From: Bacteroidales bacterium
GTDB lineage: Bacteria; Bacteroidota; Bacteroidia; Bacteroidales; Paludibacteraceae
DNA: 64,000 bases
Direction: 5' to 3'
Assembly: GCA_012519425.1 (NCBI GenBank)
Contig: JAAYQF010000026.1
Location: forward strand, 1 to 64,000
Shown piece after piece: positions 1-64,000 of the stretch; position 1 is the first letter of the stretch; each line of letters begins with the position of its first letter. The notes under the pieces were generated by a model, which saw nothing but the letters and a program-made list of their open reading frames with translations, ran no database searches and was not told the origin of the DNA. Both the position numbers and the translations under genes were made by a program.

Positions 1-355
1 AAATAAAATACACCGCCAGGACCAACAGCACAAATCCGATGATATGATTAGGTTTTATCTGTGACTGAAAAGCCACGTATGAAAAAACCATAAAAACCAC
101 AAGCGTAATAACTTCTTGCAAAACTTTGAGCTGCACCAACGAAAACGGTCCTCCGTTATTGATAAACCCTATTCTGTTTGCCGGAACCTGAAAGCAATAC
201 TCGAAAAAAGCAATGCCCCAACTAAAAACAATAATTCCAAACAACGACAGTTTGTTAAACCACGAATATTCCGCGAGTTTTAAATGTCCGTACCACGCAA
301 AAGTCATAAAAATATTGGAACAAATAAGCAATCCGATAGTAAGTAAAGCTTTCAT
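1..355 (-). CDS. DUF486 (DMT-like) small membrane protein, 3' end cut off
   Basis: The reading frame opens with ATG at 355 on the minus strand and is still open at base 1, so only the last few residues are missing. The start reads MKALLTIGLLICSNIFMTFA, followed by the motif FFEYCFQVPANRIG and then LKVLQEVITLVVF, which are hallmarks of the DUF486 family. Four hydrophobic segments are visible across about 118 residues, the usual size for this family. Members are inner-membrane proteins related to drug/metabolite transporters; their substrate is unknown. The Fic gene's stop codon lies only 3 bases upstream, so the two may be co-transcribed. The family call is firm; the function is not. Confidence 0.85.
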   Translation of the reverse strand, partial: MKALLTIGLLICSNIFMTFAWYGHLKLAEYSWFNKLSLFGIIVFSWGIAFFEYCFQVPANRIGFINNGGPFSLVQLKVLQEVITLVVFMVFSYVAFQSQIKPNHIIGFVLLVLAVYFI

Positions 356-358
356 ATT

Positions 359-1120
359 TTATTTCAAACAATTTGGAAGAATTTCCAAAAACTCCATACA
401 TTTATCATAATTCAGTTCGTAATAATTTACCCCCAAATGAATCGTCTCATAGTATTTTGCTTGATTATTTTTGTAATACTCTTCCGAAGGTATTTTCCAA
501 AAGTCATGACCTAATTTTTCTGCAATAAACCATTTTTCAATCAATCTGGCTGCTCTTCCATTTCCATCACTGAACGGATGTATATGTACAAATCGTAAAT
601 GAATCAAGGAAGCAAAATAAAAAACTTCAATTTCATTAAGATCTGATGAAAGTAATTCGTTTAAATCCTGAAAGAACAATTTCATTTCTCTCTCTACAAA
701 CTCAGGCTCGACTGCCAGGTAGGTTAAACCGGCTCTTCCAAAAACACCAACCTGTTCAACTCGATATTTCCCTCTTTTACTCCTTATCAAGAAGGTACTC
801 GAAAATATTTTATGACAATTCAACAGGTTTTCTTCATTGAGTGTATGGCTTTGTGCAAATTCATATGCCGCAATTAAGTCTTTTATTTCTTTAATTTCTT
901 TTCCCACTTTGAATTGTTTCTTATTCATTTCATAATTCATGTAGGAATTCAAATCAACACTGTTCCCTTCAATATTGGAAGAATAAACCGCAGAAGATTT
1001 AGTTAAATATTCAAAACCTCCACGGTTTTCCGAAAAGTCAAAATTTTTGATCAATTCAGAAATATCTTTCCCAATTGAATCAGTATAGTTGTCTAAATAT
1101 TTTCTTTCAGTTATTCTCAT
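359..1120 (-). CDS. Fic family protein (AMPylator-type)
   Basis: This 253-residue protein carries an intact Fic motif, HPFSDGNGRAAR, at residues 181-192, including the catalytic His and the phosphate-binding GNGR loop. An inhibitory-helix motif, SSNIEG (residues 47-52), matches the (S/T)xxxE(G/N) consensus and lies N-terminal to the Fic core. That places it among class II Fic enzymes, which restrain themselves until activated. Fic enzymes usually transfer AMP from ATP to a hydroxyl side chain of a target protein; the target here cannot be read from sequence. No antitoxin gene is beside it, as expected when inhibition is built in. The gene is AT-rich like the ATPase gene upstream, so the two may have been acquired together. 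Confidence 0.88.
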   Translation of the reverse strand: MRITERKYLDNYTDSIGKDISELIKNFDFSENRGGFEYLTKSSAVYSSNIEGNSVDLNSYMNYEMNKKQFKVGKEIKEIKDLIAAYEFAQSHTLNEENLLNCHKIFSSTFLIRSKRGKYRVEQVGVFGRAGLTYLAVEPEFVEREMKLFFQDLNELLSSDLNEIEVFYFASLIHLRFVHIHPFSDGNGRAARLIEKWFIAEKLGHDFWKIPSEEYYKNNQAKYYETIHLGVNYYELNYDKCMEFLEILPNCLK

Positions 1121-1179
1121 TTTTGTTTGTTCGCTTATTAGAAAAGCCTGTTAAATACAGGTCATTTTGACATATTTTT

Positions 1180-2382
1180 TCAATATAGAAAACCAAATAA
1201 CCAGAGTGGTATCTCGTTACGAAAACCAACAGTTATTCCATCAAGCACTAAAAAAGCATTATTTAAATCCTTGATTTGCTTTGTTGATTTGCTTTTACCG
1301 CCTATTTCAAAATAATATTTTCCATCAACGTAAAAATCTGTGTGTTCCGTATAAGTTACTTTGTGTTTTTGTTGTAACTGATTGAAGAAAAAAGTTTCTC
1401 GTAAATTGCCGATTTCAGGATTTTCTGCCGATAGTGCATAACTGTAATTGGTGTTTTGCAGATAAATTTTTTCAGGTTTAACCATTTGCCGCATACCGGT
1501 CGCTTTTTGTTTGAGCAACAAAACACAATGCGATTTTTCGAGCAGTTGCAGATAGTTCATCAAACTTACACGAGTAACATCCACCATTTGGCTCAATTGT
1601 GAAATATTGGGCGTGAAGGGAACCATTTCCGAAAGTATGTAAAACAGCTTTTTTATTCGGTTGATTGAGTAAAAGTCAATACTTTCTACATTTGGCAAAT
1701 CACTCTCTATCACTGTATTGAACGTCTGCAACACACGTTCGCCATAACCTGCAATATCTTCCTGATAATATGGATAATATCCGTATTTAAGGTATTTTTG
1801 AAAGGCAGGTAGAGCATTTATTTCTTTGTTGAGTCGCTGTGTGATAGAAACATGATTTTCAAGAATATCTTCCAGCGAAAACGATTGCTGTGAGTTTTTA
1901 AGTAATCCTTCATAAATAAGAAATTCCCGAAACGATAATCCAAACAGTTGATAATGTCTTACACGACGGCTCAAATCTGCATCAGCCTTAAATATCTGCA
2001 ACATAGAAGAACCTGTAAAAACAATTTTTAGTTTAGGATAATCATCGTATATATTTTTGATTTCCTGTGCCCAAGTGGGATATTTATGCACTTCATCAAG
2101 ATACAACTCTTGTCCGCCAAGTGAATGAAAATCATCGGCGAGAGCATACAGCTTATGGGTTGTGAAATAGATATTATCCAGACTTACAAAAAGTACATTT
2201 TCGGGATTAGTACCGTATTGCTCTTTTATGTGTTGCAAAAGCATGGTTGTTTTCCCCGTTCCCCGTGCACCTGTAATACCTATTAAACGGTTATTCCAAT
2301 CAATTTGACTTTTCAGATAACGTTCAAAACGCATATCTGTTTCTTCTAACTTACGATAAAAAGCTGAAAACAACTGTTTCAT
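1180..2382 (-). CDS. AAA_14/DUF4143-type ATP-binding protein
   Basis: The 400-residue protein has Walker A GARGTGKT at residues 38-45 and Walker B LYLDE at 93-97, followed by VHKYPTWAQEIKNIYD, which is typical of AAA_14 ATPases. The C-terminal half looks like the DUF4143 region: a winged-helix-like stretch around 260-290, then a nuclease-like domain with FYVDGKYYFEIGGKSKSTKQ. Such proteins are abundant accessory ATPases in Bacteroidota and their physiological role is unknown. A 60-base line counted by hand (1741-1800) has 19 G/C, against 28 in 4201-4260 inside mpl, which suggests transfer. The promoter and palindromes upstream suggest tight control. The family is clear, the function is not. 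Confidence 0.82.
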   Translation of the reverse strand: MKQLFSAFYRKLEETDMRFERYLKSQIDWNNRLIGITGARGTGKTTMLLQHIKEQYGTNPENVLFVSLDNIYFTTHKLYALADDFHSLGGQELYLDEVHKYPTWAQEIKNIYDDYPKLKIVFTGSSMLQIFKADADLSRRVRHYQLFGLSFREFLIYEGLLKNSQQSFSLEDILENHVSITQRLNKEINALPAFQKYLKYGYYPYYQEDIAGYGERVLQTFNTVIESDLPNVESIDFYSINRIKKLFYILSEMVPFTPNISQLSQMVDVTRVSLMNYLQLLEKSHCVLLLKQKATGMRQMVKPEKIYLQNTNYSYALSAENPEIGNLRETFFFNQLQQKHKVTYTEHTDFYVDGKYYFEIGGKSKSTKQIKDLNNAFLVLDGITVGFRNEIPLWLFGFLY

Positions 2383-2401
2383 GTCCTCGTATTATTTTTT
2401 G

Positions 2402-2434
2402 CAAAGATACAAAATGTATTTTAGAAAATACAAA
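2402..2434 (-). promoter_or_regulatory. Promoter of the AAA_14 ATPase gene
   Basis: Read on the minus strand this is TTTG (2434-2431), 21 bases, then TATCTTTG (2409-2402). That is an exact match to the Bacteroidota sigma-ABfr consensus (TTTG, 19-21 bases, TAnnTTTG). The start codon follows about 20 bases downstream at 2382. Confidence 0.75.
2415..2432. promoter_or_regulatory. Palindromic operator candidate inside the promoter spacer
   Basis: TGTATTTTAGAAAATACA has perfect 8-base arms around AG and lies almost wholly between the -33 and -7 boxes of the ATPase promoter. That is the position where a bound dimeric repressor would block RNA polymerase. The regulator is not identified. Confidence 0.55.
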
Positions 2435-2446
2435 TTATTGTTGATT

Positions 2447-2466
2447 TTGTATTCTCGAAAATACAA
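2447..2466. promoter_or_regulatory. Second palindrome of the same type, upstream of the -33 box
   Basis: TTGTATTCTCGAAAATACAA is a 20-base palindrome with one mismatched pair. Its arms match those of the palindrome at 2415-2432, and the two centres are about 33 bases apart (three helical turns). A repeated arm sequence and in-phase spacing are what paired operator sites show. Confidence 0.5.
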
Positions 2467-2728
2467 TTGTGGTTTGTTAAAACTTTAGATTTTTGGAGGT
2501 TTTGATAAAGGTACTATCTTTTTCTAATTGATTTGGTGTAGCTGTCCAGATATTTTCTTTTGATTGGTTTTATTATTTCTATTAGATGTTTGTTGACAAT
2601 TTTAAGATTTCACGGTGATGTGTAGTCGCAAGTATAACTGTTTTTCATAGCCTTTTCAGTTGAAGTTGGCTTTATAACTTTGTGTGGGAACAAAACATCC
2701 AAAACACAACCACGTTTTCATTCGTGTC
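2467..2728. other. Intergenic region without a recognised gene
   Basis: About 260 bases separate the palindromes from the end of the metallo-hydrolase gene. The tract is AT-rich with no convincing open frame, hairpin or RNA motif. It contains the TANNTTTG-like string TAACTTTG at 2676-2683 on the plus strand with no gene behind it. Confidence 0.5.
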
Positions 2729-3574
2729 CTACAAAAACTCCCCCAACATTCCCTGCCTCTCAACCTTATACTTTCCCTTGTTTTCCGCTACCGTGCAACA
2801 TTCATGAAATGCATCGTGCACCAACACCAAAACATGGTTATTGGCAATGGCTTCATCCATCACTGTTTTTTTGGCTTCCATGGCGGTAATGGGAAAGGTG
2901 TCGTAGGCCGAAACCCAGGCTAAGGGAACATTGGCTGTAACGGGAATAAGGTCTCCGACAAACACAAAAGTATTTTGAGGATGTTGGGCGTAAACCACCA
3001 ACTGACCGGGCGTGTGTCCACCAAATAATTTGACGGATACGCCTTCGCAGATAGCAGTCTCTTCAGCGACTAATTTCAAACGACCGGCTTCCAATACTGG
3101 TAACATATTCTCCGGAAAATAAGAATCCGCCTCCCTGACATTGGGGTTCAGGAAATTTTCCCATTGCGGTTTTCCTACCCAATAGATGGCATTGGGAAAG
3201 GTCAATTGCAGGTTTTTATTTTCATCGTAATGGGTACAATCGCCACAGTGATCAAAATGTAAATGCGTGAGTATCACATCGGTTATATCATGGCATGTCA
3301 AGCCGTAAGTCGGCAGCACTTCCTCAAATTCTATAATATCTTTGATGCCATAATACTTGAAATAATCCTTCTGTTTATGCCCGGCTCCCGTTTCAACCAA
3401 AATATTCTTATCCGTTGTTTTGATAAGCATACAGCGCATGGTCAGTTTACAGAAATTGTCCTCATCACAGGAATAACGCTTGCTCCACGCCCTTTTGGGT
3501 GCCACACCAAAGCAGGCGCCGCCATCCGCGTGAAAATGTCCGGCATCTATGGTGTATATCTCTTTTATTGCCAT
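2729..3574 (-). CDS. Metallo-beta-lactamase-fold hydrolase
   Basis: The 281-residue protein has the zinc motif HLHFDH at residues 104-109, a further His in GGHTPGQLV and a late His in VLVHDAFHECC, the ligand order of the metallo-beta-lactamase superfamily. The opening (YTIDAGHFHADGGACFGVAP) and general plan resemble the lactonase-like branch that includes AHL lactonases. No signal peptide is visible, so it should be cytoplasmic. The substrate cannot be inferred. It diverges from mpl across a 72-base gap that carries promoters for both directions. Confidence 0.82.
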   Translation of the reverse strand: MAIKEIYTIDAGHFHADGGACFGVAPKRAWSKRYSCDEDNFCKLTMRCMLIKTTDKNILVETGAGHKQKDYFKYYGIKDIIEFEEVLPTYGLTCHDITDVILTHLHFDHCGDCTHYDENKNLQLTFPNAIYWVGKPQWENFLNPNVREADSYFPENMLPVLEAGRLKLVAEETAICEGVSVKLFGGHTPGQLVVYAQHPQNTFVFVGDLIPVTANVPLAWVSAYDTFPITAMEAKKTVMDEAIANNHVLVLVHDAFHECCTVAENKGKYKVERQGMLGEFL

Positions 3575-3582
3575 TTTTTTAC

Positions 3583-3590
3583 TACTTTTG
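3583..3590 (+). promoter_or_regulatory. -7 box upstream of mpl
   Basis: TACTTTTG matches TAnnTTTG and lies 56 bases before the mpl start. No TTTG is seen at the expected distance upstream, so only the -7 half is supported. Confidence 0.35.
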
Positions 3591-3610
3591 CTTCTTCAAT
3601 TTTTAGTACG

Positions 3611-3641
3611 CAAAATTAAGTAAAAACTATATCCCGACCAA
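3611..3641 (-). promoter_or_regulatory. Promoter of the metallo-hydrolase gene
   Basis: On the minus strand TTG (3641-3639), 20 bases, then TAATTTTG (3618-3611) fits the Bacteroidota promoter consensus. The start codon at 3574 lies 36 bases downstream. Confidence 0.5.
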
Positions 3642-3646
3642 TTCAA

Positions 3647-5017
3647 ATGCATCATGTTCATTTCATAGCCATAGGTGGAGCAGCCATGCATAATCTGGCT
3701 ATTGCCATCAGTCAAAAAGAAAATTATCGCGTGACCGGCTCTGATGATGAAATTTTTGAACCTTCCTACAGCAGGTTGAAAGTTCACGGATTGTTACCCG
3801 AAAAGACAGGATGGTTTCCTGAGAAAATTCATCCGGGACTGGAAGCAGTGATCCTGGGCATGCATGCTAAAGCGGATAATCCCGAATTATTGCGCGCCAA
3901 AACATTAAATCTGAAAATTTATTCTTTTCCTGAATATTTATACGAACAGACCAAGGATAAAACCCGCATAGTGATAGGCGGCAGTCATGGTAAAACTACC
4001 ACTACCGCCATGATTTTATACGTGCTGAACAAGCTGAATATCGAGGTTGATTATATGGTAGGCGCACAAATCGAAGGCTTTGACAATATGGTTAAACTCT
4101 CTGCCAACACAAAAATTGCTGTGTTTGAAGGAGATGAATATTTAACCTCTCCCATCGATTTGCGTCCCAAATTTCATTTGTACAAGCCACATATCGCCAT
4201 CCTGACCGGCATCGCCTGGGATCACATCAATGTGTTTCCTACCTTTGAAAATTATGTGGAACAATTCAGCAAGTTTGTGGAAATCATCGAACCTAATGGG
4301 TGTTTGATTTATTTTTCCGGTGATGAAGAGTTGAAGAAAATCACCTCCACTTTAAGAAGTGATTTGGTACCTCTGCCCTATTCGACTCCTGAATATGAAA
4401 TTATAAATGGCACTACCTATATAAAAACCAAGCAGGGCTTAAAATCTTTGCAGATTTTCGGGGAGCATAACCTACAAAATTTGCAGGCTGCACGATTGGC
4501 TTGCGAACAAATAGGTGTCGGAGAAAATGAATTTTATGAAGCAATTGCCGATTTCAATGGAGCATCCAATCGTTTGCAAAAAATTGTGCAAACTTCTACT
4601 GCTGTTGCTTACAAAGACTTTGCACACTCACCATCCAAATTAAAAGCAACCGTACAGGCTGTCAAAGCGCAATACCCAAACAAAAAACTCGTTGCTTGTA
4701 TGGAGTTACACACCTTCAGCAGTTTGACGCATGCATTTTTAAAGGAATACAAAGGTAGTATGTTGAAAGCAGATGAAGCTTTTGTATATTTCAGTCCCAA
4801 GGTGATAGAGCACAAGAGATTACAGCCTATCGACCCACAAGATGTAAAAGAAGCTTTTGGCGGTAACAATCTGGAAGTTTATACGGATTCTGCGGCTTTA
4901 CAAAGTAAACTCAGAGGTTTGAATTATGACAACACGGCTCTGCTACTCATGACTTCCGGCAATTTTTCGGGAGTGAATTTGATTGAATTTGCCAGGGAAC
5001 TGTTAGGCTGCAATTAG
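3647..5017 (+). CDS. mpl: Mpl-type UDP-muramate:peptide ligase (Mur ligase family)
   Basis: The 456-residue protein opens with a Rossmann-like HVHFIAIGGAAMHNLA and carries the Mur-ligase ATP site GGSHGKTTTT at residues 111-120. The C-terminal half has the VAYKDFAHSPSK stretch, corresponding to the YAHHP-type motif of Mpl/MurC. Length and N-terminus fit Mpl better than MurC. Mpl joins recycled murein peptides to UDP-MurNAc, so the likely role is cell-wall recycling. Bacteroidota homologues are often labelled only peptidoglycan synthetase. The start at 3647 gives the expected N-terminus. A dCMP deaminase follows after 61 bases. Confidence 0.85.
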   Translation: MHHVHFIAIGGAAMHNLAIAISQKENYRVTGSDDEIFEPSYSRLKVHGLLPEKTGWFPEKIHPGLEAVILGMHAKADNPELLRAKTLNLKIYSFPEYLYEQTKDKTRIVIGGSHGKTTTTAMILYVLNKLNIEVDYMVGAQIEGFDNMVKLSANTKIAVFEGDEYLTSPIDLRPKFHLYKPHIAILTGIAWDHINVFPTFENYVEQFSKFVEIIEPNGCLIYFSGDEELKKITSTLRSDLVPLPYSTPEYEIINGTTYIKTKQGLKSLQIFGEHNLQNLQAARLACEQIGVGENEFYEAIADFNGASNRLQKIVQTSTAVAYKDFAHSPSKLKATVQAVKAQYPNKKLVACMELHTFSSLTHAFLKEYKGSMLKADEAFVYFSPKVIEHKRLQPIDPQDVKEAFGGNNLEVYTDSAALQSKLRGLNYDNTALLLMTSGNFSGVNLIEFARELLGCN

Positions 5018-5078
5018 AGTTTTGAAAAAATATCAGCATTGGTTAAGATGAACAATTAATGAAGTTTATAATTTTGAG

Positions 5079-5519
5079 ATGAACAGCAAGCAAAAATTAT
5101 TAGATCAGCGTTACATGCGCATGGCGCGTATTTGGGCGGAAAACTCATATTGTGAAAGGCGCAAAGTGGGTGCTTTATTGGTAAAGAATAAAATGATTAT
5201 TTCCGATGGGTACAATGGCACGCCCTCAGGATTCGAAAACAAATGTGAAGATGAAAACAATATGTCGAAACCTTATGTTTTACATGCTGAAGCCAATGCA
5301 ATCACCAAAGTCGCCCGTTCACACAACAGCAGTGAAGGAGCAACATTATACGTAACTGCCTCTCCCTGTATGGAATGCGCTAAACTGATCATCCAATCGG
5401 GGATCAAACGGGTAGTGTATGGAGAAGAATATAGAATTATGGATGGCGTTGAACTACTTGAAAGAGCCGGTATTGAAGTCGAATTGCTGCTGCTCGAAGA
5501 ATTACATCAGTCAAAATAA
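5079..5519 (+). CDS. Deoxycytidylate (dCMP) deaminase
   Basis: The 146-residue protein has the cytidine-deaminase zinc site: HAEANAI (His69, Glu71) and PCMEC (Cys97, Cys100). The N-terminal block with RRKVGALLV and DGYNGTPSG is characteristic of dCMP deaminases of the ComEB family. The enzyme turns dCMP into dUMP, feeding thymidylate synthesis. The stop codon is 8 bases before the S41 protease start, so the two genes are likely one transcript. Confidence 0.9.
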   Translation: MNSKQKLLDQRYMRMARIWAENSYCERRKVGALLVKNKMIISDGYNGTPSGFENKCEDENNMSKPYVLHAEANAITKVARSHNSSEGATLYVTASPCMECAKLIIQSGIKRVVYGEEYRIMDGVELLERAGIEVELLLLEELHQSK

Positions 5520-5527
5520 AGAAAAGA

Positions 5528-7147
5528 ATGAGAAAAAAGAATTATTCGTTGGTTGCCATCGTCTTGTTGGCATTAATAGCCGGTCTGATTTTAGGAAACC
5601 TGCTCGCATCAAGGGAAAAACGGAAATTTAATGACAATTTCGGCAATATCTTTAAGAGCATTCTCAAAACGGATAATAAGATTTCCGAGATATTGCGCCT
5701 TATCGATACTTACTATGTAGATACGGTTGACATCGACAATTTGACGGAAGAAATGGCTATTGAGCTGATTGCGCAATTAGATCCTCATTCGGTTTATATT
5801 CCGGCAGATGAACTGGAGTTGGTAAACAACGAATTAGAAGGAAGTTTTTCAGGAATTGGCGTGCAGTTTAATATACAAAACGACACCATCACCATTGTGT
5901 CGGTGATCAGTGGTGGTCCTTCGGAAAAAGTAGGTTTATTGGCAGGCGATCGAATCGTCATGGTAGATGATTCGGTATTTGTAGGAAAACACATCAACAA
6001 CGAAAAAGTCATGCGTCACCTCCGGGGTCCCATCAACACCAAAGTCAAATTGGGTATCAAACGCTATGGTACACCGGAAATGCTTGAATATACCGTTACA
6101 CGTGGACAAATACCTGTTAGCTCCATCGACATCAGTTATATGGTTACACCCCAAATCGGACTCATCAAGGTGAATAAATTCGGCGAAACTACTTATTCTG
6201 AATTTTTAGTTGCCATCGCCAAATTGAAAAATGAAGGTGCGTCAAAATTCATCATTGATTTAAGGGAAAACAGCGGCGGATATCTCGATCGCGCCATCTC
6301 CATGATCAATGAATTTCTTCCCGCCAATCAATTGATCGTTTATACCGAAGGAAGGTCATATCCTCGCTACGATGCACTGTCCAATGGAACAGGAAGTTGC
6401 ATCAACAATCCGGTGGTTGTCCTGATTGATGAGTTTTCAGCTTCAGCAAGCGAAATTTTCGCCGGCGCCATTCAGGACAACGACAGGGGAACCGTCATCG
6501 GCAGAAGATCCTTCGGAAAGGGTTTGGTACAACAGCAAAAGGAATTGTCGGACGGATCGGCTATCCGGTTGACAGTGGCAAAATATTACACTCCATCCGG
6601 AAGAAGCATTCAAAAGCCTTATCAAACCGGAGATGATGAAAATTATAATATGGATATATACAACCGTTTTTTGCATGGGGAGTTCTATACGCAAGACAGC
6701 ATACAACCAACTGACACTATAGCGTATAAAACCTTGAAAGGACGTACGGTTTATGGCGGTGGAGGTATTATGCCGGACATTTTCATTCCGCGCGACACAA
6801 CTGAATATACTCCTTATCTGAATCAGGTGATCAATTACAACCATTTGTATCAGTTTGCCTTTAAGTACACGGACAAAAACAGACAAAAATTAATTCTTTA
6901 CAAGAATTGGCAGACCTTAGAAGAATACCTCAATACTCAGAATTTATTGCGTGAGTTTGTTGTGTATGCTGAAAAAAATGGAGTTAAACCGGTTCAATCG
7001 GAGATTAAAAAATCAGGGAGTTTCATCAAGAGATATCTCAAAGCCTATATCTCGCGAAATATTCTCAGTGATGCAGGGTTCTACCCTATTTTGTTTCAGG
7101 ATGATCCGACTGTAAAAAGGGCAATCACAGAATTGGAAAAAGAATAG
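5528..7147 (+). CDS. S41-family C-terminal processing peptidase
   Basis: The 539-residue protein starts with a membrane-anchor or signal segment (about residues 5-25). A PDZ domain follows (about 90-180, GIGVQFN to GDRIVMVDDSVF), then the S41 catalytic core. The nucleophile region DEFSASASEIFAG (about 300-313) and the general-base lysine in RRSFGKGLVQ (about 327-336) are both present, so the enzyme should be active. Ctp proteases cleave near the C-terminus of envelope proteins in the periplasm. The gene follows dCMP deaminase at 8 bases with a purine-rich AAAGAAAAG before the start. It ends 8 bases from the convergent rnz stop. Confidence 0.9.
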   Translation: MRKKNYSLVAIVLLALIAGLILGNLLASREKRKFNDNFGNIFKSILKTDNKISEILRLIDTYYVDTVDIDNLTEEMAIELIAQLDPHSVYIPADELELVNNELEGSFSGIGVQFNIQNDTITIVSVISGGPSEKVGLLAGDRIVMVDDSVFVGKHINNEKVMRHLRGPINTKVKLGIKRYGTPEMLEYTVTRGQIPVSSIDISYMVTPQIGLIKVNKFGETTYSEFLVAIAKLKNEGASKFIIDLRENSGGYLDRAISMINEFLPANQLIVYTEGRSYPRYDALSNGTGSCINNPVVVLIDEFSASASEIFAGAIQDNDRGTVIGRRSFGKGLVQQQKELSDGSAIRLTVAKYYTPSGRSIQKPYQTGDDENYNMDIYNRFLHGEFYTQDSIQPTDTIAYKTLKGRTVYGGGGIMPDIFIPRDTTEYTPYLNQVINYNHLYQFAFKYTDKNRQKLILYKNWQTLEEYLNTQNLLREFVVYAEKNGVKPVQSEIKKSGSFIKRYLKAYISRNILSDAGFYPILFQDDPTVKRAITELEKE

Positions 7148-7155
7148 AAGTTGAT

Positions 7156-8067
7156 TTAGAACTCAATGACCTTCCCGTCTTCCGCCAAAATTGTGTTCTT
7201 GAATACGGCTTGGGCTTCTTTTAATACAACATGCTGATTGTTATAGCGCGCTGACAAATGCCCGATCACCAATTGTTTCACTTCGGCCAACCGAGCGATG
7301 GTTGCTGCCTGCTCCGCAGTTGAATGCATGGTTTTTTGCGCCCTCAAAGTTTCTGAACCGGCAAAAGTAGCTTCGTGATATAGTAAATCAACCTTGGAGA
7401 TGATGGGTACAATCTCTTCAGAATATGCTGTATCTGAACAATATGCATAGCTGATTGTTTCGTCCGGATCGGTGGTGAGCAAATGATTGGGTATGGTTTT
7501 TCCCTCTTCCGATATAAAATCAGCTCCTTTCTTAATGAGATTCCGTTGGGATATGGGAATTTGATAAAAGTCAATCATATCGCGGATGAGATGTCTGTCC
7601 TTAGGCTTTTCTTTAAACAAAAAGCCGCTGCAGGGAACCCGGTGTTTCAAAGGAATAGAATATACTTCCACAGAACGATCGGCATAAATCAGCTTATGTT
7701 GTGAAGTGTCGAATTCTTGAAAGCTGGCCTTGAAAGGGATGCCGTCACAAAAAAAATTCATTTGCTGTTCAAAAAGTTTTGTGATACCGAGCGGACCATG
7801 CACTTGTAATTCAGCAGTCCTGTTGAGTAAAGCAAAAGAAGAAATCAATCCCATCAAACCGAAGCAGTGATCTCCATGCAAATGAGAAATAAAAATATGA
7901 TTCAACCTCGTATTTTTCAATCCCATTTGTCGCATGCGTATCTGGGCTCCTTCTCCGCAATCTATCATGTATTGCTTGTTACGTAACTCCAGGATTTGGG
8001 CACTGGGAAAATTATAACGGGTGGGCAAAGCCGATCCCGCACCCAATATGGTCAATTTTGCAGACAT
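7156..8067 (-). CDS. rnz: Ribonuclease Z
   Basis: The 303-residue protein has the RNase Z zinc motif SHLHGDHCFGL (residues 61-71), an early MIDCGEGAQIRM block, and late SYCSDTAY and LVIGHLSARY motifs. This full-length arrangement belongs to tRNA 3'-processing endonucleases, which cut the 3' trailer from precursor tRNA. miaA lies just upstream on the same strand, so two tRNA-maturation genes sit side by side. Confidence 0.93.
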   Translation of the reverse strand: MSAKLTILGAGSALPTRYNFPSAQILELRNKQYMIDCGEGAQIRMRQMGLKNTRLNHIFISHLHGDHCFGLMGLISSFALLNRTAELQVHGPLGITKLFEQQMNFFCDGIPFKASFQEFDTSQHKLIYADRSVEVYSIPLKHRVPCSGFLFKEKPKDRHLIRDMIDFYQIPISQRNLIKKGADFISEEGKTIPNHLLTTDPDETISYAYCSDTAYSEEIVPIISKVDLLYHEATFAGSETLRAQKTMHSTAEQAATIARLAEVKQLVIGHLSARYNNQHVVLKEAQAVFKNTILAEDGKVIEF

Positions 8068-8112
8068 TGTATAAATTCTTAGCTATCGATTTAAAATTTT
8101 AGATCTTCACTG

Positions 8113-9045
8113 TCAGGAAGAAGAACAGGATTCACCCGGAATATTGAGTTGCAAATTTACAAAATTAATGATCTCTTCCTCATCATCCGGATGAAACCAC
8201 CGAATGTCTTTATCGCTATTAAACCACGTTAATTGACGTTTTGCATACCTACGCGAGTCCTGTTTTACCTTTTGCACCGCTTCCTCCAAACTGCATTTCC
8301 CATCCATATACTCATACAGTTCTTTATAACCTACAGTGTTTAAGGAATTTAAATGTTTGTAAGGATAGTACAACTTAGCTTCTTCAAGCAAACCATCCTG
8401 CATCATCATATCTACCCGTTGATTGATGCGTTCGTACAATTCCGCTCGCGGTCGATTCAATCCGATTTTGATGATGTTGAAATTTCTATCTTTTTGCTTG
8501 CCTATCCTGAGTTCAGAGTAAGTTTTTCCTGTTGTGCTGCAAACTTCCAGGGCACGAAGAATCCGTTTGTGGTTTTGCATATCCACTACTTGTGCATGTT
8601 CGGGATCTAAACGCGTGAGTTCCTGCTGAATATATTCCAGTCCCTTTTCGGCATAGATTTGCTGCCATTTTTTTCGCGTTTGTGCATCAACAGAAGGGAT
8701 ATCGTCGAATCCTTTACATACCGCATCAATATACATCATGGAACCTCCAACGAGCAGTACTACCGGATGTTTCACAAAAAGCCTATCTAATAAAGCAATA
8801 GCATCCAGCTCATATTGTCCTGCACTATAATGATCAAAAATAGAATGAGTTCCAATAAAATAATGCTGAACTTGCGACAACACCTCCGGAGTAGGAGCAG
8901 CCGTTCCTATTTTCAGTTCCTTGTACAACTGACGCGAATCAGAAGAAACAATAGGAGCATTAAAATGATGCGCCAGGTTTATACTGATACTTGTTTTACC
9001 GACCCCCGTCGGACCTAGTAAAACTACTAAAGTAGGATATGGAAT
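8113..9045 (-). CDS. miaA: tRNA dimethylallyltransferase MiaA, start codon unclear
   Basis: MiaA adds a dimethylallyl group to A37 of tRNAs reading U-starting codons. The body is well conserved: SSDSRQLYKELKIGTAAP, DRLF, VLLVGGSMMYIDAV, and a C-terminal SRRYAKRQLTWFNSD. The first in-frame ATG is at 8928, but that would delete the ATP-binding P-loop GPTGVGKT, encoded just upstream in the same frame. The frame is open back to a TAA at 9072-9070 and contains no ATG, GTG or TTG. I give 9045, an ATT codon, because it yields the usual short lead before the P-loop. The alternatives are ATT at 9060, or a single-base frameshift from the ATG at 9082 that overlaps the upstream gene. Confidence 0.8.
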   Translation of the reverse strand: MPYPTLVVLLGPTGVGKTSISINLAHHFNAPIVSSDSRQLYKELKIGTAAPTPEVLSQVQHYFIGTHSIFDHYSAGQYELDAIALLDRLFVKHPVVLLVGGSMMYIDAVCKGFDDIPSVDAQTRKKWQQIYAEKGLEYIQQELTRLDPEHAQVVDMQNHKRILRALEVCSTTGKTYSELRIGKQKDRNFNIIKIGLNRPRAELYERINQRVDMMMQDGLLEEAKLYYPYKHLNSLNTVGYKELYEYMDGKCSLEEAVQKVKQDSRRYAKRQLTWFNSDKDIRWFHPDDEEEIINFVNLQLNIPGESCSSS

Positions 9046-9074
9046 GATATGTTTAGAAATAGAAACGGATTATA

Positions 9075-9620
9075 TTAATCATCAAACATGCCGCTGTCAT
9101 CGAAACTCATATTGTCGAAACCTTCATCTTCCAACTCGGTTAAATCAAAATGTTCGTCACCGTAAAAATTTTCGTCAACATTGACATTCACACCTGCAAT
9201 TAATTCTTCGTCAACAATCGTTTGAGCAGGTGCTTCTCCTTTCGATAAAATGCATTCCGGCTTATCCATCCTAATACCCGGAAGAATTTCTGAAAGTTCC
9301 ATATAAAATGCTCTCTCATTCAGTAAATCAAACACATAAATCAATTTTTGTTTCTCGTCGGAAATTAAATCCTCCAATTTGGTATCTTCCATGACGAAAT
9401 TATCATATTCGGAATCGGTGTACATTTCTATCAAAGTAATTTCTTGCTCTTTTCCCCAATCATCACCACATAAAAAGAAACTGGTCAATAAATTCTTTTC
9501 ATACTTCATTGAATCAAGTATTGCATGATGCAGGTCCAAAAATGTAGCTTCAGAGTCAATGGAAATTACGCGAACAAAGTTATCTACCTCATCAGATAAA
9601 ATAGTAAATTTAAAAACCAT
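9075..9620 (-). CDS. Acidic PRiA4-ORF3-like (IS1096 TnpR-like) protein
   Basis: The 181-residue protein begins MVFKFTILSDEVDNFVRVIS and contains ATFLDLHHAILDSM and a central YVFDLLNERAFYMEL. This pattern is that of the PRiA4 ORF-3 / TnpR-like family (PF07929), common as a chromosomal gene in Bacteroidales. The C-terminal 45 residues are extremely acidic (DVDENFYGDE, FDNMSFDDSGMFDD). No transposase is nearby, so the family's mobile-element name is probably irrelevant. It sits between dnaA and miaA; its stop overlaps an out-of-frame ATG that may have been the original miaA start. Function unknown. Confidence 0.72.
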   Translation of the reverse strand: MVFKFTILSDEVDNFVRVISIDSEATFLDLHHAILDSMKYEKNLLTSFFLCGDDWGKEQEITLIEMYTDSEYDNFVMEDTKLEDLISDEKQKLIYVFDLLNERAFYMELSEILPGIRMDKPECILSKGEAPAQTIVDEELIAGVNVNVDENFYGDEHFDLTELEDEGFDNMSFDDSGMFDD

Positions 9621-9765
9621 AGTATTTTCATAAATTTAATTTGGACGTAAAAATAGTCATTTCCTGTAAGAAACTCATCATAAACCCCAATAAAATATTA
9701 AAAAAATGAGGTTGTCTATTTTCACAGCAACCCCATCTATCACATTTACAAACAACTGAAACTGT

Positions 9766-11157
9766 CTACTCTTTCAATCTTTCTTCGATTTCCTTGACAT
9801 TCTCTCTGAAGCTTTTGTCAAATTCCATCAAATCACTTACAATTTTACATGCATGCAAAACCGTTGCGTGGTCTCTTTGTCCTATCAGGTTGCCGATGGA
9901 TGCCAATGAATTATTAGTCATTTGCTTAGAGAGATACATAGCAATTTGCCGTGCCTGTACCAACTCACGTTTTCTACTTCTGGTTGATATGGCGTCAACT
10001 GTTAACGAAAAATACTCACATACGGTATCGCGAATTCTTTCAACGGTTTGAACTTTTGGAGTGATGTCAACAATTCTGCTCACCACCTTTTCGGTCAGTT
10101 CCAAATCAATGGGTTGATTTGCCAATGTTGAATGTGCCAGCAAAGAAACCAATGTGCCTTCCAAATCTCTGACATTATCTGTCACGTAACGTGCGATATA
10201 ATCTATTACCTCTTCTGAGATTTCAAGCCCGTCCCGATAAATTTTATCTTCGAGGATAGCCTTTCTTAATTCAAAATCAGGCTTTTCAATTTCAGCAGAA
10301 AGGCCCCATTTAAAGCGGGTGAGTAATCTCTGCTCTAAGCCAACCAGCACCAAAGGTGAACGATCAGAGGTTAATACGAGTTGTTTACCCGTTTGATGCA
10401 AATGATTGAACAAATGAAAGAATGTATTCTGAGTAGCCGTTTTTCCTGCAAACTCCTGAATATCATCTACAATCAACACATCAATGGTTTGATAAAAATT
10501 CAGGAAGTCATTAACGGAATTGCTTCTTACAGCATCGGTATATTGAATTTGGAAAGTATTCGAAGATACATATAACACACGCTTTTCGGGATAAAGCTGT
10601 TTGGTCATTACCCCAATTGCGTTTGCCAAGTGCGTTTTACCAACACCCGACTGTCCATACACAAATAAAGGATTAAAAACGGTCTTCCCGGGCTCGTTGG
10701 CAATGCTGATTCCGGCAGTGCGAGCCAATTTATTGCTCTTTCCTTCTATCAAATTATTAAAATTGTAAGATGGATTCAGCTGGGGGTCTATTTCCGGAAG
10801 CTTGGGCCTGTGGTATGGACTGATATAATTGGAAGTGTTGACTGACGGTTTTGACTTTTCCATCCCGCCTTCACTGGGAATACGGGTGCCCGTTCCGGAT
10901 GCCTGATCTATCAAAACCCTGTATTCCAAACGGGTTCCGTTCCCAACCACTCTGTACAGGGTCATGCGTAATAAGTCAATGTACTTCTCCTCAATGTATT
11001 CAACAAAAAACTGACTGGGTACCTGAAGTACAAATACCTGATTTTCGTATTGTAAAGGTATAATAGGAGCAAACCAAGTATTGTACGACGTTTCGCTGAT
11101 ATTATCCTTAATAATCTCAAGACACCGATTCCACAATTTTTCAGGTAAAATAGACAT
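9766..11157 (-). CDS. dnaA: Chromosomal replication initiator DnaA
   Basis: The 463-residue protein has all DnaA domains: N-terminal domain I (residues 1-80), a short linker, AAA+ domain III with Walker A GQSGVGKT (168-175) and Walker B VLIVDDIQ, and C-terminal domain IV with SIGNLIGQRDHATVLHA, the DNA-binding signature. It melts the origin and loads helicase. dnaN is not next to it, consistent with the scattered arrangement in Bacteroidota. The 540 bases upstream show no clear DnaA box cluster. Confidence 0.97.
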   Translation of the reverse strand: MSILPEKLWNRCLEIIKDNISETSYNTWFAPIIPLQYENQVFVLQVPSQFFVEYIEEKYIDLLRMTLYRVVGNGTRLEYRVLIDQASGTGTRIPSEGGMEKSKPSVNTSNYISPYHRPKLPEIDPQLNPSYNFNNLIEGKSNKLARTAGISIANEPGKTVFNPLFVYGQSGVGKTHLANAIGVMTKQLYPEKRVLYVSSNTFQIQYTDAVRSNSVNDFLNFYQTIDVLIVDDIQEFAGKTATQNTFFHLFNHLHQTGKQLVLTSDRSPLVLVGLEQRLLTRFKWGLSAEIEKPDFELRKAILEDKIYRDGLEISEEVIDYIARYVTDNVRDLEGTLVSLLAHSTLANQPIDLELTEKVVSRIVDITPKVQTVERIRDTVCEYFSLTVDAISTRSRKRELVQARQIAMYLSKQMTNNSLASIGNLIGQRDHATVLHACKIVSDLMEFDKSFRENVKEIEERLKE

Positions 11158-11693
11158 TAGTACAAGTACGCAATAGAAAAAATAAAATGAGTATTAAAAT
11201 TTTAAAAAAACGTGTGCATTTTGGATGCATGTGACTTCTTCTTTTTGGAAAGAAGGGATACAAATTTCAGAAAGATTTTTCAAAAAACAAAACGGAAATT
11301 TATTTAGGTTTTTTTTACTTTTTGCACCGCCTTAATTATCAAGTGCTTAAAAAGCAACACTGGAAATCAAGCACTTACACACAAATAACATTAAAAATAA
11401 TTGACTATAAGCAAATTAACAATTTGATGTTTTTTTTATGATTTGCTATTTGATTTGATGCATAAGTACTGATTTATCAATCATTCATAAAGGAAAAAAC
11501 TGTAAACAGAAATTAAAACAAAAGTCAAGGTTATTTAGAATAATTATAAATTAGCTTTATGAATTTTGATATGTTTTTAAATCTCACTTGACAATTTTCT
11601 GATGATTGAACTTTCATGTCTGCGAACATTCCATCAACAACGTAAAAAAACAAGATTGCAGGAAGTTTTTGCCAAGGGAATTACTGTATCTTT
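11158..11693. other. AT-rich non-coding region upstream of dnaA
   Basis: About 535 bases with no credible gene. It contains an inverted repeat AAGTGCTT (11341-11348) / AAGCACTT (11369-11376) and several T- and A-runs. No match to the DnaA box TTATCCACA was found on either strand by eye, only partial TTATCAA strings at 11337 and 11472. It probably holds the dnaA promoter and leader; an origin is not supported. Confidence 0.5.
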
Positions 11694-12608
11694 CTATTTG
11701 TTTTTGGAGCCAAACAGTGAAAAATGGACATATCTTTTCGGACTTTGCCTCAGGTCAATCAACAACTCATCTGCACTGTTCGACACATTCACCAAATTCA
11801 TATATAAATTTTTGTCATTTAGAAGCAGTCCCAAGCTTCCCTCCGAATCATTTACTTTGCACGTGATTTGATTCAAATCTTTGATGGTCACATCAACCTG
11901 ATCCATGGTGGCCGCAAAATCAATTTGTTTTAAATTTCCACTAATAGCCGTAAAATCATCCGTTAACACATGTACATTATGAATCACCTTCGGAATGTCA
12001 TTTTGCACAATTTTTTTGAGTGAAGAGGAACTTTCAACCAAGTCAGCTGTTGTTCTTTCAATAGATTTTAAACTATTCTGTACACTTTCATCCTCAACGA
12101 GTGTGCGAACCGACAACAGCAAAGAATCCGCCTGTGCCGCAATATCCTGAATTCTCGGCAATAAATCTGTCGAAAGTTGATCGAAAAGCCCGACTGCAAT
12201 CTGTGATGGAAGTGTGTCTCCTGAAAGATGGAACGATTCCGTATTCTGTGTAAATAATAGTTGAATGGCTTTTCCACCCATCAAACCATCATCATAAAGT
12301 TCAATGACAGAATTTTTAGGAATACGAATGTTTTTGTCAACTGAAATCTTTACCATAAATGAATTTTCTTGCAGAAAATCATAATTGATACTTTCCACTT
12401 GTCCAACTTTATATCCTTTTATAAAAACCGGTGAAGAGGGTACCAGACCATCCAATTTTGAAAAATTAGTATGATAGTAGTGAACAGGTTTGAAAATATC
12501 GACACCCTTGAGAAAATTCAGTCCGAAATACAGAACAAATATCGCCACAACGGCGAGTATTCCGACACGTACCTCTCTAGACAATTTAAATTTTTTCATA
12601 CTTTTCAT
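11694..12608 (-). CDS. MlaD/Mce-domain lipid-transport protein
   Basis: From the chosen start (MKSMKKFKLSREVRVGIL) the protein is about 305 residues. It has one N-terminal membrane anchor (GILAVVAIFVLYFGLNFLKG), then a single Mce domain (GLVPSSPVFIKGYKVGQVES) and a long helical tail. This is the plan of MlaD-like substrate-binding subunits that carry lipids between the membranes. The open frame extends upstream to 12683, but that would run into the amidase gene; ATG at 12608 lies 4 bases after the amidase stop and gives a normal anchor. The short coupling suggests amidase and Mce protein are one transcript. Confidence 0.85.
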   Translation of the reverse strand: MKSMKKFKLSREVRVGILAVVAIFVLYFGLNFLKGVDIFKPVHYYHTNFSKLDGLVPSSPVFIKGYKVGQVESINYDFLQENSFMVKISVDKNIRIPKNSVIELYDDGLMGGKAIQLLFTQNTESFHLSGDTLPSQIAVGLFDQLSTDLLPRIQDIAAQADSLLLSVRTLVEDESVQNSLKSIERTTADLVESSSSLKKIVQNDIPKVIHNVHVLTDDFTAISGNLKQIDFAATMDQVDVTIKDLNQITCKVNDSEGSLGLLLNDKNLYMNLVNVSNSADELLIDLRQSPKRYVHFSLFGSKNK

Positions 12609-12612
12609 TTTT

Positions 12613-13815
12613 TTATTTCGCAATCTTTCGAGCCTCATTGACCGAAATCTTTTTATCTCCCAGAAAAGCAACAATAAATGCATCCGGAAATCTTTTTTTC
12701 AACTCAACCCGAAGTTTGTCAATATCTTCGTACTTTGAAGAAGCACCAACTGTATATTTATAGTATCCGCCTTCCCTGTAACAACTCAGTTCTTTTAATC
12801 CTTTAAAATTTACATTTGTCGGACTCAATTCTTTTGTTGAGGCCGTAATCTGTAACTTAAACACAGGCTTTTGTTCAACAGTAATAATGTCATCATCTTC
12901 TTCCAGAACAAGCGTAGTAGTCGCTTCAACAACGACGGGCTGGTCAACAGAAGCCGAAGAAGAGCCTGACTGCTGTGTAGCGTCATGTATGGCGTCATTA
13001 TTTACATAACCCAATTTTTTATCGTGGCTGTTTTTGTACTTCACAAAAGCTGAATAGATTGCCTGTGCCATTTCACGCTGTCCGTTAGTACTCGCCAAGT
13101 AAAGTTCTTCATTGTAGTTTGAAATAAAACCCAATTCGATCAATACACTGGAACAGGCAGAACGGTGCAGTACCCAGAATCCTGCTTGCCTCACTCCTCT
13201 GTCGAACCTTTTAGCGGATCCGACAAGTTGGTTTTGCACATGCGTTGCAAAGGTAATGCTGTTGTCTAAATAAGCATCCATCATAAATTCAAACATGATG
13301 TACGAATCTATGGAGTTAGGATCAAACCCTAAATACTTCGTCTGATAATCATCCTCCAAGAGGATAACCGCGTTTTCAGCCATTGCCACGTCCAGGTTGG
13401 CCTGCGTTTTAGCCAACCCTAAGGTATAAGTCTCAGCCCCATATGCTGTTTTGTTTTTAGCGGCATTCACATGTATCGAAATAAACAAGTCAGCGTGGTT
13501 ATTATTGGCAATAACAGCCCGTTGCTCAAGAGGTACAAAAACATCCGTTTTACGGGTATAAACAACTTTAACGTTTTTCATGTTTTTTTGAACAAGTTCG
13601 CCCAACATCCTGGTTACTGAAAGTGTAATATCTTTTTCTTTAGATATCCTGCCCACCGCACCCGGGTCTTTTCCACCATGTCCGGCATCTAAAACCAACA
13701 CAAAATCTTTGTCTTGCGAATACGTTAAAATTGGAAAAAACAGAAGAAGAACGTGCAACAAGCAAACAAAATACTTCATCGGACGATTGAATCCCATATG
13801 CTTAAAATGAAACAT
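12613..13815 (-). CDS. N-acetylmuramoyl-L-alanine amidase (Amidase_3) with SPOR-like end
   Basis: The protein has a signal peptide (MKYFVCLLHVLLLFFPILTY). The zinc amidase domain follows: VLDAGHGGKDPGAVG supplies the first His, SIHVNAA the next, and SVLIELGFISN the catalytic Glu. It cuts the bond between MurNAc and L-Ala in peptidoglycan. The last 75 residues (FKLQITASTKELSPTN to KRFPDAFIVAF) resemble a SPOR-type peptidoglycan-binding fold. ATG at 13779 would start exactly at the signal peptide; 13815 is the longest option and adds a short hydrophilic lead. The Mce gene follows immediately. Confidence 0.9.
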   Translation of the reverse strand: MFHFKHMGFNRPMKYFVCLLHVLLLFFPILTYSQDKDFVLVLDAGHGGKDPGAVGRISKEKDITLSVTRMLGELVQKNMKNVKVVYTRKTDVFVPLEQRAVIANNNHADLFISIHVNAAKNKTAYGAETYTLGLAKTQANLDVAMAENAVILLEDDYQTKYLGFDPNSIDSYIMFEFMMDAYLDNSITFATHVQNQLVGSAKRFDRGVRQAGFWVLHRSACSSVLIELGFISNYNEELYLASTNGQREMAQAIYSAFVKYKNSHDKKLGYVNNDAIHDATQQSGSSSASVDQPVVVEATTTLVLEEDDDIITVEQKPVFKLQITASTKELSPTNVNFKGLKELSCYREGGYYKYTVGASSKYEDIDKLRVELKKRFPDAFIVAFLGDKKISVNEARKIAK

Positions 13816-13831
13816 TTTCAGTTGAATGTTG

Positions 13832-13839
13832 CAAAATTA
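13832..13839 (-). promoter_or_regulatory. -7 box upstream of the amidase gene
   Basis: TAATTTTG on the minus strand lies 16 bases before the ATG at 13815 and 52 before the ATG at 13779. No -33 TTTG is visible at the right distance. If used, it would favour the 13779 start. Confidence 0.35.
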
Positions 13840-13932
13840 CAATTTAATCCCGTTTAAGCTGTATAAATAGCAGTAAATTTTCCAATTTATGATAAAAAAA
13901 CGTTATTTAATCGTATCACGCTATTATTTTAC

Positions 13933-13940
13933 TAATTTTG
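13933..13940 (+). promoter_or_regulatory. -7 box upstream of lptD
   Basis: TAATTTTG matches the Bacteroidota -7 consensus and ends 30 bases before the ATG at 13971. Transcription from here would begin after the possible TTG at 13938, which supports the later start. Confidence 0.4.
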
Positions 13941-13970
13941 CAGTTAAATTCATATATCGGTTTGTGTCGA

Positions 13971-16697
13971 ATGGTTAATTGTAAAGTGCTGATTTCTACT
14001 TTTATCAGGACGAGCATTGTACTTTTCTGTATGATGGCGTTTCTTTTTTCAGCACAAGCTCAAAGGAGGGTACAAGCCAGTGAGGGCACACGCCTGCCCA
14101 CCATGGAAACGCCTACTGCAGCAGCACAACCAAAAGACACTGCCAAAACCTCCTCTACCGGCAAATCAGATAAAATTGAAGATATCATACAATATCGCGC
14201 CAACGATTCAATTATATTATTGGGCAATGGTACCGCTTTTCTGTACGGAGACACGGAAATCAATTACCAATCCATCAATTTAAAAGCTGACTTTGTAAAA
14301 GTAAAAATTGACAGTAGTCTGATACACGCGCTCGGAACCGAAAGTGAAAGCGGAGAAATGATTGGCGAACCTGTCTTTAGCGAAGGAGAAGATTCCTACA
14401 ACTCCAAAGAATTACGATATAATCTCCGGACAAAAAAAGGATACATTCGTCATGTGGTCACTCAAGAAGGCGAAGGATATATCATCAGCGAGGACACCAA
14501 AAAATCGCCGGATAATATCTTCAGCATCAAGGGAGGTAAATACACCACCTGTGACAGTCACGAAAACCCGCACTTTTACTTAAGCATCTCAAAAGGTAAA
14601 ATTAAGCCGGGAGCATATATTGTAACCGGACCTGCCCATCTGGTTGTAGAAGACGTACCCTTGCCCATCGCCTTACCCTTCGGCTTTTTCCCGTTCACCG
14701 ACAAGTATTCTTCCGGAGTATTGATGCCGAGCTATACAGATGAAATGACACGGGGGTTTGGCTTAACAAATGGAGGCTATTATTTTGCCATCAGTGATTA
14801 TATGGACCTGGAAATGAAGGGCGATATTTACACAAAAGGTACCTGGGCTTTGTCAGGCACCACTAATTACGTAAAAAAGTACAAATTTAGGGGTAGTTTG
14901 GGTATCAGTTATCGAGAGGACGTGACCGGTGAAAAGGGTCTGCCAGATTACAATAAGGCTAACAACATGAGTATCAGATGGTCCCATTCGCAAGACCAGA
15001 AAGCAAATCCCAACTTCACTTTTTCTTCCAGTGTCAATTTTGCCACCAGTGGCTATAACAAGAGCAATGTAAACGCTTATTATCGTCCGGAGTTAAATTC
15101 AGAGAACACCAAAAGTTCAAGCATCACCTTTACCAAACGTTTTGCCAGGCTCCCCTCTTTCAGCCTTTCGGGAGGCATCAATGTGAGTCAGCGCACCAAA
15201 GACTCAACCATCAATATGAGTTTACCTAACTTAAATATTTCGTACAGTCGTTTTTACCCTTTAAAAAGAAAAAATCCGGTTGGCAAAGAACGTTGGTATG
15301 AAAAAATTTCGATGTCATATTCCGGAGCTTTTGCCAACAGTATTCAAACCAAGGAGAATCAATTACTAAGCTCGTCTTTTACGAGAGACTGGAGAAATGG
15401 CATGAAGCACACCATTCCCATATCAGCAAGTTTTAATATACTCAAACACATCAACATTTCTCCATCTTTCAACTATACGGAAAGATGGTATCTCCGCTCC
15501 GTCAAGCAATCCTGGGATGAGGATGCAAATCGTGTATTAAATGATACCACCGATGGGTTCTATCGTGTATTTGATTTTAATACGGGCATTTCGGCTTCAA
15601 CAAAATTGTATGGATTTTTTATACCCATCCGCTCAATTTTCGGTGATAAAGTGGACAGAATCCGCCACGTACTCACGCCTAGCATCGGGTTTAGTTACAA
15701 ACCCGATTTCGGAGATCCGAGGTGGGGATATTATGACACTTACATGAAGGGCGACAATGCAGTAATATACTCTAAATTTGCAGGTTCGCTTCACGGCACT
15801 CCAAGCAGAGGCACATCTGGCAGCATCAACTTCTCTTTGGGCAACAACATAGAAATGAAACTGCGTAACGACAAAGACACCACCGGAAAAGTACCTTTCA
15901 AGAAAATCAGTATCATAGACAATTTAAGCGCATCGGGAAGCTACAATTTAGCCGCCGACTCCATGCGATGGTCTATGTTTTCTTCAAGCATACGCCTGAA
16001 ATTACCCAACAACTACTCCTTGAGTTTGAGTGCCAGTTTTGACCCGTATATGTTTGCTCTCAACAGCGCCGGCAATCCCGTCAGGGTCAATCAACTAAGG
16101 TGGAATCACGGGAAATTCCCCAGGTTTCAGGGTACGAGCACTTCTTATAGCTACACTTTCAATAATGAAACTTTTAATAAACTGTTTAACAGAAAAAAGA
16201 AGCAAGAAACACCACCTGACACGGAAAACGAACAATCACCGGATGATGTGGAAAATCCGGATGTTCAACCAGGTGGCAAACAAACATCCAAACAAACCGG
16301 ATTAGCTAGTGAAGATGGTTACACAAAAATATCCATCCCGTGGAGTTTGTCCATCAACTATTCGGTTCGTTTCGGAAATACAAATGTTTTTAACAAGGAG
16401 AAGATGGAATACGAAATGGATTTTATGCACAATTTTAGTCTGAATGGAAGTATTTCGCTGACTCCTCATTGGCAGATAAGCGGCAATTCTTCTTATGATT
16501 TTAAAGCAAAACAATTTACCTACACCAGTATTTCCGTCAGAAGAGACTTGCACTGTTGGAATATGTCGGCCAATATCGTACCTTTCGGGGTTTATAAGTC
16601 ATACAACTTTCACATCGGCGTAAATGCAAGTATGCTGTCTGATTTGAAATATGATAAAAGAAGTGAATACGGAGTGAACAAGATAACCTGGTATTAG
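13971..16697 (+). CDS. lptD: LptD-like LPS-assembly outer-membrane protein
   Basis: From ATG 13971 the protein is about 908 residues and starts with a clear signal peptide (VLFCMMAFLFSAQAQ). Residues 45-220 form the OstA-like jelly-roll (IILLGNGTAFLYGDTEINYQ, then LVVEDVPLPIALPFGFFPF). The rest alternates short beta strands, typical of a large barrel, and ends in a terminal strand at ITWY. LptD inserts lipopolysaccharide into the outer leaflet. A proline-, glutamine- and acid-rich insert (about 760-790) interrupts the barrel. The open frame could start at TTG 13938, but the signal peptide and promoter fit 13971. Confidence 0.82.
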   Translation: MVNCKVLISTFIRTSIVLFCMMAFLFSAQAQRRVQASEGTRLPTMETPTAAAQPKDTAKTSSTGKSDKIEDIIQYRANDSIILLGNGTAFLYGDTEINYQSINLKADFVKVKIDSSLIHALGTESESGEMIGEPVFSEGEDSYNSKELRYNLRTKKGYIRHVVTQEGEGYIISEDTKKSPDNIFSIKGGKYTTCDSHENPHFYLSISKGKIKPGAYIVTGPAHLVVEDVPLPIALPFGFFPFTDKYSSGVLMPSYTDEMTRGFGLTNGGYYFAISDYMDLEMKGDIYTKGTWALSGTTNYVKKYKFRGSLGISYREDVTGEKGLPDYNKANNMSIRWSHSQDQKANPNFTFSSSVNFATSGYNKSNVNAYYRPELNSENTKSSSITFTKRFARLPSFSLSGGINVSQRTKDSTINMSLPNLNISYSRFYPLKRKNPVGKERWYEKISMSYSGAFANSIQTKENQLLSSSFTRDWRNGMKHTIPISASFNILKHINISPSFNYTERWYLRSVKQSWDEDANRVLNDTTDGFYRVFDFNTGISASTKLYGFFIPIRSIFGDKVDRIRHVLTPSIGFSYKPDFGDPRWGYYDTYMKGDNAVIYSKFAGSLHGTPSRGTSGSINFSLGNNIEMKLRNDKDTTGKVPFKKISIIDNLSASGSYNLAADSMRWSMFSSSIRLKLPNNYSLSLSASFDPYMFALNSAGNPVRVNQLRWNHGKFPRFQGTSTSYSYTFNNETFNKLFNRKKKQETPPDTENEQSPDDVENPDVQPGGKQTSKQTGLASEDGYTKISIPWSLSINYSVRFGNTNVFNKEKMEYEMDFMHNFSLNGSISLTPHWQISGNSSYDFKAKQFTYTSISVRRDLHCWNMSANIVPFGVYKSYNFHIGVNASMLSDLKYDKRSEYGVNKITWY

Positions 16698-16768
16698 TGA
16701 GTTCCGAGGTAGCGGGGTCTATTATGAATTTAAAGTACATACATTTATAAACAATTTTATTCAAAAAA

Positions 16769-17329
16769 ATGAAAATTTCAACAAACAAATTTGTATCCAC
16801 TGAATATGAGTTATTCGTTGACGGACAAAACGAGGGTGAATTAGAACTCATGGAAAGGGCGACTAAAGAACAGCCCATGTGTTTTGTATTTGGCATTGGC
16901 ATGATGCTGCAAAAATTCGAAGAAAATCTTATTGGTTTGGAAGCCGGCAGCAAGTATGAATTCACCATAGATGTTGATGATGCCTATGGAGAATATTTGG
17001 AAGAAAACATCATTGATCTGGATCGTTCTGTTTTCGAAATCAATGGAAAACTGGATGATGAAGTAATATTTGCGGGGAATATTGTACCTTTGATGGATTC
17101 TGAAGGTAACAGACTGAATGCGCAAATTTTAGATGTAAACAATGAATATGTAAAAGTAGATTTGAATCATCCTTTAGCTGGTGAAACCTTGCATTTCAAG
17201 GGAAAAATCCTTGAAGTCCGTGATTCAACAGAACAAGATTTGAATAAATTTCTAGGTTGTAGTGGATGTAGTGATTGTGGGGATGATTGCAATTCAGAGC
17301 ATCATTCACACAATTGCGGATGCAAATAA
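16769..17329 (+). CDS. SlyD-like FKBP-type peptidyl-prolyl isomerase
   Basis: The 186-residue protein has the SlyD layout. There is a split FKBP domain ([22 protein letters not shown] and [18 protein letters not shown]) around an insert-in-flap chaperone domain (about 75-120), then a Cys/His tail from residue 163 with CSGC, CGDDC and HHSHNCGC. In SlyD, such tails bind nickel or zinc. The enzyme speeds proline isomerisation and protects folding chains in the cytoplasm. It lies between lptD and aroC with no obvious functional link. Confidence 0.88.
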
Positions 17330-17355
17330 AACCATTTTCTCGTCAACAATCAATT

Positions 17356-18450
17356 ATGTCAAACACCATAGGCAAACTATTCACTTTTACCTCCTTTGGC
17401 GAATCGCACGGGAAGGGTATCGGTGGAATAGTGGATGGTTGTCCGCCGGGTATTGAGCTGGATGAAACTTTTATCCAACAAGAACTTAATCGCCGCAAAC
17501 CGGGACAGTCATCCATTGCTTCACCGAGAAAAGAAGATGATAAGGTAGAATTTTTATCCGGAACTTTTGAAGGCAAAACCACCGGAGCTCCCATCGCTTT
17601 CATCATCCGGAATCAAAACCAAAAGAGCCGGGATTACGATCACCTAAAAAACATTTACCGACCTTCTCATGCGGATTATACCTATCAACAAAAATATGGC
17701 ATTCGTGATTACAGGGGTGGTGGACGTAGCTCTGCACGTGAAACGGCAGCTCGTGTTGTGGCAGGAGCTATAGCCAAATTAGTGCTGAAAAAGATGGGTG
17801 TTTGTATCCGGGCCTATACTTCGCAGGTTGGACCTATTGCAGTGACAAAGACTTACGATCAGCTTGATCTTTCCTTGATTGAAAGCAATGCTGTTCGTTG
17901 TCCCCAGCCGGAAACAGCCTCAAAAATGATGGAGTATATCACCCAAATGAAAAAAGAAGGTGACTCAACAGGCGGTATCATCACCTGTGTTGCGAAAGGT
18001 GTACCCGTTGGACTGGGTGAACCTGTGTTTGACAAGTTGCACGCCCGCCTGGGAGCTGCCATGCTGAGCATCAATGCTGCCCACGGTTTTGATTATGGTA
18101 GTGGCTTTGAAGGTGTTGCCATGAAAGGATCTGATGCGAATGACGCCTTTATTTTGGAGGATGAAAATGTGAAGACTCGCACCAATCATTCAGGAGGAAT
18201 ACAAGGGGGGATCAGCAATGGTTCAGACATTTATTTTCGGGTATTGTTCAAACCTGTTGCGACCATTTTCAAAAAACAAGAGACTCTCAACACGAGCAAA
18301 CAAGCTGTTGAATTACAAGCCGAAGGGCGACATGACCCTTGTGTACTACCAAGAGCAGTACCTATTGTTGAAGCGATGACTGCATTGACCTTGGTTGATT
18401 TATTACTGATTTCAAAAGCGACGGTATGGGTAAAACAAGTAAGTGGATAG
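17356..18450 (+). CDS. aroC: Chorismate synthase
   Basis: The start at 17356 gives the canonical N-terminus [20 protein letters not shown]; the longer frame from 17287 overlaps the SlyD gene and adds no conserved sequence. Further signatures are [25 protein letters not shown], and the C-terminal [18 protein letters not shown]. At about 364 residues it is full length. It converts EPSP to chorismate using reduced FMN, the last common step to aromatic amino acids. The lipid kinase gene starts 25 bases before its stop, implying coupled translation. Confidence 0.97.
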
Positions 18451-19358
18451 TTATCATCAATCTAAAATCCGGTAAAAAACATTTTAGAGTTCAGATGAAC
18501 TATCTTCTCAAGAAATTAGATGAAGCGGGTATCCCCTATCAGCACAGAATTACGGAGTTTGCGGGCCATGCAATACTTATCGCCAGAAATTATGCGCGAC
18601 AAGGATTTCTGAATTTTTTGGTGGTTGGTGGCGACGGCACCATGAGTGAAGTTATCAACGGAATTTTCAGTACGGGCATTCAGGAAAAAAATCAGTTGAA
18701 AATAGCTCAAATTCCCCGGGGAACGGGTAACGATTGGGCAAGATTTTGGGATATGACACGTGACTACAAGGATTCCATACAAATATTCCTACGAGGAAAA
18801 TCTCGTAAAATTGACATTGGAAAGGTTGATTTTATAATGGAAGGAGAACGCAAAAGTCGCTTTTTTATCAATTCTGTAGGATTTGGACTGGATGCAGCTG
18901 TTGTTCACCATACCAACCGATTGAAACGTTATGTCGGCAGTCATTCTTTTTTATATCTTCTCGCCTTACTGGCAGCCGTTTTCAGGTTTAAATCCAAGCC
19001 TTTCAAATTATCTGCTAAAGAGCGAACAATGGAGGGTTCACTTTTCACTATGAATATCGCCAATGGTTGCTACAGCGGCGGTGGTATGAAACAAAACCCT
19101 CATGCAGTACCGTATGACGGTCTGTTGGATTTGATGATGGCAAGAAAACCTTCTTTCAAAGACATCATCACCGGCCTGCCACTGATTTTTAACGGAAAAC
19201 TTTTAGAGCATCCGGTGATTGAATCTTTCCGTTCACAGAAAATTTCCCTTCGCACACAAAATGGGCGATATTTCGAAGCCGATGGCATTACTGTCTATTA
19301 CACACCACCGGTGGAAGTAAGCATCTTACCAGGAGCAATTGAGATGGTTGTGCCATGA
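18426..19358 (+). CDS. Diacylglycerol/lipid kinase (YegS/DgkB family)
   Basis: The 310-residue protein has the lipid-kinase nucleotide motif [15 protein letters not shown] (about residues 62-76) and [12 protein letters not shown] (about 97-108), both diagnostic of the DAGK catalytic family. No transmembrane segment is evident, which fits the soluble YegS/DgkB group rather than DgkA. The likely job is phosphorylating diacylglycerol or a related lipid at the membrane. The start overlaps the end of aroC by 25 bases. Confidence 0.87.
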
Positions 19359-19397
19359 ATAAGTTTTCCAACTTGACCAAAGAAGCTTGACTTGAAA

Positions 19398-19439
19398 TCG
19401 AGTAGAAAAACAGGTTTATAGCACTATTTCTCTACTCGA
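19398..19439. terminator. Hairpin between convergent genes
   Basis: TCGAGTAGA (19398-19406) pairs perfectly with TCTACTCGA (19431-19439), and the stem can extend with a bulge to the flanking CTTG/CAAG. It sits between the lipid kinase and the convergent lamin-tail gene. There is no strong T-run, so termination is inferred from place and shape. Confidence 0.4.
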
Positions 19440-19455
19440 CCAAGTGATTTCTATC

Positions 19456-21417
19456 TTACAGCATCAACTTCGTAACTTGATTTCCAATCATCAATATCAC
19501 AACTCCTTGTTTCTGAAGCGTTAAGCTATTATTCCCTTCTTGAGTTATGGTGCTGTATATTTTTTGTCCAAACAGATTGTATATTTCAACAGACAAACCG
19601 GCAACAGCATTGAAGCTTACAGTACCATTTTCCACAACAACTTCAGTTTTAAATTCAATACCATCCACTGTAGTTAACTCAGTGCCTTGTGGAGAAGGCA
19701 CCTGTGTCTCAAAATCGTCTCCGATATTTTGTGTGTAAACATATACATTGTTTTCCTTCTTTCTGCCGGCCGATCTGGTCTTAGAAGGATTTGCAGTCAT
19801 GGCACTACCCCAAATAGGCAGCGGTTCTTTCCCGAAAGGCAGATAATCTTTGAAATATTGATTTTCAATTATACTACTGATCATCGACTTATCAATTGTT
19901 TGAGGAGTGTTCACGGTATACAAAATCACTTTACCGCCATCAGCAGCAAAATTTACAGTAGACTCGACGTCAGGAGTAAACAACTGATCACCATATTCAC
20001 CACCACTGGCACCTTGTATTAAGAAGTGAGAGCGTGCCGGAATGGACATATCTGCAGGTATTTCGATGATATTGGACGACTCTCCATCCCCGGCTTTGGT
20101 ATAATACTGTACACTCCAACCACCAATGTCAACCGGATTATCAGTGGTGTTGTACAACTCTATATAATCATTGCTATAAGGTGCGCCGGAATTACCTCCA
20201 CCGCCAAAAACCTCGGTAATAATTACATCGGGGAGATCAACAACTGCTGATGCATCAATGGCTTTTCCGCTTAGGACTTTGGTAATATCATTAGCTCCGG
20301 CACTTTTTAAGTTAAGTAAAGCACTGTGTATTCCAACTTCTACCGGCTTGTAAGTAACAGTTAAAACTTCATTATCAACAACTCCTTGGGTATGAGCAAT
20401 GGAATAAGCAGACAAAGTAAACAGATCCGAATCTTCACCGGTAACCGTCAAGGAAATATCTTCGGTCAGATTAACTCCTGATACCGTGATGGTCTGTTCG
20501 TCTTGTTCAAGCACAATTGCAGACATAACAGGAATTGTATGTTCCGTAACAACAATGGTCGGATTAGTTGAGTTTATTTGTGAAGGAACTGAATTATAAA
20601 CCACCACATCATCTATAAAAATATTGGCAACGTTATCCGTGCTGCTCTTGCCTATGAAAGTAAGACTTTCAATATTCGCATTGTCTGCTAACTGTGACTT
20701 GGACAACTCATCGCCAATAAGTTCCCCATTTATATACAAATCGAATTTAAGGGGTGAAACGGAACAAGTTGAACCATTATAGGTATAATTGACAGTACCG
20801 GAATTCTGATTATTACCTATAATCTCGATACTATGCACTACTCCTTGACTAATCTGATTTTTTGTCAAGCCGGCAACGGACCATTTTCCGGATTCTCTGA
20901 ACTGTAATTCAATAATCCCATCTTCTTTAAAAGTAAAATTCAAAGCAACAAAAGATTGAAATCCGGTAAAATCACCGCTGTTGGCATACATGGTTCCCGC
21001 ACCCTGTGAGAACACCCATGCCCCCGAACTTGCCGTCGCATTGCCTTCAGCATCACCGAACAAGACTTTAAATGATGTATAAAACTCTTTGCCGGCTGCG
21101 TATTCAACAATAGGGGAAATTTTCGTTACAGAAGTAGTAGAAGAAGCCACTCCCCTGACCAGTGCACCTTCAGTCATTAAGACATTCGGGGTAGCAGTTA
21201 AAACGATTGGAGCATTCGGAGCAACTGCACCGGCTCTTACAAAAGAAGTCCCGGAACCGACAGGCCCAGGTAAAAAATCTGTAGAAGCTGTTTGGCCGGT
21301 ATATTCTCCGACATCGTAGCCAAATGATTGACTTGCAGTCTGACCGTTCACTAAATGAACAGACAGAGTCAAAAGTAACGATAGCAATATTTTTTTAAAA
21401 AAAATAATTTTATTCAT
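19456..21417 (-). CDS. Secreted lamin-tail-domain protein with T9SS sorting domain
   Basis: The 653-residue protein has a signal peptide (IIFFKKILLSLLLTLSVHLVNG). It continues with a jelly-roll-like region (about 30-275), a beta-sandwich around 285-385, and a lamin-tail domain from about 397 (DVIITEVFGGGG, DYIELYNTTDNPVDIGGWSV). It ends in VEIYNLFGQKIYS plus a short beta tail, which looks like a type A T9SS C-terminal sorting domain. Such proteins are exported by T9SS and anchored to or released from the cell surface. The ligand is unknown. A smaller lamin-tail protein is encoded at 61749-62603. Confidence 0.83.
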   Translation of the reverse strand: MNKIIFFKKILLSLLLTLSVHLVNGQTASQSFGYDVGEYTGQTASTDFLPGPVGSGTSFVRAGAVAPNAPIVLTATPNVLMTEGALVRGVASSTTSVTKISPIVEYAAGKEFYTSFKVLFGDAEGNATASSGAWVFSQGAGTMYANSGDFTGFQSFVALNFTFKEDGIIELQFRESGKWSVAGLTKNQISQGVVHSIEIIGNNQNSGTVNYTYNGSTCSVSPLKFDLYINGELIGDELSKSQLADNANIESLTFIGKSSTDNVANIFIDDVVVYNSVPSQINSTNPTIVVTEHTIPVMSAIVLEQDEQTITVSGVNLTEDISLTVTGEDSDLFTLSAYSIAHTQGVVDNEVLTVTYKPVEVGIHSALLNLKSAGANDITKVLSGKAIDASAVVDLPDVIITEVFGGGGNSGAPYSNDYIELYNTTDNPVDIGGWSVQYYTKAGDGESSNIIEIPADMSIPARSHFLIQGASGGEYGDQLFTPDVESTVNFAADGGKVILYTVNTPQTIDKSMISSIIENQYFKDYLPFGKEPLPIWGSAMTANPSKTRSAGRKKENNVYVYTQNIGDDFETQVPSPQGTELTTVDGIEFKTEVVVENGTVSFNAVAGLSVEIYNLFGQKIYSTITQEGNNSLTLQKQGVVILMIGNQVTKLML

Positions 21418-21718
21418 AAACAGTAAACTTTAGATAATTAATAATATTTTCATTGTAAAGCCGGCTTCGGGTTAAGTGCGTTTTAATCCTGTTAAATGAA
21501 CACAATCTGATTATATCAACAGCACATTCATGACAGATCAGGTCAAGAGGATTAAAAAGCTCCGCAAAAATAGCTATAGAAAAACAAAGATAGTATGTAA
21601 AAAGTAAAAAAGTTGACTTTAGGTCAAAAATTTTTACCATTTACTTTTTGCAAATTTATAAATTTAAAGGCAAAAGGTAAATATAATGCGTTTAATAGAC
21701 ACAATTAGAAATAAATCA
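21418..21718. other. Divergent intergenic region
   Basis: About 300 bases between the lamin-tail gene and the decarboxylase. Minus-strand -7 boxes TATTTTTG (21572-21565) and TATCTTTG (21592-21585) could drive the lamin-tail gene from a leader of about 150 bases. No protein gene or stable hairpin was seen. Confidence 0.4.
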
Positions 21719-21719
21719 T

Positions 21720-21727
21720 TACCTTTG
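21720..21727 (+). promoter_or_regulatory. -7 box upstream of the decarboxylase gene
   Basis: TACCTTTG followed by CA matches the Bacteroidota -7 box. The start codon is 91 bases downstream. No clear TTTG is visible 19-21 bases upstream. Confidence 0.4.
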
Positions 21728-21818
21728 CATGCTTTTCTAAAAAAGAAGCAATCCATCTTAGTTACTTTATTGTTTTATTACGAATCCATCTCTTTCGGAT
21801 TTCATTTTTTAATGTCGT

Positions 21819-23210
21819 ATGAAAAATAAGTATATTGATTTAATTGAACAAACTTTCGAGTTTCCCAATGAAGAATTCACTTTGGTTGACAATGAACTTG
21901 AATGGTTTGGTGTTCCTTTGATGGACATCATTAAACAATATGGAACCCCACTGAGAATCTCATATCTTCCTAAAATAGGAGATAACATACAGAGAGCGAG
22001 GCGCATGTTCAACGTTGCCATGGCAAAAGTGGATTATAATGGCGAATATCATTATTGCTATTGCAGCAAGAGTTCTCACTTTTCATTTGTCATGGAAGAG
22101 GTACTTAAACACGGAGTTCATCTCGAGACCTCCTCTGCTTTTGATATAAATATCATTGAATCTTTGTATGAACAGGGACAACTTAATCAAGATACATTTA
22201 TCATTTGCAACGGATTCAAACGCCCTCAATATGTTGAAAATATTCAAAAACTAATTCATCAAGGCTTTAAAAATGTAACCCCTATATTGGATAATAAGTT
22301 TGAATTAGACTTGCTTTTGAAAAATTTTGATCACGAATTTAATGTCGGTATTCGGATTGCATCTGAAGAAGAACCCAAATTTGACTTTTATACTTCACGT
22401 TTAGGTATTCGGTATAAAGATATTATACCTTATTATAAAAATCACATTGCCAATAACAAACAGGTAAAATTAAAGATGCTGCATTTCTTCATCAATACAG
22501 GCATAAAAGATACAGCATACTACTGGAACGAACTGAATAAAGCCATCAATCTGTATTGTGAATTAAAAAAAATATGTCCCGACCTCAACAGCCTCAATAT
22601 TGGCGGCGGATTTCCCATACAAACCCATCTTGACATGGTGTATGACTACGAATATTTAGCTGAAGAAATAGTAGCACAAATTAAGTCAATTTGTGAAAAA
22701 CATGAGGTACCCGATCCGGATATATTTACCGAATTCGGATCTTTTACGGTGGGAGAAAGTGGTGCTATGCTTTATTCCATTGTCAATCAAAAGAAACAAA
22801 ACGACCGGGAGCTGTGGAACATGATTGACTCATCGTTTATGACTACACTTCCTGATACCTGGGCAATTAATCAACGCTTCGTCTTTTTAGCCATTAACAA
22901 TTGGGATTCTGAGTACGAACGTGTCAATTTGGGAGGATTAACGTGCGACAGTGAAGACTTCTACAATGCTGAAGTTCATTCCAATGCCATCTTCCTGCCA
23001 AAAATACAGCAAGATAGGGAACAATATATAGGTTTTTTCCATACCGGAGCTTATCAGGAATCATTAAGCGGATATGGCGGAATTCAGCACTGCCTGATCC
23101 CGGCACCCAAAATGGTTATCATTGATAAAGATGAAGACGGGGAATATTACACCAAACTCTTTGCTAAAGAGCAAAGCTACAAATCGATGCTAAAGATTTT
23201 AGGCTATTGA
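21819..23210 (+). CDS. PLP-dependent arginine decarboxylase-like enzyme (alanine racemase fold)
   Basis: The 463-residue protein has the fold-type III decarboxylase pattern. YHYCYCSKSSHF (about residues 74-85) carries the lysine expected to bind PLP, HLETSSAFDINIIESL follows, then LNIGGGFPIQTH, the phosphate-binding glycine loop, and a late TGAYQESLSGYGG region. It matches a Bacteroidota family usually called arginine decarboxylase, shorter than E. coli SpeA. The likely reaction is arginine to agmatine for polyamine synthesis. A diaminopimelate- or carboxynorspermidine-decarboxylase-like specificity cannot be excluded by eye. Confidence 0.78.
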   Translation: MKNKYIDLIEQTFEFPNEEFTLVDNELEWFGVPLMDIIKQYGTPLRISYLPKIGDNIQRARRMFNVAMAKVDYNGEYHYCYCSKSSHFSFVMEEVLKHGVHLETSSAFDINIIESLYEQGQLNQDTFIICNGFKRPQYVENIQKLIHQGFKNVTPILDNKFELDLLLKNFDHEFNVGIRIASEEEPKFDFYTSRLGIRYKDIIPYYKNHIANNKQVKLKMLHFFINTGIKDTAYYWNELNKAINLYCELKKICPDLNSLNIGGGFPIQTHLDMVYDYEYLAEEIVAQIKSICEKHEVPDPDIFTEFGSFTVGESGAMLYSIVNQKKQNDRELWNMIDSSFMTTLPDTWAINQRFVFLAINNWDSEYERVNLGGLTCDSEDFYNAEVHSNAIFLPKIQQDREQYIGFFHTGAYQESLSGYGGIQHCLIPAPKMVIIDKDEDGEYYTKLFAKEQSYKSMLKILGY

Positions 23211-23361
23211 TAAAGGGGGTAAAGTCTACCCAATCGTTCAAACTCGCTGCCGCGCAGCTCAAACATAAACGATTCTTTACGTCAACCTCACTTGTCTTTT
23301 GGCTCACCAGGTAAGGTCGAGTCTCATTGAACAAGGGTTAGGCTACTTTCCTCTTTAGCAC

Positions 23362-24519
23362 TTATGAAACACCGGCATTTATCTTGTTTTTCAGGGGATT
23401 GGCATACATCTCAAGAATTTTGGTTTTTAGAAAATCCATATCTTTTTCTTCTAAATCGATTTTCTCGATTTGTTTATCCATGTATTTTTCAAAATCTATT
23501 TTTTCCCGGAGAGAATAAGACTGATGGAACCTTTCAGTGGTATGCAACATATCATAAGCAATCATATTCACCTTATAAATGGTGTAATTGCCGTGTATTT
23601 TCCGGTCAATCAACTGAGCAATTGCCTTAAACAACTCATTGCGAGCAGGATACTTTTCTTGTAAATCAAATAATTCAGAACTAATTTCCGGACTGATCTT
23701 ATAAACCACTCTCCCTTTATAACCCATCAAGCCGGTTTTCATGTTGAGCAAATCATCTTCAGGACTTTTAAGATGTCCCGGATTATCCCTTTTTTGTTGA
23801 AATTCTTTCGCTTTCAGATAATCGCAAGGATCGTATTCGTACGAAATAGTCAGGGGACAAATATGCAATGCTGCTAAATTTTCCACAACACCACCTGAAG
23901 AACCTCCCATATTGAACATTTTCAGCAAACTCTCCTGCGTTCTATCATCGGCATCTTTTGCCCTACCCTCCCGTTGAGCAATCCAGACGGATTGATTTTT
24001 ATCACGAATAGTATGTGCAATATAAGCAGAAAGTAACTGCAAGGTTTCAAGCATTTGCTTTGCACCTGGACTGCGCCTGACAATAAAACTTTTATTTACC
24101 CTTACAAAATCCTCTATCCATGGATATATCAAAAGATTATCACCTATGCCAATTTCTACCGTATCCACACCATTATCAACAAGTTGACTACATAAAAAGG
24201 CAGCATCCAACACGATATCCCGATGATTGGAGATATATAAAACAGCACGATTCTTATCGATATTTTCAAGTCCGGTCAATTCAACACCCTCAGTAGTATT
24301 TTTTTCAATCATCTTCACAAAACGATTGACAATAAACTTCTGAAAATCGTAGATATTGTCATAGTTAATGAGAAGTTTCTTCAGTTCATCGGTAGAAGAT
24401 TGAGGTGACAACATCTTGAAAAGATTCATGAACTGGGGCTCGTTACTCAAACGTTCGAGCGCGACAGGCATTTCTTCTGTATTATAACACCGTATGGAGT
24501 CGAAATTCATAACAGTCAT
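23362..24519 (-). CDS. PlsC-like glycerol-phosphate acyltransferase
   Basis: The 385-residue protein has an acyltransferase core with ISNHRDIVLDAAFL (about residues 152-165), a variant of the HxxxxD motif, and QREGRAKDADDRTQ (about 181-195), corresponding to the EGxR substrate-binding motif. There is no strong membrane helix. It should acylate a lysophospholipid or related lipid at the membrane. cdsA lies one base upstream, so acylation and CDP-diacylglycerol formation are encoded together. Its last five codons and stop coincide with a 17-base string also found at the end of the element at 28710-28871. Confidence 0.78.
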   Translation of the reverse strand: MTVMNFDSIRCYNTEEMPVALERLSNEPQFMNLFKMLSPQSSTDELKKLLINYDNIYDFQKFIVNRFVKMIEKNTTEGVELTGLENIDKNRAVLYISNHRDIVLDAAFLCSQLVDNGVDTVEIGIGDNLLIYPWIEDFVRVNKSFIVRRSPGAKQMLETLQLLSAYIAHTIRDKNQSVWIAQREGRAKDADDRTQESLLKMFNMGGSSGGVVENLAALHICPLTISYEYDPCDYLKAKEFQQKRDNPGHLKSPEDDLLNMKTGLMGYKGRVVYKISPEISSELFDLQEKYPARNELFKAIAQLIDRKIHGNYTIYKVNMIAYDMLHTTERFHQSYSLREKIDFEKYMDKQIEKIDLEEKDMDFLKTKILEMYANPLKNKINAGVS

Positions 24520-24520
24520 A

Positions 24521-25336
24521 TCACCTAAAAAGAAAATTCAAATAGATAAAGATTGCCGGTGCAACCATCAGCATGCTATCAAACCGATCAAGTAATCCTC
24601 CATGTCCGGGTATGACATTTCCGGAGTCTTTCACATGAACCGTTCTCTTCATCAGCGACTCCATCAAGTCTCCGAAAGTACCGAAAACCACAACAATTAC
24701 GGCAAAAAACAGCCATGAAACTAAACTAATATCAGTAATGAAGATAGAGCACACATATCCAACTAATATTGCTACTAAGGCACCTCCTGCAAATCCTTCC
24801 CATGTTTTTTTAGGCGATATTCTTTCAAACATTTTATGTTTCCCTATCGCCATCCCAACGAGGTAAGCACCTGTGTCGTAAAGCCAAATAGTGGCAAACA
24901 TGGCAATCAACAACCATGGATGGTAAGTCTTATCTATATATAAAATATAGTTCAGCAAGGAAAATGGCAAAGCAATGCAGACCTGTCCCAGGAGAAAATA
25001 AGCCCAATTATGCAAGGGATTTTCTTTCTTGCGATACAACTCAAGAATAAGTATCATCACCACGTAAAGTGCATAAACAAAATAAATAAAATACCGCAAC
25101 AAACCAGAGGCAAAGAAAAAAGAGGTGAGAAACAAAATTACACTTCCCGTAACGGCAAGTATTGGGCTTACTTCAATTTGGCTTTGGACATTGGTTAATT
25201 TATGAAACTCATGAACTGTCCAGGCAGTGATAATGACAAATACAAACGCAAAGGTATACGGACTGATGAGTATTGAGCCTACAACAATCACAACAAAAGA
25301 TAATCCGCTCAGTGTGCGTTGCAAGAAATTATTCAT
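24521..25336 (-). CDS. cdsA: Phosphatidate cytidylyltransferase
   Basis: The 271-residue protein is almost entirely membrane helices, about eight segments. It ends with KDSGNVIPGHGGLLDRFDSM, the CDP-alcohol cytidylyltransferase signature containing the catalytic DRxD. The middle KKTWEGFAGG is also typical. It makes CDP-diacylglycerol from CTP and phosphatidate, the precursor of all phospholipids. It sits in the order rsfS-ftsH-LUD-cdsA-acyltransferase on one strand with gaps of 1-20 bases, so a single operon is likely. Confidence 0.95.
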   Translation of the reverse strand: MNNFLQRTLSGLSFVVIVVGSILISPYTFAFVFVIITAWTVHEFHKLTNVQSQIEVSPILAVTGSVILFLTSFFFASGLLRYFIYFVYALYVVMILILELYRKKENPLHNWAYFLLGQVCIALPFSLLNYILYIDKTYHPWLLIAMFATIWLYDTGAYLVGMAIGKHKMFERISPKKTWEGFAGGALVAILVGYVCSIFITDISLVSWLFFAVIVVVFGTFGDLMESLMKRTVHVKDSGNVIPGHGGLLDRFDSMLMVAPAIFIYLNFLFR

Positions 25337-25354
25337 GGAATCTTACGGGTTCTT

Positions 25355-26038
25355 TTATTTTTGCTGAACAAAGATAATTAATTCTTTCGGACCATGTGCT
25401 CCCAGCACCAAAGTTTTTTCTATATCTGCTGTCCTGCTAGGACCGGTAATTACTGAGACTACGGAAGGAAAAGAAGATTTTTTATACTTTTGCCGAACAC
25501 CTTCCAGTGCCGCATGTAACTCATCAACCAACTGATTTTTATGTGCAATGACGATGTGAATGGATGGATATACGTGAAGCTGCCTTCCTGCTTTTGAAGC
25601 AGAACTAACCAAAACACTTCCCGTTCGTACTATCAGATACTCACATCTTGTGACTGCCGCCACCAAATCCTTCAGATTTTCTTCATCAGTATCAACAGGA
25701 ATCTTGTGTTGATGTAATTTTTCTGCAATGGATGCATCCCTGGTAAACAGACCCGACAAACCTTTTTTTTGCATCAGATTTGACATTTTTTCATACATAT
25801 CTTGTTCATCCTCACAAAGGATACACTCGCCTTTTAAAGACTCAAGCATATGACAAAAATAAGCCATCTTATCCATCTCAGAGAGAGAAAGGATATCATC
25901 CTGAAAAAACTTATTTTGAGAAAGGTCCTCTTCCAAACATTCGGCTTGACCGTCTTTGGGATCATCTGTAATGGTCCGGCTTGCATAAGCACGCTCCATT
26001 CTTTCAAGAATTATCTGACGTGAAGATGGTTGCTTCAT
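25355..26038 (-). CDS. LUD-domain protein (LutC/YkgG-like)
   Basis: The 227-residue protein carries the LUD-domain ending, VITGPSRTADIEKTLVLGAHGPKELIIFV, with GPSRTADIE as the typical signature. LutC takes part in oxidising lactate through LutABC, but no lutA or lutB is present here. In Bacteroidota a lone LUD gene is often found between ftsH and cdsA, and its role there is unknown. The stop is 18 bases from the cdsA start, and ftsH ends 11 bases upstream. Confidence 0.82.
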   Translation of the reverse strand: MKQPSSRQIILERMERAYASRTITDDPKDGQAECLEEDLSQNKFFQDDILSLSEMDKMAYFCHMLESLKGECILCEDEQDMYEKMSNLMQKKGLSGLFTRDASIAEKLHQHKIPVDTDEENLKDLVAAVTRCEYLIVRTGSVLVSSASKAGRQLHVYPSIHIVIAHKNQLVDELHAALEGVRQKYKKSSFPSVVSVITGPSRTADIEKTLVLGAHGPKELIIFVQQK

Positions 26039-26049
26039 TCATATCCGTT

Positions 26050-28155
26050 TTACGCTTCTTCGGTGTTATCTGATTCGTTTTCAGATTTTTTTGTGGTTTG
26101 ATCCTCCTGCTCTTGAGTCTGAACTTTCTCCTGAGTTTGCTCGGTGGTTTGTTCAGCAGTTTGTTCCTGAATTTGCTTTTGATCTTTCTGATCGTCACTT
26201 TCATTTTGCAGCATCAACTCATCATGTCGCGATGCCCAGGGACGTGGCCCAAAAACTTCTTCCAGATCTTCGGCAAAAATCACTTCCCTCACCAACAACA
26301 AATCTGCTAATTTACGATGGCCATCAGCATGTTTTCTCAAAATTTCTTTAGCGCGCTCGTACTGCTCGGCAACAATTCTCTTAGCTTCGGCATCGATCAA
26401 CTCAGCAGTTTTTTCACTATAAGGTTTGGTGAAACTATACTCATGTGCTCCGGTAGAATCATAATAACTCAGATTAGGCAGTTTATCACTCATTCCAAAG
26501 TATGCAACCATGGCATAGGCTCTTTTTGTAACCCGCTCCAAATCGTTGATGGCTCCTGTTGATATTTGATTGAGAAAAATCTCCTCAGCTGCCCTTCCAC
26601 CCAAAGTTGAACACATCTCATCCAACAAATGGTCGCGCTCAGTCAGCTGACGTTCCTCCGGCAAATACCAGGCTGCACCCAATGCCTCTCCCCTCGGAAC
26701 AATAGTCACTTTCACCAATGGGTTGGCGTGCTCAAGCATCCAACTAATTGTAGCATGCCCTGCTTCATGATAAGCAATCGATTTTTTCTCAGATTGGGTG
26801 ATGATCTTATTTTTCTTTTCTAAACCTCCGACTATTCGGTCAACGGCATCCAAAAAGTCCTCTTTACTCACAGAAGTCTTGCTTTTTCTGGCAGCCGTCA
26901 AAGCCGCTTCATTACAAACATTGGCTATATCTGCTCCTGAAAAACCCGGAGTTTGCTTGGCTAAAAAATTAACATCCACCGTTTCATCGATTTTTACCGG
27001 ACGCAAATGCACATTGAATATTTCTTTGCGTTCGTGAACATCAGGTAAATCAACATGAATTTGTCTGTCAAATCGACCAGCACGTAACAAAGCTTTATCT
27101 AATATATCGGCACGGTTGGTAGCAGCCAGGATGATCACCCCACTGTTCGAGCCAAACCCATCCATTTCCGTCAGCAATTGGTTCAGGGTATTTTCTCTTT
27201 CATCATTACTTCCCATATTAGGATTCCTTCCACGAGAACGACCTACCGCATCAATTTCATCAATAAAAATGATACAGGGTGCTTTTTCTTTTGCCTGACG
27301 AAACAAATCACGAACACGCGATGCACCAACTCCTACAAACATCTCAACGAAATCCGAACCGGACATGGAAAAGAAAGGAACGTCTGCCTCCCCGGCAACT
27401 GCTTTGGCCAATAGGGTCTTACCGGTTCCCGGAGGTCCAACCAACAAAACCCCCTTAGGTATTTTACCACCCAAATCAGTGTATTTTCCCGGATTTTTTA
27501 AGAAAGATACAATCTCCTCTATTTCCTGCTTGGCTCCTGCCAGTCCTGCCACATCTTTAAAAGTGACCCTATCAGCAGCGCTGCCCTTGTCAAATAACTG
27601 TGCCCTTGATTTACCCACATTGAATATGCCTCCGGGTCCACCGCTTCCACCCATCTGTCCGGACATCCTTCGCGTTATAAAAACAAAGAAAAGGATCAAC
27701 AACAAAAAAGGTAAAACGCTGTACAAGAAAAGCTCCAAATAATTCTTACTTTCTTTGTACGATACATGCTGAAATTGTATTTCAGAAATGAATTCATCAA
27801 ATTTTTCAACACTTGAAATTCTTACCGACACCTTTCTGTCAGGCTGATAAGTTTTATATTGTTCTCCAAATATTTCCTTTAAATAAGGAATGCTGTCCTT
27901 CACAACAGCCTCAACCTGATTTTTCTGTGAAAAAACTTCTATGCTTTCAATATATCCATCTGCAACATATTGTTTAAAAACGGGGTATGATTCTATTTCT
28001 TTGACTGCGGACCTGTTCCCCAAAAAATTAAACCCTATCAAAATCAAAATAATAATTCCGTACACCCAAAACACATTAATTCTTGGTTTCTTTCCCGGAG
28101 GGGTTTTTCCGGTGCTGCCTTTAGGTGGTGTTGTCTTTATATTCTTTTTTTCCAT
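26050..28155 (-). CDS. ftsH: ATP-dependent zinc metalloprotease FtsH
   Basis: The 701-residue protein has two membrane segments (about 28-46 and 143-162). An AAA+ domain follows with Walker A GPPGTGKT (about 239-246), Walker [17 protein letters not shown] and the second-region [10 protein letters not shown], and then the protease motif AYHEAGHA (about 461-468) with zinc-binding HEAGH. FtsH pulls damaged or short-lived membrane and cytoplasmic proteins into its protease chamber. A glutamine/glutamate/threonine-rich tail of about 50 residues ([17 protein letters not shown]) is low in complexity. A second AAA+ protein of FtsH/Cdc48 type, without a protease domain, occurs in the island at 29948-31747. 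Confidence 0.97.
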
Positions 28156-28174
28156 ACCGGTGTCTTCAATTCAA

Positions 28175-28555
28175 TTAGTCCATCCAAATCAATTCTGCAT
28201 CTTCCCACAAGTGCTCAATATCGTAAAATTCACGTGCCGGACGCTGAAACACGTGCACAATGATTTGTCCGTAATCCATTGCAATCCACTCACTATTCTC
28301 GAATCCCATAGAAGCAATTGGCTTAATATCGATATGTTCAGCAACATAATCTTTAATAGAACTGGCAATTGCACTAACATGTACATTGGAATCTCCTTCA
28401 CTGATTACAAAATAACTACAAGGAGCTTCTTTCAGTTTTTGCATATTCACCACGACAATATTTTTGCCTTTTTTCTCTCGTATTCCTTCTACAATTTTAT
28501 CGATAATTTGCTCGTTTTCAATAACTTTAACTTTCTTTGCCACAATATCATTCAA
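28175..28555 (-). CDS. rsfS: Ribosome silencing factor RsfS (Iojap family)
   Basis: The 126-residue protein has the RsfS core: IVVVNMQKLKEAPCSYFVISEGDSNVHV, then EWIAMDYGQIIVHVF and REFYDIEHLWEDAE. RsfS binds ribosomal protein L14 and blocks joining of the subunits when nutrients are short. It is the first gene of the operon running through ftsH to the acyltransferase. The start has a -7 promoter box 16 bases upstream. Confidence 0.95.
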   Translation of the reverse strand: MNDIVAKKVKVIENEQIIDKIVEGIREKKGKNIVVVNMQKLKEAPCSYFVISEGDSNVHVSAIASSIKDYVAEHIDIKPIASMGFENSEWIAMDYGQIIVHVFQRPAREFYDIEHLWEDAELIWMD

Positions 28556-28571
28556 TATTTAAATAATGCCA

Positions 28572-28579
28572 CAAATATA
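28572..28579 (-). promoter_or_regulatory. -7 box of the rsfS-ftsH operon
   Basis: TATATTTG on the minus strand matches TAnnTTTG and lies 16 bases before the rsfS ATG. The -33 partner is not obvious. Confidence 0.4.
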
Positions 28580-28709
28580 GTCTTAAAATGCTGAGTAATA
28601 AAATCTCTTAGATATTTTTACACTTCGGAATCGTGAAGGGTTCCACACTTTAAATTCTTAAATAAAAAGACGGTATCTCATAAACAAATATTCAACTAGT
28701 AAATAGTAA

Positions 28710-28871
28710 GGTGTTTTAGAAGTGTCCAAATGCAAGGCACTGAGATTGAGGGCAAAGGAGCATACTGAAGTATGTGACTGAGCCCGTGCTTCGACAGGCT
28801 CAGCAACCATCGAAAGTAACGTGGTTGCTGAGCGAAGTCGAAGTGCAGCAGTTGGGCACTTATGAAACACC
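28710..28871. repeat. 162-bp MITE-like element with 18-base inverted ends and an inner palindrome
   Basis: The left end GGTGTTTTAGAAGTGTCC (28710-28727) and the reverse complement of the right end, GGTGTTTCATAAGTGCCC (28871-28854), agree at 15 of 18 bases. Inside are a small hairpin CATACTGAAGTATG (28771-28784) and a long imperfect palindrome (28789-28845). The palindrome is built on CTTCGAC and CTCAGCAACCA with a loop around 28812-28820. There is no credible gene inside; the open frame across it on the minus strand lacks any recognisable domain. The structure fits a non-autonomous, REP- or MITE-like element. No target duplication was seen. It marks the left edge of the accessory island. Confidence 0.6.
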
Positions 28872-29113
28872 GCTGAGTTTGGGCGATTTAGCTGCTTGAA
28901 CGCTAATTTTTCGAGCAAAGCGGGCGCAGTCTTGATTTTTTTTTGCTTCGTTTTTTTAGTCTGATTATCAATTGAATTTAATGTCAGATTGTGTGTCGGC
29001 AGATTTGATTTTTGCGAAGCATGGGTAGATTTTTTTGTTTTTTTCTCTGCATTGGCAAAGCAAGCTTTTTCGCTAAGTTTTGGTTTGAGCGTGGGCTTGC
29101 TGATGTACTTGCT
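28872..29113. other. G/T-rich non-coding stretch at the island's left edge
   Basis: About 240 bases of skewed composition: many T-runs on the plus strand mixed with GCTTTGC-, GCGAAGC- and AAGCAAGC-type words. It contains GATTGTGTGTCG (28987-28998), repeated exactly at 36993-37004 on the far side of the chaperone gene group. No gene, tRNA or clear terminator was found. Confidence 0.45.
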
Positions 29114-29425
29114 TTAGCGTTTGGGTTTATTTGGACTTATCCATATTGATAATAATAAACCAATACCTACAATCACATCAACAATATTCCAAATCTCTCT
29201 ACCAAGCGCTATTTTTAAAAAAGGTTGAAACAGTATAGCCAAACCTCCATATATAATCATCTCTACTTGTTTCCCTTTTTTGTAAGCTTGATAAGCAAGA
29301 ATTGCAAAACCAACAAGACCTGCAAATCTTACAAACTGATAAAAACCGTATGGCATATCCAACAAGCACAGAAAGAAAAGACCTGCAAGAACAACTTTTG
29401 TTATTGTAGACAAATTATTTTTCAT
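29114..29425 (-). CDS. Small four-helix membrane protein (DUF6804-like)
   Basis: From ATG 29425 the protein is 103 residues with four hydrophobic helices (TKVVLAGLFFLCLL, FVRFAGLVGFAILAY, MIIYGGLAILFQPF, IVDVIVGIGLLLSIWI) and a short basic tail. The DMPYGFYQFVRF and LGREIWNIVDV motifs resemble DUF6804 proteins, of unknown function. The open frame could begin at 29446, but 29425 avoids a longer overlap; either way the start lies inside the end of the TerB-like gene, so translation is coupled. As the last gene of the group, it may give the system another membrane part. Confidence 0.65.
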   Translation of the reverse strand: MKNNLSTITKVVLAGLFFLCLLDMPYGFYQFVRFAGLVGFAILAYQAYKKGKQVEMIIYGGLAILFQPFLKIALGREIWNIVDVIVGIGLLLSIWISPNKPKR

Positions 29426-29945
29426 CTTTAAAGCTTGAAAAATCAATTGTCTTAATTTCTTTCAATTCGGGGATAGAAATAGTTGAAAGCAAATCACTGA
29501 GGGTTTCATTTTTAACAACGTCCTGTGAGTAGTCTCTATCAAAAAGGTACTCAACTGCACCAAAGCGGTCTCGAATAATTTCATCGTGCAACTCAAGATG
29601 TGAACGAAGAAAACGAATAAATTTAATCTCGTTTTCATCCATTTTTTTATTTGCCATTGCAAGACGTAACGCAACCTCAAGAATTAAAAGCTCCTGAACA
29701 GGGCTTAATTTCGTGGCTTTTAAATATGCATAAAGGTCTTCAATTATGTGTTTTCCTTTTTCTTTAAGAGCAACAAGCAAATCATCTAATTCATCAGATA
29801 AATCAATATCTTTAAAATAGATAGAAGCCTTATTCAGCGCTTTCATTTCCTTAATTTCCATCTCATCGATACACCCATCACAGGCTATCGTGCAAAAGGC
29901 AACTTTAAATAACAAATGTTGAAATTGTTGTTTTTCTAGTGTCAT
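29415..29945 (-). CDS. TerB-like protein
   Basis: The 176-residue helical protein has two TerB-type acidic repeats: ACDGCIDEMEIKEMKAL (about residues 20-36) and MANKKMDENEIKFIRFLRSHL (about 96-116). This D-x-x-(I/M)-D-E-x-E pattern marks TerB family proteins, which bind metal ions and recur in tellurite-resistance and other stress modules. No terC, terD or terZ gene is present, so it is not part of a classical Ter operon. It starts 2 bases after the pseudokinase-AAA+ gene and overlaps the membrane protein gene downstream. The link to the chaperone genes is by gene order only. Confidence 0.72.
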   Translation of the reverse strand: MTLEKQQFQHLLFKVAFCTIACDGCIDEMEIKEMKALNKASIYFKDIDLSDELDDLLVALKEKGKHIIEDLYAYLKATKLSPVQELLILEVALRLAMANKKMDENEIKFIRFLRSHLELHDEIIRDRFGAVEYLFDRDYSQDVVKNETLSDLLSTISIPELKEIKTIDFSSFKDEK

Positions 29946-29947
29946 AT

Positions 29948-31747
29948 TTATTCATTATTTGTAGGACGAAAACCAATACGTGGGCGTTCTTCCTTCATTT
30001 GTAAATCTTGTTTTTCATTATCCCATTTCCTTTTTAAGGCCTCATATTTTCTAATTTCTGTAAGCGAAACTGTAGGTTTATTATCGCTTATTACTTCCAA
30101 AAAAATGGACATTGTAATCCTACCTCTTACCTTCAGAGCTTTTCGGGAAGCTTCGTCTATTAAAAATTTTAAATCACTTGACACGTAGTTCTCTGTCAAT
30201 GAGGCTAATTTGTCATAGTCAAGCCCTAGGTCTATCGGTCTGTCTTTCAAGTAAAGTTTAAACATTGCTGACCTTGCATTCTTGTCAGGTGGCGACAAAT
30301 AAACTGATTTATCCAAACGTCCGGTTCGTAAAATTGCAGGGTCAATTTTTTCAGGACGATTTGTTGCACCAATTACAAAAATTCCTTTTTCTCCACAATT
30401 TGTCATCTGAGCCAAAATCTCATTTACTGCCGAAGCATGCATTTGATGAAGATCTCCTTCTCTTGATGGTGCAATTGCATCTAATTCATCAATAAAAATT
30501 ATTGTTGGCGCTTTTTCTTCTGCTTCTTTGAAAAGTCTTCCAATATTCTCTTGTGTTGCATTAATATATTTACTCTGCAAATCGGAAGGCTTTATCATTA
30601 CAAAATTATACCCAACCTCTTCAGCAAATTTTTGAGCAATAAAAGTTTTTCCACAACCCGGCGGCCCATATAATAACATTCCGTTTAACATTGGAATACC
30701 GTATTCTTTGTATAATTCAGGATCGTTTAAAAAATCTATTACATCTTCTTTGAGTTGTTGTTTAAGGCTTTCCATACCTGCAATTTGATCAAAACCCGTC
30801 CCTTGCTTTTTCTCCTGTTTTCCTCCGGCTTTTACAAAGGTTTTTTGAATGTCATTTGTTTCTATAATCATTTCACGCTTTAACGCTTTGGAAAACTCTT
30901 CTGCGGTTTGAAAACGGTCTTCAATATCAATAGATAAAGCCTTTGTTAATGTGTTTTTTATGTGTTCATCAATTAAATCATCATTCGCAAGGGAAAAATT
31001 TAAAGGTTTACTTCTTGCTGCTTCCAATAATCCTTTCCACTTGTTAATCGGTTGATTTAGGATGTTCTCATTAAAGAAAGGAGGAATACCGAATAGCAAA
31101 TGATACAACAAAGCTCCAATTGAGAATAAATCACTTTGCGGAATAAAAATCCCATTTAGTAATTCAGGCGCAGCATGAAATACCGACAAATACTTAATTG
31201 AAACGCTTTGTCCGTTTTCATGAATAGTCCTCGCTTGTTCAAACCCTGTTAAAATAGGTTTGTCTCTTTTTGACGAATAATCCAGTTTTATTGTATTAGG
31301 ATTTATTCCGTTATGAATTATTGGGTCTGACAGATTATGCAAGTAGTCAATTGCTTCGAGTAGCTCAATAATGATAGGAATTGCAGTATAGGGTGAAAGT
31401 GTTCCTTCTCTTTTTAACCTTTCTGTAAGGGTTTCGCCACTTACAAACTCATAAGACAGAAAAGCAAACTTTTGTTTCTCAATAATGGTTTCGCCTTCTT
31501 CCAAGAGTTTTGGTATATTGTTGTGATTAATTTGATTTAGCAAATTAAGTTGTAATAACTTACCGTTTTCGTCAAAATAAGACGAAGGAAGTGAAGCAAG
31601 ATTAATTAAATCAAGCCTTACAATATTGCCCGAAGTATCTTTTGCCCGATACGATTGGGCAAAAGAATTATTGCCGATTGGAAATTGAATTTCAAATCGA
31701 CCGGCTACAGAAAAACCCTTCTGCAATAAGTTTTCTTTTTCTTGCAT
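29948..31747 (-). CDS. Pseudokinase-AAA+ ATPase fusion
   Basis: The 599-residue protein joins two domains. Residues 15-295 have the protein-kinase fold by motif order, but the catalytic parts are lost: the VAIK lysine site reads VRLD (43-46), the HRDxKxxN loop reads HNGINPNT (145-152), and DFG reads GFE (168-170). Residues 318-575 form an intact AAA+ module of FtsH/Cdc48 type. It has Walker A GPPGCGKT (361-368), Walker B IIFIDE (416-421) and a second region ATNRPEKIDPAILRTGRLDK. There is no protease domain. The ATG overlaps the Hsp70 stop by one base. It probably acts as a remodelling motor whose kinase-like part binds a partner; a separate active kinase is encoded at 38865-39668. Confidence 0.82.
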   Translation of the reverse strand: MQEKENLLQKGFSVAGRFEIQFPIGNNSFAQSYRAKDTSGNIVRLDLINLASLPSSYFDENGKLLQLNLLNQINHNNIPKLLEEGETIIEKQKFAFLSYEFVSGETLTERLKREGTLSPYTAIPIIIELLEAIDYLHNLSDPIIHNGINPNTIKLDYSSKRDKPILTGFEQARTIHENGQSVSIKYLSVFHAAPELLNGIFIPQSDLFSIGALLYHLLFGIPPFFNENILNQPINKWKGLLEAARSKPLNFSLANDDLIDEHIKNTLTKALSIDIEDRFQTAEEFSKALKREMIIETNDIQKTFVKAGGKQEKKQGTGFDQIAGMESLKQQLKEDVIDFLNDPELYKEYGIPMLNGMLLYGPPGCGKTFIAQKFAEEVGYNFVMIKPSDLQSKYINATQENIGRLFKEAEEKAPTIIFIDELDAIAPSREGDLHQMHASAVNEILAQMTNCGEKGIFVIGATNRPEKIDPAILRTGRLDKSVYLSPPDKNARSAMFKLYLKDRPIDLGLDYDKLASLTENYVSSDLKFLIDEASRKALKVRGRITMSIFLEVISDNKPTVSLTEIRKYEALKRKWDNEKQDLQMKEERPRIGFRPTNNE

Positions 31748-34314
31748 TAGTCTGTTAAAAGGCTATCATCACCTGTAAGTATTGGTTTGTCAACGCCAGG
31801 TAATAGTTTATATAATTCAATCACAATTGGTCTTAAAACTTGTTTACTTGGTCTATTTTGAGCTTTAGCAAGTCCTTCATTAATAAGCATTCTCGCTTTA
31901 TTCCTGTCGCTCCAGTCATGCATATCAAATTCTTCATTAAACTGATGTAAGAGAGAAATCTCTAAGCTCGCACCCAAACCAGCATCTACGATTGTAAAAG
32001 CCATACCTCGCATTGAATCAATTAACTCTTTAGCAACTTTTACATTTTTATCTTTAATTACTTGCGGAATTTGTTCTTTAAATTGTGCAATAGCCTCTTT
32101 AACTCTTTCTTCATTCAAGCCATCAACTTTACCTTCAAATTCTTTAAAAGTCTTTTCTAATTTGTAAAAGGCATCTTTTAACTCCTCCTCTGTTTTTGGC
32201 CACTCAATTGAATCTTGTATATCGTCAAGTTTTCGTAAATTTCTTCTAAGGTTGTCCAATACTTGTTTTTTACGGTCGTAATCACTTCGACCTTGTTCCA
32301 ATAATTTTTCAAGTTCAAAAATCTCGTTTGATAGTTTATTCAAAGTATCTTTATCTATAAAGTCGCTTTCTTGTTTAATGATGTTCAAGGTTTGTTTGGC
32401 TTTTGATATTTCTGTTTCAAGCCAATTTGCATCAATTTCTTTTTGTGTTGAATTATTTGGCACTTCAACATCTTGAGCGAAATTTAAATATGGGAAAAAA
32501 GCAGAAAGTGTTATACGTTCAGATTTATCAACTTTAACAGTCAAATCAACATCACTACCTTCTGGTAAAAGTTCGGGTAAATCCTCACCTGTAATTATTA
32601 CATCATAAACGCGTTCATTGTAAATTGCCCTTGACTCTTCTGCACCATAATCACCTTGATAAACAGGAATTTTAATAAAGTCAGAAGATGAACCCGGGTT
32701 AATTTGTTTTTGTGTCTTCAAACCATTGGCTATGCCAGTTGCAGGTGTTGATTGATTTTTCTCAAGTCCTTTGATTGGTCGAAATACGATTTTTCCACTT
32801 GCTTTGCTCTTTATTTCAATCCCAATATTATATGGTAAGGGTGCACTACCAACTTTTGAACCTTGAATAATTGTAAAATCGTTTGGTTCGCTTGGAATTA
32901 AATCGCCTTGCTCATTATAAACAAAAACATTAAAGGCATTTGCTTTGCCTTCATTTAATTTCACTTCTACAACTTCTCCAACATCGTCAATTTGAATTTT
33001 ACCACTTGACCAAGCCTTGTCAGTTCTTACAACTTCGACAAAACATTTTTCAGGAATTTTTCCCTCCGTTTTGTCTTTAAGAATTTTAATTGTTACAAAT
33101 TCCTCATTTTCAACTGTTGTTGGTTCGTATCCTAAACCAAGTTGAATTTTGGTTTTATCTCGGTTTTTTTCAATTATTTCATCAGAAACATTAACAGTTG
33201 AAGCGTATAATGCCGCACCTTTTGCAACTACTGTCATTGGGTCGTAACTTGTGTCAACTTTTTCGGTTACTTGTTCCTTTAACATTTTTCTCAAGATGGG
33301 AGAATGAGTGGGACCTCCAACTAAAATTAATGTGTCTAAATTATTGCCGTTTAATTTATTCCTTTTAAGTAATGCGTTGCAAATATCAATTGCCTTTTGA
33401 AAAATTGGCTTAACAACGGGAGCAAAAATTGATTCAGTTAGTTCTAAATCCAATTCAATTTCTGTTCCTTCATCATCTTCGGGAAAATCGCCAAGATTTG
33501 ATAAGATATCGGTTGAAGGAGCAAAAGACAGAGCAATTTTGGCATCTTCTGCAAAATCTTTCAGAGCATTCCTAAAATATTCTAATTCACTACCTGATAA
33601 AAAAGTGTCTATTTTAAACTTACTTTTTAGATCCGGAATTAGGATCTCATCAACTATTGCGTAATCAATATTTTTTCCTCCTAAATAGTTGTCTCCTTCA
33701 GTATCTATTACTTTCATTATACCGTCTTCAACTTTTAGCAATGCTGCGTCAAAAGTACCACCACCAAAGTCAAAAACCAACCAAAGACCGTTTTTACTTG
33801 TTGAATCTAAACCGTATGCCATTGAAGCTGCAATAGGTTCTTGCAATAATTCGCAGTGCTCAAAACCTGCAAGTTTTGCGGCTCTTGAAGTTGCATCTTT
33901 TTGATTTATAGTAAATTTTGCAGGAACAGTAATAACAACTGATTTTATTTCTTCGTCTGTAATAAATGATTTTAGCTTTTTTAATACTTCGGAAGATAAT
34001 TCTTCTGAAGTATAATCTTTATTCATATTAGAACTACTATACATTTTGTCAGTTCCCATCGTACGCTTAAACTCTATGAAAGTATTTGCATCTGATTTCA
34101 TGGTTTTTAAGGTGCGTAATCTATCTGAACGAAACTGATTTGCAGCTGCATCACCAGCAATAATTGATTGTTTTTTGTTAAAATTAACACATGAAGACAT
34201 TGTATCTTTCAATGTATCAGTTTTCTTTATTACCGGTTCTCCATTTTCCATTCGGGCAATGGCAGAATTTGTAGTTCCTAAATCTATTCCGTAATCAATT
34301 TTTGTTCTTGCCAT
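31747..34314 (-). CDS. Long Hsp70-family chaperone
   Basis: The 855-residue protein has an Hsp70 ATPase domain with the phosphate-1 motif GIDLGTTNS (residues 9-17), VVITVPAKFTINQKDATSRAA (126-146) and the phosphate-2 motif FDFGGGTFD (181-189), plus LILVGGPTHSPILRKML. It is about 215 residues longer than DnaK. The substrate-binding region is divergent, and a long charged helical tail (about 650-800) looks like a coiled coil. The DnaK-type C-terminal signature is absent. It is flanked by a J-like gene and a GrpE-like gene upstream and an AAA+ gene downstream, so it is a dedicated accessory chaperone rather than the housekeeping DnaK. Confidence 0.9.
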   Translation of the reverse strand: MARTKIDYGIDLGTTNSAIARMENGEPVIKKTDTLKDTMSSCVNFNKKQSIIAGDAAANQFRSDRLRTLKTMKSDANTFIEFKRTMGTDKMYSSSNMNKDYTSEELSSEVLKKLKSFITDEEIKSVVITVPAKFTINQKDATSRAAKLAGFEHCELLQEPIAASMAYGLDSTSKNGLWLVFDFGGGTFDAALLKVEDGIMKVIDTEGDNYLGGKNIDYAIVDEILIPDLKSKFKIDTFLSGSELEYFRNALKDFAEDAKIALSFAPSTDILSNLGDFPEDDEGTEIELDLELTESIFAPVVKPIFQKAIDICNALLKRNKLNGNNLDTLILVGGPTHSPILRKMLKEQVTEKVDTSYDPMTVVAKGAALYASTVNVSDEIIEKNRDKTKIQLGLGYEPTTVENEEFVTIKILKDKTEGKIPEKCFVEVVRTDKAWSSGKIQIDDVGEVVEVKLNEGKANAFNVFVYNEQGDLIPSEPNDFTIIQGSKVGSAPLPYNIGIEIKSKASGKIVFRPIKGLEKNQSTPATGIANGLKTQKQINPGSSSDFIKIPVYQGDYGAEESRAIYNERVYDVIITGEDLPELLPEGSDVDLTVKVDKSERITLSAFFPYLNFAQDVEVPNNSTQKEIDANWLETEISKAKQTLNIIKQESDFIDKDTLNKLSNEIFELEKLLEQGRSDYDRKKQVLDNLRRNLRKLDDIQDSIEWPKTEEELKDAFYKLEKTFKEFEGKVDGLNEERVKEAIAQFKEQIPQVIKDKNVKVAKELIDSMRGMAFTIVDAGLGASLEISLLHQFNEEFDMHDWSDRNKARMLINEGLAKAQNRPSKQVLRPIVIELYKLLPGVDKPILTGDDSLLTD

Positions 34315-34335
34315 AATATTTTGATTTTTTAGTTT

Positions 34336-35244
34336 TTACTCGCCTTGACTAACTTCAATTTGTGCTGATTGTATCATAACACCTTTAAAGTTTACTTGTG
34401 GCTTTATTATTCTTGTTATAATTTGCTCATCTGGTTTTAAGTTTTCATCAGGTTTAAAATTAGCTGTAACTTTCATACCAGCATCATAAGGTTTATTTAG
34501 CATATCAACTATCTCATAACCATTACCCTCAAAATTTGCTTGAATACGTTTTACTGATGCTGCTAATTGCTTTAAACCTCTTGTTTCGGCATCCATGTTA
34601 TTGATGTTTTGTTGAATACGGATTATCTCGTCAGCAACTTTTAAAGCTAATGAATGGTCAACATCTTCGACTTTGACCAAAGATGTTTGCTTTTCCTCAT
34701 TCATGAGTTGCATTTGAGTATCAAGTAATTTTATTAACTGACCATCGAGTTTTAATTGTTCTTCTCGTAAAGAATCAGAGGTTTTTTTAATTTGATCTGA
34801 AAGCCCAGTTTTCTCTTTGCCAAGTTGTTTCTTAAGCCAACCAAAAAGAAGGACTGACAACAAAGCGATAAATAATACCGCAATTATCCAATACAAGGTG
34901 TTTTTACTTACAGTTTTACTTAATGTCGAAAGGTCTGCACTTGCTTTATCGCTTGTTTCTTGAATTTTAACACCAAGATTATCTGCGATTGTCTGTAAAT
35001 TGCTATTTGTGTTTGCCAAATTATCTTTCAAAATATTGAGACTATCAGTGGTGGCTGATAGCCTTTTATCAATTTTTTGAATAATGACATTTGCCGTATT
35101 TAACTGATTTGCCAGACTTTTATTCGAGGCTTCAAGTTTTTCGATACTGTTTTGTAACTGTTGAATAGTATCAGTTTTAGCTTGTGCAAATAAAGCAACG
35201 CTAAAAATTCCAATAGCAGTTATTGTTAAAAGTATTTTTCTCAT
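34336..35244 (-). CDS. Membrane-anchored coiled-coil protein with GrpE-like C-terminus
   Basis: From ATG 35244 the protein is 302 residues. It starts with a signal-like segment (KILLTITAIGIFSVALFAQA), then about 90 residues of coiled coil outside the membrane. One membrane helix (YWIIAVLFIALLSVLLFGWL, 118-137 from this start) leads to a second helical region of about 95 residues and a small beta domain. The end (YEIVDMLNKPYDAGMKV, ITRIIKPQVNFKGVMIQSAQ, IEVS) follows the order of motifs in the GrpE head: a (Y/F)D loop, an aromatic-glycine turn, and a final strand. The GrpE likeness is my reading and needs a profile search. The longer frame from 35283 would overlap the J-like gene. It lies 21 bases upstream of the Hsp70 gene. 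Confidence 0.6.
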   Translation of the reverse strand: MRKILLTITAIGIFSVALFAQAKTDTIQQLQNSIEKLEASNKSLANQLNTANVIIQKIDKRLSATTDSLNILKDNLANTNSNLQTIADNLGVKIQETSDKASADLSTLSKTVSKNTLYWIIAVLFIALLSVLLFGWLKKQLGKEKTGLSDQIKKTSDSLREEQLKLDGQLIKLLDTQMQLMNEEKQTSLVKVEDVDHSLALKVADEIIRIQQNINNMDAETRGLKQLAASVKRIQANFEGNGYEIVDMLNKPYDAGMKVTANFKPDENLKPDEQIITRIIKPQVNFKGVMIQSAQIEVSQGE

Positions 35245-35263
35245 ATTATTATTTTTATTCACA

Positions 35264-36928
35264 TTATTCACAAATTGAAACAATCAAAATAAATAAGCCA
35301 ATACCAATTACCCATAGAATCCACTTTTGAACTGGAGTATCTCCAAAAAATACAATGCCAGTATTTAGTTGCTTAAATAAATCTTTCAGCGTATTTTTAT
35401 TTTTGTTATAATGTTCTCTCTGCTTGTTTGACATATCAAAAACTCCTAAACTTACCGTTGCTCTCCATGCATCTGAAATAACATTTTTAAGCTTTTCTAG
35501 AGAATATTCAGGAGCATAGGGTATATTCTCTCTCAAAAAGCCACAGCTCCAACCTGACATTGATAGTCCACTAAATGGGCCATTTATATAATTAAGATAC
35601 TTGACATAGTTATTTCGTTTTTCCATCGCATCGTTTACAGTAGTAACTATCATCCCTAATGCATTACTAGCCACAGCAGTACTAATTTTAGAATACAATT
35701 CATCATGTGCTCCCAATTTTAATTTCATATTATCAAGACGAGGTTTGCATGAATTTGCAAAATTTGTAGCATTGGAAATTGTATCATCAAGTGATTGAAA
35801 TTCTTCAAGTTTGTCAGTAATAAATTTCAAATCATCTCGTACGATATTCTGTTTATCCCTGTAGGGTTTATCGGCTATCCATTCTTCAATAATTTTAAGA
35901 TTTTCATCAATTCTATTACGAACTTGTCCATTGGTGGAAATATCTTTAGCTAATTTTACAACTTTATATGCTGTATCACCTGGGTCTATATCATTCTTTT
36001 TTTGATGTACATTAAAATATTCAATAGCACATTGCAGAATTTCATTTGCCAATTTATTGGCAATCATTTGATATTGTACATTATTTGAACCCCAAACGTT
36101 TTTTAGAAAGACCAAATCTTCTTTTGTGTTTTTATAAAGTTCTTCGCCATATTCCTCTGCATCGTTTGGGTTATCGTTTCTTTTTTGTTTAGTAATTTCA
36201 ATTTGGTTTTCAATATTGTTTAGAGGTCTGTCAGTAAACTTGCCCGAAACATATTGTTTTATTTCATTAGGGAAAGAGCTAAATGCATTAATTAATTGAC
36301 TTGATTTTATGCCATTGGGTTTATTCAGGTATGGTTTAACTATTTGCAGAATCTCTTCAGCAAACTCTTTCAATATAATATCACGATTTAACGAAATACC
36401 TTCTCCTATTACTGTAGTAACAAAATTATTGAACACATCCGACAAAATTAGTTTTCCTTTTAAATCAATAGAAGCTGAAAACTTTTCAGGGTCAAACGAG
36501 CCATTATAAGTAGCAATTCCAAGTTGAAGTGTCGAAAGGTTGCTTATTGCAGCGAAGTTTTTAGCCGTTACCGCTGAATCTTTTAAAGTTTTTTCCCAAA
36601 TCTCGGCAGCCTTTTCAATATGCCCTTCCTTAAGATTATCCAATGCAGCTTCGTCAATATGTCCGCTGTTTAAAAACCAAAAAAGAGCATAATGAACTTT
36701 GTTTTTTGCTTGTTCTATTTTACTTGCCGCTTCTTGTACCTTTTCTGCGTTGCGAACAACTTCTCCAAAAAACGAAAAATCATAGTCAAACGCCTTCGTT
36801 TTTCCAACTTCTGCAAATCTCTTTATGGTTGCAATTTGCCTTTGAAGTTCCCTTTCAGATGAGTTTCCAAAAAGTCCAAGCGTTCTGTAGGGATTATTTA
36901 TTACTACATTCATATCTGTTGAGTTCAA
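35264..36928 (-). CDS. J-domain-like protein with C-terminal membrane anchor
   Basis: The 554-residue protein opens with NNPYRTLGLFGNSSERELQR followed by a helix and KIEQAKNKVHYALFWFLN. This is the layout of the divergent J-like domains found next to accessory Hsp70 genes. The HPD tripeptide that classical J-proteins use to stimulate Hsp70 is absent, so the interaction must differ. Residues 90-510 are mostly helical with no recognised domain. The last 22 residues (PVQKWILWVIGIGLFILIVS) form a single membrane helix with almost nothing after it, a tail anchor. It is the first gene of the chaperone group. Confidence 0.65.
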   Translation of the reverse strand: MNSTDMNVVINNPYRTLGLFGNSSERELQRQIATIKRFAEVGKTKAFDYDFSFFGEVVRNAEKVQEAASKIEQAKNKVHYALFWFLNSGHIDEAALDNLKEGHIEKAAEIWEKTLKDSAVTAKNFAAISNLSTLQLGIATYNGSFDPEKFSASIDLKGKLILSDVFNNFVTTVIGEGISLNRDIILKEFAEEILQIVKPYLNKPNGIKSSQLINAFSSFPNEIKQYVSGKFTDRPLNNIENQIEITKQKRNDNPNDAEEYGEELYKNTKEDLVFLKNVWGSNNVQYQMIANKLANEILQCAIEYFNVHQKKNDIDPGDTAYKVVKLAKDISTNGQVRNRIDENLKIIEEWIADKPYRDKQNIVRDDLKFITDKLEEFQSLDDTISNATNFANSCKPRLDNMKLKLGAHDELYSKISTAVASNALGMIVTTVNDAMEKRNNYVKYLNYINGPFSGLSMSGWSCGFLRENIPYAPEYSLEKLKNVISDAWRATVSLGVFDMSNKQREHYNKNKNTLKDLFKQLNTGIVFFGDTPVQKWILWVIGIGLFILIVSICE

Positions 36929-37145
36929 AATGTTATTGTTCTTAATCGTAGATCAATTGAAAATTGGCTCTTATGGCTTTGCGTAAGATTAGGATTGTGT
37001 GTCGCCTTTTCTCGTTCTATATCTGTCGGTAATGTTATTATATTTTCATTTTTTAAAGTCTGTTTATCAGGGTTGAAGTGTCTTTTTACCATTACTTATA
37101 ACAGTTGAGTGTAGCAGCAGTAAGGGATTGCGGAATAGTTTTCTG
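36929..37145. other. Non-coding stretch between the two island gene groups
   Basis: About 217 bases with no gene. It contains GATTGTGTGTCG (36993-37004), the exact 12-base repeat also at 28987-28998, and a short inverted repeat CAATTGAAAATTG (36953-36965). No Bacteroidota promoter for the chaperone group was found here, although the gap is the natural place for one. Confidence 0.45.
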
Positions 37146-37694
37146 TCAATCGAGACAAAAACTTGAGCGGGCCACAATGCTTGTCCCTGGAGAAACCCTT
37201 ACGGCATTTACATTTTGTTGGCAACTGGTGTTCTTGTCCTTATGGTTAATAAGAATTTCTATATTTTTTGATTTTTTTTTACTTGAGCTTATACTTTCAA
37301 CTAATTTTTGATTTAAGTTGTGTGAATATGGTGTCCCAAATTCGGGCTTATACAAAATTTCAAAGTAACTGTCGGTATTAAATTTAGCTAAGCCAATATT
37401 GTATTTTTTAAATAATTCTAAGTTGTTTAATGCGGCATTAGCACTTTTACTTGAAAGTACTACATAAGAGATATTTGAAAAGCTTTTGTAACGGAAAGCT
37501 TGTTTAGCTGCTTTCTTCCAATTTTTTAGTTTCAACTCAAAAGAAATTATGGAAATTTCTTGTTTTTGTTTGATATAAAATACAAAGTCAGGAATGCCAA
37601 ATAAACCTTGACATTCTTTGAGATAGGCATTTCCGAAATTTGCTTTCAGATATTTCTCAAACATTAACGACATTTCTAATTCCGTTTGAAACAT
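37146..37694 (-). CDS. PD-(D/E)xK nuclease-like protein
   Basis: The 182-residue protein contains GIPDFVFYI (residues 33-41) and, 15 residues on, FELKLKNWKKAAKQAFRYKS (52-71). Together these give the PD...ExK catalytic pattern (Asp36, Glu53, Lys55) followed by the helix that usually carries Gln and aromatic residues in this fold. All catalytic residues are present, so nuclease activity is plausible. The last 35 residues look unlike the rest and may be read-through into a cassette-edge sequence. It is 2 bases downstream of the unrecognised 388-residue protein. Confidence 0.68.
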   Translation of the reverse strand: MFQTELEMSLMFEKYLKANFGNAYLKECQGLFGIPDFVFYIKQKQEISIISFELKLKNWKKAAKQAFRYKSFSNISYVVLSSKSANAALNNLELFKKYNIGLAKFNTDSYFEILYKPEFGTPYSHNLNQKLVESISSSKKKSKNIEILINHKDKNTSCQQNVNAVRVSPGTSIVARSSFCLD

Positions 37695-37696
37695 TA

Positions 37697-38863
37697 TTAT
37701 TTGGTTAATTCTTTTTGAAAAGCATTAATAACATTGAACCAAGTGGGCAAATGGGAACCATCGCTATTCTCATCCAAAAGGACTTCATTTTCTATTTTCT
37801 TGAACAAGGTTAAAGCATTTTTTATTTTGCATTTCAGCTCTTCAATTCTGCCTTCTTGTGTAGAAGGTAAACTTTTTATTTGTCTGTCGAACACATAGAA
37901 ATAATGCTTATATGGTTCAGACTTTGCAAAATGCCACTTAAATTCAGGAGTAAACATCAGTGGTCTATATTCTGAATCGTCAAAGTAATTTGCATAATCG
38001 GGCATTAATTTTTTCATTGCTTGAATATATTCGTAATCTACCCATTGCAAAAGATAACTACTGTATAATCTTGCATTGGGTGCCCTCATTTGGCTTTTTT
38101 CCATATCTTGGAAGCGTTTGATTCCAAATGAACGCAAGTTTTCATAAGACCCAATTGTAACAGAATCGGGCATCGCAATACTATATAAAAGAGCTTCGGT
38201 GTTACTATAACCCAAATGAACTTCCATTTGATTATCTTTTAAAACTTTAATAAACTTTAAAGCATTTAAAAGGTAATCGAAATCTTTAATTTGTTTACTT
38301 GTAAAGTTGTTTTCAAGGATCAGATAAACACCTTCAATATTTTGATGTCCTGTAATCCAGTTTAGAACTTCATTTCGTTTTTCTTCATCCGAAAGCATTA
38401 TTGTTTTTACAATTACTGAAAGGAGAATCTTTTTTTGAATATTTTTATTCCTAATATAATCGCAAAACGGGGTCACAAAATAATCAGTGCTTTGAGAAAA
38501 AAAAGTGGTCGGATTATCAGTATAATATCTTGATGGGATTATTAAATACTCAAAATTATTTTGTACTTGGTAATCTACACACAATTGAGCCAATTGAATG
38601 TGACTGTTATCTAAATCGGGTGTTGCAAAGTCTGGTTTTATATTACCAGGGAAATAAGGGTAAGTATCTAAAGTTCCTTTTGCCTCATATAATAAATAAA
38701 GTTGAGGGTCAAGAAATCCTGAATGTTTCAGTTTAACATCTAATGCTAATAGTTTATCAGCATCAATGTTTATGGGAGAATAAATCAAACCATTTCCAAC
38801 TCCATTTAAGAAACTTTCAATATTCCATTTATATCTAAATCCCGTTTGATGATATACTTTCAT
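37697..38863 (-). CDS. Unrecognised 388-residue protein between kinase and nuclease
   Basis: I do not recognise this family. The N-terminus has GVGNGLIYSPINIDADKLLA, then FLDPQLYLLYEAKG and YPYFPGNIKPDF. Alternating helices and strands through the middle (KKILLSVIVKTIML, NIEGVYLILENN, QMEVHLGYSNTEALLYSIAM, SVTIGSYENLR) suggest an alpha/beta barrel. There is no signal peptide, membrane helix or nucleotide-binding loop. The gene starts 1 base after the kinase stop and ends 2 bases before the nuclease-like gene, so the three products are probably made together. It could be the sensor or substrate of the kinase; this is inference from gene order. Confidence 0.6.
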   Translation of the reverse strand: MKVYHQTGFRYKWNIESFLNGVGNGLIYSPINIDADKLLALDVKLKHSGFLDPQLYLLYEAKGTLDTYPYFPGNIKPDFATPDLDNSHIQLAQLCVDYQVQNNFEYLIIPSRYYTDNPTTFFSQSTDYFVTPFCDYIRNKNIQKKILLSVIVKTIMLSDEEKRNEVLNWITGHQNIEGVYLILENNFTSKQIKDFDYLLNALKFIKVLKDNQMEVHLGYSNTEALLYSIAMPDSVTIGSYENLRSFGIKRFQDMEKSQMRAPNARLYSSYLLQWVDYEYIQAMKKLMPDYANYFDDSEYRPLMFTPEFKWHFAKSEPYKHYFYVFDRQIKSLPSTQEGRIEELKCKIKNALTLFKKIENEVLLDENSDGSHLPTWFNVINAFQKELTK

Positions 38864-38864
38864 A

Positions 38865-39668
38865 CTAAATTTGTTTTGCGATAAAAGCGTTTAACATCTT
38901 ATAATTTCTGAACCTTTCGTAAGGTTGCGTTTGCAAGGTTTTATTTGCAAGTTCTACAATTACTCCATCACGTTTTTTTGTATCAGTTTCTACAACATAT
39001 TTGTTCTGCATTATATTTTCTACAATTGAGAATTGATTTCCAACACAAGCAGGGTCATACGGATGGACACCTAAATACAGTTCCAGTACAATAATTCCTA
39101 GACTAAAAAAATCAGTTCGTGGGTCAATTAAATTTTTATTGTTAGCTAGTTGTTCAGGTGCTGCATAGATTGGAGTACAGGGTCCCATCGGTGAAATTGT
39201 TTTAGTCAGTGATTCTAAATCTAAAAAACGCGCAATGCCTAAATCAATAATGCAGGGCATACCATTAGGGCGAATAATAATGTTTTCAGGTTTTAAATCT
39301 CTATGAACAATATTTTTATCCCAAATAACAGAAAGTCCTTTTATCAATGAATTGAAAAGAGTGAATATTTCTTTAGTTGTTTTAAATTCTGTCATTACTT
39401 CTCGTAATACCTTGCCTTCAATATAATCCTCTACAATTTCAAATTTTTTAGTTTTTACATCAATGTTAAAATGGTGTTGTTTCGGATAAAAGTCAGATTC
39501 TAATTCAGAAAGCAACTCCACCTCACGTTTAATTCTTTCAAGCGATGTGAAACTTTTTATTGTCCCCTCTTTAATGACCACCTTACCAACTTTGGAGTGT
39601 TCAGCCAAGTGAACTATTTTCTGTCCGCCTTGTGGTAATTCTTTTATTATTGTACAATCTCTAATCAT
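38865..39668 (-). CDS. Ser/Thr protein kinase
   Basis: The 267-residue protein is a bare kinase domain. VVIK supplies the ATP-binding Lys33, Glu49 in the next helix is the likely salt-bridge partner, VHRDLKPEN (121-129) is an intact catalytic loop, and IDLGIARF (141-148) is the DFG-type metal site with Leu for Phe, a tolerated change. There is no sensor or membrane domain, so signals must come from partners. It leads the kinase-unknown-nuclease group and starts right behind a -7 promoter box. A pseudokinase-AAA+ protein in the neighbouring group is an attractive partner or target. Confidence 0.87.
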   Translation of the reverse strand: MIRDCTIIKELPQGGQKIVHLAEHSKVGKVVIKEGTIKSFTSLERIKREVELLSELESDFYPKQHHFNIDVKTKKFEIVEDYIEGKVLREVMTEFKTTKEIFTLFNSLIKGLSVIWDKNIVHRDLKPENIIIRPNGMPCIIDLGIARFLDLESLTKTISPMGPCTPIYAAPEQLANNKNLIDPRTDFFSLGIIVLELYLGVHPYDPACVGNQFSIVENIMQNKYVVETDTKKRDGVIVELANKTLQTQPYERFRNYKMLNAFIAKQI

Positions 39669-39672
39669 ATTG

Positions 39673-39680
39673 CAAAGTTA
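39673..39680 (-). promoter_or_regulatory. -7 box immediately before the island kinase gene
   Basis: TAACTTTG on the minus strand ends 5 bases before the kinase ATG. With the usual spacing, transcription would start at or within a few bases of the start codon, giving a leaderless or nearly leaderless message. The -33 partner is not evident. Confidence 0.4.
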
Positions 39681-39766
39681 ATATTAAATCTTCAAATCTT
39701 CTTTATCAAGACAAAAAAATGAAGAGGGATGACAAGGTCACAAGGTCTCCGGAACTGATTTATAAT

Positions 39767-39800
39767 AAAAGGGGCTGTCTCGTTTTTAGACAACCCCTTT
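39767..39800 (-). terminator. Terminator after the TPR lipoprotein gene
   Basis: AAAAGGGGCTGTCT (39767-39780) pairs with AGACAACCCCTTT (39788-39800) with one G-T pair and a 7-base loop. On the minus strand a TTTT run follows. It lies 30 bases past the stop codon at 39830 and insulates the gene from the island. Confidence 0.8.
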
Positions 39801-39829
39801 ATACTTTATGTCAATTCGAAAAATTTACC

Positions 39830-41536
39830 TTACTTCACAATGGATTGGAAGGTAGCATCATCCCAAAATTTAGAAAACTCAATATCCTTGGATGCTTTAG
39901 GACCACATGCTGCATCTTTACCAACAGCAGTTTTAAGATTTGAATAAACACCGTCTTTATCATTGGTGCGGGCAGCAACAATAGCTGACAGATAAGCTGT
40001 AGTTGCATCCGGCTTTTCTACTGATGCCAGGGTGTTTTTCGCTGCATTGTATTCCTTGTTCATAATTTGTGACAAAGCAGCATTGTTGGAGTTAACTCCT
40101 GCAAAAGAAGATTTTGCTTTGGCATAATCACCGGTAGCAACATAATAAGTTCCGGTGGCGTTCTTCAAGTTTCCGGTAGTACCGGCAGCCTTACCAAAAT
40201 ATTCAATAGCCTTGTCATTATCACCTTTTGCCAGGGCACACAAGCCTGCATTGTAATTGGCATCCGGGTTTTTCGCATCCATTCCGAGTGCTTTTGCAAA
40301 CAATGATGCAGCCTCATCTATTTGATCTTGTTGATATCTTACAACTCCTAAATTGTTGTATGTTCTGATATCAGAAGGATAAGCATCAATAGCTTTCTTA
40401 TAAATTTCAGCCTTTTCGTTCAAATCGTTTGTAAGCGTAGCGGCATACAACAATTCTTCTACATCTAATTTAGATATATCTTCTTTGGCGTACTTAGCTA
40501 TCTCTTCATCAGATTTTCCGGTTACCTTAACGATCAGTTGCAATTGAGAACGACGAAGTTGTGGCAAAATCTCATCAGCAATCTGTTTATAAGCTTCAGA
40601 AAGATTTTTAATTTCGCGCTCGCGTTGTTCCGGATCGGTATACATTGAGAGTACGCGCAAGATCAATTGTTTGTCTTGAATATTTGATTCTTCCATCAAT
40701 TTTTGGAAACCTTCCCAATCTTCGGGAGTAAATCTGGTTTCTATTGTAAGAGGAGAATCAATTTTCTTTAATTCTGCATTTAAGAACTTCGCGGTTTCTT
40801 TCTGACGTCTTTCAGCCAAAGAGGTGTTTAAATCAACCGGACCATCTGGTGATGCATAAGCAGAAACTTTCAAGTTTTCAACTGTTTTGTTTAACGCATC
40901 TTTAGCTTCAACTATCTTTTGAGTCAGCGCCTTGATGTCATCGGTGGTAGTTTCAGACTTGCGAACAACAGACTGATGGATCAAGAACAGAATTTCAGCT
41001 TCCGTCATTTCCATAATGTCGCGTACGAATTGATCAGCAATGATGGCAGCACCCAACTCATCTCCGAAACTTTTCTGAGCAAGTTCTGAACTGGCATTCA
41101 CACCATCAGCTACTTTAACAGGTTTTAAATCGTATTCTTTCTTCTTGTCTACTACGTTAAATTCCAAATACAACTCACTAACCGCTAATTCGGGTACATA
41201 ATCAAAAGACACGTTGAGGGAATAATTTCCTCCGGCTTTGTAAGCAATCGTTTGATCATTTCCTACTACTTTCTCTCCTTGGAAAACACTTGGAGATCCT
41301 TTTACTTCATAACCTTCTGCATTTTTAAGAACAGGGGTAACGGTAACAACAGCATTCTTTTTAAAATACTTTTCAGGGAAAGTTCCGGTAACGGTTGCTT
41401 CTACCTTGCCTGCTTTGGTTTCAAGAGGATTAGGTGTGCAATTGAACAAGTTTGGATCTAAATCGGAAAGATTCTTACAAGAGCCAAACAATACTGCAAC
41501 CGAAACTGTAAGCGCAAATAATAACTGTTTCTTCAT
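39830..41536 (-). CDS. TPR and OmpA-like lipoprotein
   Basis: The 568-residue protein has a lipoprotein signal (VSVAVLFGSC, Cys20). A beta-rich region (about 35-150) contains FPEKYFKKNAVVTVTPVLK. Next comes an OmpA-like stretch (about 220-275: VSAYASPDGPVDLNTSLAERR), and from about 385 tetratricopeptide repeats (YNNLGVVRYQQDQIDEA, DANYNAGLCALAKGDNDKAI). It should sit in the outer membrane facing the periplasm, tied to peptidoglycan. Similar proteins are conserved in Bacteroidales; the exact function is unknown. It has its own promoter and terminator and is a single-gene unit. Confidence 0.8.
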   Translation of the reverse strand: MKKQLLFALTVSVAVLFGSCKNLSDLDPNLFNCTPNPLETKAGKVEATVTGTFPEKYFKKNAVVTVTPVLKNAEGYEVKGSPSVFQGEKVVGNDQTIAYKAGGNYSLNVSFDYVPELAVSELYLEFNVVDKKKEYDLKPVKVADGVNASSELAQKSFGDELGAAIIADQFVRDIMEMTEAEILFLIHQSVVRKSETTTDDIKALTQKIVEAKDALNKTVENLKVSAYASPDGPVDLNTSLAERRQKETAKFLNAELKKIDSPLTIETRFTPEDWEGFQKLMEESNIQDKQLILRVLSMYTDPEQREREIKNLSEAYKQIADEILPQLRRSQLQLIVKVTGKSDEEIAKYAKEDISKLDVEELLYAATLTNDLNEKAEIYKKAIDAYPSDIRTYNNLGVVRYQQDQIDEAASLFAKALGMDAKNPDANYNAGLCALAKGDNDKAIEYFGKAAGTTGNLKNATGTYYVATGDYAKAKSSFAGVNSNNAALSQIMNKEYNAAKNTLASVEKPDATTAYLSAIVAARTNDKDGVYSNLKTAVGKDAACGPKASKDIEFSKFWDDATFQSIVK

Positions 41537-41684
41537 ATGTAATTAATTGTTTTTTAATGGCTTAAGAACATCCGGATAAAAACGCAGCAGTTTGTAAGCT
41601 TATTTTTCAACCTGTGTGCTCCCCAGCCGAATTGATTATTATTGAGTTTTATTCATTAAGTTTTTAAAATTTCAAAAATCCTGA

Positions 41685-41715
41685 CAAAGATACTGATTTC
41701 ATCGTAATAATCAAA
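41685..41715 (-). promoter_or_regulatory. Promoter of the TPR lipoprotein gene
   Basis: On the minus strand TTTG (41715-41712), 19 bases, then TATCTTTG (41692-41685) is an exact Bacteroidota promoter. It implies a leader of about 145 bases before the ATG at 41536. Confidence 0.7.
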
Positions 41716-41748
41716 CCCTTAATAAGAAATATTTAGAATTTGAACGGG

Positions 41749-43236
41749 CTATTTAAAAAATGCTTTAAAAATATCATTTCCATTTGCATAGATAAGCAAT
41801 GCAAACAATAACAACATACCAATGATTTGCGCACGTTCCATAAATTTATCTCCGGGTTTTCGACCGGTTATTATTTCATACAGCAAGAACATGACATGAC
41901 CGCCATCCAATGCGGGAATAGGCAGAAAGTTCATAAAGGCTAATATAAGGGACAAAAAGGCAGTCATATTCCAGAAAACTTGCCAATCCCATACTGCAGG
42001 GAACAATTTACCTATACTTCCAAATCCTCCCAGCTGCTTAGAACCTTCTTTGGTGAAAACCAACTTGAATTGTTTCACATAACTCACCAGGGTATTCCAT
42101 CCTAAAGAGATGCCGGCAGGCACGGACTCAAGTAAACCGTACTCTACTCTTTTGGTCTCAAAGAATGTATACAGAGGGCGTAAAATTACCCCCATTTTAC
42201 CACTTTCAGTCAAGGACATGGGAACATGATGTAATTCACCCTCTCTGTAGAAGGACAATAAAATTTCATTTCCGGCGTGCTCATCCAGTGCAGCAGCTAT
42301 ATCCTGGTACATGCTGCACGATTGCCCGTTAATAGCCACAATGCTGTCATTTTTCTGTAGTTGTGAAATGTGTGCAGGCGTGCCTGCCTGTACTTCTTCA
42401 ACAACGAACGGAAAGCGAATGGTAATCAGACCTGATTCACCGGACGCGAGAATTTGCTGTGCAAAATCTTCAGGCATTTCAATAGTAACCAGGGAATCAT
42501 CACGAAGCACCTGAACCTCCCTGCCTCCATCGATCAATATTTTTTCTATAAAATCAGATGACTGCTCAATAGCCTGATTATCAACGGCAATAATTTTATC
42601 TCCATGCTGAAAACCATTCTTCACCATCGTAGGAGAAAACTGGAAGCCATAATATGCATTTTCAAATGGCAGATACTCTTTTCCCCAGGTAAAAAGTACA
42701 GCTGCGTAAATGACCAGGGCTAAAATAAAATTAACGAATACTCCACCTGTGATGATGGGCAAGCGTTTCCACACCGACTGAGCACGATATTCCCATGGTT
42801 GAGGCGGAGCAGCCATCTGGGTCTTATCCATCGATTCGTCAATCATACCTGCAATTTTGCAATATCCCCCCAAGGGTAACCAACCAATGCCCCACTCTGT
42901 ACTTTCAGGATGCTTTCTCCAATCATCGTCAGGCAACTCATCCAACGGAATAGGTTCCATAATGGGTTTACCTTTGTCATCAACCATTCCAACTCCCTGT
43001 GAATTCATGGCCTGACGTTCGCCTGGCGGAACATTGGGTGCAAAAAATTTCACACTCCATTTTCCATTGATCTTTTTTGCCCTTACAATTGAAATTTTGG
43101 GATTGAAAAACATATAAAATTTTTCCACCCTTACTTTGAATAATCTGGCGAAAAAAAAGTGTCCGAACTCATGCAAAAAAACCAAAATTGACAAGCTGAG
43201 TATCAACTGTAACGTCTTGATTAAGAAAGTCTCCAT
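41749..43236 (-). CDS. rseP: RIP metalloprotease RseP (site-2 protease)
   Basis: The 495-residue protein has the intramembrane zinc motif LHEFGHFFFARLF in the first membrane helix (about residues 21-33). Two PDZ domains lie in the periplasmic loop, and a conserved PALDGGHV (about 448-455) supplies the third zinc ligand. At 495 residues it is longer than E. coli RseP; the extra about 80 residues after the first helix (PPGERQAMNSQGVG to DDWRKHPEST) are typical of Bacteroidota. It cuts anti-sigma factors or signal peptides within the membrane. dxr lies just upstream on the same strand. Confidence 0.93.
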   Translation of the reverse strand: METFLIKTLQLILSLSILVFLHEFGHFFFARLFKVRVEKFYMFFNPKISIVRAKKINGKWSVKFFAPNVPPGERQAMNSQGVGMVDDKGKPIMEPIPLDELPDDDWRKHPESTEWGIGWLPLGGYCKIAGMIDESMDKTQMAAPPQPWEYRAQSVWKRLPIITGGVFVNFILALVIYAAVLFTWGKEYLPFENAYYGFQFSPTMVKNGFQHGDKIIAVDNQAIEQSSDFIEKILIDGGREVQVLRDDSLVTIEMPEDFAQQILASGESGLITIRFPFVVEEVQAGTPAHISQLQKNDSIVAINGQSCSMYQDIAAALDEHAGNEILLSFYREGELHHVPMSLTESGKMGVILRPLYTFFETKRVEYGLLESVPAGISLGWNTLVSYVKQFKLVFTKEGSKQLGGFGSIGKLFPAVWDWQVFWNMTAFLSLILAFMNFLPIPALDGGHVMFLLYEIITGRKPGDKFMERAQIIGMLLLFALLIYANGNDIFKAFFK

Positions 43237-43269
43237 TTATTTCAAAAAAACAATATATGCTAAATTTAT

Positions 43270-44442
43270 TTATCGGCTTATCTCAGCCACCTTCTCTTGC
43301 GCCTTTAAGCGCGCCTCTTCATCGGTCTTCACATAATCCTCGTAAGTTGGTTTCCTGATGAAAACCATATTACTCATCACAAACTCAATCACATCACTCA
43401 TTTCTAAAAAGCCTATTTGTGATTTCAGAAAAGCCTCAACCACCACCTCGTTGGCTGCATTGAGTATGCAGGGCATATTTCCGCCTTCTTCAATAGCCTT
43501 ATATGCAAATCCAAGATTTCTAAATCTCTCCAAATCAGGCTTTTCAAATGTAAAGTACGGATATAGATTAAAATCCATACGCGGGAAATTTGTCTGTACA
43601 CGTTCAGGATAAGTAAAAGCATACTGAATCGGCAATTTCATATCCGGCAGGCCCATCTGTGCTTTGATAGACCCATCAACAAACTGAACCATGGAATGGA
43701 TGATGGATTGCGGATGTACAATAACTTCAATCCTTTCCGGCTGAACCCCGAACAACCATTTTGCTTCTATAACTTCAAAGCCCTTGTTCATCATCGTTGC
43801 AGAATCAACCGTAATCTTTGCCCCCATATCCCAATTGGGATGTTTCAAAGCCTGTGCAGGTGTCACTCCCTCCAAAGCTTTCAAATTAAAAGTACGAAAG
43901 GGACCACCCGAGGCCGTCAATATCAACTTTTCGATTGAGTCGGTACTTTCTCCGGCCAAACATTGAAAAATAGCCGAATGTTCCGAGTCAACCGGTATGA
44001 TAGAAGTGCCATATTCCCGGCATAGATCATTAATCAGATCTCCGGCAACCACCAAAGTTTCTTTATTGGCCAAAGCAATGCGCTTCCCCGCTTTAGCCGC
44101 CGATATGGTCGGCTCGAGTCCGGCATAACCTACCATAGCAGTCAACACAATATCAATTGGCTCCATCTCTGCTACTTGCACGATGGCATCCAATCCGGCA
44201 AAGACTTTCACCGGAATATCCGATAAAGCTTCCTTCAAATTCAGATAATGTTTTTCATTGCCAATCACCACTATTTCAGGCAGAAATTGGTGTGCCTGTT
44301 GGATCAACAGTTCAATATTATTGCCTGCAGTAAGGGCATAAACATCAAAAAGCGACGGATTTGCCGCTACCACCTCCAAAGCCTGAGTTCCTATAGAACC
44401 TGTTGAGCCGAGTATGGCGATATTTTTCTTTTGGATGTTCAA
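43270..44442 (-). CDS. dxr: 1-deoxy-D-xylulose-5-phosphate reductoisomerase
   Basis: The 390-residue protein has the NADPH-binding ILGSTGSIGTQALEV (residues 10-24), LANKETLVVAGDL, PVDSEHSAIFQCL and TASGGPFR, all signatures of Dxr. It makes MEP, the committed step of the non-mevalonate isoprenoid pathway. ispH, the last enzyme of the same pathway, is encoded at 53208-54068. The order M23 protein - dxr - rseP on one strand with 20-33-base gaps suggests co-transcription. Confidence 0.97.
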   Translation of the reverse strand: MNIQKKNIAILGSTGSIGTQALEVVAANPSLFDVYALTAGNNIELLIQQAHQFLPEIVVIGNEKHYLNLKEALSDIPVKVFAGLDAIVQVAEMEPIDIVLTAMVGYAGLEPTISAAKAGKRIALANKETLVVAGDLINDLCREYGTSIIPVDSEHSAIFQCLAGESTDSIEKLILTASGGPFRTFNLKALEGVTPAQALKHPNWDMGAKITVDSATMMNKGFEVIEAKWLFGVQPERIEVIVHPQSIIHSMVQFVDGSIKAQMGLPDMKLPIQYAFTYPERVQTNFPRMDFNLYPYFTFEKPDLERFRNLGFAYKAIEEGGNMPCILNAANEVVVEAFLKSQIGFLEMSDVIEFVMSNMVFIRKPTYEDYVKTDEEARLKAQEKVAEISR

Positions 44443-44462
44443 AATATGAATTTAGAATGCAT

Positions 44463-45329
44463 TCAGAACACAATAACTTCTTCCGGGTTAACAGGATTTC
44501 CTTGTTTCCATAGCTCAAAACAGAAATGTTCTTGCATATTTAACACATTATCGTCACCGGTAAATGCAATGACTTCTCCGGCTTTGACTACGTCGCCGAC
44601 TTTTTTAAGTAACTGAGAATTATGCTTGTAGATAGACACGTAATCATCTTCATGTTGCACTTGAATGATACCTCCGTGGCTGAATGAATAGGAAATATAT
44701 ATGACAGTACCGTTCAGTACACTGACAACCGCCTCGTGAGGAGAAGTCAATATAGATATTCCATAGAATTTTTCCTCGGGGTTAAAGGAAGAAGTAATTA
44801 CACCTTTGGTAGGTTTGAAGAATACCAAAACACGCTCCGCATCGCCGGGAGCAAGGGATGACAGGTTATATTTTTCATCTCTTTCATAACGCTCCACAAA
44901 ATCTTTTTCTGCTTTTGATTTTTCAACCAACAGTTCAGCTCTTTCTTTAAAGGTAATCGTATCATTCATCTGTACGGAATCATAGCGAACGTCACCGGAA
45001 ATTATTCCTTTGACCACCTCTAAATACTTTGCCTGTAATTCCATCTGATTCAACAAGGAATCAACCTGGATCGACTTATTGATAATTTGAATACGGTCGT
45101 CCGGACTGCCATAACCCGGCAAGTAATACCTCAAGGGTGTAAAAATGATGATGGATGCTAAAATCAAAAATGTAAGCAGGATAAAAAAGGACAAATAGAT
45201 AAATACGGTGAACCTGGATAGTCGAATAAACCAGGACTCTTCCAATGTGTTCTCATTCAGTATCGAAACACGATATTGAAAGCGTATCTTCTGCATGAAC
45301 TTTTTCCATTTTCCTTTTTTCTTCGCCAT
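44463..45329 (-). CDS. M23-like membrane protein with degenerate active site
   Basis: The 288-residue protein has one N-terminal membrane helix (about 34-60), a coiled-coil stretch and a C-terminal LytM/M23 fold (VITSSFNPEEKFYGISIL onward, ending HFCFELWKQGNPVNPEEVI). In active M23 enzymes the zinc ligands are HxxxD and a later HxH. Here the first site reads FYGIS, with both His and Asp lost, and the last reads HFC, with the second His lost. It is therefore probably a non-catalytic regulator of cell-wall enzymes, like EnvC or NlpD. It leads the dxr-rseP transcript. Confidence 0.8.
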   Translation of the reverse strand: MAKKKGKWKKFMQKIRFQYRVSILNENTLEESWFIRLSRFTVFIYLSFFILLTFLILASIIIFTPLRYYLPGYGSPDDRIQIINKSIQVDSLLNQMELQAKYLEVVKGIISGDVRYDSVQMNDTITFKERAELLVEKSKAEKDFVERYERDEKYNLSSLAPGDAERVLVFFKPTKGVITSSFNPEEKFYGISILTSPHEAVVSVLNGTVIYISYSFSHGGIIQVQHEDDYVSIYKHNSQLLKKVGDVVKAGEVIAFTGDDNVLNMQEHFCFELWKQGNPVNPEEVIVF

Positions 45330-45392
45330 GTACGATTGTATTATCTAAAGTTTCTTCAAGAATCAGCGACAGTGGTATTTAATTCAATCATG

Positions 45393-45400
45393 CAAAAGTA
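45393..45400 (-). promoter_or_regulatory. -7 box of the M23-dxr-rseP operon
   Basis: TACTTTTG followed by CA on the minus strand lies 63 bases before the ATG at 45329. The -33 element is not clear. Confidence 0.4.
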
Positions 45401-45427
45401 AGTTTTTTTTGGCTGAACAGAAAATAC

Positions 45428-45463
45428 AAAAAGCTCAAACAGTTGATATGTTTGAGCTTTTTT
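45428..45463 (-). terminator. Terminator of the V-ATPase operon
   Basis: AAAAAGCTCAAACA (45428-45441) pairs perfectly with TGTTTGAGCTTTTT (45449-45462) around a 7-base loop. A T-run follows on the minus strand. It lies just past the stop codon of the last V-ATPase gene. Confidence 0.85.
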
Positions 45464-45480
45464 ATGACTATAAGTTCTTT

Positions 45481-45933
<453 letters not shown>

Positions 45934-45985
45934 TTATTAAAGTTGTTTTTATTTTTATTTTTAAATAATTTTTTCTCTTTCATTA

Positions 45986-47815
45986 TCACTCTTCTGCCGG
46001 TTCCGGTTGTTTGAATGGATTGTACTTCCTGCCTCCCCCCTCAAAGCCTGCATTTTTATAAAACTCTACAAAGGTCAGGCGCATGGGATGCACAAATGCC
46101 CCCAAGCCTGCCATAAAGATATTCATACCATGGCCGAAAACCATAATTAGCAGCATAATCAAGGTACTCACTACGGGTATATCACCACTCAACTTAAATG
46201 CTAAGTCGTTGAACACAAAGCCCATTACACCTGAAGATATTCCCAGGGCGAACAAACGTATGTATGACAGCAAATCGCCCAACAGTCCGGTTGCCATATT
46301 ATAGGCATCCCAAAGTCCCGCTCCCACATTGATTAAAGGATTCCGTTTAACATCGTTCAAGATGAAGACGAATATAGCTCCCACTCCACCAAATCCGTAA
46401 TATAAATATTTCACGATTTGCTCATCTATGTCATACACCTGAGAAGCCAGGAAAGTTCCACCCATACCAATGATGATCAGCAGCCAACCCCAATTGGCAA
46501 AAGAAGCGGCCCATCCGTGACGAATCACTTTGCTCACAGCCTGAATGATCATTCCGAACAGTATCTGCACCACGCCAATGATCAAAGAAGCATAGAATAA
46601 TTTGTTGGAATCCAGCATAAAAACCTTGAATTTCTCCAACCAGGGAATATCGGCGTCAATCAAACTAAAACCGAAAAAGGTACCGGTCACCAACCCCAGC
46701 ACGATGGTAGAAGCCCCCAACCAGGCCGCCAAAGAGAACACAGGTTTCATGGAAGGTTTGGCTTTCTTCCGCAAAATCAATGATGCTATAAAAATAAGTA
46801 AACCATAAGCTGTATCACCCACACATAAACCAAAAAACAACAAGAAAAAAGGTGCGAAAAAGGGAGTTAAATCCAACTCATGGTAGTTGGGCAAATCGTA
46901 CAATTCCCCAATCATTTCAAACAACTTAGTAAATTTGTTGTTTTTCAGCTTTACGGGTACTTTTTCTGTATCTAAAGGTTCTGCCGATTCGTAATAAACA
47001 CCGGATGATTCCAAATAATCTTCCAATTCGGCTGTGTTTTCTTCAGGACACCATCCTTCTAACAGCATCACCTTCTCATCCACTTGTGCAGTGGTGTTCA
47101 ACACAACTTTTGAAAAGTCAATCTCACCGGACACTTGTGTACTGAAAGCTTGCAGATCGTGGTAATGCTCAATGGCAAACTGCCTGATAAATTCTTTGGA
47201 AGCAGATATTTCTTTTTGGATAGATGCGATTTCTTTTTGGATTTCAGATGCATTTTTATCAGACAACTGAATGGGATCTGCATCAATATCTACCACGACA
47301 TCAGGTCTGTTGATAGTTACAAAATGCTTGTAAAGCCCAACTGTACCAATTTCAAAAGCATTATACAACACTTCCCATTCCTGATCAAATTTTTGCTCAT
47401 GACAACTGAAAAAGCGCAGTTCAAAACCGGCATCCTGCAATTCTTGTAACCTCTCGTGTGAAAAATTACCCCACACTTCCATTCTTTCCCACTCCCGCTC
47501 GGCTGATTGCAGTTTCTGATACTGTGATTCCAACAAATCGTATTTTTCTTCAATCTCCTGCATCAGGGCTTTTCCATCACTATCTTTCTTTGTTTTTTTA
47601 GGTTTTACCCCCTTAGGCAATTCCGGTTGCAATTTCTTCAACAAAACACCTAATCCGGTTTTGAGCTGTATCTGACGGGTTAGTTCCTCGTCCTCCTGGA
47701 CCCCTTCAGACTTCTCAATGATGTGTAACACACCAATTTCCCTGATCTTATTCAAGAAATCCAGGTATGTCTTATGATACACTAGAAAGGAATATTTTCG
47801 CATCTTAACTATCAT
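45986..47815 (-). CDS. V-type ATP synthase subunit I (stator membrane subunit)
   Basis: The 609-residue protein has a soluble helical N-terminal half (1-310) and a C-terminal half with seven to eight membrane helices. The signature LLFFGLCVGDTAYGLL is the conserved FGxMxGDxGYG block of subunit a/I. It provides the ion half-channels and holds the stator stalks. The ATG overlaps the subunit D stop by 4 bases (ATGA), indicating coupled translation. Confidence 0.93.
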   Translation of the reverse strand: MIVKMRKYSFLVYHKTYLDFLNKIREIGVLHIIEKSEGVQEDEELTRQIQLKTGLGVLLKKLQPELPKGVKPKKTKKDSDGKALMQEIEEKYDLLESQYQKLQSAEREWERMEVWGNFSHERLQELQDAGFELRFFSCHEQKFDQEWEVLYNAFEIGTVGLYKHFVTINRPDVVVDIDADPIQLSDKNASEIQKEIASIQKEISASKEFIRQFAIEHYHDLQAFSTQVSGEIDFSKVVLNTTAQVDEKVMLLEGWCPEENTAELEDYLESSGVYYESAEPLDTEKVPVKLKNNKFTKLFEMIGELYDLPNYHELDLTPFFAPFFLLFFGLCVGDTAYGLLIFIASLILRKKAKPSMKPVFSLAAWLGASTIVLGLVTGTFFGFSLIDADIPWLEKFKVFMLDSNKLFYASLIIGVVQILFGMIIQAVSKVIRHGWAASFANWGWLLIIIGMGGTFLASQVYDIDEQIVKYLYYGFGGVGAIFVFILNDVKRNPLINVGAGLWDAYNMATGLLGDLLSYIRLFALGISSGVMGFVFNDLAFKLSGDIPVVSTLIMLLIMVFGHGMNIFMAGLGAFVHPMRLTFVEFYKNAGFEGGGRKYNPFKQPEPAEE

Positions 47816-48420
47816 AGCAACTCCTCCTCTCTTTCTCTTTCTTGCCGTGATTTTACTATTTTCTGAGATGATTTGGAAAGATTTTCTTCATCTTCCATAA
47901 ATCTCTTTATTTTCAAAATGGCGTCTTCATAACCGGGAATTTGTACTTTTTCAAACAAATTTACCTTTTGCGTGGTTTTTTTACGTGCATGCTCTAACAA
48001 TTGTACCTTTTGCTCCGCAAAAACCTGTTCGATACCAATCTGAGCCAGCTCCTTCAATTGCGCCAAACCGTCTGCGTACCATACAGGGGCATTGAATAAG
48101 CTGTATGGTTTCATTTCATATATAACTTCATCCAGTACAGGAACACGCACAGCAGCAATTTTTCTGACACTCATCCGCACATCCTTCACTTTCAGAAGAG
48201 ATGTATCAAATTCTCCCCACAAGGCCAACATCTTGTCGTATGAAAGGATGCGGTTCTCCAATTCTTGCTCCAAGCTTTTAATCTCATCTTTTGCTTTCTT
48301 AACCTCAACACGCAAAGCACTTTCCTTATTTTTAATGGTAGGAAGTGCACGCACACGCATGTTCAGGTTTTTCTCCAAAGCCTGTAATGATGTTTTATTA
48401 TATTGAAATTTAATAGACAT
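47812..48420 (-). CDS. V-type ATP synthase subunit D (central stalk)
   Basis: The 202-residue protein is almost all helix, with the N-terminal FQYNKTSLQALEKNLNMRVRALPTIKNKES and the C-terminal helix region IKRFMEDEENLSKSSQKIVK. These are standard for the rotating central-stalk subunit D, functionally like F-type gamma. It transmits rotation between the A3B3 head and the membrane ring. It lies between subunits B and I. Confidence 0.92.
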   Translation of the reverse strand: MSIKFQYNKTSLQALEKNLNMRVRALPTIKNKESALRVEVKKAKDEIKSLEQELENRILSYDKMLALWGEFDTSLLKVKDVRMSVRKIAAVRVPVLDEVIYEMKPYSLFNAPVWYADGLAQLKELAQIGIEQVFAEQKVQLLEHARKKTTQKVNLFEKVQIPGYEDAILKIKRFMEDEENLSKSSQKIVKSRQEREREEELL

Positions 48421-48492
48421 AAAAGCTGTTTTTTATTTTGCAGTCGTAAGTCCCGGAAACAAAACTTATCATTCCTTACGAAACAAATTGGA

Positions 48493-49812
48493 TCACTTCC
48501 TCCAATACTTATCAACCAAATCCTGTCTGATATTCACTTCAGTGGATGTAAAATGCTTGCCGAACAAATCCCAGGCAACGTCTAACATTTGATCTGTATT
48601 GAGGTTCACATCAATAGCCATCAAATGCTCCGCATAATCTTTGGCATATGCCAACGCCCTTTCATCATAATCCGTAAGGTCGAAACCATTCTCCAGCTTA
48701 GTTTTAGCATTCGCTGCATCAGCATACAAACGCACAGCAGCATTCATTACCTGCGGATGATCCTCGCGTGTTTTCTTACCAATCACCAATTGCTTCAAGC
48801 GCGACAAAGAACGGAAAGGATCGACTATCACTTTCCCTATATCCGAATCGCGTCTCAGGAAGAGCTGTCCCTCAGTAATATAACCTGTATTATCAGGAAT
48901 AGAGTGCGTAATATCTCCACCGGAAAGCGTGGTAACTGCAATGATAGTGATAGAGCCACCTTCAGGAAATTGCACCGCCTTCTCATATATTTTTGCCAAA
49001 TCCGAATACAAAGAGCCTGGCATGGAGTCTTTGGAAGGAATCTGGTCCATCCTGTTCGACACAATAGACAAGGCATCTGCGTAGGAAGTCATGTCCGTCA
49101 ACAACACCAAAACCCGCTCATTCTTATCAACGGCGAAATACTCTGCGGCCGTCAACACCATATCCGGGATCAACAGACGCTCCACAGGCGGATCCTCGGT
49201 CGTATTCACAAAGCTGATGATGCGATTAAGTGCTCCGGCATTGCTGAATGTATTCTTAAAATACAAATAATCATCGTTGGTCAGTCCCATGCCACCCAGG
49301 ATAATTTTATCAGTCTGCGCACGCAACGCCACGGTTGCCATCACTTGATTAAAGGGCTGGTCAGGGTCAGCGAAGAAAGGAATTTTTTGTCCCGACACCA
49401 AAGTATTGTTCAGGTCAATACCGGCAATACCTGTTGCAATCAGTTCTGACGGTTGTTTACGACGAACCGGATTCACAGAAGGACCACCGATTTCACGTTC
49501 TTCACCCTCAACAACAGGTCCACCATCAATGGGTTCACCAAAAGAATTGAAGAAGCGTCCGGCCAGCTGTTCACCTACTTTCAAAGTGGGAGATTTCTTC
49601 AAAAACACCACTTCTGCATTGGTTGGAATACCTTCAGTACCACTGAATACCTGCAAAGTAACTTCATCACCCTGAATTTTTACTACCTGTGCCAACTTAC
49701 CGTCAACTGTAGCCAATTCCTCATTGCCCACCCCTGTAGCACGTAATGAACAGGTCGCTTTCGTAATACGGGTAATTTTCGTGTATATCTTCTGAAAAGC
49801 TTTTGTTTCCAT
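48493..49812 (-). CDS. V-type ATP synthase subunit B
   Basis: The 439-residue protein carries the non-catalytic V-type B signature, including NPVRRKQPSELIATGIAGID, QKIPFFADPDQPFN and PSKDSMPGSLYSDLAKIYE. The canonical Walker A lysine is absent at the expected place (FADPDQPFN), as is normal for B. It alternates with subunit A in the head and shapes the nucleotide sites. The subunit A stop lies 17 bases upstream. Confidence 0.95.
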   Translation of the reverse strand: METKAFQKIYTKITRITKATCSLRATGVGNEELATVDGKLAQVVKIQGDEVTLQVFSGTEGIPTNAEVVFLKKSPTLKVGEQLAGRFFNSFGEPIDGGPVVEGEEREIGGPSVNPVRRKQPSELIATGIAGIDLNNTLVSGQKIPFFADPDQPFNQVMATVALRAQTDKIILGGMGLTNDDYLYFKNTFSNAGALNRIISFVNTTEDPPVERLLIPDMVLTAAEYFAVDKNERVLVLLTDMTSYADALSIVSNRMDQIPSKDSMPGSLYSDLAKIYEKAVQFPEGGSITIIAVTTLSGGDITHSIPDNTGYITEGQLFLRRDSDIGKVIVDPFRSLSRLKQLVIGKKTREDHPQVMNAAVRLYADAANAKTKLENGFDLTDYDERALAYAKDYAEHLMAIDVNLNTDQMLDVAWDLFGKHFTSTEVNIRQDLVDKYWRK

Positions 49813-49829
49813 ATTCTATTTTTTCTTTC

Positions 49830-51584
49830 TTATATAGTCTTTTCTGCCAGGATGTTTTTTAAATCAGTCTCATAAGCGTTAAACTCCGGAGATTGGAAAG
49901 CCGAGTAATTCATTTGCTTTAACACATTAATTACCCGTTTGAAATAATCCATCACATCGACAAAACCTGCAAATTCAAAATCCGCATTACAGATATCCAT
50001 CACTAAATTTAACATATAATGTTGTCTTTCTAAGGAAGTTACAGCATCCACTTTATCAAAAGCATCCTGTTGCAAGATGGTAAAGTCAATGACTTCCGAC
50101 TTCCAGAAAGTCACGTGATAATCAACAGGAACACCGTCATCCCCGAGAATATTGATTTGCTCATTTACCTCTTTTCCCCGTTGAAGAATCGTTTTCATAT
50201 CGTTCACCAGGCTGGTCCATTGCGGAGAAATTACCTCAGATATATATGATTCAAATTCGGGATATTCAATGTATTTAGAATAACTATCGATTGGATTGAC
50301 AGCCGGATAGCGTTTATGGTCGGCCCTGGACTGTTCAAGTGCATAAAAGCACCTTGCAGCTTTTTTAGTGCCCTCGGTTACCGGCTCTTTCAAGTTTCCT
50401 CCGGCAGGTGACACTGTACCAATAAATGTAATCGAACCCGTTTCTCCATTTTTCAGATAGACATAGCCGGCACGGGAGTAGAAGTTCGCAATGATGGCTG
50501 ACAGGTCCATGGGGAAAGCATCCTGACCAGGCAATTCCTCCATACGGTTCGACATTTCACGCAGTGCTTGCGCCCAACGCGAAGTCGAGTCTGCCATCAT
50601 CAGCACCCTCAAACCCATGGCACGATAATATTCGGAAATCGTCATGGCCGTATATACGGAAGCCTCACGTGAAGCCACCGGCATATTCGAGGTATTGGCA
50701 ATGATGATGGTACGCTCCATCAACTTGCGACCGGTATGCGGATCATCCAATCTGGGGAATTCCACAAAAATCTCCACTACCTCATTGGCCCTTTCACCGC
50801 AAGCAGCTATCACTACAATATCAGCCTCAGCTTGTCTGGAAATGGCGTGTTGCAATACCGTTTTTCCCGTACCGAAAGGACCGGGAATAAAGCCGGTGCC
50901 ACCTTCCACAATAGGATTAACAGTATCAATAATACGTACACCGGTTTCCAATAATTTAAAAGGGCGCGGTTTTTCCGAATGTATATTAATGGCTTTCTTA
51001 ACAGGCCATTTTTGGATCATATTCAGCTTGATATCTTTGCCATCTGCATCCGTTACAACGGCAATGGTATCCATGATGGTATATTCTCCTTCTTTGGCGA
51101 CACTCTTCACCGTATAAGTTCCTTCGAAAGCGAAAGGCACCATAATTTTATGGGGCTGATGATTTTCTTCCACCTGACCCAACCATGAACCGGCTTCCAC
51201 AACATCTCCCGGAGATGCCAGCGGCACGAAATGCCATAGGGTTTTCTTATCGAGTGGGAAATTATATTCACCACGGTTTAAAAAGATACCTGTCAGTTTG
51301 TTCAAATCATTTTGCAAACCGTCGTAGTTTTTGGACAATAATCCGGGGCCTAAGGTAACCTCCAGCATATGTCCGGTAAATTCCACCTTGTCGCCCACTT
51401 GCAGTCCGCGTGTACTTTCAAAGACTTGAACAAAAGCATGATTTCCGGTAATTTTCAGCACTTCCGACATTAATTTGGTATCGCCAAGCTGAATGTATGC
51501 AATTTCGTTTTGCATCACGGGACCATCTGCTTCAACGGTAACTAAGTTGGAAATGATTCCTTTTACTATTCCTTTTGTTGACAT
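49830..51584 (-). CDS. V-type ATP synthase catalytic subunit A
   Basis: The 584-residue protein has the catalytic P-loop PGPFGTGKTVLQHAI, the V-type-specific insert between the N-terminal barrel and the nucleotide domain (about residues 110-190), CGERANEVVEIFVEFP, and DSTSRWAQALREMSNRMEE. All catalytic residues appear intact. It hydrolyses or makes ATP at the three head interfaces. Gene order E - DUF2764 - A - B - D - I - K is that of Bacteroidota, spirochaetes and chlamydiae. Confidence 0.97.
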   Translation of the reverse strand: MSTKGIVKGIISNLVTVEADGPVMQNEIAYIQLGDTKLMSEVLKITGNHAFVQVFESTRGLQVGDKVEFTGHMLEVTLGPGLLSKNYDGLQNDLNKLTGIFLNRGEYNFPLDKKTLWHFVPLASPGDVVEAGSWLGQVEENHQPHKIMVPFAFEGTYTVKSVAKEGEYTIMDTIAVVTDADGKDIKLNMIQKWPVKKAINIHSEKPRPFKLLETGVRIIDTVNPIVEGGTGFIPGPFGTGKTVLQHAISRQAEADIVVIAACGERANEVVEIFVEFPRLDDPHTGRKLMERTIIIANTSNMPVASREASVYTAMTISEYYRAMGLRVLMMADSTSRWAQALREMSNRMEELPGQDAFPMDLSAIIANFYSRAGYVYLKNGETGSITFIGTVSPAGGNLKEPVTEGTKKAARCFYALEQSRADHKRYPAVNPIDSYSKYIEYPEFESYISEVISPQWTSLVNDMKTILQRGKEVNEQINILGDDGVPVDYHVTFWKSEVIDFTILQQDAFDKVDAVTSLERQHYMLNLVMDICNADFEFAGFVDVMDYFKRVINVLKQMNYSAFQSPEFNAYETDLKNILAEKTI

Positions 51585-51620
51585 TATTAATAGTATTATA
51601 GGGTATTATATTGATACGTT

Positions 51621-52478
51621 TTATGCGTTAATTTTTATTCCTTCCTTCATAGATAGCAGCAACTCTCTAAAAATTTGAGAACCCGATTCCACGGACAGCA
51701 TCCTCCAGCGCTGCAGCATCTCAACTCTTAATACATAAGCCAATATTCTTTCGATAGAAAAATAATTGAAGAAGGTGTGTTCATCCAACCAATCCCACTT
51801 CAGAGCATCAATTTTCTTTTCACGCTCCAACAAATCCGTATCTTCAGATAATTTAATTACCTCTTCCGTATATTCAAAAAGATTGGCCACTCCGAAATCC
51901 CGGGCGTGACTACTTCTTAAAATCTTAGCAACTTCAGTACTTCCAACTATCAGTTTTTCTTGCGGCAATTGATGCTTACGGCAGAAAATGGCGGTCAGCA
52001 AATTATTTAAATTCAAATTAAACTCAAACCAGGCACTTACAAACTGATTGGATGACTGCATCGCATGATCATAATACAAACCGGATAAATAATCTTCTTC
52101 TGACCATCCCTTTAGAAAATCCTCTTCTGATTTGATTTGCTTATAAAATTTAGCAAAATAAGGCAGTAAGCGCTCGTCCGAAGGGTTATCCTCCTCTTTG
52201 AGCAATTGGAACAAATCCTCCCAATCCGAACTTTTCAAAAATCCCCTGTCATCTATGACAGCATCTTTATCTTGCAGGAGAATCAGGAAATTTCGATTGT
52301 CGTATACAGCATAAAGCAGACGCAACAATTGAGCATCCTCTGTGCTCAGTTGCGGCATTATCTCGATCATTAAATCTTGCAGAGATAAAAAACCCTTGGT
52401 GTCATCTTTTTGTAAATCCGGCAATCCGGACACCAGGTAGTAATAATTGGACTTTGATTTGAGGAGTTTGGACATCAA
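51621..52478 (-). CDS. DUF2764 protein, V-ATPase subunit C-like
   Basis: The 285-residue helical protein has YYYLVSGLPDLQKDDTKGF at its start and the block SNQFVSAWFEFNLNLNNLLTAI, which mark DUF2764. These proteins occupy the place of subunit C/d between E and A in this type of operon, and probably link the central stalk to the ring. The start overlaps the subunit E stop by 4 bases. No separate subunit F gene follows. The structural role is inferred from gene order. Confidence 0.85.
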   Translation of the reverse strand: MMSKLLKSKSNYYYLVSGLPDLQKDDTKGFLSLQDLMIEIMPQLSTEDAQLLRLLYAVYDNRNFLILLQDKDAVIDDRGFLKSSDWEDLFQLLKEEDNPSDERLLPYFAKFYKQIKSEEDFLKGWSEEDYLSGLYYDHAMQSSNQFVSAWFEFNLNLNNLLTAIFCRKHQLPQEKLIVGSTEVAKILRSSHARDFGVANLFEYTEEVIKLSEDTDLLEREKKIDALKWDWLDEHTFFNYFSIERILAYVLRVEMLQRWRMLSVESGSQIFRELLLSMKEGIKINA

Positions 52479-53065
52479 AACAGTAGTTCTACTAATTGTG
52501 GTCTTAAGAATTCCTTGAAATAAGCGATAAATTCCGCTTCGCCAAAATTGATTTTATAACCACCTTTTTCGGCAACAATGGAAAAATCGGTTTTAATATT
52601 GTTGACTGCCACTATCTTCACGCCTCTATCCAACAAATGCTTTGCATTGGATTTGAAATAATCCGTCAATTCTTTTGCCTGTCGGGTCTCTATCGTTACC
52701 TCCTGGTTTTTTGCCAAACTCTCTGTCAATACCAGCAATATTTTCATCATAAATTCCTTGTTGGTAGTGGCAGCTTTAACATTGGAAGACACGACCTCTC
52801 CGCAAACGATATCGGTGATTTCAGTTTTTAGCGCATTGAGGGCTTGTTGTGCGAACAATTTGATCTCCACCTGAGTGTTTTTCATCAATTCGTTCGCTTT
52901 TTCTTCGGCAGACTTCAAAGTTTTATCGGCCTGCTTCTGAGCGCTGGCAACAATATCCGCCGCCTGTTGTTCAGCTTGAGCGATGATTTTTGCAGCCTCT
53001 TCCTGTCCTTTTTCTATTCCTTCCAAATAGATCTTATCGGTTAATTCCTGCAGTTTTGTGTTCAT
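52475..53065 (-). CDS. V-type ATP synthase subunit E (peripheral stalk)
   Basis: The 196-residue protein begins with an alanine-rich, Lys/Glu/Gln-rich helix (about 1-75, EEAAKIIAQAEQQAADIVAS) and ends with a small globular domain (VEKGGYKINFGEAEF-type region). That is the peripheral stalk subunit E. It holds the head against rotation. It is the first gene of the seven-gene V-ATPase operon and has a promoter box 49 bases upstream. Confidence 0.9.
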   Translation of the reverse strand: MNTKLQELTDKIYLEGIEKGQEEAAKIIAQAEQQAADIVASAQKQADKTLKSAEEKANELMKNTQVEIKLFAQQALNALKTEITDIVCGEVVSSNVKAATTNKEFMMKILLVLTESLAKNQEVTIETRQAKELTDYFKSNAKHLLDRGVKIVAVNNIKTDFSIVAEKGGYKINFGEAEFIAYFKEFLRPQLVELLF

Positions 53066-53113
53066 ATATCAGCAATAATTTATTTCAAGGGGAATCGTCT
53101 TAATTACAATCAG

Positions 53114-53121
53114 CAAAATTA
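53114..53121 (-). promoter_or_regulatory. -7 box of the V-ATPase operon
   Basis: TAATTTTG on the minus strand lies 48 bases before the subunit E ATG. The region behind it is very rich in A and T, with no clear TTTG at the right distance. Confidence 0.4.
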
Positions 53122-53207
53122 ATTGTTTAATTTTTTTTAAAAAAATATTTTTAATGGAATCTGCATATTTAAACGTGAAAAAAGAGAAAGCAATGTTAAT
53201 ATTTAAT

Positions 53208-54068
53208 TCAAACTTGCTTTTGTATGACTTCCGCAACTTGTTCCATCAACCATCTGGGAGTGGATGTAGCACCGCAAATACCAATTTTTTTATTGATATC
53301 CAGGTTTAATCCTTGTATTTCTTCCGGCCCGGAAACTTTATATGAATTGGGATTGACACTTTTACAGTGTTTGAACAACTCTTTTCCATTTGAACTCTTT
53401 TTGCCGCTCACAAAAACAACAATGTCATTTTCTTGAGCAAAAGCAGTTAAATTAGGAACACGGTTGGACACCTGCCTGCAAATGGTATCGGCAAACTCAA
53501 ATTCTGCACTTTCAGCTTTAGAAGCTGAGATATTTTTTATCAAATTATTAAAACCATCCAACGACTTTGTCGTTTGAGAAAACAATTTAATGTTTTTCGA
53601 CAGATCAAGTTTTGATAAATCAGATTCATTTTCAATCACGATCACGTTGCCACCGGTCTGACCGTCCAATCCTTTCACTTCAGCATGACCGGTCTGACCA
53701 TACACAACAATCTGTGTATCCTGGTTTTTTGATTCTTCATAAGCGTTTTTAATCCTGGATTGCAACTGTAACACAACCGGACAGGACGCATCTACCAGGG
53801 TAATATTGTTTTTCCTGGCTGTTTCATAGGTTGAAGGCGGCTCTCCATGCGCACGCAACAGAACTTTCACATCACGCAATTGAGCAAACTGCTCGTGGTC
53901 AATGGTTACCAGACCCATTTTCTCCAAACGCTCAACTTCCTTATTGTTGTGGACAATATCGCCCAGGCAATACAATATTTCGCCTTTTCCCAATTCCTCC
54001 TCTGCCTTTTGGATAGCCCGGACAACCCCAAAACAAAAACCTGAATTTTTATCTATATTGATTTCCAT
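53208..54068 (-). CDS. ispH: 4-hydroxy-3-methylbut-2-enyl diphosphate reductase
   Basis: The 286-residue protein has the three cysteines expected for the iron-sulfur cluster: Cys12 in SGFCFGV, one in VDASCPVV (about 95) and one in DTICRQVSNR (about 195). It also has the C-terminal GICGATSTPRWL. It makes IPP and DMAPP, ending the MEP pathway, and DMAPP is the donor used by MiaA, encoded at about 8.1-9.0 kb. The order porQ - cmk - ispH with 10-13-base gaps is conserved in Bacteroidota. Confidence 0.96.
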   Translation of the reverse strand: MEINIDKNSGFCFGVVRAIQKAEEELGKGEILYCLGDIVHNNKEVERLEKMGLVTIDHEQFAQLRDVKVLLRAHGEPPSTYETARKNNITLVDASCPVVLQLQSRIKNAYEESKNQDTQIVVYGQTGHAEVKGLDGQTGGNVIVIENESDLSKLDLSKNIKLFSQTTKSLDGFNNLIKNISASKAESAEFEFADTICRQVSNRVPNLTAFAQENDIVVFVSGKKSSNGKELFKHCKSVNPNSYKVSGPEEIQGLNLDINKKIGICGATSTPRWLMEQVAEVIQKQV

Positions 54069-54081
54069 GATTGCATCAATA

Positions 54082-54774
54082 TCAGAGCGCTGCTACCCGC
54101 TGCTCAAACAATTCCATTATTACTTTTTGTTGCTCCCGGAGGGTCATCAAACTATTGTCGATAAGCACAGCATCTTCAGCCTTCCTTAACGGACTCACCT
54201 TTCTGTTTTGATCCCTGTAATCACGCTCTTTCACATTGGCAAGTACATCCTTAAACGACACTTGTTCACCCTTTTGAAGCAATTCATCCATCCTTCGCTG
54301 CGCCCTTATTTCCGGTGAAGCCGTTAGAAAAACTTTCAATTCAGCGTCCGGGAACACCACAGTACCAATATCTCTTCCATCCATCACGATACCTTTTTCA
54401 ACACCCATCTGCTGTTGCTGCCTGACCAATTCTTTGCGCACCGCAGGAAGTGTACTGACACGGCTCGCTCCATTGGAAACCTCTAAACTGCGTATAGCTG
54501 ACTCAACATTTTCACCGTTCAGATATATTTCGGCATATCCGGTATCGTTCAGCACAAACTTCAGCTGTACGGTATGAATGTGGCTTTCAATACTTTCAAC
54601 ATCCATATCATCATTTGTAATCCATCCCTGACGCATGCAATGCAAAGCAACAGCGCGGTACATAGCTCCGGAATCAATGTATATATAACCAACATCATGG
54701 GCCAATTGTTTAGCCATGGTGCTTTTCCCACAAGAAGAGAATCCGTCTATGGCAACAATAATTTTTTTAGTCAT
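54082..54774 (-). CDS. cmk: Cytidylate kinase
   Basis: The 230-residue protein has the P-loop DGFSSCGKSTMAKQLA (residues 10-25), IDSGAMYRAVALH, VVMDGRDIGTVVFPDA-type region (IVMDGRDIGTVVFPDAELK) and a lid with DYRDQNRKVSPLRKAEDAV. It phosphorylates CMP and dCMP. It lies between porQ and ispH in one transcript. Confidence 0.95.
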   Translation of the reverse strand: MTKKIIVAIDGFSSCGKSTMAKQLAHDVGYIYIDSGAMYRAVALHCMRQGWITNDDMDVESIESHIHTVQLKFVLNDTGYAEIYLNGENVESAIRSLEVSNGASRVSTLPAVRKELVRQQQQMGVEKGIVMDGRDIGTVVFPDAELKVFLTASPEIRAQRRMDELLQKGEQVSFKDVLANVKERDYRDQNRKVSPLRKAEDAVLIDNSLMTLREQQKVIMELFEQRVAAL

Positions 54775-54784
54775 AATTTGAATA

Positions 54785-55822
54785 TCAAAGTCGAAAATCG
54801 TTCAAAGAAGTACTGATGGAAAACAGATAAGCTGAATTACCTACCTGGAATTGACTTATTCCAAAACCTATCTGAAAATAGCTGATTTTGATACCGCCTC
54901 CGAAAGAAAATCCGGCTATACTTTTAAAACCATCCATCTTCAGTTCTTGATGGCGGCGATGGTCGTAGGAAGCAGCTATATAAAAGTTTTTACCGGGTAA
55001 AAATTCAACTCCAAACACCGTGTGCCTGAAAAAATGATCAACAAAAGGGAAATCCACTATTAAATCTTCTCTTTCATAATCTTGAAGCGAACGATTATTA
55101 TCCACATACCTCAGATTCCAATCATGCAAATTATGCATCGTTAAAGAAAATCGAAAAGGAGCATGTTTTAATTTATACGATGCACCTAACTGCATATCAA
55201 AAGGCAATGGTTCAAAATGTTGTCCGTCCACATCTGCATAATATCCTTTAAATTGCGTACCTATATTTCTCAACACCAATCCCGCTTGAAAAAGCTGTGA
55301 AGGGTTCTGGTAGCTCACACCCAAATCAATGGCCGCACCGAAAGACAGATAACGCTCATAGGCCGAAAAAACCGGTTTTAATGCTGCTCCTGCATACACT
55401 CCATCAATAATCATCCGGCTGTAAATCAGACTCATCGCAACATCTTTAGCTGTAAACTCTCCGATAATTTCATTATATTCAGTTGTTTCTTTGAACTTGC
55501 CGTAGTCAACATATTGCACCCCAACCGCAAAATGATTCTTTCCGTAAGAACGACCATAGATTGCCGTACCAAACTTAACGTCTGCGAGATAATTAGCCAT
55601 ATTCAACCCGATTGTGTTATCAGCTTTTTCGGTCAACAGTGCAGGGTTCAGCAAGGCAAAATTAATATCATGATCTGACAGGGAAACATTTTTTCCGCCC
55701 AAAGCAGCCATCCTGGAAGAGACAGGCAAGTCAAGAAACTGAAAAACACCACCTGCCGCATGGAGTTGCTGCATGTAGACAAAAAGGATGAGTGCTATGA
55801 CGTAAAAACTCTTATTTCTCAT
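54785..55822 (-). CDS. porQ: Type IX secretion system protein PorQ
   Basis: The 345-residue protein has a signal peptide (FYVIALILFVYMQQLHA) and then VFQFLDLPVSSRMAALGGKN, the PorQ/PorV-type opening, and a beta-barrel pattern to the end (FGFGISQFQVGNSAYLFSIS-type strands). PorQ works with PorU, PorV and PorZ at the outer membrane to attach or release T9SS cargo. The cargo-like sorting domains on the two lamin-tail proteins in this window fit an active T9SS. porQ leads the cmk-ispH transcript. Confidence 0.88.
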   Translation of the reverse strand: MRNKSFYVIALILFVYMQQLHAAGGVFQFLDLPVSSRMAALGGKNVSLSDHDINFALLNPALLTEKADNTIGLNMANYLADVKFGTAIYGRSYGKNHFAVGVQYVDYGKFKETTEYNEIIGEFTAKDVAMSLIYSRMIIDGVYAGAALKPVFSAYERYLSFGAAIDLGVSYQNPSQLFQAGLVLRNIGTQFKGYYADVDGQHFEPLPFDMQLGASYKLKHAPFRFSLTMHNLHDWNLRYVDNNRSLQDYEREDLIVDFPFVDHFFRHTVFGVEFLPGKNFYIAASYDHRRHQELKMDGFKSIAGFSFGGGIKISYFQIGFGISQFQVGNSAYLFSISTSLNDFRL

Positions 55823-55863
55823 TCAACATCAAGTTTAAAATCAAAAATTGATTTAAAAACCCC

Positions 55864-55871
55864 CAAAGATA
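55864..55871 (-). promoter_or_regulatory. -7 box of the porQ-cmk-ispH operon
   Basis: TATCTTTG on the minus strand lies 41 bases before the porQ ATG. No clear -33 element was seen. Confidence 0.4.
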
Positions 55872-56035
55872 TATCATTTTAACGAGTTAAACTTCGGAAA
55901 AATAAATCCAACAATATTATTAACGAATATTCAAAGAAAAATTTTAAAGTCGCAAAAATAAATATTTAGCCGGCAGTATTGCAATAAAATATTGAATTTT
56001 CAGTTGAAACGTATAGAATATTAAAAATAAAATCG

Positions 56036-56043
56036 TACATTTG
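56036..56043 (+). promoter_or_regulatory. -7 box of the TonB-family gene
   Basis: TACATTTG lies 35 bases before the ATG at 56079. A TTG at 56004-56006 is 29 bases upstream, too far for the usual spacing. Confidence 0.4.
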
Positions 56044-56078
56044 CCGAACGGAAAAACAAACAAAAATTTACTTGCGTT

Positions 56079-56771
56079 ATGAACATCAAAAAATCATCCA
56101 AAGCCTCACTTGAAAATAGAAGATCTATCTTCTTGCTGATGGGTTTTGTCGCGGTTTTAGCCTTCGTTTATATAGCTTTTGAGTGGACACAAGTAGAAGT
56201 AACCGTCTATGAAAGTGTTTCTTTGGAGCCTGTAATCGAAGAAGAAATTGAAATCATACAGACAATTGAAGCGCTACCTCCTCCACCACCACCCGATATA
56301 CCGGAAGTTATTGAGGTGTTGAATGTTGTAGAGGACGATGTTGAGACTGCAGAAATTATTATTGATTCGGAAGACGACCGGGACAAAGAGGTTGTTATCC
56401 GCCCGCCGACAACAACTTATACCAGCGGAGTTTATTCAGAAGAAGCTGATGCTGAAGTTGTATTTATGGTGGTTGAAGATATGCCCGGCTTTCCCGGTGG
56501 TGACGCCGCGTTATTGAAATACTTACATGACAACATCAAGTATCCTGTTATTGCTCAAGAAAGTGGAATACAAGGACGTGTGATCTGCCAGTTTGTTGTA
56601 AACCGTGACGGGTCCATCGTTGACGTTGAAGTGGTGAGGGGCGTTGACAGAAGCTTGGATGCGGAAGCGGTACGTGTGGTTCAAAATATGCCTAAATGGA
56701 TGCCTGGAAAACAACGTGGAAAAGCCGTACGTGTTAAATTTACACTTCCAATAAATTTCCGCTTGCAATAG
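56079..56771 (+). CDS. TonB-family energy transducer
   Basis: The 230-residue protein has one N-terminal membrane helix (about 16-35), a proline run (PPPPPPDIPEV, about 67-77) in an acidic periplasmic linker, and a C-terminal TonB domain (about 140-230). The domain contains GGDAALLKYLHDNIKYPVIA and GRVICQFVVNRDGSIVDVEV. It should carry energy from ExbBD to outer-membrane receptors. No exbB or exbD is nearby. It is a one-gene unit with its own promoter box and terminator. Confidence 0.92.
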   Translation: MNIKKSSKASLENRRSIFLLMGFVAVLAFVYIAFEWTQVEVTVYESVSLEPVIEEEIEIIQTIEALPPPPPPDIPEVIEVLNVVEDDVETAEIIIDSEDDRDKEVVIRPPTTTYTSGVYSEEADAEVVFMVVEDMPGFPGGDAALLKYLHDNIKYPVIAQESGIQGRVICQFVVNRDGSIVDVEVVRGVDRSLDAEAVRVVQNMPKWMPGKQRGKAVRVKFTLPINFRLQ

Positions 56772-56822
56772 GACTGACATTATTGGTTGCACCAACGGTC
56801 AACTGGTCAACTTATAAGATTT

Positions 56823-56859
56823 AAAAAGCCGTTTGGTCAAATTGCCAAACGGCTTTTTT
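56823..56859 (+). terminator. Terminator after the TonB-family gene
   Basis: AAAAAGCCGTTTGG (56823-56836) pairs perfectly with CCAAACGGCTTTTT (56845-56858) around an 8-base loop and is followed by a T-run. It lies about 50 bases past the stop. Confidence 0.88.
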
Positions 56860-56902
56860 TAAGTCCTCGTGTCCGCATGCCTATAACAGAATTGATTAAC
56901 GT

Positions 56903-58114
56903 ATGAAAACTGAAATATATCAGGAAAGAGCTGTTCTTGTTGGACTGATCACCCCTGAGCAAGATGCCGGAAAAGCTAAAGAGTATATGGATGAGCTTGC
57001 TTTTCTTGCTGATACTGCGGGTGCTAAGGTGGAAGAATATTTCTTTCAAAGGGTAGATTATCCAAATCCCAGAACATTTGTGGGACAAGGAAAATTAGAA
57101 GAAATAAAATCTTACGTTGATGATAACGAAATAGGCATCGTCATCTTTGACGATGAGTTGAGTCCTACACAATTCAGGAATATCGAAAAGGTACTCAATA
57201 TCCTGGTGTTGGATAGAACCAATCTGATCCTGGATATTTTTGCCAAAAGAGCAAAAACAGCCAACGCTAAAACCCAGGTTGAATTAGCTCAATTGCAATA
57301 TTTGTTGCCTCGATTAACCCGTTTGTGGACACACCTGGAACGACAGCGAGGAGGTATTGGCATGCGTGGTCCGGGTGAAACTCAGATAGAAACTGACCGC
57401 AGATTGATCCTAAACAGAATTTCAGTCTTAAAGAAGAACTTGAAGAGCATTGAAAAGCAAATGCACTCACAGCGAAAACATCGTGGAAAATTGGTGCGGG
57501 TTGCCCTGGTCGGCTATACCAATGTCGGCAAATCTACTTTGATGAATCTGCTCAGCAAATCAGATGTTTTTGCGGAAAACAAGCTTTTTGCAACTTTAGA
57601 CACTACTGTCAGAAAAGTAACCATCGACAATCTCCAATTTTTAATGACTGATACGGTCGGTTTCATCAGAAAACTTCCACACCATTTGATAGAATCCTTC
57701 AAATCGACTTTAGATGAGGTGCGCGAAGCAGATCTACTACTACATATTGTGGATGTTTCTCATCCCGGCTTTGAAGATCAATTGGAGATAGTCAATCAAA
57801 CTCTCAAAGAAATTGATCCCCAGGAAAAACCGGTTGTTCTTGTGTTCAATAAAATTGACGCCTTTACCTTTGTCCCAAAAGATGAAGATGATCTAACACC
57901 TGCAAGGAAAGAAAATATCGGGTTAAATGAACTGAAAGCTACCTGGATGTCGAAATTGGAAGACAACTGCATATTTATCTCTGCAACAAAAAAAATCAAT
58001 ATAGAAAACCTAAGGAAGTTGTTGTATGAAAAGGTAAAAGCCATCCATATTGAACGATATCCGTATAATGATTTCTTGTTTCAAAAATTTGATGATCTGA
58101 CTGCACTTTCGTAA
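56903..58114 (+). CDS. hflX: GTPase HflX
   Basis: The 403-residue protein has the HflX N-terminal domain (VDYPNPRTFVGQGKLEEIKS), the linker RQRGGIGMRGPGETQIETDR, and a GTPase domain with G1 GYTNVGKST (about 210-218), G3 DTVG and G4 NKID. HflX splits stalled or hibernating 70S ribosomes. It starts about 45 bases after the preceding terminator, and the DUF4954 gene follows after 26 bases. Confidence 0.95.
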   Translation: MKTEIYQERAVLVGLITPEQDAGKAKEYMDELAFLADTAGAKVEEYFFQRVDYPNPRTFVGQGKLEEIKSYVDDNEIGIVIFDDELSPTQFRNIEKVLNILVLDRTNLILDIFAKRAKTANAKTQVELAQLQYLLPRLTRLWTHLERQRGGIGMRGPGETQIETDRRLILNRISVLKKNLKSIEKQMHSQRKHRGKLVRVALVGYTNVGKSTLMNLLSKSDVFAENKLFATLDTTVRKVTIDNLQFLMTDTVGFIRKLPHHLIESFKSTLDEVREADLLLHIVDVSHPGFEDQLEIVNQTLKEIDPQEKPVVLVFNKIDAFTFVPKDEDDLTPARKENIGLNELKATWMSKLEDNCIFISATKKINIENLRKLLYEKVKAIHIERYPYNDFLFQKFDDLTALS

Positions 58115-58140
58115 TACTACAACCTTTAATAATAAAAATA

Positions 58141-60138
58141 ATGAACAGTTATCGTGCACTTACACCCGACGAAATTTCTACCTTGATAAATCAGGGATGC
58201 TCAGCAGAAGATTGGAGTACCATCAGCGTAGCCAAAAACTTCAATACGCAATTTATTAACCGGGTGCAATTTTCAGGAACTATACAATTAGGATCTTTCA
58301 ATGGAACTTTCGAACTCCCGGGAGGATTAAAACAACATTCCGGACTTTACAATTGCCGTTTACACAATTGCACCATTGGAAATGACGTGTATATAGATAA
58401 AATACACAATTACATAGCGAATTATCACATTGGAGACAATTCTTTTATAGACAATATCAATTTGATGGTTGTTGAAGGTATAACTTCCTTTGGTAATGGT
58501 GTCAGGGTTCCTGTCATGAATGAAGGAGGCGGTCGGGAAATCCCGATTTTTGATAATCTTTCAGCGCCCTTGGCATATATTCAAGCACTTTACAGACATA
58601 GAAAAGCTGTGACAGAAAACATTCAGCAAATGATTGATGACTACGCAAAAAAACAGCAATCTGACAGAGGTGTAATAGGTAAAAATGTGCGTATGATCAA
58701 TTGCGGAACCATTAAGAATGTGCGTATCGGGGATACTGCCATCATAGAAGGAGCATCCATCCTTGAAAACGGCTCCATCAACAGCAATGAGGAAGCACCC
58801 GTCATCATTGGATCGGGTGTGAAATGTAAAGATTTTATCTTATGCTCGGGTGTGGAGATCACAGACTCAACCTTAATTTCGCGTTGTTTTATCGGGCAAG
58901 GATGTATTCTCTCCAAACATTATTCTGCATTGGACTCTTTGTTTTTCTCCAATTGCCAGGGAATGCATGGTGAAGCAACAGCGATTTTTGCCGGACCTTA
59001 TACGGTTTCGCACCACAAATCCACCTTGTTAATTGCAGGTATGTTCTCTTTTCTGAATGCAGGCAGTGGTTCCAACCAAAGTAACCACATGTATAAATTG
59101 GGACCTATCCACCAGGGAATATGTGAACGAGGCGCTAAAACCACCAGTAATTCTTATTTGTTATGGCCCGCCAAAATCGGGGCGTTTACATTAGTCATAG
59201 GAAGACACACCAAACATTCTGACACATCAGATCTGCCTTTTTCATATTTAATTGAAAAAGCAACCGATAGTTACTTGGTGCCGGCAGTCAACTTAAGAAG
59301 TGTGGGAACCATCCGTGATGCTCAAAAGTGGCCCAGGCGCGACAACAGGAAAGACAGTCGTAAACTTGATCCCATCAACTTCAATTTATTGAGTCCCTAC
59401 ACCATACAAAAAATGATGAAAGGGATTGAAGTGCTTGAAAGATTAAAGTCAATTTCCGGGGAGACAACAGACATTTATGTTTATCAAAACTGTAACATCA
59501 AAAATGCTGCTTTGCATACCGGAATAGAACTATATCAAACCGGCATCGCCAAATTCTTGGGTAACTCTCTCATCAGCAGGCTTGGTAATAAAACATACAC
59601 CAACATGAAGGAAGTGAGAGAACGTTTGATTCCCGACACGTCTATAGGAAAAGGTGAATGGATTGATTTATCAGGTTTGATCGCTCCAAAAAGTGAAATT
59701 GAAGAATTGCTGTATAAAATCGAAGGAAACAGCTGCTGTTTAGAAAAAATTCAGTCTGAATTTGAAAGAATTCATGGGGAGTATTACAGTTATGAATGGA
59801 CCTGGGCAAAAGAAAAATTAGAAGAGTGCTGGGGCAAAAGCATTGAAGAAGTAACATACGAAGATATCGTAAACACCATCCATCAGTGGAGGGAAGCCGT
59901 AGTTGGATTGGATCAATTGATATATAAAGATGCGAAAAAAGAATTTGACTTGAACTCAAAAACCGGATTTGGAGTAGATGGCGATGAAGATCAAAAACAT
60001 CAGGACTTTGAATCCGTAAGAGGCAGCTTTGAGAGCAACCCGTTTGTATTGGCGGTCCTGGATCACATCAAAGTCAAAACCGAGCTGGGAAACAATACGA
60101 TTAAGAGGCTTGAGAAAACTAAAAACGATAAACGATAA
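58141..60138 (+). CDS. DUF4954 left-handed beta-helix protein
   Basis: The 665-residue protein begins MNSYRALTPDEISTLINQGC and has many hexapeptide-like repeats (about 50-300: NCTIGNDVYIDKI, NVRIGDTAIIEGASIL, VEITDSTLISRCFIGQGCIL). Such repeats form a left-handed beta helix as in acyl- and sugar-nucleotide transferases. The full-length pattern is that of DUF4954, conserved in Bacteroidota. A nucleotidyl- or acyl-transferase role is guessed from the fold only. The C-terminal 150 residues are helical. Confidence 0.88.
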   Translation: MNSYRALTPDEISTLINQGCSAEDWSTISVAKNFNTQFINRVQFSGTIQLGSFNGTFELPGGLKQHSGLYNCRLHNCTIGNDVYIDKIHNYIANYHIGDNSFIDNINLMVVEGITSFGNGVRVPVMNEGGGREIPIFDNLSAPLAYIQALYRHRKAVTENIQQMIDDYAKKQQSDRGVIGKNVRMINCGTIKNVRIGDTAIIEGASILENGSINSNEEAPVIIGSGVKCKDFILCSGVEITDSTLISRCFIGQGCILSKHYSALDSLFFSNCQGMHGEATAIFAGPYTVSHHKSTLLIAGMFSFLNAGSGSNQSNHMYKLGPIHQGICERGAKTTSNSYLLWPAKIGAFTLVIGRHTKHSDTSDLPFSYLIEKATDSYLVPAVNLRSVGTIRDAQKWPRRDNRKDSRKLDPINFNLLSPYTIQKMMKGIEVLERLKSISGETTDIYVYQNCNIKNAALHTGIELYQTGIAKFLGNSLISRLGNKTYTNMKEVRERLIPDTSIGKGEWIDLSGLIAPKSEIEELLYKIEGNSCCLEKIQSEFERIHGEYYSYEWTWAKEKLEECWGKSIEEVTYEDIVNTIHQWREAVVGLDQLIYKDAKKEFDLNSKTGFGVDGDEDQKHQDFESVRGSFESNPFVLAVLDHIKVKTELGNNTIKRLEKTKNDKR

Positions 60139-60439
60139 ACGATGAACAAAGAGCAAAGAGCAAAGAACAAAGACAAAAGACGAATTAGTGATTGGTGGAT
60201 GGTGAGTGATGAAATTTCTTTTGTGCCTTTTGTGGTTTAAAATTCTAACTTCTTAACTTCTAAGACTTTCGGAACTCAGAACTCGGAACTTCTTTAACTT
60301 CTCTAACTTCTTTAACTTCCATAACTTCCAAAAACTACTAACTACTAAAAATAACTTCTTTAACTTCCTGTCAAACTACTAACTTCTCTAACTTCATTAA
60401 CTTCCCTAACAAACAATAAACTTTTAAAAACTCAACAAT
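60139..60439. repeat. Low-complexity repeat tract
   Basis: About 300 bases without a gene. The first part has near-tandem words: GATAAAC three times at the DUF4954 stop, then AAAGAGC/AAAGAAC/AAAGAC units (60145-60180). From about 60245 to 60420 the word AACTTC with short spacers (AACTTCTTT, AACTTCTCT, AACTTCCAT) recurs more than a dozen times. No hairpin, promoter or open frame of note was seen. Confidence 0.65.
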
Positions 60440-61606
60440 ATGCTTAATTTCAATTTTTACAGTCCAACTTATTTTGCTTTTGGCAAAGAACGCGAAAAGG
60501 AAACCGGCAAGTTAGTGAAGCGCTTTGGTGGAACCAAGGTTTTAATTCACTATGGCGGCGGCTCTGTCGTAAAAAGCGGTTTATTAGACCGAATTAAAAA
60601 GTCCCTGCAGGATTCTGACTTAAGTTTTATCGAATTGGGAGGAGCAGTTCCCAATCCTCGCAGCGGTTTGGTTTATACCGGCATTGAATTATGCAAAGCG
60701 CAAAATATAGACTTTGTATTAGCGGTAGGTGGGGGAAGCGCCATTGATTCAGCTAAAGCCATTGCCGTAGGTGCACTTTATGACGGTGACTTCTGGGATT
60801 TCTTCACCGGAAAAACCATTGAGAAAGCATTACCCATAGCTACCGTACTGACCTTAACAGCAGCCGGAAGCGAAGGATCTGCCAGCATGGTCATCACCCA
60901 TGAAAACGGCATGCTCAAGCGAGGAGGATACAGTGACCTGATCCGTCCTGTTTTTTCAATTATGAACCCTGAACTGACCTATACCCTCCCACCCTATCAA
61001 ACAGCTGCCGGAGTTGCTGATATGATGGCTCATGTGATGGAGCGTTACTTTACCAATACGAAAAATGTTGAACTGACCGACAGGCTTGGGGAAGCTGTGA
61101 TGCTGACCATCATCAACGAAGCTCCGAAAGTGCTGAAAAATCCGAAAGACTACGAAGCACGCGCCAACCTCATGTGGGCAGGAACATTGGCTCACAACGA
61201 TGTCTGTGGTTCCGGTCGCGAAGAAGATTGGGCTTCCCATAAAATAGAACATGAACTTTCCGGCTTATATGATGTTACCCACGGAGCCGGTTTGGCAGTT
61301 ATTTTTCCGGCCTGGATGAAATATGTGATGAAACAGGATATCGCACGTTTTGCACAGTTCGCAGTCCGCGTATGGGGTTGCGAAATGGACTTCCAAAACC
61401 CGGAAAATACGGCAAGAGAAGGCATCGAACGTTACGAGCAATTTATGAAATCCATCGGTATGCCCACCCGACTATCTGACCTGGGCGCCAAGGTTGAAGA
61501 TATACCTGTACTGATTGACAAACTACATCTGGGTGACAGGACTTTAGGTAGTTTTGTAAAATTGACCCGGGAAGATATCCGTAAAATTTACGAATTGGCG
61601 GTGTAA
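60440..61606 (+). CDS. Iron-dependent alcohol dehydrogenase (BdhA/YqhD-like)
   Basis: The 388-residue protein has the NAD(P)-binding GGGSAIDSAKAIA (about residues 97-109). Its metal site residues lie in ADMMAHVMERYF (Asp, His) and in HKIEHELSGLYDVTHGAGLA (two His). This is the type III alcohol dehydrogenase pattern, closest to butanol dehydrogenase/YqhD. It likely reduces aldehydes with NADPH during fermentation or detoxification. A repeat-rich tract precedes it and hides any promoter. Confidence 0.92.
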   Translation: MLNFNFYSPTYFAFGKEREKETGKLVKRFGGTKVLIHYGGGSVVKSGLLDRIKKSLQDSDLSFIELGGAVPNPRSGLVYTGIELCKAQNIDFVLAVGGGSAIDSAKAIAVGALYDGDFWDFFTGKTIEKALPIATVLTLTAAGSEGSASMVITHENGMLKRGGYSDLIRPVFSIMNPELTYTLPPYQTAAGVADMMAHVMERYFTNTKNVELTDRLGEAVMLTIINEAPKVLKNPKDYEARANLMWAGTLAHNDVCGSGREEDWASHKIEHELSGLYDVTHGAGLAVIFPAWMKYVMKQDIARFAQFAVRVWGCEMDFQNPENTAREGIERYEQFMKSIGMPTRLSDLGAKVEDIPVLIDKLHLGDRTLGSFVKLTREDIRKIYELAV

Positions 61607-61618
61607 TAAATTTGTCAG

Positions 61619-61651
61619 TTGCAGAGACGTCACAATATGACGTCTCTGCAA
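61619..61651. repeat. Perfect 14-base inverted repeat (REP-like hairpin)
   Basis: TTGCAGAGACGTCA (61619-61632) pairs perfectly with TGACGTCTCTGCAA (61638-61651) around CAATA. It lies 10 bases after the alcohol dehydrogenase stop. There is no tight T-run, so it looks more like the dispersed GAGACG...CGTCTC hairpins of Bacteroidota genomes, though it may also terminate transcription. Confidence 0.6.
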
Positions 61652-61748
61652 GTTGTTTTCGTTTGTTTTTGTGTTTGGGTTATTATGACCCGGAACGTTG
61701 CTCTGGGCTGACAAATTCTGCCCAAAAAAATCAGAAAGATACAGTTGC

Positions 61749-62603
61749 CTATCGAATAATTACCTTATGTGCTCTTCCATCGATCTTTAGAATATAAATT
61801 CCCTGGCTGAGATCCAGTTCGATGAGAGATGCCGGAACATGAGTTGCAACTTTACTGCCGGTAAGTGAGTAAATTTCAACGGCAGTGAAAGGCAATGTTT
61901 CAAACTCAAGCGTCCTGCCCTTCAACTTCCAGGTAGATGATGCGCTGTTTTTTTGAAGGCTGCTAAAAAAACCATTTATAACAGCAGTCCCGGGTGAACC
62001 GATGTTACCCAAACTATTATCTGATGTTACAGTAACCTGATTGGCGACAGTTCCGTTGATGGTCCCTACAGTACTGACTACTGCAGTATCAACAACATTC
62101 AATGAAGCATCATAAGTCCAATAGAAAGAGGAACCGGTAGTAGCTGCGCCGAATGAAACTCTGGTGACTTCTGTGCCCTCGGCATCGAAGACAATGACCC
62201 CATCTCCTTTTGAAGATAATCCGACACCCTTACCGCCATAGTAGCCAACTTGTATATCATCAAGCGATGATCCCCAAAAAGTTTTAAATTTCGCTATACT
62301 ATCAGCTGGAGTAAAATCATCACCAGTCATTTCGAAGAAAATAACACTTTCACCGGATGCGATGGTAGTAATGCCGTTGAGTTCTACTGCTTTGGTGTAA
62401 TCAAAGCTGTTATCATCCATTTTCCAACCGGTAATGTCAATGCCGGTTGTACCAAAATTGGTAAGTTCAAACCAATCCTCAGTGCCACCATCGCCACTAC
62501 TGGACATTACCTCGGCAATGCGAATTTGGGCACTTAAAAAACTAAAGCTGAAGGCTGCCAATGCTGTGATAGCAAAAAGTTTAATACGTAAAGTTTTTTT
62601 CAT
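61749..62603 (-). CDS. Small secreted lamin-tail-domain protein with T9SS sorting domain
   Basis: The 284-residue protein has a signal peptide (LFAITALAAFSFSFLSAQ). A lamin-tail domain follows from about residue 27 (IRIAEVMSSSGDGGTEDWFELTN, IDITGWKMDDNS). It ends in a type A T9SS-like domain (VEIYSLTGSKVATHVPASL to GIYILKIDGRAHKVII). It shares domain order with the larger protein at 19456-21417 but lacks that protein's extra beta-sandwich domains. It should be exported through the T9SS and act at the cell surface; the ligand is unknown. Confidence 0.83.
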   Translation of the reverse strand: MKKTLRIKLFAITALAAFSFSFLSAQIRIAEVMSSSGDGGTEDWFELTNFGTTGIDITGWKMDDNSFDYTKAVELNGITTIASGESVIFFEMTGDDFTPADSIAKFKTFWGSSLDDIQVGYYGGKGVGLSSKGDGVIVFDAEGTEVTRVSFGAATTGSSFYWTYDASLNVVDTAVVSTVGTINGTVANQVTVTSDNSLGNIGSPGTAVINGFFSSLQKNSASSTWKLKGRTLEFETLPFTAVEIYSLTGSKVATHVPASLIELDLSQGIYILKIDGRAHKVIIR

Positions 62604-62697
62604 AATTCAATCATTTATTTGTTTGTAAAATTTTAGTTTATAAATATGTCATTTTGAACAAAGTGAGTTTAGAAACAATTAGATGTACTACAAACCG

Positions 62698-62729
62698 CAA
62701 ATGTATTTATTAATTAAATATTAGCCAAA
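62698..62729 (-). promoter_or_regulatory. Promoter of the small lamin-tail gene
   Basis: On the minus strand TTTG (62729-62726), 20 bases, then TACATTTG (62705-62698) is an exact Bacteroidota promoter. The leader is about 90 bases. Confidence 0.7.
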
Positions 62730-62789
62730 TGTTTAGCTCTCTTTTTCTTCTATTTTCAGCTTAAAAACTCATTCGATATAATTTCACGT

Positions 62790-64000
62790 TTACTTTACCT
62801 CTTCGATTGCTACTACCTTGTCGCGGTTAAAGGTTACACGGAAGCGCTTGTATTTTTCAACTGCTTCATATTTGAAGTGAAAAACAAAATTCAAATAATA
62901 GTTTTTTTCTCCTACAATTTTTTTCAATGAAAAATCCTCTTCCAGAGCATAAACGGGAAATTCCGGATTGTCGGCATTTTTCATAAACGAAGTCATGTTC
63001 AATCTCAAAATTTCTACTATGCCGGCAATGTTGTAACTGCTGTTTTTATCAAGTATTTCCCTGTCAATTCGCACCGATTTTCGATACAGGATAATGGTCT
63101 CTTTCGCATAACGGTTATCTGCTTCAACGAGCGGGATTCGGTTGCGCGTTTTTAACACTTCTTTGGGAACTTTTTTCTCGGGTATAAAGTCGAAACCTTC
63201 TTTACTCCAGCCTATCTGATCCTCTTTTAAGCTGAGGGTGGTTTTGTTGTCGAAATATTTCCCGCCCATTTTGTAGGCAAAATAATAACGCATCAACTCT
63301 TTTATTCTGTCCTTAAGCATGTAGCTCACCACCAGGGCTACGAAGAGAGGCATGGTAAAATTACCGTAGGTTTTTTGAAACGAAAAAGCTATGGCTGTAG
63401 CAAATATCATTGATAAACCGGCTGCTATACTGTAATACACTTGTTCAACAAATACTCCTTCCCGCTTTTTGTTGGCATTGAGAAAAAGGTCACTTTCTAT
63501 GTATTTTTTCAGTGCTCCAAAACGGAAAATCAAGTTGCTATGTTTTTTATCATTACTTGTAGATACTGAAGGAAAACCTTTTGTTACCCTATACGAAGCC
63601 TCTTGTTGCAGTAAATGGGCTATGGGCATACGGATGTTTTTTTCGGGTGCGCTATCAGGCAACTTATCTATTTTCAACAGTAGGCGGTAAAGTGTTTTTT
63701 CAGTGACATTAGACAGGAACTCATCGCCGAAATTATAATAATCATATTGTTTGTTTGTAACCGTAGGTGTTTGAATGATATTTGCCAGGCTGCGATATTT
63801 AGTCAAGATATCATTCACATCAGCAATAAAGTTTTCGAACAACAATTTTTTTTCAGAGAAAATTTTGTGTTTGATGATATATAAGGATTGATCGCGGATG
63901 GCACTTTTAAAAATCGCTGCAAACATTTTGATCTGATACTCGTATTCAGCTTCGTTGGTGCGGGTAGGTGAAGACGCCATTTGCCGCATAGCATTTTCTA
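62790..64000 (-). CDS. Unrecognised membrane protein, 5' end probably outside the window
   Basis: An ATG lies at 63989, but the frame is open to the window edge, so the true start may be further upstream. At least 399 residues are present. Two adjacent membrane helices (YYSIAAGLSMIFATAIAFSF and FTMPLFVALVVSYML, about residues 205-243) separate a helical N-terminal part from a charged, beta-rich C-terminal part (FHFKYEAVEKYKRFRVTFNR). I do not recognise the family. No motif for catalysis or nucleotide binding was seen. Confidence 0.6.
   Translation of the reverse strand, partial: ENAMRQMASSPTRTNEAEYEYQIKMFAAIFKSAIRDQSLYIIKHKIFSEKKLLFENFIADVNDILTKYRSLANIIQTPTVTNKQYDYYNFGDEFLSNVTEKTLYRLLLKIDKLPDSAPEKNIRMPIAHLLQQEASYRVTKGFPSVSTSNDKKHSNLIFRFGALKKYIESDLFLNANKKREGVFVEQVYYSIAAGLSMIFATAIAFSFQKTYGNFTMPLFVALVVSYMLKDRIKELMRYYFAYKMGGKYFDNKTTLSLKEDQIGWSKEGFDFIPEKKVPKEVLKTRNRIPLVEADNRYAKETIILYRKSVRIDREILDKNSSYNIAGIVEILRLNMTSFMKNADNPEFPVYALEEDFSLKKIVGEKNYYLNFVFHFKYEAVEKYKRFRVTFNRDKVVAIEEVK

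Follow-up and report, generated by a model that had tools for sequence, protein, structure and literature searches.

The window, a 64,000-nucleotide stretch of a Bacteroidales contig (JAAYQF010000026.1), carries on its minus strand an operon whose genes run in the order solenoid/J-like protein, coiled-coil membrane protein, Hsp70, pseudokinase-AAA+ fusion, TerB-like protein, and DUF6804 protein. The leading gene (35264 to 36928) encodes an all-helical solenoid protein, as judged by profile comparison and predicted helices, with a J-domain-like N-terminus (36662 to 36913) lacking the HPD motif, and the next (34336 to 35283) encodes a coiled-coil protein with a signal-like N-terminal segment, a transmembrane helix, and a C-terminal domain (34339 to 34665) that is GrpE-like in hhalign comparison. 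They are followed by an 855-amino-acid Hsp70 (31747 to 34314), with intact NBD motifs and, by eye, an SBD-beta-like region and a helical tail, and by the 599-amino-acid fusion protein (29948 to 31747, start codon ATG), delineated from its open reading frame, Pfam matches, and alignments. The operon ends with a 176-amino-acid TerB-like protein (29415 to 29945; Pfam E value of 1.4e-4, just below the gathering score, with no other Ter domain in the module of the window) and a small DUF6804 membrane protein (29114 to 29446; Pfam E value of 7e-35). The original prediction dealt with the fusion protein and overlooked these partners, namely, the Hsp70, the GrpE-like factor, the J-like solenoid, TerB, and DUF6804. 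Downstream of the DUF6804 gene, a small basic open reading frame was seen in the window and also at loci L007, L009, L113, and L114.

Comparison with G938, a genome of the same genus, showed that the operon lies in an insertion of ∼11 kb (about 11,054 bp; 28653 to 39705): in G938 the two flanking genes stand side by side, with 284 bp at the position of the island. The GC content of the island is 0.33, versus 0.40 in its flanks, and at its left end (28780 to 28850) it becomes repeat-like and contains both cttcgacaggctcagc and its inverse. Besides the operon, the island holds a second unit (37146 to 39668) consisting of an intact kinase gene (38865 to 39668), a gene for a 388-amino-acid protein (37697 to 38863), and a gene for an HSDR_N-like protein (37146 to 37694).

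Domains and catalytic motifs of the fusion protein

The N-terminal half of the fusion (residues 15 to 295; 30863 to 31705) was delimited as a pseudokinase domain from profiles, motif alignment, and dN/dS ratios. Pfam Pkinase matched residues 23 to 283 (E value of 1e-21), and a phmmer search with residues 1 to 303 returned more than 800 distinct PDB chains, with protein kinases on top (best E value of 5e-19). In the AlphaFold2 model of the fusion (mean pLDDT of 69, falling below 50 in the former catalytic and activation loops), residues 18 to 289 follow, with moderate confidence, the kinase element order of beta1-3, alphaC, beta4-5, alphaD/E, and alphaF-I. Since the best Foldseek matches of the whole model, p97/Cdc48 and FtsH, came through the AAA+ half, the kinase fold rests on the sequence profiles and this element order. 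With both lobes matched and the elements in canonical order, the N-terminus is predicted to adopt the protein kinase fold (PKL), which agrees with the original prediction of a kinase fold in residues 15 to 295 whose order has outlasted its motifs.

The motifs themselves read as had been claimed, that is, VRLD, HNGINPNT, and GFE at the three catalytic sites. The VAIK site is IVRLDLIN, with D46 in place of Lys; the HRD loop is IIHNGINPNTI, with Asp changed to Gly (G147) and the catalytic Asn to Thr (T152); and the DFG site is ILTGFEQAR, with G168 in place of Asp. The Gly-rich loop (IGNNSFAQSY) is degenerate too. Of the structural residues, the domain still has the APE Glu and the alphaF Asp, as well as an Arg close to where the C-lobe ends. 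Considering that Lys, HRD Asp, Asn, and DFG Asp are all replaced, the window protein is, as far as its residues tell, not an active Ser/Thr protein kinase.

The C-terminal half (residues 316 to 560; 30068 to 30802) is the intact motor that had been described, with Pfam AAA matching residues 357 to 484 (E value of 1e-38). Walker A (GPPGCGKT), Walker B (IIFIDE), sensor-1 N463, and the arginines R474 and R477 of the second region of homology (SRH) are all present, and the aromatic pore residue is Y394. These residues, together with the FtsH/CDC48 profile matches and the Foldseek result, place it among the predicted classic-clade AAA+ domains. FtsH and p97/Cdc48 are the nearest AAA+ domains by both profile and fold, but the fusion has no peptidase domain, p97 N-domain, or second AAA+ domain; no match to the FtsH zinc peptidase was obtained in the fusion, which has just 39 residues beyond residue 560. 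A ClpB/Hsp104 make-up was not seen either, the AAA+ domain being single and ClpB not being among the listed family matches. Alignment of homologues also marked the C-terminal tail, RPRIGF (29969 to 29986), as a candidate docking motif. The RPxIGF pattern occurs in most homologues and recalls, by analogy only, docking tails or the IGF loops of the AAA+ partners of peptidases.

Homologues and graded loss of kinase residues

Motif states were compared in an alignment of 16 homologues. Four other assemblies (L005 to L008) encode proteins 86 to 91% identical to the window fusion that have the same motif losses, and the 5'-truncated copy L009 has the GFE site in common with it. Among the near copies, dN/dS ranged from 0.08 to 0.14 in the pseudokinase domain and from 0.03 to 0.08 in the AAA+ domain. 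Because L005 to L008 have the losses in common with the window and purifying selection acts on the pseudokinase (dN/dS of about 0.1), this domain is neither the product of a local sequencing error, a possibility raised beforehand and now ruled out, nor a relic.

Conservation of the losses, which the original prediction had proposed to check, held in this close group but did not extend through the family. L021 retains the Gly-loop, K, D, N, and DFG, and L113 to L115 retain K, D, N, and DFG, such that these proteins may be active kinases; the HNE group (L017, L019, L020, and L116) keeps K, N, and DFG with the HRD Asp lost; the window group retains none of the catalytic kinase residues; and the kinase half of L025 is a degenerate remnant only. 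At the HRD triplet, L021 has HRD, L113 to L115 have HND, the HNE group has the residues it is named after, L018 has HNN, the window group has HNG, L022 has HKS, and L024 has FNS; in L025 the triplet is gone. The catalytic residues of the AAA+ domain are all retained in every one of the 16 homologues, and the structural residues of the kinase fold in 15 of them; an aromatic pore residue (Tyr, Trp, or Phe) is likewise found in 15 of 16. Thus, the family, spanning intact to fully degenerate members, offers a natural series for the transition from kinase to pseudokinase beside a strictly constrained partner motor. On the AAA+ and Hsp70 trees, the HRD Asp must have changed at least twice and DFG two to three times, with the direction of loss not proved because the root and the long branches of L021, L022, L024, and L025 are unsure.

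The window protein and L021 are 29% identical in the kinase half and 55% in the AAA+ half, whereas L017 and L020 are 71% identical in the kinase half and 51% in the AAA+ half, and these opposite patterns suggest that modules have exchanged AAA+ domains. Homologues of the fusion were not found in 198 spirochaete genomes, in a search that had no positive control.

The chaperone module and its genomic company

The order J-like, GrpE-like, Hsp70, and kinase-like-AAA+ was kept in 14 of the 15 loci where it was visible, including one plasmid and one proteobacterial-looking viral contig; L022 is the locus with a rearranged order. Most loci also have the TerB-like gene next to the fusion (absent in L024 and L025) and a conserved DUF6804 gene. 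The Hsp70 stop codon and the fusion start overlap by 1 base in the window, L005, L007, and L017. The Hsp70 NBD motifs in the window are DLGTTNS, FDFGGGTFD, and LVGGPTHSP, and those of the main Hsp70 copy are intact at every locus. A second Hsp70 paralogue that has lost its phosphate-binding motifs (DLGTTNS gone, GGGT altered) was noticed within two modules (L008:7687-9999 and L115:9794-12250), where these pseudo-Hsp70s lie beside the pseudokinase. A KilA-N gene is found between Hsp70 and the fusion at L008:6650-7690 and L006:1177-2007, and L008 retains, after its first Hsp70, 31 codons from the start of the fusion as a remnant.

By hhalign comparison, the membrane protein ends in a domain homologous to GrpE (probability of 95.3, P value of 2.2e-8, and score of 54.6, versus 19.9 for the best of 30 column shuffles), and GrpE was also, weakly, among its PDB profile matches. 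A Pfam search with the single sequence returned nothing, the homology being visible only by profile-profile comparison, and the domain is assigned here for the first time as a putative GrpE-like exchange factor. The counterparts of the membrane protein in L024 and L025 are 128 to 129 amino acids long, without a membrane segment. A scan of viral contigs with the GrpE-like alignment recovered the contig of L024, already known, and, with doubt, a segment of a 4006-amino-acid phage protein. The window's own genome (G000) gave no GrpE match and one J-domain match, maybe owing to assembly gaps (94.7% complete).

At its N-terminus, the solenoid protein has J-domain-like features, namely, NPYRxLGL, helix II, and ALFWF. 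The hhalign comparison gave a probability of 62 and a score of 27.2, against 13.6 for the best shuffle, over just 22 columns; a PDB search gave five weak matches, two of them to J domains, and the predicted helices are compatible. Foldseek returned helical-solenoid matches only, none with an E value below 0.001, and did not confirm the J domain, and the HPD motif is absent from this region in every homologue. The assignment as a J domain is weak. A relative of the solenoid protein is annotated as CFI-box-CTERM in NC_015512. Judged by these profiles, the module has the Hsp70 and the GrpE-type factor of the DnaK-DnaJ-GrpE triad but not a J domain with HPD.

The module is rare and scattered, occurring in about 1 to 2% of the sampled genomes of the phylum. 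The FtsH proteins of the L005 to L009 genomes are 48 to 65% identical to that of the window genome, and the far higher identity of the fusion indicates that the module moved recently. Mis-binning is possible for several of the close copies, which stem from metagenome bins, and the worry of contamination is eased because L007 lies on a 101-kb contig and L008 on a 32-kb contig. Inspection of the neighborhoods, with no background rate for comparison, showed defense genes near the module: plasmid pHALHY02 carries a BREX system and a SIR2 gene, L020 has type I restriction-modification genes (HsdM/HsdS), and NACHT or NB-ARC proteins occur in L007 and L021; KilA-N and RhuM genes were found in L008 and a transposase in L113. 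For one neighbor in L021, a resemblance to DUF4062 seen by eye was not borne out by Pfam. On L024, an IMG/VR contig, a HigA/HigB-like toxin-antitoxin pair was recognized by eye near the module (L024:18358-19816).

Proposed role and alternative explanations

We give an even chance to the reading that explains these observations best, in which the module is a mobile, self-contained Hsp70-GrpE-AAA+ chaperone machine with the eroded kinase fold as its docking or regulatory part and with phage or mobile-element complexes as its probable clients. The Hsp70, the membrane-anchored GrpE-like exchange factor, and the solenoid co-chaperone with its degenerate J-like domain would capture clients near the membrane and pass them on to a p97/FtsH-type AAA+ ring, which would unfold or disassemble them; the aromatic pore residue kept in 15 of 16 homologues argues for threading. 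The kinase fold, whose catalytic sites would have eroded repeatedly, would no longer phosphorylate in the window lineage and could instead link the motor with either Hsp70 or the client, in a role resembling that of the ClpB M-domain, and the RPxIGF tail possibly docks a further partner. As clients, complexes of phages or mobile elements are made probable by the defense-island company and the horizontal travel of the module; host proteins that these have damaged are the other candidates. A defense role of the module is likely. The docking or sensing role proposed originally is probably right for the pseudokinase, now as part of a chaperone machine: purifying selection on the domain makes it the likeliest role in the window lineage, but docking by itself cannot explain the domain in every member of the family, since L021 and L113 to L115 are possibly active. 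If true, this would mean that a transferable chaperone machine, complete with an Hsp70, an exchange factor, and an unfoldase of its own, exists in bacteria in defense-island settings, that a kinase fold was converted into a non-catalytic adaptor of an AAA+ motor, and that proteostasis machinery is tied to antiviral conflict. A bolder form, a new class of mobile immune system in which the full Hsp70-GrpE-AAA+ machine has a pseudokinase adaptor that recognizes phage complexes and delivers them for forced disassembly, is an unlikely proposition by our own estimate.

The module might instead serve mobile protein quality control or envelope stress, with no specific antiviral role and with neighbors that reflect shared insertion hotspots. 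Its recognizable parts are all of chaperone type (Hsp70, GrpE-like, AAA+, and TerB), no conserved nuclease, NADase, or other obvious killer was found in it, and PADLOC holds no system model that matches it; nevertheless, the rare, patchy spread, the recent long-range transfer, and the BREX, restriction-modification, and NACHT neighbors fit a conflict role better than housekeeping, and we rate this explanation as somewhat unlikely. For the kinase half, the fold could be alive for other chemistry, as in SelO, which AMPylates, and SidJ, which glutamylates, or as a nucleotide-binding sensor. Canonical pseudokinases have proved active in other cases. SelO and SidJ are cited as such cases (PMC13174449). 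The HNE-group relatives, with K, N, and DFG retained despite the lost HRD Asp, would suit such an activity, but the window lineage has lost the Lys that anchors ATP, the Asn that binds metal, and the DFG Asp, and we consider this alternative improbable. That the kinase half is a useless, decaying remnant could be read from the lost motifs in the window and from the remnant in L025, but the purifying selection and the fold residues retained in 15 of 16 homologues largely rule out decay, to which we assign a negligible probability.

The intact kinase of the island bears on a further alternative. The original prediction had noted an active kinase gene nearby, and the gene is there, but it belongs to a separate unit, which recurs in genome G139 (L155:8167-11404) beside a PP2C gene, without the chaperone module, and was found at none of the other module loci. 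Judged by this distribution, the unit is an independent passenger of the same island and possibly a system of its own. Although the kinase shares the inserted island and the strand with the fusion and lies about 7 kb from it, its own two-gene company and its occurrence apart from the module make it very improbable that it acts as an upstream partner, phosphorylating or regulating the fusion.

Comparison with known systems underlines what is particular to the module, of whose gene set no description was found in the open-licence literature. Bacterial Ser/Thr pseudokinase families (ActPs1-3, GLW, CP1, DYD, and DLHK; PMC12599244) likewise have a kinase fold with divergent catalytic motifs, with a predicted ATPase (COG3899) attached in CP1 and a DEAD-like helicase in DLHK. 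No AAA+/FtsH, Hsp70, or Bacteroid- partners are mentioned for them, and they are set apart by their described partners only; the present family has an FtsH/p97-type AAA+ partner, with members from intact to fully degenerate. Like DnaK-DnaJ-GrpE with ClpB/Hsp104, the module places an Hsp70, an exchange factor, and a J-like protein beside an AAA+ remodeling motor, but its motor has a single classic-clade AAA+ domain with the pseudokinase in the place of the M-domain, its GrpE-like factor is membrane anchored, its J-like domain lacks HPD, and it is mobile. The chaperone-centered conflict systems of Kaur et al. 2020 (PMC7159879) share the logic of NTPase plus chaperone and GTPase/HSP70/GrpE themes, and many of their kinase domains are inactive. 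Those with HSP70 and GrpE rest on MoxR-vWA or GTPases (PMC7159879), whereas the module has no MoxR, vWA, GTPase, or tubulin and differs in its gene set and phyla.

Among defense systems, Shango (PMC10250203) also combines a TerB-like protein with an ATPase in defense hotspots, but it has a helicase, which the module lacks, and it lacks Hsp70, GrpE-like, and kinase-fold parts. PADLOC 2.0 returned no complete system, with kinase and AAA matches at the superfamily level only and none for Hsp70 or TerB, and membership in a known defense system was rejected on that account. The AAA+ half is similar to IetA of IetAS at this level, without the IetS protease in the module, and the kinase half is similar to the kinase system PD-T4-6, with the catalytic residues lost. 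Finally, a sister AAA+ family lacking both the kinase fold and the chaperone module was observed at L117, L118, L119, and L023, some members of which have a short helical N-terminus.
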